DNA of 36,910 nucleotides. It comes from a virus. Under the pieces are notes generated by a model, which ran no database searches, was not told where the DNA came from, and worked only from the letters and a program-made list of their open reading frames with translations. The DNA is taken from positions 1 to 36,910 of the IMG/VR virus record IMGVR_UViG_3300042453_002929. One strand, given 5' to 3'. Each line of letters starts with the position of its first letter. Positions within the stretch are counted from its first letter, which is position 1. Position numbers and translations under genes: made by a program. Of the stretch, positions 1 through 36,910 are shown piece by piece.

Positions 1-222
1 AAGGGCAGACCCATGCCCCTAGCAAGCGAGGCCATTGCCCAGGTGGTCATGGCGCCAACAAGTCAGCACAGCGAGAAGCCTGTCGAGGTGATGGAGCGAA
101 TCGAGGCTCTTTATCCAAGTGCATCGAGGCTTGAGTTGTTCGCAAGAAAGGCTCGCCCTGGCTGGGATGCCTGGGGAAATGAAGTCTCGCCAACTTTACT
201 GGCGAGCCAAGTCTCGTCATGA
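1..222 (+). CDS. MT-A70-family DNA adenine methyltransferase, C-terminal fragment (5' end outside window)
   Basis: The frame is open from base 1 to the TGA at 220-222, so only the last 73 residues are present. The visible stretch reads HSEKPVEVMERIEALYP, then LELFARKARPGWDAWGNEV. The pattern of a Ser-x-Lys-Pro, an IExxYP and a terminal LELFAR...GWxxWGNE is characteristic of the C-terminus of MT-A70-type N6-adenine methyltransferases, which are common phage orphan methylases that modify phage DNA, often against host restriction. The catalytic DPPW motif lies upstream and cannot be checked. The gene runs directly into the packaging genes on the same strand. There is an internal ATG at base 13, but family similarity already begins before it. 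Confidence 0.8.
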   Translation, partial: KGRPMPLASEAIAQVVMAPTSQHSEKPVEVMERIEALYPSASRLELFARKARPGWDAWGNEVSPTLLASQVSS

Positions 223-305
223 TGAAGAAAGGCACCCACCCCCGGGGAGTCTCTTCGCGAAAGTCGAACGGGACGGAGAACCCTGCGGACTCGCGCCTTT
301 GAGCG

Positions 306-330
306 CCTGCGAAATTTTTGCAGGGGGGTT
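306..330 (+). other. Hairpin plus G-run before terS; candidate cos or regulatory region
   Basis: Bases 223-354 contain no convincing gene. Within them CCTGC (306-310) and GCAGG (320-324) form a stem that extends through an A/T-rich centre (GAAA with TTTT), followed at once by GGGGTTTT. In cos phages the packaging site usually lies just upstream of terS, and an A/T-rich tract next to a G-run is compatible with that. The hairpin also covers the only Shine-Dalgarno-like G-run ahead of terS, so it could instead be a terminator for the methylase transcript or a translational control element. The sequence shows only the structure; the role is inference. Confidence 0.3.
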
Positions 331-354
331 TTGACGGCCAAAAACCGCATTTTT

Positions 355-819
355 ATGGGACGCACCCCGCAGCCCACCAATCTCAAGGTCATTCGCGGCA
401 ACCCGGGCCAGAGACCTCTGAACGACGCCGAGCCGCAGGCTCCTGCGGCCGACCTGACCCCGCCCGAAGTCCTCGACGAAGTCGGGCTTGAAGTCTGGAA
501 CGAGGTCGCGCCGCTCCTGTCGAGGATGGGCGTCTTCACTCAGGCCGACCGGCGACTCCTGACTCGCTACTGCCTCCTCCAGGAGCAGTTCGCTCATGTC
601 GTGAAGCACGTTCGCGAGAATGGGATGACTCAACTGACCCAGACCGGGTATTCGCAACTCACAGCGGAGGGTGCGTTGTTCAAAGGCCTGCCGTCCGAAC
701 TCCTGCGCATCGAGCAGCAGTTCGGCATGACGCCGGCGGCTCGTTCCACCATGAAGGTCTCCAATGCCGCTTCCCAAGAAAACCCTCTTGCCGCGTTTAT
801 CTCGAAGCGAAGCGGTTAA
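355..819 (+). CDS. terS: Terminase small subunit, P27 family
   Basis: This 154-residue protein starts MGRTPQPTNLKVIRGNPGQR, which matches the usual opening of P27-type small terminases (MGRxPxPTxLKxxxGNPGxRPLN). The central part (LDEVGLEVWNEVAPLLSRMG, then FTQADRRLLTRYC) and the end (GMTPAARSTMKVS) also fit the family. Small terminase recognises the packaging site and recruits the large subunit to the portal. I chose the ATG at 355 because of the family alignment. A TTG at 331 is in frame and follows a G-run, but with only about 2 nt spacing. The 3' end overlaps the start of terL by 56 bp, which suggests translational coupling. Confidence 0.88.
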   Translation: MGRTPQPTNLKVIRGNPGQRPLNDAEPQAPAADLTPPEVLDEVGLEVWNEVAPLLSRMGVFTQADRRLLTRYCLLQEQFAHVVKHVRENGMTQLTQTGYSQLTAEGALFKGLPSELLRIEQQFGMTPAARSTMKVSNAASQENPLAAFISKRSG

Positions 820-1063
820 GCAGGGCAAGTCTTTCTACTTCGACCCAGACAAAGCCCAGCACGCGGTCGACTTCTTCGAGAAGTTCCTCGTTCACTCCAA
901 GGGCAAGTTCGCCGGCCAGCCGTTCACGCTGCTTCCCTGGCAGAAGCACGAGGTGATCGAGGAAATCTTCGGCTGGATGCGGGTCGACACCGACACTCGG
1001 AAGTTCCGGGTTGGGTTCATTGAGGTGCCGAAAAAAAATGGCGCCTTGGCCCCCGCAGCCTAG
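764..1063 (+). CDS. terL: Terminase large subunit, N-terminal segment ending inside Walker A
   Basis: From ATG 764 the frame encodes the N-terminal part of an HK97-type large terminase: YFDPDKAQHAVDFFEKFLVH, then GKFAGQPFTLLPWQ and FRVGFIEVPKKNG. The last motif is the beginning of the Walker A loop (EVPKKNGKS in this family). After the Gly codon GGC (1040-1042) the frame leaves terminase sequence, reads six unrelated codons (A L A P A A) and hits TAG at 1061-1063. As written it would give a 99-residue fragment without a functional ATP site. Joined to the downstream segment without the 47-nt insert 1043-1089, it completes the P-loop exactly and yields a 543-residue protein of normal length for the family. 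Whether the joined product is made cannot be told from sequence alone. Confidence 0.85.
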   Translation: MPLPKKTLLPRLSRSEAVKQGKSFYFDPDKAQHAVDFFEKFLVHSKGKFAGQPFTLLPWQKHEVIEEIFGWMRVDTDTRKFRVGFIEVPKKNGALAPAA

Positions 1064-1089
1064 TGTTGCGGGGGCCAAGGTGATCCGGC
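1043..1089 (+). other. 47-nt hairpin insert in the terL Walker A codons; candidate translational bypass element
   Basis: The insert lies between GGC (1040-1042, Gly of the P-loop) and AAA (1090-1092, the P-loop Lys), and itself ends in GGC (1087-1089), so matched GGC codons flank a 44-nt gap. Arms CCTTGGCCCCCGCA (1044-1057) and its exact complement (1067-1080) give 14 perfect base pairs. The stem may extend inward by a G-U and a C-G pair to a 5-nt loop holding TAG. The insert shifts the frame (47 = 3n+2), and an in-frame TGA (1081-1083) closes the downstream frame just before the landing GGC. T4 gene 60 bypassing uses the same elements: matched take-off and landing Gly codons, a hairpin and a stop in a 50-nt gap. 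Function is inference; an inactivating insertion or artefact remains possible. Confidence 0.6.
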
Positions 1090-2442
1090 AAATCAACCCT
1101 CCTCTCTGGTATCGGGCTCTACATGACGGTCGCCGACGGCGAGTCGGCCGCCGAATGCTTCGGCTGCGCGACTTCCCGCGAGCAGGCGAGCATCGTGTAC
1201 AAGCAGATGAAGGAACTCGTCCAGGCGAGCCCTCACCTCTCCCAGATGCTCGAAGTCGTCGAGTCCCGAAAGACGATCGCCTGCACTCCGACGAACTCGT
1301 TCTGGCGGGTGATCTCGTCCGACGCCGGTCGCCAGGAAGGCCTCAACATCCATTCGCTCTGCTATGACGAGATTCATCAAGCGAAGGATCGGAAATTATG
1401 GGGTGCCGTCCGCTACGGCGGAATTTCCAGAGCCCAAAGCCTCATCCTCGCCATTACCACTGCCGGCACTGACCGAGCGAGCGTCTGCTACGAACTGCAC
1501 GAACACGCCCTGAAGTGCATGGTCGATCCTTCGTTCGACGACCAGTTCTTCGCCTTCGTGGCCGGGGCGACGATCGAGGATGATTACCGAGATCCCGAGG
1601 TCTGGAAGGCTGCGAATCCCTCGTTCGGCGTCACGATGGACGAGGAGTCGTTCAAGGCCGACGTTCGGGACGCCGAGGGCTCGAAGGCCAGACTGGCGGA
1701 CTTCCTGCGATACAGGCTCAACGTCTGGGTGCAGGGCTCGAACAAGTTCGTTGACCTGACCCGGTGGGAGCGGTGCAAGCGTGGCTACCCGACGCCAGAC
1801 ACGAAGCGAGAGTGGTTTCTGGGGCTTGACCTCGCGACCACCTGGGACGTCAATGCCCTGGTCGCGGTCTCGAAAGCGATTGACGAAGAGAACGGCGACG
1901 AGGTCTTCGACGTCATCTGTCGGTTCTGGATACCGGAGGACAACGCTGCCCAGCGGCGGGATGAGGTGCCTTACGTCATGTGGGCTCGCGATCCCCGGGT
2001 CGGCTTGACGCTCACGCCCGGCGACACTTGCGACTACGAGTTCATCCGGCGAGACATTCTGGAGTTCGCCAAGAAGCACCAAGTCGTGAAGATCGCGGCC
2101 GACCCTTACAACGCCCACCACCTCCAGCAGCAACTTCAGGCGGAAGGATTGTGCGTGGTAGGCTTCTCGCAGACCTTCAGTTCGCTCAATCACCCGACGA
2201 AACTCTTGGACACGCTAATCGCCCAAGGGCGACTGCGAACTGCGGACAATCCGATCCTCAACAACCACGCCTCGAACTGCGTTCTGCGAACGAACTCAGA
2301 GGGCTACATCAAAATCCAGAAGCCAGCCCCCATGAGTTCGGCAAGAGTTGACGGGATGGCGGCCTTGACGATGGCGATCGCGCTCGCGGCTGACGCGACC
2401 GCCGGAGCCAGGATGCCCGACCCGGAGATCATCGTCCTATGA
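1090..2442 (+). CDS. terL: Terminase large subunit, remainder of ATPase plus nuclease domain
   Basis: Reading from AAA 1090 gives KSTLLSGIGLYMTVADGES, the second half of Walker A. It is followed by a Walker B strand LCYDEIHQ (D186, E187 numbered in the joined 543-residue protein). The RNase H-like nuclease has acidic residues in FLGLDLATTWD (D340), IAADPYNA (D431) and RVDGMAALTM (D514). This is a Terminase_1/HK97-type motor and headful-or-cos cutting enzyme acting with TerS at the portal. The first ATG in this frame is at 1123, so independent initiation would give a 439-residue protein lacking Walker A and presumably inactive as an ATPase. The long, well-preserved frame with all nuclease acids intact argues against an old pseudogene. 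The stop overlaps the portal start (ATGA). Confidence 0.88.
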   Translation, partial: KSTLLSGIGLYMTVADGESAAECFGCATSREQASIVYKQMKELVQASPHLSQMLEVVESRKTIACTPTNSFWRVISSDAGRQEGLNIHSLCYDEIHQAKDRKLWGAVRYGGISRAQSLILAITTAGTDRASVCYELHEHALKCMVDPSFDDQFFAFVAGATIEDDYRDPEVWKAANPSFGVTMDEESFKADVRDAEGSKARLADFLRYRLNVWVQGSNKFVDLTRWERCKRGYPTPDTKREWFLGLDLATTWDVNALVAVSKAIDEENGDEVFDVICRFWIPEDNAAQRRDEVPYVMWARDPRVGLTLTPGDTCDYEFIRRDILEFAKKHQVVKIAADPYNAHHLQQQLQAEGLCVVGFSQTFSSLNHPTKLLDTLIAQGRLRTADNPILNNHASNCVLRTNSEGYIKIQKPAPMSSARVDGMAALTMAIALAADATAGARMPDPEIIVL

Positions 2443-5400
2443 GCGAAGAGCGGGTGCTGTCCGACGTTGTCTGGACACCGGAACGGGGGGCCGAGTCGCC
2501 CGAAGTGCGGTCAATCGCCTGGAACAACTTCCTCCTCTCGGACGAGATGTTCATGGGCCAGTGGCGGACAGCCGCCGAGATTCGGATCACGCCCGAGACT
2601 GCCCTCGCCAGCACTGTCGTGTTGGCTTGTTGCCGCATTTTGGCAGAGACGATCTCTAGCCTGCCACTTCATGTCATGCGGCGGCAGGACAACGGCGGCT
2701 CCACGCCAGCCGCCGACATCCCGCTCTACAAGGTCTTGGCGTTCGCTCCCAACGAGTGGCAGACCAAGTTCGAGTTCTTCGAGCAGATGGTCATGAATCT
2801 GACCCTCTGGGGCAACTCTTACAGCCTCATTCGCTCTGGGCGATACGGGGCAGTCTCGGCGCTCGACAACCTCCACCCCTCGCGGATGGACGTTGAGAGA
2901 CTTGAGAACGGCCGCCTGCGGTACTCGTACACGAACCCCGAGAACGGCCGCCTGGAGCGGTACACGCAAGACCAGATCATGCACATCCGCTGGACAGCGG
3001 AGCCCGACGGGATCAAGGGCATGGTGCCGATCGAGATCGCGAGAGAGGCGATCGCCCTGGCTCGCGCCTGCGAGATTCACGCGAGCAAGTATTGGGCGAA
3101 CTCAGCCCGCCCAGGCGTTGTCCTCCAGACGGACAACTCGCTCTCGCCCGAGGCCGCCGAGCGGCTGCGGGACAACTGGGAGAGGCTGCATAAGGGCAGC
3201 GACCGGGCTCACCGAACGGCGATCCTCACGAATGGACTCAAGGTCGAGCAAGTCGGGTTCAACGCCGAGCAGAGTCAGTTCCTGGATTCGCGGAGGTTTC
3301 AGAGCGAGGAGATCGCCCGAGTCTACCGCTTGCCGATTTCGCTGGTGCAGGGTCAGAGCAGCGGGAACATGGAGGCGACCGGCCAAGAGTTCGTCACCTA
3401 CACCCTGGTGCCGTGGCTTCGCCGGATCGAGAGCGGGATCAGTCGGTCGCTGATCTACAACGACGACGTCTTCTTCGCCGAGTTCGACACCAAGGCCCTC
3501 ATGCGAGCGAACAGCAACGCTCGCGCGGCTTTCTACTCGACGATGCAGAACCTGGGCATCTACTCGATCAACGACTCTCGTCACGACGAGGGCCTGCCGC
3601 CGATCGAGCATGGCGACAAGCACTTCGTCGCAATGAACATGATTCCGCTGGAACAGGCCGTGAAGGGGCCGCAGCAGCCGCAAGACCCGATGGCGGCCAT
3701 GATGGGCGGCGCTCCAGGCGGCCCGCCGCCGGAGATGCCCGGCGCGAAGCCAAGTCTCCCTGGCGTCAAGGTCGGCGAGGCGCCGCCCGAGGCCCCCAAG
3801 GGCCAGCCGTCGGAGAAGAAGCCGATCGCCGAGGGCGACGTCGTGACCTGGGGCGACGGAAAGATCGGCGAACTCAAGCACATCATGGAGCAGGGAACGC
3901 TCGACCTGAAGAGCGGCGAGAAGGTCGAGGTGCAGCCGGGCGAGCCCGTGGCTCTCGTCGTCGATCCCCAGAGCGGCGAAGAGTTCGCGGTCAAGGTCGC
4001 GGAACTCCAGAAGGCGAAGAAGGCCGAGGCCGTCGAGCAGCGGCGTCTCTCGCCGCAGAACCAGTCGCTCTACGATGCCCAGGAGCAGATCGTCCGCGAG
4101 AAGGGACGCTGGTCGCAGGCCGACTCGCACTACCAAGAACGGAATCCGTTCGCCTCGCGAGGCATTCTCTGCCGCAACTGCGTCTACTACGAAGAGGGCG
4201 GGTCGTGCGAGATCGTGAAGGGCTCGATTCGCCCTGACGCGATCTGCAAACTCTGGATCATCCCTGACGAGAGGCTCTCGATTCCCGAGCAGCGGGTCGA
4301 GGAGGAGAGCCGTGCCGCCGACTGCGGCCGCGACGAGAGCGGGAAGTTCGGCCCCAAGAATCAATGCCAGGACGACGATGGAGACTCGTCGCCAGACAGC
4401 GACGGAAAAGACCAGCCAAGCAGCAGCGACGGTGACGGCGACCGCCGGGAGCCGACCGGAGATGGAGATGGAGATGGAGATGGAGATGGAGACGGGGGCT
4501 CTGACCCCAGTCCCGACGCTGACAAAGACTTCAAGACTGGCGAGACTACAAGGGCTGCCCTCAAGTCCATCCGCGAAAGCGGCGGCTTCTCGGTCAACCC
4601 ATTCACGGCCGATAGCCCGACAACTGGCTACATGGTCTCTGTCGTCCCGGCCGCCGAGACGATTCTTGATTCTCCGGATGCCGTGACCGACGAAGTCATG
4701 GAGAAGTTTCTCCGAGACAACGAGCAGGCTTTCAAGGCCCGTCCGACGCTCCATGTGGGGGGTTGGCTGGACAAGGCAACCGGGAAGGTATATCTTGATC
4801 TGTCCGAGCAGTTCGACGATCTCGACGACGCGATTGATTCGGCCGAAAGCACGAATCAGTTGGCGATCTGGGATTTGAACGCCAAGGACGAAATCCGGAA
4901 GGAGAATTACGATGGCAGACGGACAAGAAAAAGAAAAGAATCTCGTTCGGTTCGATCTCCCGGGCGGGCTCGACGCAAAGTCGATCGCAGCGGCGATCCG
5001 CGAACACGGTCGCCGGATTCTCGACGAAGAGAAGGCGAAGAAAGAGCAACAGCCCAAGAAAGACTGATCGCCACCGCTTCTCGCGCGATGGGCAGCAAGA
5101 TGCCCCGCGTCGAGGTTCGCGACATCGGCGAGGCGATCGCGGTCTACGATCACCGCGACGATGTGCTGCTCGTCTCGCCGACGCTTCCGGATGAGTTGCA
5201 GGCGGGATACGCCTCGCAGGCGAACCCCTACATCCACGAGGCGGCTCACCGGATTCACGCCAGGGCGAACCCTCAGTCCTACGAGGCCGCCGTAGCGGTC
5301 GAGTTCTCCGCCGAGCAGCGGAGCCTCATCGCTGAACAAGTCTCGGCAGTCGCTGCGATCAACGGTCGCGAGTTGGTGGCCGAGGTTCTCGCCGGAGTGA

Positions 5401-5474
5401 TGGCCGGCAAGATGTACGGACACGACATCCTGTCGCTCGCCCGGGAGGTGGCCGGAAGTGAGGTGATTCCGTGA
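2439..5474 (+). CDS. HK97-family portal protein with long multi-domain C-terminal extension
   Basis: Residues 1 to about 410 are a standard HK97-type portal, the dodecameric DNA entry ring. Evidence includes STVVLACCRILAETISSLPL, LWGNSYSLIRSGRYGAV, the QIMHIRW segment and RVYRLPISLVQ. Usual portals stop near residue 400-450; this ORF runs to 1011. The extension holds, in order, a Pro/Gly linker, a small beta-rich domain starting GDVVTWGDGKIGEL (about 466-525), a four-cysteine cluster C578-x2-C581-x8-C590-x12-C603, the first cysteine tag (C629, C643), an Asp/Gly repeat, a domain with FSVNPFTADSPTTGYMVS and HVGGWLDKATGKVYLDLS (about 710-820), an Arg/Ser-rich stretch, and a C-terminal HEAAH (933-937) zincin-like motif. 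The Arg/Ser-rich stretch is the other reading frame of a small gene at 4912-5067. The C-terminal part might therefore be a separate gene starting at ATG 5088. Confidence 0.9.
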   Translation: MSEERVLSDVVWTPERGAESPEVRSIAWNNFLLSDEMFMGQWRTAAEIRITPETALASTVVLACCRILAETISSLPLHVMRRQDNGGSTPAADIPLYKVLAFAPNEWQTKFEFFEQMVMNLTLWGNSYSLIRSGRYGAVSALDNLHPSRMDVERLENGRLRYSYTNPENGRLERYTQDQIMHIRWTAEPDGIKGMVPIEIAREAIALARACEIHASKYWANSARPGVVLQTDNSLSPEAAERLRDNWERLHKGSDRAHRTAILTNGLKVEQVGFNAEQSQFLDSRRFQSEEIARVYRLPISLVQGQSSGNMEATGQEFVTYTLVPWLRRIESGISRSLIYNDDVFFAEFDTKALMRANSNARAAFYSTMQNLGIYSINDSRHDEGLPPIEHGDKHFVAMNMIPLEQAVKGPQQPQDPMAAMMGGAPGGPPPEMPGAKPSLPGVKVGEAPPEAPKGQPSEKKPIAEGDVVTWGDGKIGELKHIMEQGTLDLKSGEKVEVQPGEPVALVVDPQSGEEFAVKVAELQKAKKAEAVEQRRLSPQNQSLYDAQEQIVREKGRWSQADSHYQERNPFASRGILCRNCVYYEEGGSCEIVKGSIRPDAICKLWIIPDERLSIPEQRVEEESRAADCGRDESGKFGPKNQCQDDDGDSSPDSDGKDQPSSSDGDGDRREPTGDGDGDGDGDGDGGSDPSPDADKDFKTGETTRAALKSIRESGGFSVNPFTADSPTTGYMVSVVPAAETILDSPDAVTDEVMEKFLRDNEQAFKARPTLHVGGWLDKATGKVYLDLSEQFDDLDDAIDSAESTNQLAIWDLNAKDEIRKENYDGRRTRKRKESRSVRSPGRARRKVDRSGDPRTRSPDSRRREGEERATAQERLIATASRAMGSKMPRVEVRDIGEAIAVYDHRDDVLLVSPTLPDELQAGYASQANPYIHEAAHRIHARANPQSYEAAVAVEFSAEQRSLIAEQVSAVAAINGRELVAEVLAGVMAGKMYGHDILSLAREVAGSEVIP
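4458..4493 (+). repeat. Six tandem GGAGAY hexanucleotides
   Basis: GGAGAT occurs five times followed by GGAGAC, in frame, encoding alternating Gly-Asp just after the first cysteine tag in the portal ORF. The unit is a multiple of three, so copy-number change would alter linker length without breaking the frame. The encoded acidic tract is probably a flexible spacer. Confidence 0.9.
4912..5067 (+). CDS. Small 51-residue protein nested in the portal ORF, +1 frame
   Basis: ATG 4912 is preceded by GGAAGGAG with 7-nt spacing, one of the best ribosome sites in the window. The product starts MADGQEKEKNLVRFDLPGGL and ends in a Lys/Glu-rich tail (KKEQQPKKD). Codons in this frame look like those of neighbouring genes, whereas the portal frame across the same bases gives an Arg/Ser-rich sequence unlike any domain. 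It begins where the preceding portal-fused domain appears to finish (AIWDLNAKDEIRKEN). A single-base change there (TTAC to TTAAC) would give the portal ORF a stop overlapping this start. Either this is a truly overlapping gene or an indel or lost stop has fused the flanking genes. Function unknown. Confidence 0.62.
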   Translation: MADGQEKEKNLVRFDLPGGLDAKSIAAAIREHGRRILDEEKAKKEQQPKKD

Positions 5475-8400
5475 TTTTCCGCGAGGCGACTCTTCGCGGC
5501 GGGGATTACCGCGCGATCTTCGCCGAGACCGAACATCGCGCTGCTGGCTGTGGCCAAAACGCCGACGGCACGTTCGCGCCGAAGAACCAGTGCCAGGAAG
5601 ACGGGGCAGGGGGCGGACTTCCTCCCGCAGCCCGCGACAACTCCTGGAAGACGAGCGACAGTGAGGTGACGTTCTCTGGTGGCTCGAAGATCGAGTCTCT
5701 GGCGATCGCCCAGCCCAAGGCTGTGGCCGCCACGATGAAGCGACTGGGGGTCGATGACCTCGACTCGATCGTTGCGATTGGCGGCGGCGCTGTTCGCGGT
5801 TCGCGAATCTCGGTCGGCGACATGGACGACGAGGCGATCACGGTCTCGCTCACCTCGCCGGTCGATCCATCCGATCCCTCTAGTCCGAACGCAACCACCA
5901 GCGTGATGCTGATGGAGGGCTTTGGAGAAGGCGAGACTGTCGTCGACTACTCCGACTTCCATCCGGGCGGAACGCTGGGAGACGCGAAGGCCCAGGAGGG
6001 TGGCGAGAACAACGCGAAGCGGCTACGACTGGCGAGCATCCTGAAGGAGCGAATGCTCGAATCGCTGCTTGCCGCCGACAAGGCCGGCATCTCGAAGGCC
6101 GCAACGATGGCGGTCGGCAGAAAGGGCGACCCTTACGTCAAGGGCTACCGGCTCTGGCCGACGTTCGGCTTCGACGCCAAGGTTCCCAAGTCGTTGATGG
6201 CGAAGATTCCGGACGAGATTCTGCTCAAGGCCACAGGCGTCGACATTCCCTCGCAAGGCACCGGAAGGATTCCGCGAGAGGTCGTCATCAAGAACCTTCG
6301 CCAACAGGTGAAGAGCGTGACGATCCAGCAACTCATGCAGTTCCGCGCCGGCGAGAACTGGTGGACTGACAACGGCAGTTCCATCGAGATGTCGCTCGAC
6401 CTGAAGGACAAGAACTCCCTGGGGTACAAGAAGTTCCAGGAGGAGTTGAAGAAACTGCCCGCCCTGAAGAAGCGAAACGAAGGCCGCTCCTGGTATCCGA
6501 TCGACGACTTCGAGCGTCGTTCGTGCGACGGCTCCGACAAGGACGAGACTGGCCGGTTCGCGGCAGGCAACGACTGCGGCGGGCAGGGCCAAAGCGGCGG
6601 CTCGTCGCCCAGGCCTCCATCGCGAGCCAAGCGGGAGCAGTGGCGGAAGTCTGAGGACGACGTTGTCTTCCTCGACTCGAAGTCCCTCAAGGAGGGCTCG
6701 CCCGTCATCGGCGGCGAGCGGCTCCACGAACTGGCGATCGAGAGACCCAAGAACGTCGCCGCCGCGCTCGACGCAGTCGGCGTCAAAGACCTCGACACGG
6801 CCGTCAAGATCGGCGGCGGCGCAATCCGAGGCGCAGACGTCCGCGTGCGAAACTTCGGGCCTGAGACTGTCAGCATCTTCATCTCTTCGCCGATCGACCC
6901 TGACGACGAGGACGTCGGCAGCGTCATCACCAGCGTAGACCTGACCAAGTACGACGATGGCCTGGAGGTCTCATACGGAGGCCTAAACACACCCAAAGGC
7001 GTCTCCGACCCATCGCGACTTGACGCGGGGGCTCGCGACAAGACTCGCCTTCGGATCGCAAGTCTCATGCAGGAGCGAATGATCGAGTCGCTCATGTCGG
7101 CCCAGAAAGCCGGCGCGGTTCGCGCCTCGACCTACGCCGCAGGCGACAGCGACGATCCCTACTACCAGGGCTATCGGCTCTGGCCGCAGTTCGGATTCGA
7201 CGCGAAGTTGGATTTGACTCAGTACCAAGTCCCTCCCGAGATCGTCCTCGCCTCCTTCAAGAAGAAGGCCCCTGAGTCGGCGAGCGAGGCCGCCAAGCAG
7301 GCCAAGAAACTCACCTCCAAGGGCTTCACGCTTCAGCAGTTGATCTCCACTCGCGAGGGCAAGAAGTGGTGGGACGACAACGGCTCAAGCGTTGATATGA
7401 CCATCGACCTCAAGGACAGGAAGTCCCTGGGCTACAAGAAGTTGGCGAGGCTCAAGAAACTGCTTCCCAAACTCAAGGAGCGGAACGTCGCCGAGGGTCG
7501 AACCCTTTTGGGCTGGCTGATCGAGGAGGTGAGCCGCCGCTCGATGTCGGTGATGGGATTCTTTGGCGGCCTGAGTCGGGCGATCGAGCAGCGGGACTGC
7601 GGGCCATCAGACAAGAAGGCAGACGGCACGTTCGCCCCCGGCAACGACTGCCAGGAAGGTGCAGGGGGAGGTGACTCGCCTAAGCCCGGAGGCGAAAAGC
7701 CCAGGTCGGTGATCTGGACGCCGGGCCAGTCCGCAGGGCTCGTGACCTCGAAGGCCAGAGAGAATCCACCTACCACGCGCAGCGACGACGGGAAGAGAAT
7801 CGCCTCGACGTCGATCCCCGACGCGCATGTCTACGAGGGCCGGGGCGGCCGCGAGTTCGTCGGCACCGTGGACGTCGGCGGCGCGTTGGCGTCGGAGCAA
7901 GACACGATCCGAGGCGAGAAAATCGACACGGGCAAGAAGGTGCTTGACGGCGCAGAGTCCGAGTACATTCTCGCCGCCCTGGAAGAGCAAGTCCGCGAGG
8001 CCACGGGGCGAGGCATCGAGCCCAAGTTCTATTCACCAGAGGAGCGAGAGGAGCAACTGGCGGCCTTCGCCGGGATGATCCCCGAAGTCCGCGGCGGGCG
8101 AACGAAGTCTGGAGCCATGATCGAGCAGGAAGACGCGGAACACTTGTTCCGAGTCCTTCAGGCGATCACCAGCCCCAACGCATCGCCGTTCATCAATATG
8201 CAGCGAACTGACTCGCTGCTTCAGAAGTTCTTCTATGGCGACGGGCTCGTCACGACCTCCGACTCGCTCGGCGTGACCGGAGCCGGGATCAAGAAGTCGC
8301 TCCGCAGGTTCCAGAAGATCGTAGACACGCTCGGCAAGCGAACCGATGGCAGCATCGACACGGCGGCAGGGCTTCGAGCGGCAAGGGAGTTGCTCCAGGG

Positions 8401-11392
8401 CCGGTCGCTCCGCGCTGGCGACATCGAGAAGTTCTTCGCGGACTTCGCCTCTCCTGGCGAGAAGAAGGGAACATGGAAGCCCGGCTCGTATCTCGTCGAT
8501 GAGGTCGTTCCGGTCTTCTCGACGTTCGGCCCGAAGGTCGGCCCGTTCTACGGCAACAACAACGGCGACCTCGACCCGCTGACGGCCGACGTCTGGTTCT
8601 CTCGAACCTGGGGCCGGGTCACCGGCGAGTTGGTGATTCCAGGCAGTCCGACCAAGTCAGCCAAGCAGGCCACGGAACTGGCGAAGGTGATCGGCAAGGC
8701 CAGCGACGACCAGTTGCACGGCATCTCCGGCGCCGCCCTCGCGGACGCCGTGAAGCAAACTAGCGAGACGGGGGCCGTCAGCGATGTACTTCGCGCCTGG
8801 GCTGGTGCGAGGCTCAGGCACTACGCCCGAGGTGACTACAAGGAGAAGACAGGCACCGGCGGCAAACTGAATCGGCTCGCGAAGAACATCGTCGAGAACG
8901 ACACCGCACTCATCGGCGACCCAGGCTCTGGCAGTCGGCGAAGCCACATGATCCGCCTCATGCGGGAAGTCTCGCGAAAGACTGGCACTCCCGTCGCCTA
9001 CCTACAGGACATTCTCTGGCAGGACGAGCAGGATGCTTACGGCGCCCTCGGCGCCATGACCGCGACGAACGTCGGCGAACCGTCGCTCTACTCTGACCAG
9101 ATCAGAAAACTCGCCGCCAACGATGGCAAAAGCCGCAAGCAACGAGCCAAGGCCGATCGCGGCTATCGTCGCAACTACGAGCAGCCCGAGCCCTTCGTCG
9201 ACGACTACGAGCGCGGCGGCCGCGAGCAGATGCTGTGGGACGCCGCATTGGCTCACCTGAGCGACGAAGAGTTCGCCGAGGCCGTCATCAAGTTAGCCGA
9301 GAAGGCGAGGCCGACCGAGGAGCATCGCGAGGAGCGCCGCAACTTCGCAGCGCTCGACTACGGGGTCGAGATTCGCTCCGCCGACTGCGGCCGCGACGAG
9401 GGAGGGAAGTTCGGGCCGAAGAACGAGTGCCAGGAAGAAGGCAGCGGCAGCGACGATCCGCCTCCGCCGTCCTGGGCGAGCAACATCGAACACAGCATGA
9501 AGAAGTCGCGAGGCTACGACGACCCCGCAAACAAGCAGGCGTGGCTGAACCTGTCTGGCACGTTCTATCCAGTCAGGGGAGATCACGGTGAGTTCGCCCT
9601 CAATAACGGAGTCGAGGGCGGCGGCGAAGACCTCCTTGACGCAGGGTGGCTTCGCGTCGCTGGCGTTGGATCGGGGACGCTCTACGTCGGCAACTCTGGC
9701 GGAAAGCCTCCTACCAAGTCGCAAATATCGGCATTGCGGGACTTCGCGATTTCAACCGGAGTCGTGAACCAAGTTGTCTTCGATGACGGGCGATCTCGTC
9801 GCGGGCGAGTTCTCTGGAGCAAGGAAGAATCCCGCTCTGCCGACTGCGGCCGCCAAGACGGCGGGATGTTCGGAGACGGCAACACCTGCGCCAAGGGAGA
9901 CGAAGGACTCTCGAACAGCAAGGGCGAATCGTTCCGTGGCGTTCGTCGCAAGTCTGACAAGACCCAGACGAAGGTGGCCCGCAAACTCTATCAGATGCGG
10001 GTTCCCGAGAAGAACCTCAAGGGGCTCGTCCGCAACCTGGGCGGCAAGGTGAGCAACACGTTCGTCGAGATCGACCCGACTCGCGGCGACGAAGGCGTGA
10101 ACGTCTTCGTCCGCGATCGAGACAACAACGAGACGCACTACATCCACATCGGCTACTACGGCGCGACGATCTACACGACCGACACTAAGCCGGCCGGAGA
10201 AGTGTCTCGCATCCAGGCCGCCGCCAAGGAGTTCCTTCCCAAGACCATCGACAATCGCCTCTGGGGCGCGGGCAACGACTATCCGGTCTATGTCGTCAAC
10301 AGCCCCGACGAGACGTCGAAGCAGTGGGCTGGCCTGTCGGCGAAGCAGCGGCTCAAAAACGAGCGTCGCTCCGCCGACTGCGGCCGCACGGATGACGGGA
10401 AGTTCGGCCCGAAGAACGAGTGTCAGGAGGAGGGCAGCGGCAGCGGCAGCGAGGAGAAGAAGCCCTCAAAGGGTGCCTACCGCGACGCCGCAAACCCGCT
10501 CGCCATCAAGCGAGTCCGAGAGGACATCGACAATGGCAACCTCCAGTATGCCGCCGAGAACATCGAGTTCTTGATGGAGTCGATGCCGCCTTCCGAGGTG
10601 GCGAAAGAACTTGGATTCAAGTCTTTTGATGTCGACGGGTCGTTTGACCGCGACTCGAAGAAAAAAGGCGGCATCCTTTCGTTCTTGCGGGGAGACCCCG
10701 CCAAGTCTGCGGCGAACCATTTGGCGAAACTGGCTCTCGCGGCCAAGCACGAGCCGGGGCTCAAGGAATCGTCAATCAACTTCTCAAAGTTCAACACGAC
10801 CGTGGACTCGATTGCAGCAGAGGCCGGCATCACTCGCCTCTTTGATAAGTTGAAACTGGCTACCGCAATGGCAGGAGTGAAGGCTGCTTGCAACCTGAAG
10901 ACAGGCGCTATCACAGTGGTGCAGGATCGCGCCGGAGACCAGAAAGAACTCACCCGAGCCTATGATAATGGCTGGTTTTCGACGGACGATCCGTCGCACT
11001 ACGTCTTGCACGAGTACGCTCACAAGTTGCAGCACGACGCGATCGCAAGAATGGCCGGCGGCGCGGACAAGATTACGCCCGAAGTCGTTGGAGGTCTTAG
11101 GTCGCAAATCATGGGCGCTATCTCGGCGATCAACAACTCACCGCCACCGCCCGGCCAAACAGGCGTTCTCGATCGCGCGATGGCTGTGTCGATGTACGGA
11201 ATGACTGACCCGCTTGAGTTCTTTGCCGAATACTGGACTGGCGTCACGCTTGGGTACGTTAGGAATGACAAGCAGTTTGACATGATATTCTCGCTTGTCG
11301 GCATGGAGCCGCCAAAGAAGAGCGACTCCGCGACGGTTCGTTACGACGCCAGCGGATTCCCGGGCCGAAAACAAAAGAAAAAGAGGAAGTAG
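5471..11392 (+). CDS. 1973-residue modular head-region protein with six cysteine tags
   Basis: The GTG start overlaps the portal stop. The protein is built of modules, each introduced by a cysteine tag (Cys pairs 27/41, 352/369, 710/727, 1306/1320, 1459/1473, 1637/1651). Modules 1 (about 50-345) and 2 (about 390-690) are paralogues sharing GYRLWPxFGFDAK, then WWxDNGSS and DLKDKxSLGYKK. Module 3 (about 745-1290) is a large domain with LTADVWFSRTWGRVTG and is unrecognised. Module 4 is a short domain of about 110 residues opening AWLNLSGTFYPVRGDHGEF. Module 5 (about 1485-1630) has THYIHIGYYGATIYT and is unknown. Module 6 ends in a zincin-like domain with HEYAHKLQHD (H1847, E1848, H1851) and the downstream helix LEFFAEYWTG, which could supply the third ligand. 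Position between portal and protease suggests a capsid-internal or minor head protein; enzymatic roles are inference. Confidence 0.8.
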   Translation: MIFREATLRGGDYRAIFAETEHRAAGCGQNADGTFAPKNQCQEDGAGGGLPPAARDNSWKTSDSEVTFSGGSKIESLAIAQPKAVAATMKRLGVDDLDSIVAIGGGAVRGSRISVGDMDDEAITVSLTSPVDPSDPSSPNATTSVMLMEGFGEGETVVDYSDFHPGGTLGDAKAQEGGENNAKRLRLASILKERMLESLLAADKAGISKAATMAVGRKGDPYVKGYRLWPTFGFDAKVPKSLMAKIPDEILLKATGVDIPSQGTGRIPREVVIKNLRQQVKSVTIQQLMQFRAGENWWTDNGSSIEMSLDLKDKNSLGYKKFQEELKKLPALKKRNEGRSWYPIDDFERRSCDGSDKDETGRFAAGNDCGGQGQSGGSSPRPPSRAKREQWRKSEDDVVFLDSKSLKEGSPVIGGERLHELAIERPKNVAAALDAVGVKDLDTAVKIGGGAIRGADVRVRNFGPETVSIFISSPIDPDDEDVGSVITSVDLTKYDDGLEVSYGGLNTPKGVSDPSRLDAGARDKTRLRIASLMQERMIESLMSAQKAGAVRASTYAAGDSDDPYYQGYRLWPQFGFDAKLDLTQYQVPPEIVLASFKKKAPESASEAAKQAKKLTSKGFTLQQLISTREGKKWWDDNGSSVDMTIDLKDRKSLGYKKLARLKKLLPKLKERNVAEGRTLLGWLIEEVSRRSMSVMGFFGGLSRAIEQRDCGPSDKKADGTFAPGNDCQEGAGGGDSPKPGGEKPRSVIWTPGQSAGLVTSKARENPPTTRSDDGKRIASTSIPDAHVYEGRGGREFVGTVDVGGALASEQDTIRGEKIDTGKKVLDGAESEYILAALEEQVREATGRGIEPKFYSPEEREEQLAAFAGMIPEVRGGRTKSGAMIEQEDAEHLFRVLQAITSPNASPFINMQRTDSLLQKFFYGDGLVTTSDSLGVTGAGIKKSLRRFQKIVDTLGKRTDGSIDTAAGLRAARELLQGRSLRAGDIEKFFADFASPGEKKGTWKPGSYLVDEVVPVFSTFGPKVGPFYGNNNGDLDPLTADVWFSRTWGRVTGELVIPGSPTKSAKQATELAKVIGKASDDQLHGISGAALADAVKQTSETGAVSDVLRAWAGARLRHYARGDYKEKTGTGGKLNRLAKNIVENDTALIGDPGSGSRRSHMIRLMREVSRKTGTPVAYLQDILWQDEQDAYGALGAMTATNVGEPSLYSDQIRKLAANDGKSRKQRAKADRGYRRNYEQPEPFVDDYERGGREQMLWDAALAHLSDEEFAEAVIKLAEKARPTEEHREERRNFAALDYGVEIRSADCGRDEGGKFGPKNECQEEGSGSDDPPPPSWASNIEHSMKKSRGYDDPANKQAWLNLSGTFYPVRGDHGEFALNNGVEGGGEDLLDAGWLRVAGVGSGTLYVGNSGGKPPTKSQISALRDFAISTGVVNQVVFDDGRSRRGRVLWSKEESRSADCGRQDGGMFGDGNTCAKGDEGLSNSKGESFRGVRRKSDKTQTKVARKLYQMRVPEKNLKGLVRNLGGKVSNTFVEIDPTRGDEGVNVFVRDRDNNETHYIHIGYYGATIYTTDTKPAGEVSRIQAAAKEFLPKTIDNRLWGAGNDYPVYVVNSPDETSKQWAGLSAKQRLKNERRSADCGRTDDGKFGPKNECQEEGSGSGSEEKKPSKGAYRDAANPLAIKRVREDIDNGNLQYAAENIEFLMESMPPSEVAKELGFKSFDVDGSFDRDSKKKGGILSFLRGDPAKSAANHLAKLALAAKHEPGLKESSINFSKFNTTVDSIAAEAGITRLFDKLKLATAMAGVKAACNLKTGAITVVQDRAGDQKELTRAYDNGWFSTDDPSHYVLHEYAHKLQHDAIARMAGGADKITPEVVGGLRSQIMGAISAINNSPPPPGQTGVLDRAMAVSMYGMTDPLEFFAEYWTGVTLGYVRNDKQFDMIFSLVGMEPPKKSDSATVRYDASGFPGRKQKKKRK

Positions 11393-11560
11393 ATGTTCAT
11401 CGCCCCGCAGGAAGACGAGTCGCAGGAAGAGTTCCTGGCTCGCGTCGAGCAGGCCGCAAAACTGCTTGGCGGAAAGTCGCTCTACTCGCTCGCGAAGGGC
11501 AAGAAGCAGCCTGAGCCCGACAAGGAGGACGACAAGGATGTCGATTCCGGAGAAGTATAA
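11393..11560 (+). CDS. Small 55-residue acidic/lysine-rich protein, unknown
   Basis: ATG 11393 directly follows the TAG of the 1973-residue protein, whose last codons (AAGAGGAAG) supply an AGAGG ribosome site. The product begins MFIAPQEDESQEEFLARVEQ, has a short amphipathic segment AAKLLGGKSLYSLAKGKK and ends in an acidic tail. The next gene starts inside its last 23 bp, so it is a proper link in the coupled gene chain. No family is recognised. Like the 51-residue gene at 4912 it is small, highly charged and lies between modular head genes; a scaffold-like or assembly-chaperone role is possible but only a guess. Confidence 0.6.
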   Translation: MFIAPQEDESQEEFLARVEQAAKLLGGKSLYSLAKGKKQPEPDKEDDKDVDSGEV

Positions 11561-14078
11561 GCACATCAACTTCAAGCCCCCGCAGGGAGCCCGCAAGGAG
11601 GCCGAGAAGTCCCTCGCGTGGCGTCGCGAGTTTGGTCGCGGCGGCACGGCCGTCGGCATCGCCAGGGCGAGAGACTTGGCAAACGGAGTCGAACTCTCGC
11701 CGTCGACAGTCCGTCGCATGAAGGCGTTCTTCGATCGCCACCAGAAGAACAAGTCCGCGCCTGGCTGGAGCCCTGACGAGGACGGATTCCCGTCCAACTC
11801 CCGAATCGCGTGGGCCATGTGGGGCTCCGACGCCGGATGGTCGTGGGCCAAGAAGGTCGTCGAGCAGATGAACGCGGCAGACGAGAAGGAGCAGCGAGGC
11901 CTTCGTCCCTACGGCTCGACGCACGGCATGAGGCCGAAAGTCTACGTCGTCCACGGAGCCCCGTGCAGCGGCAAGAAAGACTACGTCGCCAAGCACCTGG
12001 GCGAGAACGACGTCGTGTTCGACTACGACGAGGTCATGGCGGCGGTCTCCGGGCGGCCGATTTACGAGCCGAACCGCAATCTCGTCTCTTATTGTCTGGA
12101 CATAAGAACCCTTATCCTGAAAAAAGCATTGCAGCGATCGGGAGCCGACAAGACCTGGATCATCACGACAAGAGTCGGCGACGACATGAAGTCGCAGTTG
12201 TCGGACATCCCAGTGAAGTACGTCCACATCGACACGCCGAAGGACGAGTGCCTCCAGCGACTGAAGCAGGACGAGAAGCGACAGCCCTTAGCCCAGGAGT
12301 TACGCCAAGTGATCGAAGAGTATTTCAAGACTGGCGACGAGGAGCAGCGTCGAGCCCCCTTGGCCCAGCCGGGCGTCGAGCGTCGATACATCGGCAACTT
12401 CGGCAACGACGAGCGGCTTGACCCGGAACTGCTTCGCATCGAGAAGCGGTCTGACCCCGAGACTGGCAAGCCTCGCACCTACATCATCGGCTATGCGGCT
12501 CGCTTCCATCGCGACAGTTTGCTCTTGGGGGATTTCGTCGAGCAGATTGACCCAGGCGCGTTCGAGATCGTGACGAACCGACAGGACGAGGACGGGAAGC
12601 CCCTGGAGACTCGCTGCCTCTTTAACCACGACCCCAATCACCTCCTGGGTCGGTTTCCGACGACCATGCGAATGGTCGTCGACGACAAGGGGCTGCGGTA
12701 CGAGTGCCTGCTCCCCGAGACTCGCAGTGATCTCGAAGAATTGATCGCCAGAGGCGACCTCAAGGGGTCTTCATTCTCTTTCGTCGTGAGCGAAGGCGGC
12801 GAGCGCTGGACGACGGAAAACGGCCAGTCGCGACGAATCGTGACGAAGGTGAAAGCCATCCTGGACTGCGGCCCCGTGACCTACCCAGCCTACAGCGATT
12901 CTAGTGTGTCGGTTGCGAAGCGGAGTTACGAGCAGTTCGTTGGCAAGCCGCAGCGAAAGCCGCGACGCAAGAGTCGGCTCAAGACGCTGGAGCGTAGGGC
13001 CGAGTCGCTGCGAGCCAGGATCGCCGCCGAGGCTTTTCTTGCCGAACGTCGCGACTGCGGCCGCGAGCAGGACGGGAAGTTCGGCTCCGAAAACAAGTGC
13101 CAGGACGGGGCCGGCGGGGCATCTGGCAGTTCGGCATCCTTGGATCAGAACAAGGTTAGCGCGCAAGTGGCTTCGGTATCGGGAATCGGTCGGACTTGGA
13201 AGGTGAACACGCAGAAGGACGGTAGCGTCCACATTAATGGGGCCGCAGGAGAAATCACAGTCAGCAAGAACGCGCCGGCGCACGGGGTCAAAGGGAAGAG
13301 CAATCTCCACTTCAACCCCAGCGGCGGAGGAAAAGAAATTGCGAAACTCGCCACCGACGCAGCAAAGGCGACCGGGTCTGAGACGGTCTCTGTACAGTCA
13401 TGGAGCCCGGAACACGACGAGGCCCTCAAGGCGAATGGGTTCAAGAAAACAGGCGGTGCTTTCACCAAGTCCGAGGATCACGACATTTGGGTCAAAGACT
13501 TGACGAAGGAAAAGAAGTCGTCCCGGTCTGAGCGACGCGACTGCGGCCGAGGCGACGACGGCAAGTTTGGCTCCGGCAACAAGTGCCAGGAGGACGAAAG
13601 CAGCAGCAGCGAGCCCAAGTCTGGCAATCGGCCTCAAGGCAGCAAGGCCGAGAAAGCCGCAGCCGAGCAGCGGCCTCCCGTCGGCGAAGAGAGTCCCAAG
13701 TACATGGAACTCTCGCGGCCGATGACATCCGGCAAGGCGAAGGCGGCACAGAAGTTCGCCGACGCGGCCCGCAAGCGGCAGGAGGCGAAGACGAAGGAGA
13801 AGTCGACCGACGCCGGCGACGATGGCTCCGGCGTCCAGACCTGGAGCAAGGGCGACGCCTACCCGTGGACGGCGAAGCAAGTCGGCGACAGCAGCAAGGG
13901 CGGCTACGTCCAGGCGCAGCATCCTGACGGCACCAAGACGAAGAAGTACGAGTTTCCCGCCGGCAGCGATGGCTCTGATGCCTACCGCAAGGCCGAGGAT
14001 GAGATCAAGCAGAAGAAGAAGCGGTCTCTCTCGATCAAGGCCGCCGAACTGCGGTCGTTCCTGGAAGCGAGGCGATGA
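11538..14078 (+). CDS. Prohead protease (S78/U35-like) fused to a P-loop kinase-like domain and two cysteine-tag modules
   Basis: The start is ATG 11538 (MSIPEKYKHINFKPPQG), preceded by ACAAGGA; the frame extends upstream but that sequence is not protein-like. Of 846 residues, about 5-110 form a domain seen fused to phage proteases (LAWRREFGRGGTAVGIARAR, then DGFPSNSRIAWAMWG). Residues 135-250 are a P-loop kinase-like domain with GAPCSGKK (140-147) and VKYVHIDTPKDECLQR. Residues 300-470 are the HK97-type prohead protease: GYAARFHRDSLLLGDFVEQI, the catalytic-His motif FNHDPNH (H364) and SSFSF with probable nucleophile S412. The protease normally trims capsid delta domains and scaffold. Tags follow at C507/C521 and C669/C683, the first leading to an acetyltransferase-like segment (EALKANGFKKTGG), the second to a charged C-terminus. 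The stop overlaps the next start (ATGA). Confidence 0.88.
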   Translation: MSIPEKYKHINFKPPQGARKEAEKSLAWRREFGRGGTAVGIARARDLANGVELSPSTVRRMKAFFDRHQKNKSAPGWSPDEDGFPSNSRIAWAMWGSDAGWSWAKKVVEQMNAADEKEQRGLRPYGSTHGMRPKVYVVHGAPCSGKKDYVAKHLGENDVVFDYDEVMAAVSGRPIYEPNRNLVSYCLDIRTLILKKALQRSGADKTWIITTRVGDDMKSQLSDIPVKYVHIDTPKDECLQRLKQDEKRQPLAQELRQVIEEYFKTGDEEQRRAPLAQPGVERRYIGNFGNDERLDPELLRIEKRSDPETGKPRTYIIGYAARFHRDSLLLGDFVEQIDPGAFEIVTNRQDEDGKPLETRCLFNHDPNHLLGRFPTTMRMVVDDKGLRYECLLPETRSDLEELIARGDLKGSSFSFVVSEGGERWTTENGQSRRIVTKVKAILDCGPVTYPAYSDSSVSVAKRSYEQFVGKPQRKPRRKSRLKTLERRAESLRARIAAEAFLAERRDCGREQDGKFGSENKCQDGAGGASGSSASLDQNKVSAQVASVSGIGRTWKVNTQKDGSVHINGAAGEITVSKNAPAHGVKGKSNLHFNPSGGGKEIAKLATDAAKATGSETVSVQSWSPEHDEALKANGFKKTGGAFTKSEDHDIWVKDLTKEKKSSRSERRDCGRGDDGKFGSGNKCQEDESSSSEPKSGNRPQGSKAEKAAAEQRPPVGEESPKYMELSRPMTSGKAKAAQKFADAARKRQEAKTKEKSTDAGDDGSGVQTWSKGDAYPWTAKQVGDSSKGGYVQAQHPDGTKTKKYEFPAGSDGSDAYRKAEDEIKQKKKRSLSIKAAELRSFLEARR

Positions 14079-16054
14079 ACGGCATCGAGTGTCGCATCGC
14101 CTCGTTGCGGGCCTTCGTGGAGGCTCGCGACAGGCAGTTGGAACTGTCGTTCGGCGACGACAACTGCGGTCGACAAGAGGGCGGGAAGTTCGGCCCTGGC
14201 AACTCTTGCCAGGAAGACGGAGATGGCGGTCAGAGCGTCGCCGCGTCGATCCGTCGCCAAGCGGCCGAAACAGATGGCGCTTCGTTCAGTGGCGCAGACG
14301 TCCCGAAAGCGTTCGGCGCCGCCAAGAGCGTTAGGATTTCAGGCGCAGAAGACGCGCTGAAAGTCTTCGACTCGCTTGCTCGCGACGGCATGACGTTCAG
14401 TCAGGCGATCGCGATGACTCCCGGAGCGAGAGAGAAAGACGCCGAGGTGCGAATCAGAGGCACTCATCGCTCTGATGGGTCTGGCTATATCTCGGCGGAG
14501 GTCATTGTTCCGCTCGACATTCCAACAGACCAGACCGGCGGCGAGGTTGAGTCTGTGCGAATCAAGACAGAGGTCGAGCGATTCTCAGAGGGGTCGGAGC
14601 AGCCCTCCGGCGTCACTCGATCTGGGGTCGCATTTGACTCGCCGGTGAAGTCGGGGCTTCACCTCGACCTTCTCTCAGTCTCCCGCTCGACCCAGCGGCT
14701 AATCGTCAAAGGTCACGAGGCGTTGAAGACGCCCGAAGCAGAGCGAACACCCGAGCAAGTGGCAGCGATCGAACTCGGAGCCAGAGTCGAGCGACAAATC
14801 TCCTCGAAGATGCTCTCCATGATGGTTGACGCGATCTCAGCCGCCGAAGAGGCGGGCGTCGGCGCTGTCTACACCTACGGAGCCGGCGGAGGCAGCGGCT
14901 CCACAAACTTGGGCGAGAACCCAGACACCTATCGAGGCTACGCGCTCTGGGGGCGATTCGGCCTCGACGGAGTGGTCGTCAAGCCGGGATGGGGAGGTGA
15001 AGTGGACAGGAAACTCTCTGATATCGCCGACAGCCAGGATCATCCAGACCGAGGAGTGCTGACTGAGGAGTCGTGGCAGAAGTACCGGAGTGGTCAAAAC
15101 TTGACCCTGCAAGACTTGATGGAAACCAAGCAAGGGGAGCGGTTCTGGAGGCAGTACGGCTCAGGGACGTACTTCGCGCTGAACCTGAAGGACAAGGACT
15201 CCAAGGGCTACAGAAAGTTTCTGAAAATGAAGAAGGCCGCCAACCGCGCTGGCAACTCTCGCGCGTTTTTTTGGTGGCTTGCCGAACACCGAGGTGACCC
15301 TATGGACTATTTCAAGATCGAAAAACGCAACTGCGGCAACGGCGCTGGCGGCTTCCAGAAGGGCAACACCTGCGCCGGGCAGGCCGTCGCTGACGTAGCG
15401 GGCGGCGCCGCTAAAGGGGCTGTCGTTGGCGCTGCCGCAGCCGTCGGCAAAACCGGCGGCTTCCCTCCGGCGGTCGCCGCTGGGGCCGCGGGCGGCGCTG
15501 CCGTCGGCGCGGTGAAGGGCCTCTACGACAACCGGATGCGACCCACCCGGGCCGGCAAGGCGATCAAGGCGATCGGAACGTCGGACGAGCAAGTCGCGTC
15601 GATGGTGAAGGGCCTGGGCGGAAGCCCGAAGTCGATCGCCGAGGCGGACGGCAAGTCTGCGGTAACGCTTTCGGTTAAGGACAAGGACGGCAAGTCGCAG
15701 TTCGATGTCCGGATGACCAAGTCCGAGGTGCGAATCAAGCCCGCGTCAGGGCGACAGAACCTCACCGCAGGCGACATCAAGCAGATCAAGAAGATCGCCG
15801 AGGAGAACTCGCCCAAGAGCGTCAAGGTCGTGGTCGATGCCGTCCCGACGTCGGTGCTGGCGAAGATCGTCAAGGCGGGGGCTTCGCTAGCCCTGGACGC
15901 CACCGGGGCGCTCGTGGCGGCGTTCGTTGTGCCTTCTGTTCCGGCAATCGCAGGCACCGCAATCGAAGCGACCACCGGCATTGATATCGAGAAGACCAAG
16001 GCGGCCCAGTGGGTGGGCGAGAAAGTCTTGGGCAACCTTCCCAAGAGGAGATAA
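14075..16054 (+). CDS. 659-residue modular head-region protein with two cysteine tags and a glycine-zipper region
   Basis: The first cysteine tag (C31/C45) leads to a third paralogue of the domain seen twice in the 1973-residue protein: RGYALWGRFGLDG, LTLQDLMETKQGERFWRQYG and LNLKDKDSKGYRKF (about residues 50-395). The second, shorter tag (C420/C433) leads to an Ala/Gly-rich stretch of about 45 residues with small-residue periodicity (AKGAVVGAAAAVGKTGG, then AAGAAGGAAVGAVKG). This resembles glycine zippers of membrane-inserting proteins. A further small domain follows, then a hydrophobic segment LVAAFVVPSVPAIAGTAIEA. No signal peptide is seen. A protein made in the head block with a potential membrane-active tail could be ejected with the DNA; that is inference. 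Confidence 0.75.
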   Translation: MNGIECRIASLRAFVEARDRQLELSFGDDNCGRQEGGKFGPGNSCQEDGDGGQSVAASIRRQAAETDGASFSGADVPKAFGAAKSVRISGAEDALKVFDSLARDGMTFSQAIAMTPGAREKDAEVRIRGTHRSDGSGYISAEVIVPLDIPTDQTGGEVESVRIKTEVERFSEGSEQPSGVTRSGVAFDSPVKSGLHLDLLSVSRSTQRLIVKGHEALKTPEAERTPEQVAAIELGARVERQISSKMLSMMVDAISAAEEAGVGAVYTYGAGGGSGSTNLGENPDTYRGYALWGRFGLDGVVVKPGWGGEVDRKLSDIADSQDHPDRGVLTEESWQKYRSGQNLTLQDLMETKQGERFWRQYGSGTYFALNLKDKDSKGYRKFLKMKKAANRAGNSRAFFWWLAEHRGDPMDYFKIEKRNCGNGAGGFQKGNTCAGQAVADVAGGAAKGAVVGAAAAVGKTGGFPPAVAAGAAGGAAVGAVKGLYDNRMRPTRAGKAIKAIGTSDEQVASMVKGLGGSPKSIAEADGKSAVTLSVKDKDGKSQFDVRMTKSEVRIKPASGRQNLTAGDIKQIKKIAEENSPKSVKVVVDAVPTSVLAKIVKAGASLALDATGALVAAFVVPSVPAIAGTAIEATTGIDIEKTKAAQWVGEKVLGNLPKRR

Positions 16055-16059
16055 GGCTA

Positions 16060-16236
16060 GTGGCTCAGTCAGGTGACCGATGTCCCGCTTGTAAAGTCGG
16101 CCGGATGTCCACCAGAACCAGCAAAAACTGCGGTTCAGAGCAGATTCGATATCTGCGATGCAACTGCTGCGGAGCCCAGGGCCGCTCCGTCGTCTCTGCC
16201 GACCGTTCTTGGCGTCGGCCAGAAAAAGTTGTGTGA
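16060..16236 (+). CDS. Small zinc-ribbon protein, 58 residues
   Basis: I place the start at GTG 16060, preceded by AAGAGGAGATAAGG just after the stop of the previous gene; an in-frame ATG at 16009 lies inside that gene. The product has CPAC (C8, C11) and CNCCG (C34, C36, C37), a typical two-knuckle zinc ribbon, with basic residues between (YLRC, GRSVVS). Small phage zinc ribbons of this type can act as transcription or translation regulators (Com- and Ogr-like proteins are known examples), but no specific family is assigned. Its TGA stop lies in the loop of the hairpin at 16223-16247. Confidence 0.7.
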   Translation: MAQSGDRCPACKVGRMSTRTSKNCGSEQIRYLRCNCCGAQGRSVVSADRSWRRPEKVV

Positions 16237-16250
16237 CACAACTTTTTTCT
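16223..16250 (+). terminator. Rho-independent terminator-like hairpin before the major capsid gene
   Basis: AAAAAGTTGTG (16223-16233) and CACAACTTTTT (16237-16247) are exact inverted repeats of 11 bp around a 3-nt loop, TGA, which is the stop codon of the zinc-ribbon gene. The right arm ends in a T run (TTTTTTCT), as in a bidirectional intrinsic terminator. The 104 bases from 16251 to 16354 hold no gene. They would be the natural place for a separate capsid promoter, but I see no clear -35/-10 pair. The core TTGTGTgACACAA could also be a protein-binding palindrome. Confidence 0.65.
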
Positions 16251-16354
16251 TAGTGCGCTACTTTTAGTCGCTCGCTCGCCTTGTTTAGTGTGAATGTTGT
16301 CAGTCGCTTTTCGCGGCTCGTCCAACACACCCGCAGCAAGGAATGCGAACCACG

Positions 16355-17884
16355 ATGGAAGCCAACGCCAACGCCAAGGTCAAGACTCTGCTCGACGAAC
16401 TCGCCGCCGTGCTGGCCGAGATGGGCGCGATTCAGGACGAGGAGATGCCCGCTGACGCCCGCAACATGGGCGAGGCGATGGAGGACGACGACGAGGACGA
16501 CGACGAGGAAGAGGATCGCGGCGGCTATCCCACCGAGGAGAAGGAAGAGGAGGAGGTCGAGAAGGCCTCCTACAAGAAGCGGATGGCCAAGGAGGAGGAA
16601 GTCGAGGACGCTGAGGTGTCCGACGAGGAGAAGGAGAAGAAACTCCGCTGCCTCTGCTCCCGCGCCGAGAAACTCCGCGACAAGATCAAGTTTTACGAGG
16701 GGGTCGCCGCGAAGGAACTCGAACTGCGGGCCGTCCTCGACAAGTCCACCCCCGCTTCCCGCACCTCTGCCAAGGAGAGCCGATCAGTGCAGATTTATCA
16801 CAACCTCCCCGGCGCTGGTCGCCTCAAGAACTTCAAGGGCGCGAATGCTGAGGAGCGGGCCTACCGCGCCGGTCAGTACTTCCGGGCCACGCTGCTCGGC
16901 GACAAGAACGCCGCTCGGTGGTGTGCCGACCACGGCGTCGAGGCTCGCGCCCAGGTCGAGGGCGTGAACTCGAAGGGGGGTACATTTGTACAGGACGAGA
17001 TCCTCAACGAGATCATCGTCCTTGTCGAGGAGTACGGTGCCTTCCCGGCCAACGCTCGCAACCTCCAGATGAAGTCGGACACCCTCGTGATCCCCCGGCG
17101 GATTGGGGGTCTCCAGAGTTACTTTGTCGGCGAGAACACGAGTATCGGAGAAAGTGACGCGGCCTGGGATCGGGTGCAGTTGGTCTGCAAGAAGGCGGCC
17201 TGTGCCAACCGGATTTCTACCGAGTTGCTCGAAGACTCCGTCATTGGGCTCGCCGATTATTTGACCGGCGAGGTGGCGAGGAGCATCGCGGAGTTGATCG
17301 ACACCGTCGGCTTCGTCGGAACCGGCATCTCCGACCACGGCGGAATGATCGGTGTCTGCACGAAGATTGTCGACGGCACCCACAACGCCAGCCTTGTGAC
17401 CGCCGCCGGCGGCAACACTTCGGCCCTCACCCTTGACGTCGACGACCTCATCGCGACTGCCGGCCGACTCCCGCTTTATGCGAGGGCTCAAAGCCGATGG
17501 TACATGAGTCCCGCCGTCTTTGCGGCCAGCGTCCAGCGGCTCGGTCTGGTCAACAACGTGGGGCTCTCGGGCGGCAACACCGCCGCGAACCTCTCGGCTC
17601 CGACCGAACTGCGTCTGCTCGGCTCGCCGGTGGTCTTTGTTCACACGATGTCCAGCGTGGTCGGTGCCGACCCCGGCGTGGTCAAGGCTCTCTACGGCGA
17701 CCTGTCGCTGTCGAGCATCTACGCGACCCGGCGTGGCGTGACGATCAAGACCAGCGAGGATCGCTACCTGGAACAGGACGCTACCTTGATGGTCGCCACG
17801 ACGAGGTTCGATTGCATTACGCACGACTGCGGCGACAACGTCAAGGCTGGCCCGATCGTGGCCCTCCGGACTGCTGCTTCTTGA
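16355..17884 (+). CDS. Major capsid protein, HK97 fold, with N-terminal delta (scaffold) domain
   Basis: I prefer ATG 16355 because AAGGA (16338-16342) touches the in-frame ATG at 16343 with no spacing. The first 140 or so residues are an acidic, coiled-coil-like delta domain (runs of D and E, then KKLRCLCSRAEKLRDKIKFY). This is the part the prohead protease normally removes. The mature part, from about residue 145, has the HK97 E-loop and P-domain features: GGTFVQDEILNEIIVLVEEY, RIGGLQSYFVGENTSIGESD, then SIAELIDTVGFVG and a C-terminal DATLMVATTRFDCI. It forms the icosahedral shell. The conserved order protease then capsid supports the call. The start codon choice changes length by only four residues (509 versus 513). 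Confidence 0.93.
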   Translation: MEANANAKVKTLLDELAAVLAEMGAIQDEEMPADARNMGEAMEDDDEDDDEEEDRGGYPTEEKEEEEVEKASYKKRMAKEEEVEDAEVSDEEKEKKLRCLCSRAEKLRDKIKFYEGVAAKELELRAVLDKSTPASRTSAKESRSVQIYHNLPGAGRLKNFKGANAEERAYRAGQYFRATLLGDKNAARWCADHGVEARAQVEGVNSKGGTFVQDEILNEIIVLVEEYGAFPANARNLQMKSDTLVIPRRIGGLQSYFVGENTSIGESDAAWDRVQLVCKKAACANRISTELLEDSVIGLADYLTGEVARSIAELIDTVGFVGTGISDHGGMIGVCTKIVDGTHNASLVTAAGGNTSALTLDVDDLIATAGRLPLYARAQSRWYMSPAVFAASVQRLGLVNNVGLSGGNTAANLSAPTELRLLGSPVVFVHTMSSVVGADPGVVKALYGDLSLSSIYATRRGVTIKTSEDRYLEQDATLMVATTRFDCITHDCGDNVKAGPIVALRTAAS

Positions 17885-17937
17885 GTTGTCTAGACACGCT
17901 AACCCATCCCCTGACCCCTGACTGGAGAATCTGAAAA

Positions 17938-18360
17938 GTGAATCATCTCGAAGGCACGAAGACGGTTGTGAAGATCGCGAGCGTTGCGGCCGACGGCGGC
18001 TCGTTCACGCATGAGATCGACACGCTGTACGCCGACTACGTCTCCGTAGACGTCTGCTACTCGACCTTCACCGCGACGTCGGCGGCCTACGCCAGCACGC
18101 TCAAGGTGCAGGAGAGCAATGTCAGCGGCAGCGGCCAGACCGACGTCCCCGGCCTGACGGTGACTGCCGTTGCGGGTCGGACGACCGGCAACCACGTTGC
18201 CCGGTTCAACGTCGATATGCGGGGGCGGAAGCGTTACCTGACGATCGTGGGCAATCCGGCCAAGCCCGCCACTGTCGCGTCGGTCGCTCGCCTCAGCAAG
18301 ATCGAGGACGAGCCCTACGACGCAGCCTCGGCCAACGTCAGCAACTACGTCAGCGGCTGA
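17938..18360 (+). CDS. Putative capsid-associated (decoration-like) protein
   Basis: GTG 17938 is preceded by GGAG at about 10 nt. The 140-residue product is rich in beta-forming residues (VSVDVCYSTFTATSAAY, RTTGNHVARFNVDMRGRKRY) and contains no helix-rich or membrane segment. Directly downstream of the major capsid gene, small beta proteins are often decoration or head-stabilising proteins. No family motif is recognised, so the role rests on position and composition. The 53-base gap before it includes the 10-bp palindrome TGTCTAGACA at 17887-17896. Confidence 0.55.
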   Translation: MNHLEGTKTVVKIASVAADGGSFTHEIDTLYADYVSVDVCYSTFTATSAAYASTLKVQESNVSGSGQTDVPGLTVTAVAGRTTGNHVARFNVDMRGRKRYLTIVGNPAKPATVASVARLSKIEDEPYDAASANVSNYVSG

Positions 18361-18459
18361 GACCAATCTTAGGCGGGGCCAAGGACGGCTTCGACCACGG
18401 AGGGTTTTAGTCGGGCATGGATGCCCAAGCCGTCTCTCTCCCCATATAGAGGCTTGGGA

Positions 18460-19239
18460 ATGCGAGTTGTTGTTGGTAACGTCGAGCATGATGTAAAGGT
18501 CGTCGGAGTTCTTTCGGCTCCTCGCCTGGGCTTCATGGACAATTTCTATTGTTCAGTCCAGGCGTTCTCCCAGTTTGGCATTCCCATCACAAAGGGAACT
18601 GGTGCTTTCTGGGATCAGACCATGTACAGGCTTCTCTCTGAGAACTGCAAAGAGGAGACCGGGAACGACTTCATCATCACGATGGATTACGATTCCGTAT
18701 ACGAGCCCGACTGCGTGTCGAGGCTTGTCTCGGCCGCTCTCATCTCCGGCTACGATGCCGTCGCGCCGCTCCAGACGAAGCGAGACGACCAGCGGCTTCT
18801 GTTCATGCCGAAGGGCGTCGTCGGCGAGCGAGGCACGGTCTCGCTCCCAAGGGAGTGGTGGGAGAAGCCCGTCCAGCCCGTGGACAGCGCTCACTTCGGC
18901 CTGACAGTGATTCGCTGCTCGGCCCTCCGTCGCCTGCCGAAGCCCTGGTTTCTCGGCATCCCAAACGAGGATGGCGGCTGGGATGACGTCGATGACACCA
19001 AGCAGGCCAGGATTGACCCCGATATGCAATTCTGGCGTCAGTGGCGAGAGTGCGGCAACACGCTTGCGATCTGCCCGCAGGTTGCGATCGGCCATGCCGA
19101 ACTCGTCATCACTTGGCCCGACCGGCGACTCAAAGCGGTTCACCAGTATCCGAACCACTACTGGCAAGCGGGCGGGAGGAGACCACCGGAGGCTTGGGGC
19201 TCCCCTGAACACGCCGCCAACTCTGAGGTGAATGCGTAA
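18460..19239 (+). CDS. Glycosyltransferase-like protein (GT-A type fold)
   Basis: ATG 18460 has TAGAGG at 7-nt spacing; the in-frame ATG 18421 has a much poorer site and its extra residues are not family-like. Residues near the start (VVGVLSAPRLGFMDN) are followed by FIITMDYDSVYEPDCV, which contains a DxD motif (D76, D78) typical of metal-dependent GT-A glycosyltransferases. Later come SAHFGLTVIRCSALRRLP and DPDMQFWRQWRECGN, an acceptor-side pattern seen in small phage glycosyltransferases. Likely substrates are a nucleotide sugar and a protein or cell-wall acceptor. Sitting between capsid and connector genes, it may modify a virion protein; this is inference. Confidence 0.65.
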   Translation: MRVVVGNVEHDVKVVGVLSAPRLGFMDNFYCSVQAFSQFGIPITKGTGAFWDQTMYRLLSENCKEETGNDFIITMDYDSVYEPDCVSRLVSAALISGYDAVAPLQTKRDDQRLLFMPKGVVGERGTVSLPREWWEKPVQPVDSAHFGLTVIRCSALRRLPKPWFLGIPNEDGGWDDVDDTKQARIDPDMQFWRQWRECGNTLAICPQVAIGHAELVITWPDRRLKAVHQYPNHYWQAGGRRPPEAWGSPEHAANSEVNA

Positions 19240-19445
19240 TGAAAGTGCGACTGCTGAAAGACTGGAACTTTCACAAGACCGGCGACGTCGTGGACGTCTT
19301 CGAGCCGACTGGCAAGAACTGGATCGCCACCGGAATCGCCGACCCCGTTGTGGAGCGGCGTGATGTTCAAGTCGAGACCACGGACGGGCCGTCGCCGGAG
19401 CAAGTCGAGCGGGCCGTTCGCAAGCCAGCCGCGAGGCGACGGTGA
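19239..19445 (+). CDS. Small 68-residue head-region protein
   Basis: The start overlaps the previous stop (TAATG). The product opens MKVRLLKDWNFHKTGDVVDV and contains WIATGIADPV, a pattern seen in short hypothetical phage proteins placed beside the head-tail connector (a small beta domain ending in a helix such as a-x-x-l-I-x-x-G-I-A). The C-terminus is basic (VRKPAARRR). The role is unknown; it may help complete the head. Its stop overlaps the GTG of the next gene, so the chain is translationally coupled. Confidence 0.65.
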   Translation: MKVRLLKDWNFHKTGDVVDVFEPTGKNWIATGIADPVVERRDVQVETTDGPSPEQVERAVRKPAARRR

Positions 19446-20068
19446 GACACTACGAGTTCGTCCGTCGATCGACTCTCAAGTACCGCTCGATCAAGCGGAT
19501 CACAGAGCCGCTGATCGAGCCTGTCTCGCTCGCCGAGGCCAAGTCTCACCTCCGGGTGGATCAAGACTTCACGGACGACGATCTCTACATCCAGTCGCTG
19601 ACCTCAGCCGCGAGGCACCACATCGAGTCCGTGTCAGACCGGACTCTGATCCGATGCCAGTGGCAGATCAAACTCGATCAGTTTCCGTCGTGGGACATCG
19701 AGTTGCCCAGGCCTCCGATCGCGCCCGACAACGTCGTCGTGACGTTCGTTCCGTCCCAGAACCCTAGTAATACGCAATCCTACACGGCCTTTCGGACTGA
19801 TCGCGACTCGACTCCGGCCGTGATCCGGCCCGAATGGAACGGCTCCTGGCCGACCTGTCGTGGGGCCGAGAATGACGTCACGATCACCTATTGGGCAGGC
19901 TACGGGGACTCAGTGGACAAGATCCCACCCCCCGCTCGCCACTGCATTCTGCTCATGGTCGGCCACTGGTTCGCTCATCGCGAGGCAGTTGTCCAAGGCG
20001 GGATGAATCCCGTGCCGATGGCGGTTGATGCGTTGCTCGGCGCGATCAACTGGGGGCAGTACCGATGA
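19442..20068 (+). CDS. Head-tail connector protein, HK97 gp6-like
   Basis: GTG 19442 overlaps the preceding stop. The N-terminal half, VSLAEAKSHLRVDQDFTDDD followed by YIQSLTSAARHHIESVSDRT, is the hallmark of Phage_connect/HK97 gp6-type adaptors: a 'PVSLeEaKxHLRvd...D..i..li.aAr..iE' helix pair. The rest (WAGYGDSVDKIPPPARHCIL, then LLMVGHWFAHREAV) also matches these adaptor proteins, which form a ring beneath the portal. At 208 residues it is somewhat longer than the core family, because of a beta insert in the middle. Confidence 0.88.
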   Translation: MRHYEFVRRSTLKYRSIKRITEPLIEPVSLAEAKSHLRVDQDFTDDDLYIQSLTSAARHHIESVSDRTLIRCQWQIKLDQFPSWDIELPRPPIAPDNVVVTFVPSQNPSNTQSYTAFRTDRDSTPAVIRPEWNGSWPTCRGAENDVTITYWAGYGDSVDKIPPPARHCILLMVGHWFAHREAVVQGGMNPVPMAVDALLGAINWGQYR

Positions 20069-20406
20069 ACGTGTCCCTGCGGGCCGGAGACTTACGAGAG
20101 TCGATCACGATCGAGGCCCCTACGGAACAGACGAACGCCTACGGCGAGTCGATTCTCACCTGGGCTCCTGTGATGAATCGCCGGGCCGCCGTGAGAGGGC
20201 TGCGAACGGACGAACTCATGAGCGCTCAAGGCCCCTACACCGTGGCGACTCACGAAGTCGAGTTCCGGTACGCGCCTGGATTGAACCCCGGAATGCGGCT
20301 CGTCTGGAAAAGCCGAAGCCCGGCTCGGGTTCTCGACATCGTGTCGGTCACGGAGCAGAACAATCGCGAGTCGCACCGGCTGGTTTGCAAGGAGCAAGTC
20401 GAGTGA
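20065..20406 (+). CDS. Head closure / head-tail adaptor protein, SPP1 gp16-like
   Basis: The 113-residue product begins MNVSLRAGDLRESITIEAPT, matching the opening of the phage head-tail joining family ('aGdLrhrItIq.p'), and continues with AYGESILTWAPVMNRRAAVR, a segment typical of the same family. TYTVATHEVEFRYAPGLNPG-like and RVLDIVSV strands complete the small beta barrel. It closes the portal channel after packaging. Its start overlaps the connector stop (ATGA), and its TGA overlaps the next GTG. Confidence 0.85.
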   Translation: MNVSLRAGDLRESITIEAPTEQTNAYGESILTWAPVMNRRAAVRGLRTDELMSAQGPYTVATHEVEFRYAPGLNPGMRLVWKSRSPARVLDIVSVTEQNNRESHRLVCKEQVE

Positions 20407-20810
20407 TCTCCCTGGAACTGACCGGCCTGGACGAGGCGATCGAGGCCCTGCGGCAAGTGCCGACGACGATCGGAATGCAAGCGGCTTTCGAGTCTGCTGC
20501 CCAGAGGGCTTCGGCGATCGTCCGCGAGAAAACGCCGCCGGGTTTCACTGGCAAACTCGGCCTCGCGGCATCCTACGAGGTCACAGAAGACGGCTTCACG
20601 GTGGGCTACTCCCAGGGCGTCGAAAAGGCAGGAAATCCCCGCCTGGACAGCGCTCGGAACCCTCGCACGGTTGGCCGCTCGGTGTTCACTCGCATCCGCC
20701 GCTGGGTGAGTGTGGACGAACTGGAAAACACCCTGGACGACGCGATCGACTCGCACTCCGACGAGATTCTGTCGGTCATCGAGAGGAGCATCGCCGATGG
20801 CCTTTCCTGA
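20403..20810 (+). CDS. Neck / minor tail protein, HK97 gp10-like
   Basis: GTG 20403 overlaps the previous stop (GTGA); the open frame extends further upstream but that part reads out of frame through two real genes. The 135-residue product has ELTGLDEAIEALRQVPTTIG, then AAQRASAIVREKTPPGFTGK and GFTVGYSQGVEKAG, typical of HK97 gp10/lambda-Z-like neck proteins ('A..i...ar...P..tG.L..s'). It would join head and tail. Order and length agree with the call. Confidence 0.78.
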   Translation: MISLELTGLDEAIEALRQVPTTIGMQAAFESAAQRASAIVREKTPPGFTGKLGLAASYEVTEDGFTVGYSQGVEKAGNPRLDSARNPRTVGRSVFTRIRRWVSVDELENTLDDAIDSHSDEILSVIERSIADGLS

Positions 20811-21204
20811 GAAGTGGCTCCGCTCCAGGCTCGACGCCGCAACCACCGCAGGCATTCACCCCGTTCTGGCCCCCCAAAACGCGGCCATGCCGCTGATCGT
20901 CTACCGCAGGACAGGCACCCGCCGCGAACGGAACCTCCTGGGAAACGTGGGCCGTCCCGTCGCGACCTTTTCGGTGTCGATCGTCTCGTACACCTACACC
21001 GAAGCCAAGGAGATCGCCGACTCGGTTCGCCTTGGAGTCGATAACTTTACGGGTACGGCCGACGGTGTGACAATCGTAAATACGGCCTTAGTTTCTGAGG
21101 CGGACAACATGGAACGTCCGCTGGAGGGACAGGCCAAGCCGCTCTACCGAATCGACCAGATTTACGAAGTCCGCTATCACGAAAACGTCCAAGGAGGGGC
21201 GTAA
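20797..21204 (+). CDS. Tail terminator-like protein
   Basis: ATG 20797 lies 14 bp inside the previous gene, with GAGAGGAG 6-7 nt upstream. The 135-residue product has LRSRLDAATTAGIHPVLAPQ, PLIVYRRTGTRRE, then FSVSIVSYTYTEAKEIADSV and YRIDQIYEVRYHE. This is the fold order of gpU/DUF3168-type tail terminators: an N-terminal helix, a sheet and the 'dl...v...l' helix. These hexamers cap the tail tube. Position directly before the tail tube gene supports the call. Confidence 0.78.
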   Translation: MAFPEKWLRSRLDAATTAGIHPVLAPQNAAMPLIVYRRTGTRRERNLLGNVGRPVATFSVSIVSYTYTEAKEIADSVRLGVDNFTGTADGVTIVNTALVSEADNMERPLEGQAKPLYRIDQIYEVRYHENVQGGA

Positions 21205-21207
21205 CAA

Positions 21208-21579
21208 ATGGCTTACGAATCAGCACAGGGTCTGTCGTTCACGTTTTCGGGTAAGCAGTTCCTGCTGACTTCGATCTCGTTCAACAAGAACAACCCCGAA
21301 GTTGACGTCACCGACCTCAAGTCTCCGCACGGGTCGTTTCGTTCTTACCGGCCAGCCCCGATTCGCGACGGCGACGAACTCTCGATTGAGTTCTTCGGCA
21401 TGGATTTTCCGCAGATGACCGCCACCGGCGCCCTGACTTGGTCGATGGACGGCACCGGCTCCAACTCGGCTCTCATTTCCAGCCTGCCGACCGTGGCCCT
21501 CTGCACTTCGGCAAGCCTCCAGGCTGCGGCGGGCGACCTCATCAAGGGGTCGGCGACCCTCCGGATCACCAACTCCTGA
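21208..21579 (+). CDS. Tail tube protein-like (first of two)
   Basis: The 123-residue product follows AAGGAGGGGCG with good spacing. It is beta-rich: GLSFTFSGKQFLLTSISFNK, VDVTDLKSPHGSFRSYRP, DELSIEFFGMD and GSATLRITNS at the C-terminus. The opening 'G..f.f.g......v.......v.d.t.l.s' and ending 'g.a....s' fit short tail tube/major tail proteins. Location between tail terminator and tail chaperones is where the tube gene belongs. A second similar gene follows immediately. Confidence 0.75.
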   Translation: MAYESAQGLSFTFSGKQFLLTSISFNKNNPEVDVTDLKSPHGSFRSYRPAPIRDGDELSIEFFGMDFPQMTATGALTWSMDGTGSNSALISSLPTVALCTSASLQAAAGDLIKGSATLRITNS

Positions 21580-21586
21580 CCCACAA

Positions 21587-22009
21587 ATGAGCGCCATCAG
21601 CGGGCAGGGGACGAAGTTCACCTGGGGAACTTCGACCTTTCTGCTGACTTCGGTCTCGGTTCAAATCGGCGGCCAGGGCGACATCGACATTACGTCGATG
21701 TCGTCGAAAACTGTCCAAGACGACGAGAACACCGGCAAGTGGCTCGTTCACAGAGATGTGGACGTAGCCTTCGCGGGCGAGGCCGACGTCGAGTTGTCGG
21801 TCGAGTTTCTGGCAGAGACTTGGATCAAAGACGCCAAGGAGATGGTGGGCCGCAAGAGAAACTTGGTAATGTCGTTTCCTGCTGACGACGAGGGAGAGGG
21901 AGAGGGGTTCTCCTTGAGCAGCAAGGCCGTGCTGAGGCAGATGAGTCTCGGCGTCAGCACGGGGGAGTTCGTGGCCGGAAGCGCCACGTTTCGGTTGTCT
22001 GGAGACTAG
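21587..22009 (+). CDS. Tail tube protein-like (second of two)
   Basis: This 140-residue protein has the same plan as its neighbour: GQGTKFTWGTSTFLLTSVSV against GLSFTFSGKQFLLTSISF, IDITSMSSKTVQDDEN against VDVTDLKSPHGS, VDVELSVEFL against DELSIEFF, and a matching end GSATFRLSGD against GSATLRITNS. Two tandem paralogues suggest a duplicated tube gene or one tube plus one related cap or adaptor ring. An acidic GEGEG stretch is inserted. No clear evidence shows which one forms the tube. Confidence 0.72.
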   Translation: MSAISGQGTKFTWGTSTFLLTSVSVQIGGQGDIDITSMSSKTVQDDENTGKWLVHRDVDVAFAGEADVELSVEFLAETWIKDAKEMVGRKRNLVMSFPADDEGEGEGFSLSSKAVLRQMSLGVSTGEFVAGSATFRLSGD

Positions 22010-22027
22010 AACCCCGAGGTAAGTGAT

Positions 22028-22372
22028 ATGGCTCTTTCTAAGAGCGCGATTCTGGCGGCGGAAGACAAGAAGATGATCGACCACGAAGTCCCCGAGTGGG
22101 GCGGGTCGGTCAAGTTGCGGGTGATGACCGGAACGGAGCGAGATCGCTTCGAGTCCGAGTTCGTCGGCGGCAATAAGAGCGTGGAAATGGTGCGGGCGAA
22201 ACTGGTCGCCAAGTGCCTGTGCGACGACGACGGCAAGCGGCTCTTCACCGAGCAGGAGATTCCGGAACTGGGCGAGAAGAGCGCCGCCGTTCTTGATCGG
22301 CTGTTCGCTGAGTGCATGAAGTTGAACCGCTTCAGCAAGTCCGACGTCGATGACCTCGCAAAAAACTCCTAG
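22028..22372 (+). CDS. Tail assembly chaperone, gpG-like (unshifted product)
   Basis: The 114-residue product starts MALSKSAILAAEDKKMIDHE and contains VPEWGGSVKLRVMTGTERDR and KLVAKCLCDDDGKRLFTEQE, typical of phage tail assembly chaperones ('v.vPEWgg.v.vr.lsg.eR...e'). It ends shortly after the slippery site AAAAAAC. These chaperones coat the tape measure protein during tail assembly and are absent from the virion. Confidence 0.85.
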   Translation: MALSKSAILAAEDKKMIDHEVPEWGGSVKLRVMTGTERDRFESEFVGGNKSVEMVRAKLVAKCLCDDDGKRLFTEQEIPELGEKSAAVLDRLFAECMKLNRFSKSDVDDLAKNS

Positions 22373-22689
22373 ACCGTCCGCGTCGGCTCTTTGAGTTTCG
22401 GCTCGCGCTGGCGTTAGGGCGGTCTCATTCCGAACTTCTCGCGACGGTAGACGCTGCCGAACTCGCAGAGTGGGAGGCCTACTGGTCAATTGAACCGTGG
22501 GGAGACGAGTGGCGTCAGGTCGCTCGTCTCGCCACGGCTCTGTGTACGTCATGGGGCGCGAAGAATCTCAAGGAAGAGATGATTATGCCCAGCCACCGGA
22601 AGCGAGAGCAGACCCCCGCCGAGATGTTTGCCGAACTCGGCAGGCTGGCAGACGCAAACCGCGCCGCGCGTGAAGCGAGGGGCGGCTGA
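22028..22689 (+). CDS. Tail assembly chaperone gpGT fusion made by -1 frameshift
   Basis: After the AAAAAAC heptamer (22360-22366) a -1 shift continues as LLDRPRRLFEFRLALALGRS, then AELAEWEAYWSIEPWGDEWR and an end at TGA 22687-22689. The W-x-AYW...EPWG segment is typical of the gpT part in siphoviruses. The shifted product would be 220 residues: 113 from frame zero and 107 from the -1 frame. The 107-residue extension has no start codon with a good ribosome site, which supports frameshifting. The TGA overlaps the ATG of the tape measure gene. Confidence 0.86.
22360..22366 (+). other. -1 ribosomal slippery heptamer A AAA AAC
   Basis: In frame zero the bases read GCA AAA AAC TCC TAG. Both tRNAs can re-pair on AAA AAA after a one-base slip. 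The pattern X-XXY-YYZ and the stop two codons later match the conserved programmed frameshift between tail chaperone genes G and T of long-tailed phages. Confidence 0.88.
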
Positions 22690-25600
22690 TGGCGACGATC
22701 GGCAGCATCGGGATCGCATTCGACGCCGACACCGGCGGGCTAACAGCCGGCGTCGACACCGTCGTTTCTTCGCTCGGTGGGATTAGGGCAGCAGTCGAGG
22801 AACTCCGCACGCAACTGGGCGGTCTGTCGTCGCTCTCCGTGGCTCTGAACGTCGACACTTCGGGGGTCGAGGCAGCGACAAAGTCCGTGGCCTCGCTCAA
22901 GACTGCGGCCGCGTCGGCGAGCGCCGAAGTCGCCGTGACGGCAGACACCTCTGCCGTCTCCGAAGCCGCCGGGGAAGTCGAGAGTCTAGGGGGGGCAGTT
23001 CAGGTAACGGCCGCCGCCGCCTCGCAGGCCCGCTCGTCACTTGCCGGCCTCGTCGTCACGACGGCGACGGTCGCAGTCTCGGCGCAGCAAGCGGTGGCGG
23101 CCTACGCAAAATTCCGGCAAGGATTCCTGGACTTTATCACATCAACTACTGGTGCCACCACTGCGTCAGGGGCTCTCCGTGCCGTGCTTCGGGGCCTCGC
23201 CGGTGACGTTGACTCACTTCGCGCCGTGTTTGGAGGCGTCAAGGCTGGGGTCGACGAGATGGTCGCGGGCTTTCTTTCGGCCAGCAACATCAACGCCGTC
23301 CTTCAGGGAACGCTCGGTAACGTTCTGAGGCTGTTCGGCGCAACGGACGAAGCCGTTATCGCCTCGACGCAGGTGATCGCAGACTTGATGACGAGGCAAG
23401 TCTCGCTTGCGGCAAGCAACCGACTTGTGCAGCAGTCGCTGCAAGTTGTAAGCGCCGCTTACGACAACGCCACCGCAGCGATTGTCTCTTTCCTGACCGA
23501 GACCGAAACGGGACGGGCTGTCGCCGACGGGCTCGCAAGGGGCATCGTCGCGATCGCCAGGGCCGCCGTCACGGTCGACTCGGCGATCGCGTCAGCGGTC
23601 TCGCGAGTCACCTCGTTTGTGACCAGCACAGAGTTGATGAGCCGAGTGTCGGCCACCGTCGGCACGGCCTTCGACGAGGTCGCGGCCGCTGCTCGCGGTC
23701 TCGTCAGCGGAACCTCGACGCTGGGCGAAGCCTTCGCGGCAATGCAACTGCGGCTCGGGCTCGTCTACGAGGGGCTCGTCAGGCTGCTTCCGTCGTTCGA
23801 CGAAGTCGCGGCGGTGGTCGGCTCGACGGTCTCCTCGATGGGGCGACTTGCGGCCCAGGCCGGGGGTGTCGTCACGGCTCTTGGAAATGTTGCTGCGGGC
23901 CTGAGCATCGTGTCCGTCGCGGGCGAGCGGGGCGTGACCGCCCTGGACTTCTCCGGAGCGGTCGCAAACACGGTCGCGCTGAGCGCTGGCTTTGGCGCAC
24001 TTCAGGGCGCTGCGGCCGGCGCTGTCGCCGGAACGGGCCTGCTGGCTGGCGCTGCCTCTGGCGCTGCGTCTGCGATCGCGGGACTGGCTTCGACGTTTCC
24101 GCTGGTTGCCGCCGGCTCGATCGCATTCGCCGTCGCGACCGGCAAAGTCGCGGACGAACTTCAGCGACTCGCGGGCAGCGCGGGACAACTGGGCGACCTG
24201 TCTGACCGGTTCGGCCAGCCAGTCCAGGAGATGGAGAAACTTCGCATCGCTGCGAACAACACCAACACCGCATTCGCAGCGGTTGTACGGGGCCAGCAGA
24301 CCTTTTCCAGCAATATCGAGAAGGTGAAGATCGGCCAACTTGGAACACCTCAAGCGCGCGAGGCGGCGGCGGCCTTTTCGAGGCTAGGCATCAGCGTCCA
24401 AGACTTGCGGTCGAACAGCCCAGAAACAGTCTTCATGGACGTTGCGAAGGCTGTGTCTGCGATTCCGGACGCCACCAAGCGAACCCAAGTGGCAATGGAC
24501 TTGTTTGGGCGCACTGGCCCCGCCTTGATGCCTCTGCTCAAGAATCTTGAGGCGATCAATGCCGACATGGAGAGACTTGGAGGAACCATCGAGCAGACGG
24601 ACTTCGACAGGCTTTCAACGCTCGACAGGTCGTTCCAGAGAGTGCAGACAGCAAGCGCTGCCCTGTCCCGGTCGCTGCTCATGCCGTTCACGCGGATGCA
24701 GCAAGCGGTAAACAATCTTTCAGCGGACGTCAGCGGCGGTCTCGCGAAGGCGTTCTCGTCCGTGGGCCAGATGCTGGCCGACATCAGCACTCCGGTCGCC
24801 GTTGTGATCGAGATCGTTGGCCGGATGACGAATGTCCTGCTTCGCGTGGTGGGCATCTTCGCAGAGATCGCGACTGCGCTCGGTGTCTTCAGTACAGTGG
24901 CTGCGATCTTCGAGGGCATCCGGGTTGGCTTCGAGACCGCGATGGCACCGATCGAGCAGATGCTCACCGCCATCGAGGGCGTGGCGAAGGCGATCACTGA
25001 CTTCTTGGGGCCGACCGTGGACGGAATCGGCCTAGTCGGACAGGCGATCGGCCTCGTCGTCGGGGCTCTCGGCCAGTTGGTGACCTACGTCGCCCTGGGC
25101 GCTGCTGCGTGGGGCATCTATTCCGCTGCGGTCGCCGTGGCGACCGGATTCTCTATCGCGGCGACGGTCTCATTTATCGCAATGTGGGCGGCCGCGCTCG
25201 GCCCGGTCGCTTTGGTCGTGGGCGGCCTAGCGCTTATCGGAGCCGGGATCACGCTCTTGATTTCCGGCATCAGTTCCGTGGTGGGGTGGTTCTTCGACTG
25301 GGGCGCCTCGACAAGCGAGATCGACGGCGCAACTGCAAGTGTCGACGAGTTGGCGGCGGCGGTCGCTGAGGCCGAGTCTTCGTCACTCAAGAATGGCATC
25401 GAGGAAGGAATGCTCGCTGCCGGTGAGGCCGCGAGTGCAGCGGCGGACGAGGTCGGCAAAACGATCGGACTCAGCCAGGATCAAGTTGATGCACTGAAGG
25501 CCACCATTGGCTCGACCATCACAGCCGCAGCGGGGCTCGTGGGGCTCGACCTGAGTGGCGAAGAAGGCGAGAACCAGTTCGACCGGGCTCGCGAGTCGAT

Positions 25601-28262
25601 TGCCAGCGCTCGCGGCGAAATGGACGAGTTCAGTATCCGCGCGGCAAGACTGGGGCAAGCAGGCGCTGAGGCCATCACGGCGTCGAGCGAGGAGTTTAAT
25701 GAACTCCAGAGGAACCTTGCCAGCGGGAAGATCAATCTCGAAGAGTTCGAGAAGGGCTACGACGAGGTCAGCGACGGTCTTGGAAAGACCCTGGAGGCGA
25801 TCGAGAAGGGGTCGCCCGAGGAAACGCTCAAGAGGAATCTCGAACTCTTCAAGCAACTCGACGACGCCGCCAAGCAAGTCGAGAAGTCTGTTCGAGATAT
25901 TGGCGCGGGAGTGCAGATCGGCGACAAGTTCTTTCCCAGGTCAGAAGAGGTCAAGGCTCGGGCGCAAGAGTATGCGGATCAGTACACCGACTCGCTGGAA
26001 AGCATTAAGCGAAAGTTGGCCTCCGGAGGCTTCCAGGCCGAGATCGACACTCGCAGGACTGAGAATCAGAGGGCCTTCGACGCCGGTGAGATTGATAGCG
26101 AGACTTTTAATCGAACAAAGCGGGAACTCGACACAACCTCGGCACAAGAGCAGGCGTCGATCGCCACCGAGGAAGTGCAGCGAGAACTGGATCGCAACAA
26201 TGCGAAACTGAAGGTCGAGTTGGACTTCGCGGACAACATCCGCAAGAGCCTCGAAACGGCGTTTCTCTCTCCGGTCGAGTTGTTCCAAAAGGAACTCGAC
26301 AAGATTCAGACGAACATCGAACTCACAGACGAGGAGAAGTCGCTCGCGGAGCAAGACCTTCGCAAAAACGCGAGAGAGAGCCTGATCGGAAAGACGGCCG
26401 TCGAGTCATTCAACGATCGCCAGCGAGATCTCAAGCAGGGTGCCGACGCCGGCCTTATCTCGAACGACGAGATGCGGAACGAGATGCTCAAGAACTCGGA
26501 CGAACTCGCCCGCGCTCTTGGGATTGCAGTGAATCCGGCCAACCAGATGGAGGTGGCGATCTCGGAACTCGATACGGCCCTCAAGGCCGGAGCGATTTCC
26601 GTCGATCAGCACGCCGAGGGGCTCGAAAACGCTCGCCGTAGTTTTCTCGAAAGTCTTGGCATCAAGCCGGCGGCAGAAGAGATTGACGCCGACAAGATGG
26701 CGGAACTCGAAAAGCAGCGAGCCGCTGGCAGCATCAATGACGAAGAGTTCGAGCGGGGCCGTCAGGCGATCGAGAACGACATTGTCGGCCAGTCTGCGGC
26801 CGACCGGATCGCAGAGCAACGTCGCCGGATCGAGGCCGGCGTCGCCAGCGGAACCGTGAGCGGAGAGCGAGGCGAGGCCGCTCTCCGCTCCCTTGACGCA
26901 GATCGTCGCAGCGCGGCGGGGATCGAAAACACGGCAGGCCAGCAATTGCAACTTGGCCTCGACCGAATCAACGACGCCTTCGGCGTCGCAGGGCAGACGA
27001 TCGAGCAAATTCAGGCAAACCTCTCTCCGCAGGAGTTCGCAGAGTATCAGCAGGCGATCAAGCAGAACGCTGAGGCCGTTCGCGAGTCGCTAGGCGTCGA
27101 AAAGTCTGTCGGCAGCGTCCTCAAGGAGGCCCAGGAGAGACTTGCCCAGGCGGTCTCAGACGGCGTCATCACGCAGGATGAGGCAAACAGCGCGATGAAG
27201 AAGCAACGAGACGAGGCCTTGGCGTCGCTTGGAATCGACAAGTCTCCGATTCAGGAGTTCGAGGAAGCGGCCGAGCGGCTCTCCGACGCCGCCGGCGAGA
27301 AAGCGATCACCGAGGAGGAACTCGCGAGGGGGGCAAAGAAAATTCGCGAGAACCTCCTGAGTTCGCTTGGCATTCCGCTTGATCCTGCTGCTCAGTTGCA
27401 GGAGCAGATGAATAACCTCAACGAGGCGCTGGACAAAGGCGTTATCACGCAGGAGGAGTTCAATCGCGGCCAGGAGGAGTTGCGAGAATCGCTAGGGGTA
27501 AGCAAGTCTGTCGGTGTCGTCCTCAAGGATGCCGAAAAAAGACTGTCGCAGGCTGTCTCCGCTGGCGTCATCACGCAAGAGGAGGCCAACGAGGCTTTCA
27601 AGAAGCAGCGGGACGACGTCCTCGCCTCGCTCGGGATCGACAAGTCGCCGATTCAGGACTTCGAGGAGGCCGCCGAGCGGCTCGCTGACGCCGCCGGCGA
27701 GAAAGCGATCACTGAGGAGGAACTCGCAAGAGGTGCCGCGAAGATTCGCGACAACCTCCTGAACTCGCTCGGTATTCCCATCGATTCGGTGAATCAGTTG
27801 CGGGAGCGGCTAAAAAATCTCGGAGACGCCTTCGACAGGGGGCTCATCACGCAAGAGGAGTTCACCAGAGGCCAAGACGAAGCCCGCAAGGCAATGCTGC
27901 CCGGCGGCGAGGAAGAGTCTCCGCTCAAGCAGTTCCAGAGAGACATGGAGACCATCAACAAGGCCGCCGCCGAGGGGCTCATCGACAAGGACGATGCAGA
28001 GCAGCGGCGAAACGTCCTCCGTGCTGACCTTCAGGAAAACCTCAAGCCTGCCCTCGAAGCCGTCGCCCCCGACCGTCGCCAAGTTGGCGCCTCCGACGTC
28101 CGCTCGCGAGGCGGCGTGGACACGTTCTTCCGGATTCTCCAAGGACGCGACAACCCAAGTCTCAAGGCTCAGTTGGAGATCGCCAGAAACACTCGCATCC
28201 TGGCCGACGCCCAGAACGAACCCGAGGCGGTCGCAGTGATCGCGCAACTCTCTGCTAGGTAG
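22689..28262 (+). CDS. Tape measure protein
   Basis: This is the classic gene after the tail chaperones: 1857 residues, Ala-rich, largely helical. It opens with a phage tape-measure start (IGIAFDADTGGLTAGVDTVV). A long hydrophobic stretch lies at about residues 420-485 (AALS/AGAASGAASAIAGLA type) and a second cluster at about 784-875 (LVVGALGQLVTYVALGAAAW, PVALVVGGLALIGAGITLLI). These could insert into the host membrane during DNA entry. From about residue 1000 to the end there are roughly 13 short units built like G-x-I-T-x-E-E-F-x-x-G, and two of the C-terminal blocks are a 134-residue tandem duplication. Length would predict a long tail of the order of 250 nm, using the usual 0.15 nm per residue. 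Confidence 0.92.
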   Translation: MATIGSIGIAFDADTGGLTAGVDTVVSSLGGIRAAVEELRTQLGGLSSLSVALNVDTSGVEAATKSVASLKTAAASASAEVAVTADTSAVSEAAGEVESLGGAVQVTAAAASQARSSLAGLVVTTATVAVSAQQAVAAYAKFRQGFLDFITSTTGATTASGALRAVLRGLAGDVDSLRAVFGGVKAGVDEMVAGFLSASNINAVLQGTLGNVLRLFGATDEAVIASTQVIADLMTRQVSLAASNRLVQQSLQVVSAAYDNATAAIVSFLTETETGRAVADGLARGIVAIARAAVTVDSAIASAVSRVTSFVTSTELMSRVSATVGTAFDEVAAAARGLVSGTSTLGEAFAAMQLRLGLVYEGLVRLLPSFDEVAAVVGSTVSSMGRLAAQAGGVVTALGNVAAGLSIVSVAGERGVTALDFSGAVANTVALSAGFGALQGAAAGAVAGTGLLAGAASGAASAIAGLASTFPLVAAGSIAFAVATGKVADELQRLAGSAGQLGDLSDRFGQPVQEMEKLRIAANNTNTAFAAVVRGQQTFSSNIEKVKIGQLGTPQAREAAAAFSRLGISVQDLRSNSPETVFMDVAKAVSAIPDATKRTQVAMDLFGRTGPALMPLLKNLEAINADMERLGGTIEQTDFDRLSTLDRSFQRVQTASAALSRSLLMPFTRMQQAVNNLSADVSGGLAKAFSSVGQMLADISTPVAVVIEIVGRMTNVLLRVVGIFAEIATALGVFSTVAAIFEGIRVGFETAMAPIEQMLTAIEGVAKAITDFLGPTVDGIGLVGQAIGLVVGALGQLVTYVALGAAAWGIYSAAVAVATGFSIAATVSFIAMWAAALGPVALVVGGLALIGAGITLLISGISSVVGWFFDWGASTSEIDGATASVDELAAAVAEAESSSLKNGIEEGMLAAGEAASAAADEVGKTIGLSQDQVDALKATIGSTITAAAGLVGLDLSGEEGENQFDRARESIASARGEMDEFSIRAARLGQAGAEAITASSEEFNELQRNLASGKINLEEFEKGYDEVSDGLGKTLEAIEKGSPEETLKRNLELFKQLDDAAKQVEKSVRDIGAGVQIGDKFFPRSEEVKARAQEYADQYTDSLESIKRKLASGGFQAEIDTRRTENQRAFDAGEIDSETFNRTKRELDTTSAQEQASIATEEVQRELDRNNAKLKVELDFADNIRKSLETAFLSPVELFQKELDKIQTNIELTDEEKSLAEQDLRKNARESLIGKTAVESFNDRQRDLKQGADAGLISNDEMRNEMLKNSDELARALGIAVNPANQMEVAISELDTALKAGAISVDQHAEGLENARRSFLESLGIKPAAEEIDADKMAELEKQRAAGSINDEEFERGRQAIENDIVGQSAADRIAEQRRRIEAGVASGTVSGERGEAALRSLDADRRSAAGIENTAGQQLQLGLDRINDAFGVAGQTIEQIQANLSPQEFAEYQQAIKQNAEAVRESLGVEKSVGSVLKEAQERLAQAVSDGVITQDEANSAMKKQRDEALASLGIDKSPIQEFEEAAERLSDAAGEKAITEEELARGAKKIRENLLSSLGIPLDPAAQLQEQMNNLNEALDKGVITQEEFNRGQEELRESLGVSKSVGVVLKDAEKRLSQAVSAGVITQEEANEAFKKQRDDVLASLGIDKSPIQDFEEAAERLADAAGEKAITEEELARGAAKIRDNLLNSLGIPIDSVNQLRERLKNLGDAFDRGLITQEEFTRGQDEARKAMLPGGEEESPLKQFQRDMETINKAAAEGLIDKDDAEQRRNVLRADLQENLKPALEAVAPDRRQVGASDVRSRGGVDTFFRILQGRDNPSLKAQLEIARNTRILADAQNEPEAVAVIAQLSAR
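27082..27885 (+). repeat. Tandem 402-bp direct repeat inside the tape measure gene
   Basis: The unit beginning near 27082 (protein ESLGVEKSVGSVLKEAQERL) is repeated 402 bp later near 27484 (ESLGVSKSVGVVLKDAEKRL) with an identical internal segment ASLGIDKSPIQ and near-identical GEKAITEEELARGA. The offset of exactly 134 codons keeps the frame. The copies differ mainly at silent or conservative positions, pointing to a fairly recent duplication that lengthens the tape measure. Confidence 0.85.
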
Positions 28263-28267
28263 CCAAG

Positions 28268-29224
28268 ATGCCAGAGCCAAATCCCGTCGGTGCGCCGTGG
28301 AACGTCGGCCTTCCAGGCCTGCTCGACTGCCGCGAGTTGTTCCGGGGCCGATCCCGCTCGGCAAACCTCGAAGGCGTCCCGCAGTACGTTCGCGTTTTTC
28401 TGGTGCGAACGACGGTCATCAATCCCAACATGGTGTATGTGGCGGCCGCCCCGGGGATCGGCTGGCGAGACCCGTACCCTGACGATGCAGATGCCGTCCT
28501 CGTCGAGTCAAGCACGGCCCAGGACGGGGACAGCCCGTTCCACTACAAGGTCACCTACAACTACAGGTTTCTCGATGAGACGGAGAAGATTCCGTGGCAT
28601 CGGCCCTCGCAGTATTCGTTCTCGGGGTCGCTCGCGTCCTCGCCAGCCTTCTGGCATTTCTCGGGCGGAAACAATAACAACACCGAGAAGAAGATCATCA
28701 TCAACACGGCGGGCGATCCGCTCTCGGGGCTTGACCGGGACGAGGCCGAGTTCAACGTCACGATTCAATACAACCAGAAGCCGCCGTTTGACTACGGCAA
28801 GGCGCAGCAGTACGTCGGCGCCATCAACTCTGACACCTGGAGCGGCGGCGCTCCGAAGACTTGGAAGTGCCAGTCTATTTCGGCTTCGCGAAAGTTCGAG
28901 GTGATCCCCGCTCTCGTTCCCGACGACCCGCCCGTCAAGACGTTCTTCTTCGACACGACGGTCACGATCGCGTACCGGGACTCGGGCTGGGACTTGCAGA
29001 CCTGGGACGTTGGCTTCAACGAGATCGTCGGCGGCCAGAGGCGAAAGATTCTCGCGGGTAGCGAGCCGGTGAGCGAGCCTGCCGCCCTGACTAGCGGAAG
29101 AGCCAAGACCCCCGGCCAGCCGCCCGATATGTTGACATTTCGGCTCTACAAGATGCTGCCGTTCGTCGGCACGTTCGAGGCGATTCCGAACACGACCCCC
29201 ACGGGCTATCCGTACAACCTGTAG
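28268..29224 (+). CDS. Putative distal tail / baseplate protein, unknown family
   Basis: The 318-residue product (MPEPNPVGAPWNVGLPGLLD) is rich in aromatic and beta residues (SPFHYKVTYNYRFLD, DTTVTIAYRDSGWDLQTWDV) and lacks membrane or catalytic motifs. It lies directly after the tape measure gene, where distal tail and baseplate hub genes normally are. Short Asn-rich loop GGNNNNTEKKIIIN at the centre. I do not recognise a family; the tail assignment rests on position and composition. Confidence 0.6.
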   Translation: MPEPNPVGAPWNVGLPGLLDCRELFRGRSRSANLEGVPQYVRVFLVRTTVINPNMVYVAAAPGIGWRDPYPDDADAVLVESSTAQDGDSPFHYKVTYNYRFLDETEKIPWHRPSQYSFSGSLASSPAFWHFSGGNNNNTEKKIIINTAGDPLSGLDRDEAEFNVTIQYNQKPPFDYGKAQQYVGAINSDTWSGGAPKTWKCQSISASRKFEVIPALVPDDPPVKTFFFDTTVTIAYRDSGWDLQTWDVGFNEIVGGQRRKILAGSEPVSEPAALTSGRAKTPGQPPDMLTFRLYKMLPFVGTFEAIPNTTPTGYPYNL

Positions 29225-29229
29225 TCGTC

Positions 29230-29580
29230 ATGTCACAGCAATCCGCGAACAAGACCGAGCAGTTGGTGCAGTTTCGCCAGCGAGATGCGCAGCGAATCAA
29301 CAATACCGTGCTGGCCCACGAGTCTGCGAGGCGGGGCCGCTCGCCGAGCAAACTGCCGCGAGCAGCAGGCGGCGGCGGCGGCGGAATCGAGGAAGTGCTG
29401 TTCACTGGCGCGTGGCCCCAGAACACCTACAAGCAAGTGTTCTACGCATCGGACACGACCAATACCACAACGGCGTCGGCCCTGAACTTTTTCTGCTCTA
29501 TCCTGCCCGCAGTCGGCTATCGCCGCGCTCTCGTCGCGGCCACGGGCGACATCGTGGTTCTCGTCAACTCGCAGTGCTGA
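29230..29580 (+). CDS. Small 116-residue tail-region protein, unknown
   Basis: The product starts MSQQSANKTEQLVQFRQRDA, has a basic helical N-terminal half, a hexaglycine hinge (AAGGGGGGIEEV) and a beta-rich C-terminal half ending LVAATGDIVVLVNSQC. The C-terminal cysteine is the last residue. It lies between two tail genes with gaps of only 5 and 3 bases, so it belongs to the tail operon. No family is recognised. Confidence 0.6.
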   Translation: MSQQSANKTEQLVQFRQRDAQRINNTVLAHESARRGRSPSKLPRAAGGGGGGIEEVLFTGAWPQNTYKQVFYASDTTNTTTASALNFFCSILPAVGYRRALVAATGDIVVLVNSQC

Positions 29581-29583
29581 ACC

Positions 29584-32500
29584 ATGTCGTTCTGGCCCCT
29601 CTGTTGCAAGAAACCGCAGGCGTATCCGATCGACCCTGACTTCGATGGGCTGCGGCAGCAGTTTTGCGTCGAATACGAGGCCGCCACGCCCGCAGCGGGG
29701 CGACCGGGCGGGGCGGAGTCTCTGTCGGTTGCGGGCGCTAGGTCGGGGCGAGTGGTGACGAACCCGATCAAGTTTAGGTCTCTCTGCGATGTCGCGGGGG
29801 TCTCAGAGGACGGCAAACTCTACTGCTGGCAAGGCCCTTTTGTCACGGCGATGCGATATCAGAACTCGATCGCGACGCCGGTCGAGCGGGATACTTTGCA
29901 GCAACTGTTTGACCTCGCGCCGCAAGGAGAACACTCGGGTCTGTATCAAGTAGGCGACGACGATGACTGGGACTCTGTGGTGTGCAAGGCCGAGGGAGCA
30001 TACGGCATCCTCGCCAAGAAAGCCGACGGCTCGCTTTGGGCCTTTAATGGCGCGCAACACGGCGTTCAGGCCGCGTGGTCGTCTTTCCTTGAGTCAGACC
30101 TCTCCGCGAAGGCGTTTCGCGCGAAACTCAGTTCGTCGATCAAGTCGATTAAGACAGATGACAACAGTGTCTCGCTGCTTTACTCTCGGTTCGCACAGCC
30201 TGCGTGGTTCACTGCCGAGCCGCAGTCAGTGTCGATCCAGAAGGTGCGGTTTCAGCAGACATCCCAGTTCACCTCTTTCGCGGATGTCTCGGTTGCGGAC
30301 TCCGAGCCCGGTGACGGTGCGTCCGTTGTTCCAAGGCTGCGAGCAAAGATCGACGTCGGCGCAATCCTGAACGTCAGTGTCACTTCAGGCGGATCTGGCC
30401 AGATCGGAACCACCAAGACAGTAACCCTGACCGGCAGCGACGGCAGCGGCACCGGCGCGACGGCCGACGCGATCGTCTCCAATGGCTCGATCGCATCCGT
30501 CGTCGTCACAAGGCCCGGCGAGGGCTACAAGCACCCAGTCACGGCGACGGTTTCCGGCGGCGCCACGCTCTCCGTCTCGCCCCCGCGAAAGATTTTGGTC
30601 ACCTCCGGCGGCAGCGGGTACACCGCATCGCCGTCTGTCTCTTTTCAGCCAGCCGAAGGCGAGTACGAAGACGCAGGCGGCGCAACGGCAAGAGTTTCCA
30701 AGATGTCTCGCTGCGGAGTCGGAGCCTTCGAGGTTCAGGCTGGCGGCACCGGATACACGGCCGCGACGGCCGTCGAGTCTCGCACGGGAGCCACGGCGAC
30801 AGCCGTCGTGAACGGCGTCGGGAGCATCGTCTCTTGGAACCTGACGTCCGCTGGGGCTGCGGCCTACTCGCCTCTCGACGAAGAGCCGCTCGAAGTGACG
30901 ATCACCGGCGACGGCCAAGGCGCAGCAGCGAGTGCCGTTCCTGCCGGTTCGAGCGTGGAAGAAGTCGAGGTCGTCGAAAATCCCGAAGTCTGGTCGAGGC
31001 CGCCGCTGGTTGTGTTCAGCGGCGGGGGCGGCGAAGGCGCCGCAGCGGTCGTCGAGGGCGTGATCGGCAGACTTGAGTTTGAAGTGCAGTCTGGCGGAAG
31101 CGGCTACACGAAGACGTCTTTGGCCTTGGGAAGCAATCTGTTTTCAGAGCGAACGCACTACGCTCCATGCGTCACAGTTCCTGCCAGCCAGGACGTTATC
31201 GGCGGCCGCCGGATGGGCGGCTCAGTCATCATCGGCGAGGCGATGCTCTCTCCGAGTTCGATCGCGTCAGTCGATCAAGACCCCGCGGAGTTTTGCAACC
31301 CCTATCGGTCGCCGTACCGATTCAATGGCGGAGTGATGACGACCCCAGATGGAGTAACGGCCCCCGAAGGGTCGCTATTTGGTCATCACCTACAAGTCGC
31401 GAAACTAAACGTCGCGTCACAAGGCGTGGCTCAGCCGTTCCGGAGGAGATTCTCTCTTTTCTCCGTTCTCGCCGAGAGTCTGCCGACCGAACAGGACGCT
31501 CGCGAAATGGTCGAGCAGACGATCGTCGCTTACCTGAGAGGGCCTGGGCATTCGCGACATCCACTCACGGTGGAGTACGTCGAAGGAACGCGAGCGTCGC
31601 CTGTGATTACGATATCCCTCGTCACCCCGTATGCGTCTCCGCAGCCGCCTGCCTTGTGCATTGAGTTCTCGGCGAGGCCGCATCGCGACTCGCCTCAAGG
31701 CGCCTGGTTTGGCCTCCCGATGCAAGGCCTGTACACCTACCTCGCCTTCGCCGAAAAACCAAACGCGAAAGCGTGGTGGAGTCGCCGGGGGGCCTCTTAC
31801 TCCAGAAGCACTAGGCCCTTTTTCCAGCCTGGCGCAATAGAGTTGAACGCCGACGGCGGGGCATATCATCGCTATCGGATCGTCGATGGGGAGCCGCTGT
31901 CTGAACACGATACGCCAGTGCCGTGGGTTGACGAGCCAACTGGAGTCGAGGTCTCTAGCCCCGAGGAGTATCTGGGGCCAGTTGAAGAGCGAACACTCGA
32001 AGACCCGTGCCGGAGTTGGTGGCAACCGTCTGACTCGCAGCGGATTCATTTCTTCTTTCCGACAGAGCAGGGAGTGCCAGCGAGAGGTTTGGCTGAGGCG
32101 ATTTATGACGCTTCGCTTCAGCATCCCGTTATCGGCTCAGTGTCGCTGTCCGAGCCCGGCAGCGGATACACGGAAGAGCCAGAGGCACTGCTTTTTATCT
32201 ACAACGACCCATTTCCTGTCAGCACCGGACTGACTGAATGCACTTCGGCGGGCTTTTCTGGAGACACTGCACTTGCGGTGTCTCAGGGCTCGCTGAAGTG
32301 GTGGGGTGCTAACTCTGCGATCGGCGCGTCGGGCTCAGGCGGCGTCTACGATCCAGAGCCAGCCGCGCAAGAGGGTGCCGCTGCCGCCTACGCCTGGAGA
32401 CTCGCAAACGCAGGGTCAAACGCAGGGTCAACATTTGTCACGGCGAAGCCAACTCTTGTCGGAGGCCACCTGAGTTTCGCCGCGTCGGGCGACCTGACTG

Positions 32501-35500
32501 CGCCGACAGAGAACGGCGGCTCGGGCGCTCCTGCGGTTGGATTTATGCGACTGCCTCGCCCGCCCCACGGCAATCGCCTGCCGAGTTTCGACGATGTGTT
32601 TCACCCTTGGCCATCCGCGGTCGTCGATGGAACGGGAAACTCTCTCGGCAGTCGTCCCTATGTGCCAATGCTGCCCGGCGTTCAGACCTCGACAGGCAAC
32701 GGCCTCTTGTATCGCCACATGCCCTGGCAAACGAGAGCAGTCGATCACGGGTTTGGATACGAGGGGTCTGCTTCGATTCAATATGTCGGGCCGGGCCTTG
32801 CTCCACACACGCTGTCGGTGGCTGCTTCTGTTGTTGCGAACGGCATCACTCGCGTAAGCCGCAGCGGACTGCTCAAGCACTCGTCGGGCAAGTGGTTCTC
32901 CCCGTTCTTTCGCTCGTCGCAGCGGGGCTCTTGGACTCCGCTGCCGAGAACGGTCGTCACCACCGGCTCGACGCCGTCGCCGTTCAACAGCGTGACCACC
33001 GTGACAGTCACGGATGGGTCGCCGATAGAAACGAGAGACTACGTTGTCGTGGCCCGAACTGCCGGGCAAGGATATCGCGTGGCTGGCCCTAGTCTTGCTT
33101 GGGAAGAGTTTGGCGGAAGCCATATCTCCGTCAGGTTTGCGAGCGGCCAGGGTTACACTTTTTTATGGACTGGCGAGGGGCAGGAGGTAGAGTACGCCAT
33201 CGACGTCGCCCCTAGCCAGGAAAGCGATCTCGGCCCCTTCTTTGCAACCTCCTTCGGCGGATTCAGGCAGTCAGAGTCGGCTATTTTCTACGGTCGCGTG
33301 ACTCCTCCCCAGGTCATCTCCGTCAACGGAGGCGGGCAAGGGGCGATCGCTGAGGTGGTCGAATACAGCGACCCCAGAAGCCCGTTCACTCCATACTGCT
33401 TCGACACACTCAGCGACACCGTCGATCCAGTGGGAGGGCTCGCCGTGGACACGAGCGGAAGGCTCCGTGCCGTGAGAGGCGGCTGGCTGTTTGAGCCGGA
33501 GGCGTTCAAAGACTTTCCCGTCGTCACGGGCGTTGAAAGAGTTCCCGAAGTTTTTGCTCGCCTGCAATACCCGCACTCGGACTGCGGGACTGCAAACTAT
33601 GTCGTTCGCGACATCGACGGAAGACTCTGGGGAATTCGGATGAGCAACGACGCAAGCAGCACCAACATCACGGCATCTGGAGTATTTCTGCTTTCGACGT
33701 CCTTTGGCTTTGCGTTTAACCAAATCACCGCTGAGCCTCACGTTCCTGTCGCTCTATCGCCGCTCGCGGCCTCGCTGACAAACACAGGCGACGGCTATGA
33801 CTACCCCGTTAAGGTCGAAGTCTCACAGCCGACGAATGTCGCGCAAGGCACGGCGACAATCGACGGCAAAGTCGTCGGCGTTGCCGTGGTCGAGGGCGGC
33901 AGCGGATATCGGACTCCTCCAACAGTTGCGTTCGCAGGCGGCGGCATCGCGGCGGCCGAGGCCGAGATCGCAGGGCCTGTGCAAAGCGTCGAAGTCACTT
34001 CGGGGGGAAGCGGATACCGGCTTCCGCCGAAGGTGCGATTCTCGACGCCAGGAGTTCCAGCCCAGGCAACGGCGACCATGCAGGATGGTCAGGTGCAGTC
34101 CGTGACGATCTCGTCTGGCGGGATGTATCGCCAAGCCCCTCAAGTGTTCTTCGATCCAGACTTCGACATCGAGAGCATCGGCGTGACCGCTGGAGGGCAA
34201 GGCTACTCCACGCCGCCCGCTGTCTTCATCGAAGGCGGCGCGACGGCCACGACTCAGATATCCTGCTCTGTCGTTCGAGTGCCTCTGGCCTCGCCCGGCA
34301 GCGGCTACACGACCACGCCAGTTGTGACACTCTCCGGTGGCGGCGGAACAGGGGCCTTCGCGCAGGCGATCCTCAATCCGGCCGACGGCACGATCGTTCG
34401 CATCGACGTCATCAGCGGCGGAACCGGCTACACAACGCCGCCGATGGTCACGCTCTCCGGCGGCGGCGGGTCTGGCGCTGCGGGCTACTCCGAGATCGAG
34501 GGCTTCGTCTCGTCGATCACGCTGGGCTCTCGCGGCAGTGGCTATGACAGAGCGCCAGCGGTTGTTGTCTCGGGCGGCGGCGGAACCGGCGCGACCGCGA
34601 CGGCCACCATCGCGGCCGTCGGCTCGGGCGCTTCGGCGACCGCAACGATCAACGGCTCAGTCGTTTCCGTTCGCGTGACAGATGCGGGGTCAGACTATCA
34701 GCAGCCGCCGGTCGTGTCGTGCGCGAGGGCGGCCGCTGCGGAACCCGGCGACATCGACGCGACGTTTAAGGCAGCGATTCTCGGCCGTCCACAGTCGGTC
34801 GCGGTGCAAACCGGCGGCAGCGGATACTGCAATCCGTTCTTTAGCACCCAACTCTCGCCGGGCTCAAAACGGCGAACGCCGTCGCGGCAAATCCGCAGGC
34901 CGACCGTTTCGGCGAAGGGGTCTTTCTTCTCTCGCGACTACGAGGAAGCGGCAGTCCTGTCGGCTTCCGCCTCGTCGAACTTGCCAGCAAAGCACAACCG
35001 ATCGCCGTACCTCGGCGAAAATCTCTGGCTCAACACTTATCCCGTGCTAGGCATGGCCCAACTCTCCGGCGGCGACGACGACGCGGGTGGTTCCGTCTCG
35101 TCAGTCGTGATGCCGCAGGTTGTCGTGGACTTGCAAGTCACGAACCCCGGAAGCGGCTACACGCCGTTCTCGCGGGTTGCGATTCGCTACGGCGGCGGCG
35201 GAACGCTCGACAACAGGTTTCGCTTGCTCAACAGGGAAGCGTCCACGGGCGCAACCGTCGCCCAAGCCTATATCGGCAGCAACGGCAGCATCGTGGGCAT
35301 CGTACCCACCGCCCCTTTCGGCATCCTCACAGACTTCGCCGCCTACACCTCGCCGCCGACGTTCACGCTCGCCTCTGGCAACGGGGCAGTGACAGCCGTT
35401 CTTGGCCACCCGCTGCAATGCTACTACGCACCGCAAGTTCTTTTCGATGGCGCGATCGAGATGGATGCCGATATGTCGCTCACGCTCGCAGGCGCGTGCG

Positions 35501-36600
35501 TGGACGGCAGCGGAACGCTCCCTCGCGCGTGCTGCGGCGACGCGGAGTTTCCGTATTGGGTCGGCACCGTAGGAAGCACAGTGAACCGGGCTTCACTCTT
35601 AACCAGCGTCGGCTTTCTCTCCAACCCGCGACCAGACTTGCGACTGAGACTGGTCGGCAGCGTGGCTGGCTTCACCCGCAGAGTCGGCGTCAATCAGTTT
35701 ATATCCATTGGCTTTTACTCGACTCCTCCGGAGTTGGTGGTCGAGGACGAGAAGGGCTCCGGCGCGACGATCTCGCCTGCGAGTCTCCCGTCCAGCGGAA
35801 AGGCGACCATAGGGTGGGTCGAGTCCTGCACGGTCACCGCAGGCGGCTCTGGCTACACGCTCGGCGCTCGGCTTCGCATCATCGGCGGCAGGCCGCTGGC
35901 CTGGGATAATCCGGCCTCGGCCACGGCGGCCGTCAGCGAGAACGGCCAAATCGCATCACTGGCGATGCAGCAGGGCGGCAAGGGCTATACGGTGCCGCCG
36001 ACCGTCTACATCGTCGGCGACGGAGCGGGGGCGACGGCCGTCGTGGACTTGGACGCGATAAACCAAAACACCGGCGCTATCTCGGCAGTGCGACTGGTCG
36101 AGCCCGGCGCAGGCTACACTTCGGCGACGGTGGTCTTCGTTGACAAGGAGGCGACGGCGGACAAGAGCGAGGCTATCGCTGGGATTGCCGAGCGCTATCT
36201 TGTTCTTCTCGAAGGCTCCAAGATCGAAAGCGCGACGGTTCCGCCAGACAGACGCCGAGAGCGGCCCACTCTTGCCGTGCGGCAAGCCCTGTCGCTCGTC
36301 GAGGCGGGGCCTGCCGACTCCGAGCCCGCCGAATACGGCAATCTGCTCACCGACATGGTGGCCGCCGGATACAAACTTCACGGCGCGTACCTCTCGGACG
36401 GCCATGTCGAATACGTTCGAGTCGAGCATCACTTCGGCGAACTGCCGCCGACGCCGACAGTTGTCACGATAACTCCCACGAGCGACGTCCAGCCGTCCGT
36501 CGCGGCGACCGCGGTCGCGACGATCCCCGCGTGCGACAACGTGTTCAGCGGCACTGTCGCGAACGTGACGACAGACTTGCCGCCGTACCAGTTAGAATGA
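29584..36600 (+). CDS. Giant repeat-rich tail protein (2338 residues), probable tail fibre or tail-tip component
   Basis: The largest gene of the window. At least a dozen repeats have the form T-S-G-G-S-G-Y-T-x-P-P-x-V-x-F-S-G-G-G-G-x-G-A-x-A, concentrated at about residues 260-520, 1400-1750 and 2075-2190. They read like a beta-solenoid or beta-roll repeat known from phage structural proteins. Between them lie segments such as EDGKLYCWQGPFV, KADGSLWAFNGAQ, GSLKWWGANSAIG and DIDGRLWGIRMSN, spaced like RCC1-type propeller blades (G-x-L-W-x-W/G). The N-terminus MSFWPLCCKKPQAYPIDPDF is not a signal peptide. A host-recognition or tail-tip role is inferred from size, repeats and position. Confidence 0.75.
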   Translation: MSFWPLCCKKPQAYPIDPDFDGLRQQFCVEYEAATPAAGRPGGAESLSVAGARSGRVVTNPIKFRSLCDVAGVSEDGKLYCWQGPFVTAMRYQNSIATPVERDTLQQLFDLAPQGEHSGLYQVGDDDDWDSVVCKAEGAYGILAKKADGSLWAFNGAQHGVQAAWSSFLESDLSAKAFRAKLSSSIKSIKTDDNSVSLLYSRFAQPAWFTAEPQSVSIQKVRFQQTSQFTSFADVSVADSEPGDGASVVPRLRAKIDVGAILNVSVTSGGSGQIGTTKTVTLTGSDGSGTGATADAIVSNGSIASVVVTRPGEGYKHPVTATVSGGATLSVSPPRKILVTSGGSGYTASPSVSFQPAEGEYEDAGGATARVSKMSRCGVGAFEVQAGGTGYTAATAVESRTGATATAVVNGVGSIVSWNLTSAGAAAYSPLDEEPLEVTITGDGQGAAASAVPAGSSVEEVEVVENPEVWSRPPLVVFSGGGGEGAAAVVEGVIGRLEFEVQSGGSGYTKTSLALGSNLFSERTHYAPCVTVPASQDVIGGRRMGGSVIIGEAMLSPSSIASVDQDPAEFCNPYRSPYRFNGGVMTTPDGVTAPEGSLFGHHLQVAKLNVASQGVAQPFRRRFSLFSVLAESLPTEQDAREMVEQTIVAYLRGPGHSRHPLTVEYVEGTRASPVITISLVTPYASPQPPALCIEFSARPHRDSPQGAWFGLPMQGLYTYLAFAEKPNAKAWWSRRGASYSRSTRPFFQPGAIELNADGGAYHRYRIVDGEPLSEHDTPVPWVDEPTGVEVSSPEEYLGPVEERTLEDPCRSWWQPSDSQRIHFFFPTEQGVPARGLAEAIYDASLQHPVIGSVSLSEPGSGYTEEPEALLFIYNDPFPVSTGLTECTSAGFSGDTALAVSQGSLKWWGANSAIGASGSGGVYDPEPAAQEGAAAAYAWRLANAGSNAGSTFVTAKPTLVGGHLSFAASGDLTAPTENGGSGAPAVGFMRLPRPPHGNRLPSFDDVFHPWPSAVVDGTGNSLGSRPYVPMLPGVQTSTGNGLLYRHMPWQTRAVDHGFGYEGSASIQYVGPGLAPHTLSVAASVVANGITRVSRSGLLKHSSGKWFSPFFRSSQRGSWTPLPRTVVTTGSTPSPFNSVTTVTVTDGSPIETRDYVVVARTAGQGYRVAGPSLAWEEFGGSHISVRFASGQGYTFLWTGEGQEVEYAIDVAPSQESDLGPFFATSFGGFRQSESAIFYGRVTPPQVISVNGGGQGAIAEVVEYSDPRSPFTPYCFDTLSDTVDPVGGLAVDTSGRLRAVRGGWLFEPEAFKDFPVVTGVERVPEVFARLQYPHSDCGTANYVVRDIDGRLWGIRMSNDASSTNITASGVFLLSTSFGFAFNQITAEPHVPVALSPLAASLTNTGDGYDYPVKVEVSQPTNVAQGTATIDGKVVGVAVVEGGSGYRTPPTVAFAGGGIAAAEAEIAGPVQSVEVTSGGSGYRLPPKVRFSTPGVPAQATATMQDGQVQSVTISSGGMYRQAPQVFFDPDFDIESIGVTAGGQGYSTPPAVFIEGGATATTQISCSVVRVPLASPGSGYTTTPVVTLSGGGGTGAFAQAILNPADGTIVRIDVISGGTGYTTPPMVTLSGGGGSGAAGYSEIEGFVSSITLGSRGSGYDRAPAVVVSGGGGTGATATATIAAVGSGASATATINGSVVSVRVTDAGSDYQQPPVVSCARAAAAEPGDIDATFKAAILGRPQSVAVQTGGSGYCNPFFSTQLSPGSKRRTPSRQIRRPTVSAKGSFFSRDYEEAAVLSASASSNLPAKHNRSPYLGENLWLNTYPVLGMAQLSGGDDDAGGSVSSVVMPQVVVDLQVTNPGSGYTPFSRVAIRYGGGGTLDNRFRLLNREASTGATVAQAYIGSNGSIVGIVPTAPFGILTDFAAYTSPPTFTLASGNGAVTAVLGHPLQCYYAPQVLFDGAIEMDADMSLTLAGACVDGSGTLPRACCGDAEFPYWVGTVGSTVNRASLLTSVGFLSNPRPDLRLRLVGSVAGFTRRVGVNQFISIGFYSTPPELVVEDEKGSGATISPASLPSSGKATIGWVESCTVTAGGSGYTLGARLRIIGGRPLAWDNPASATAAVSENGQIASLAMQQGGKGYTVPPTVYIVGDGAGATAVVDLDAINQNTGAISAVRLVEPGAGYTSATVVFVDKEATADKSEAIAGIAERYLVLLEGSKIESATVPPDRRRERPTLAVRQALSLVEAGPADSEPAEYGNLLTDMVAAGYKLHGAYLSDGHVEYVRVEHHFGELPPTPTVVTITPTSDVQPSVAATAVATIPACDNVFSGTVANVTTDLPPYQLE

Positions 36601-36604
36601 CTTC

Positions 36605-36877
36605 ATGGAAGACCATCACTACATCGTCGATGGAGAGAAGTGGCTCTGGCGATACTCCACGCTCAAGGGGGCCGCGGACGGCTGGACGGACTACGAGAAA
36701 CGCAAGGTTTTAATCCACAAAGACTTGAAAGGCCGCAAAAGACTTGAGATCGAAATCCACGAAGGACTTCACCTGACGCTCGGCCCGGCCATTTCAGAGG
36801 AGAGCGTCACGCAGGCCGCCAAGGACTTGGCAAAAATCCTTCACAGCCTGGGGTACAGGCTCTTGCCTCCGGAGTAG
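36605..36877 (+). CDS. Small HExxH protein, zincin-like
   Basis: The 90-residue product contains LEIEIHEGLHLTLGPAISEE with HEGLH at residues 52-56, followed by a helix SVTQAAKDLAKILHSLGYRL. The spacing of a strand, HExxH helix and a downstream acidic position (ISEE) resembles minimal zincin domains; small phage proteins of the form IHExLH...seE.v...A.di...L..lGyR are familiar to me as hypotheticals. Without a clear third metal ligand, activity is uncertain. It starts 4 bases after the giant tail gene. The last 33 bases of the window hold nothing I can identify. Confidence 0.65.
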   Translation: MEDHHYIVDGEKWLWRYSTLKGAADGWTDYEKRKVLIHKDLKGRKRLEIEIHEGLHLTLGPAISEESVTQAAKDLAKILHSLGYRLLPPE

Positions 36878-36910
36878 TTGTCTGGATAATGCAACCCTTC
36901 ACCACGAAGG

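Follow-up and report, generated by a model that had tools for sequence, protein, structure and literature searches.

Natural translational bypassing is known from few cases, given as gene 60 of phage T4, inserts in yeast mitochondria and a proposed hop in the phage phiHau3 (PMC5009743), so that the rules of bypassing derive mostly from mutating one gene. In T4 gene 60, as the cited accounts describe it, the ribosome bypasses 50 nt, the takeoff and landing codons are both GGA and a hairpin occupies the A site (PMC5009743, PMC11194080); an intron protecting against a homing nuclease is reported as the possible origin of the gap (PMC5009743). The mitochondrial inserts of Magnusiomyces capitatus (byps) are given there as occupying 81 positions in many genes and are said to be independent of context (PMC5009743). 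The same source names the Streptomyces phage phiHau3 as one that may use bypassing in its terminase (PMC5009743).

We describe here an insert that many environmental phages share within an essential DNA-packaging gene, that of the large terminase subunit (terL), and that to judge from the sequences is most likely skipped by the ribosome. We regard it as probably a programmed translational bypass element similar to that of T4 gene 60, because it is found at one site, its covariation has the sense of the mRNA, its gaps fall in all three phases with no frame that fits all of them, its ends form a codon pair and the gene on both sides is under purifying selection.

The interrupted terminase gene and its relatives

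The window, i.e., the whole stretch of DNA analysed, is the 36,910-base virus record IMGVR_UViG_3300042453_002929 (positions 1 to 36,910). It opens with a terminase module in which all genes lie on the plus strand: the small subunit gene terS (331..819; Pfam Terminase_4, phrog_83), the interrupted terL and the portal protein gene (2439..5474; Pfam Phage_portal, phrog_12). The first part of terL (764..1042) has 93 codons, ends in ...GFIEVPKKNG and is homologous to the uninterrupted N-terminal part of its relatives. The second part (1090..2442) has 450 codons from KSTLLSGIG plus the stop, and comprises the remainder of the TerL ATPase and the nuclease domain (Pfam TerL_ATPase, TerL_nuclease). 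In the uninterrupted relatives both halves are joined as PKKNGKST, the Walker A of this packaging ATPase. Positions 1040-1086 split the gene inside this motif, between Gly and Lys (PKKNG|KST), and the gene is open on both sides of the 47-nt break; PKKNG is also conserved in relatives without insert. Ordinary gene calling splits the terL of the window in two, as happened in its ORF list, and terL is a main phage marker gene. Further along the head region, two very long ORFs (5471-11392, 1973 aa, and 14075-16054, 659 aa) lack a PHROG match (E 0.001). At 1011 aa the portal ORF is likewise long, and its portal match stops near residue 459.

All parts of the insert can be placed on the plus strand. 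The upstream stretch GAGGTG CCG AAA AAA AAT (1022..1039) is a candidate pause, a candidate Shine-Dalgarno-like signal or sequence simply carried along; GAGGTG is present in 32 of the 38 elements collected (see below), and the A8 run also in 32. It is followed by the takeoff codon GGC (Gly, 1040..1042), the first of a GGC pair, and by a hairpin delimited by folding and covariation, whose 5' arm (1043..1059) begins right after the takeoff codon and pairs over 17 bp with the 3' arm (1065..1081). The loop CTAGT (1060..1064) contains an in-frame stop, TAG, at 1061-1063. A 5-nt linker, GATCC (1082..1086), leads to the landing codon GGC (1087..1089), 47 nt from the takeoff GGC and followed by AAA TCA. 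The GGC repeats and the limits of the insert had been placed exactly by the first-pass annotation, and the near-complete palindrome that it noted is this 17-bp hairpin. Folding of positions 1030-1100 gives -40.3 kcal/mol (z = -6.1), a stability equalled by none of 200 shuffles. Within the arms, a core of 14 nt has complete complementarity. Also confirmed was the lack of a second stem copy, since no other copy of this core with one mismatch or fewer exists in the whole 36,910-base record; with three mismatches there are 12 matches against 5.7 expected, two of the 12 being the hairpin's own arms.

Related sequences, whose absence anywhere was named in the first-pass annotation as refuting its idea, do exist. 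Elements were found on 53 contigs beyond the window, whose names bear 49 different dataset numbers, and 38 distinct elements could be defined, all at the same site of terL (counted together with 12 bases of flank on each side; by insert sequence alone there are 36). One carrier, L086, has its element too near the contig start for the pattern and is included in the 53 contigs, outside the 38, while L193, L199 and L203 were pattern artefacts without insert and were dropped before the count of 38 was reached. In a first protein search we obtained 50 loci, 45 of them covering the motif, and among these 28 had the insert, 15 had no insert and two had an intein. The five contigs nearest to the window (L003-L007) all have the insert.

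In the scans for copies, which are tied to the known stem type and which stems of other sequence elsewhere could escape, the distribution was the same: a context-free scan for one stem type returned 38 stretches, every one at this spot of terL, and a covariance model found one full copy per record in 25 carrier records, their second matches being the palindrome on the opposite strand. Four records without the insert gave no full copy with this model, but a short match at the empty site (three) or nothing (one). Two more weak matches of the model, in G001 and G007, had E about 0.4. When terL with 32-62 extra bases at the site was sought, the hairpin not being required, 28 stretches were retrieved and the hairpin was present in all 28. 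The first element pattern gave 55 stretches, 19 of which are chance matches without terL context, and the pattern of the upstream motif gave 45, including four empty sites. None of the 17 stretches from a pattern scan of genome contigs lay in terL context, and a loose A8TGG scan gave no convincing hairpin case at new loci among the matches listed. A 131-base query had no Blastn match among named phages and plasmids. With strict filters, the covariance model returned a single weak hairpin match, in L313, from 294 genomes belonging to the same phylum as the L121 genome (Planctomycetaceae); this is a GC-rich hairpin in a bacterial genome (L313, 1501-1541) similar to the terL stem, with no terL frame seen around it. 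Three uninterrupted and more distant terL genes (L104, L106 and L107) share the exact stretch GAGGTGCCNAAAAAAAATGG upstream of the site. No report of this terL element was found in the open-access literature searched.

As for the host, the best terL match reached 42% in a sample of 343 genomes that share the phylum of a Planctomycetaceae genome, 29% in 240 genomes of the phylum of an Opitutaceae genome and 37.6% among the named phages listed. These values are no more than a hint of a host within the Planctomycetota, as L311, another lineage with the element, resembles a phage of Dorea at 41.5%.

Conservation of the hairpin and of the codon pair

The alignment of the 38 sequences shows standard pairs in 97.5% of the cells and changes on both sides in 10 of the 18 stem pairs, and no shuffle out of 500 reaches any of five covariation measures (both shuffle controls, as well as our Fisher tests, ignore relatedness). 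Sliding the partner by 1-3 columns lowers the pairing to 41-52%. Lineages as far apart as L006, L014, L109, L112, L139 and L306-L308 show such two-sided changes. At two positions of the stem the commonest pair is U-G or G-U in the sense of the mRNA, which points to a hairpin selected as RNA of the terL strand. A terminator on the minus strand, where T8 follows the hairpin, was also considered and is unlikely because the plus-strand U-G and G-U pairs correspond to A-C mismatches in minus-strand RNA. The geometry varies within narrow limits: the stem has 15-18 pairs and starts at the first base after the takeoff codon in 36 elements and at the second in two, and the linker has 5 (19 elements), 6 (6), 7 (4) or 8 nt (9).

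The takeoff and landing triplets share their first two bases in 37 of the 38 elements and are identical codons in 22, all of them GGC/GGC. The other pairs are GGC/GGA (5), AAT/AAC (4), GGT/GGC (3) and, once each, GGC/GGT, GGT/GGA and GGG/GGT. The sole mismatch (L012, 4902-4976) has GGC at takeoff and TGC at landing, for which a sequencing error, a tolerated mismatch or another landing choice are the candidates. The third base thus differs in 15 codon pairs, and the repeats are non-identical in 16. The AAT/AAC class (L306-L309) can be regarded as a natural experiment, as takeoff, stem and landing are all displaced one codon earlier, the stem again starts directly after the takeoff, and AAC is followed by GGN AAR TCN, leaving the predicted motif unchanged. 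This shift by a whole codon points to reading by a tRNA, and the flanking repeats look like a codon pair readable by one tRNA. Against bypass we count the six elements that pair GGC or GGT with GGA, a combination that a single tRNA may read poorly, together with the mismatched L012, the lack of a stop right after the takeoff, the 18 elements without any 0-frame stop in the gap and the elements that could be read after a -1 or +1 shift (see below). Part of the agreement between the repeats could also date from the origin of the insert. A stop codon directly after the takeoff was found in none of the 38 elements, the next codon being GTC, GCC, CGC, CCC, TCC or CTC, and TTA was likewise never found there. 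The earlier interpretation of the GGC repeats as a target duplication is less likely than that of a codon pair, given the AAT/AAC pairs and the variable third base, even if the repeats may have originated as a duplication.

A fold conserved as RNA and flanked by short repeats would also be expected if the insert were removed from the mRNA, or if the RNA polymerase skipped between the repeats, the ribosomes then meeting an intact message that predicts the same protein. We consider this improbable. It could be matched to no known bacterial or phage process, Rfam giving nothing above the gathering score for positions 700-1500 of the window (six sub-threshold matches only). Moreover, the repeats are just 2-3 nt long, their third base varies in a wobble-like manner, and the displacement of the pair by a whole codon in L306-L309 fits a tRNA better.

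Reading frames, selection and the proposed passage of the ribosome

The gaps measure 46 (5 elements), 47 (13), 48 (7), 49 (3), 50 (6) or 51 nt (4), and all three reading phases occur among them. Straight reading restores terL in none of the 38 elements, and the 11 gaps divisible by three all contain an in-frame stop. Overall, a stop in the 0 frame lies inside the gap in 20 elements; the other 18 have none, so the signal does not generally include a stop. Downstream of the insert dN/dS is 0.01-0.14 in 13 of the 14 pairs tested (the row L003-L009, with 0.38 and a protein identity of 0.66, apparently suffers from a misalignment due to a length difference of one codon and was left out), and upstream dN is lower than dS in all 13 pairs with changes. 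KSTLL is invariant after the landing triplet in the 38 elements, with varying codons, and start codons are nearly absent from the first 11 codons after landing (one element, at the tenth). Judging from these substitution patterns, both halves of terL are under purifying selection and both sides of the insert evolve as one translated protein. We infer that the gap is left untranslated in the 38 elements and that the skipping takes place on the ribosome.

In the mechanism that we propose, the ribosome would make residues 1-93 of the terminase and arrive with peptidyl-tRNA-Gly at the takeoff GGC (GGN, or AAT, in other elements). The hairpin would fill the A site while the Gly-tRNA on GGC occupies the P site. 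A frameshift hairpin is described as docking in the A site and blocking tRNA binding when it lies 11-12 nt from the start of the P-site codon (PMC7282821), and the hairpin of T4 gene 60 is likewise reported in the A site (PMC11194080). The base of the window stem is 12 nt from the first AAA, so the pause could begin on the A-run. The tRNA would then release, the hairpin would be passed undecoded and the tRNA would re-pair with the matching codon 5-8 nt past the stem; with the hairpin kept folded, the effective gap would be this linker alone. Translation would restart at AAA TCA, restoring ...PKKNG-KSTLL.... As in programmed bypassing, one protein is here encoded in two ORFs, the gap between them has no usable frame, and the takeoff and landing codons match (in all elements except L012, at the first two bases). 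The hairpin at the takeoff site is that of the T4 gene 60 type, which also has a stop 3' of the takeoff that the terL elements do not have.

The A8 run followed by a hairpin also resembles a frameshift site. A hairpin-stimulated shift on this run, by which the insert would be translated into about 16 extra residues, would reach terL through an open frame in 13 of the 38 elements at -1 (and in three at +1). However, neither shift restores terL in the remaining 22. In the window the first frame ends at TAG (1061) and the landing frame is closed by TGA (1081), so that no single shift can succeed. Programmed -1 frameshifting is compatible with those 13 elements only, and not with the window. The A8 run is absent from L139 and L306-L309, and a peptide encoded by the insert would fall inside Walker A, all of which makes this alternative very unlikely.

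Still less credit can be given to a switch at the DNA level, suggested in the first-pass annotation, in which the palindrome would be precisely deleted in a fraction of the genomes and those alone would make terminase. There are indeed clean empty sites in related phages (L017, L022, L191 and L193), but these phages are lineages of their own (most of the pairs compared have 83-91% downstream identity) and not variants of one genome. The insert is present in all five of the nearest contigs, its stem is kept with G-U pairs in the sense of the mRNA, the narrow distances of stem start and linker are needless for deletion and the two halves behave as one translated protein, although rare deletion within a population is conceivable. 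A terL that is broken, or that yields two chains by re-initiation after the hairpin, could account for the in-frame stop in 20 of the gaps and has equally little in its favor, given the low dN/dS on both sides, the invariant KSTLL with almost no start codons after landing, and a split that would separate the Gly of Walker A from its Lys.

Probable spread of the element and comparison with known systems

A tree of a quick kind was made from the downstream halves of 100 terL genes, of which 38 have the element, 60 lack it and two have an intein; long branches are flagged in it for L310 and L208. Presence or absence changes at least 16 times on this tree, and the well-supported branches force at least 10 changes for the label "without". 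L084, with the element, and L191 and L193, without it, have 90-91% identity over 900 downstream bases, and the flanks differ beside the site: AAA AAA AAT ... AAA TCG in L084 versus AAG AAG AAC GGC AAA AGT in L191. Along these lines, the Ser after the landing is encoded by TCN in 38 of 38 carriers versus 35 of 58 others (p = 1e-6), although three of these carriers (L309-L311) are known only from a scan that required TCN after the landing; a scan for AGY carriers gave no stretches. The A8 run is found in 32 of 38 carriers versus 6 of 25 others with KKN (p = 3e-6). The insert and its flanks seem to move together. Short-tract exchange accounts for the pattern, and selection acting on the flanks could produce a similar one. 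Since the element was seen at one site only in the scans made, its spread looks like one between alleles of one gene, and not like random transposition. The idea of a mobile micro-element, already put forward in the first-pass annotation, is therefore retained as regards mobility, for which the patchy presence and the exchanged flanks speak, but not in the form of a transposed miniature element with target duplication, as the insert was found in terL only in these scans and its repeats differ in 16 of the 38 cases.

Two close relatives have inteins in the same Walker A, at K|S (L048, about 3960 to 5000, and L036, 3 to about 1013), with borderline LAGLIDADG matches of 22.6 and 22.3 bits versus a cut-off of 22.5. 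They interrupt the same motif as the hairpin insert, one codon downstream, but are protein elements removed after translation and have no hairpin. An insert a few bases from K|S could spoil the intein target, and the element is perhaps kept because it shields the Walker A site from the homing intein. This can be put together as a site-specific mobile bypass cassette, with a hairpin of 15-18 bp crossed in the folded state (a hop of 5-8 nt), which would spread by short tracts and split the homing-intein site, conferring immunity while leaving the protein unchanged. We advance this combination tentatively, as one that is conceivable and, taken as a whole, rather doubtful.

The 38 natural variants provide altered stems, linkers and codon pairs, four of them shifted by one codon, and there are near relatives without the element. 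They make it possible to test which signals suffice, in what folding state the hairpin is crossed, how strict the match of the codons has to be and how the element spreads.

Among the described systems, the -1 frameshift sites of the dnaX type, as presented in PMC7282821, are like the terL element in having an A-rich run and a stable hairpin able to enter the A site, and differ in that a shift on the A-run is excluded for 22 of the 38 elements. The mobile byps, in the description of PMC5009743, are also short inserts in essential genes, neutralized by the ribosome and allowing imperfect codon matches, whereas the terL element is confined to a single site of one phage gene and has a strict hairpin.

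The phage phiHau3 comes closer in location. Its record (JX182369, L315) was compared with phage R4, and two breaks were located in terL, at positions 2611 and 2921. The first, at ...LKGWG|KDPLLA, reads GGC TTACTCC GGT AAG, with 7 nt between the codons, and aligns to the same Gly|Lys as the terL insert (a weak alignment, E 0.009). The second reads TCT TTAACGG TCC, with synonymous codons, TTA after the first of them and the same 7-nt spacing. Common to both systems are thus the gene, the GGC takeoff, a GGT landing and a distance of 7 nt that falls within the 5-8 nt range of our linkers, making the hop suggested for phiHau3 about the same size as the folded hop proposed here. In contrast, phiHau3 has UUA after the takeoff, no hairpin insert and a second break further on; the UUA and the missing hairpin indicate that it is not the same element.

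With T4 gene 60, as portrayed in the sources cited, the terL element shares the skipping of about 50 nt, its location in a structural or replication gene of a phage, the Gly codons, the takeoff hairpin and perhaps a tie to protection from a homing nuclease. Described for T4 gene 60 are the GGA/GGA pair, the stop directly after the takeoff, the nascent-peptide signal and the 5' stem-loop, while the terL element has GGN or AAY pairs, no stop at that place, a much longer stem and a different gene, and comes in 38 natural variants.
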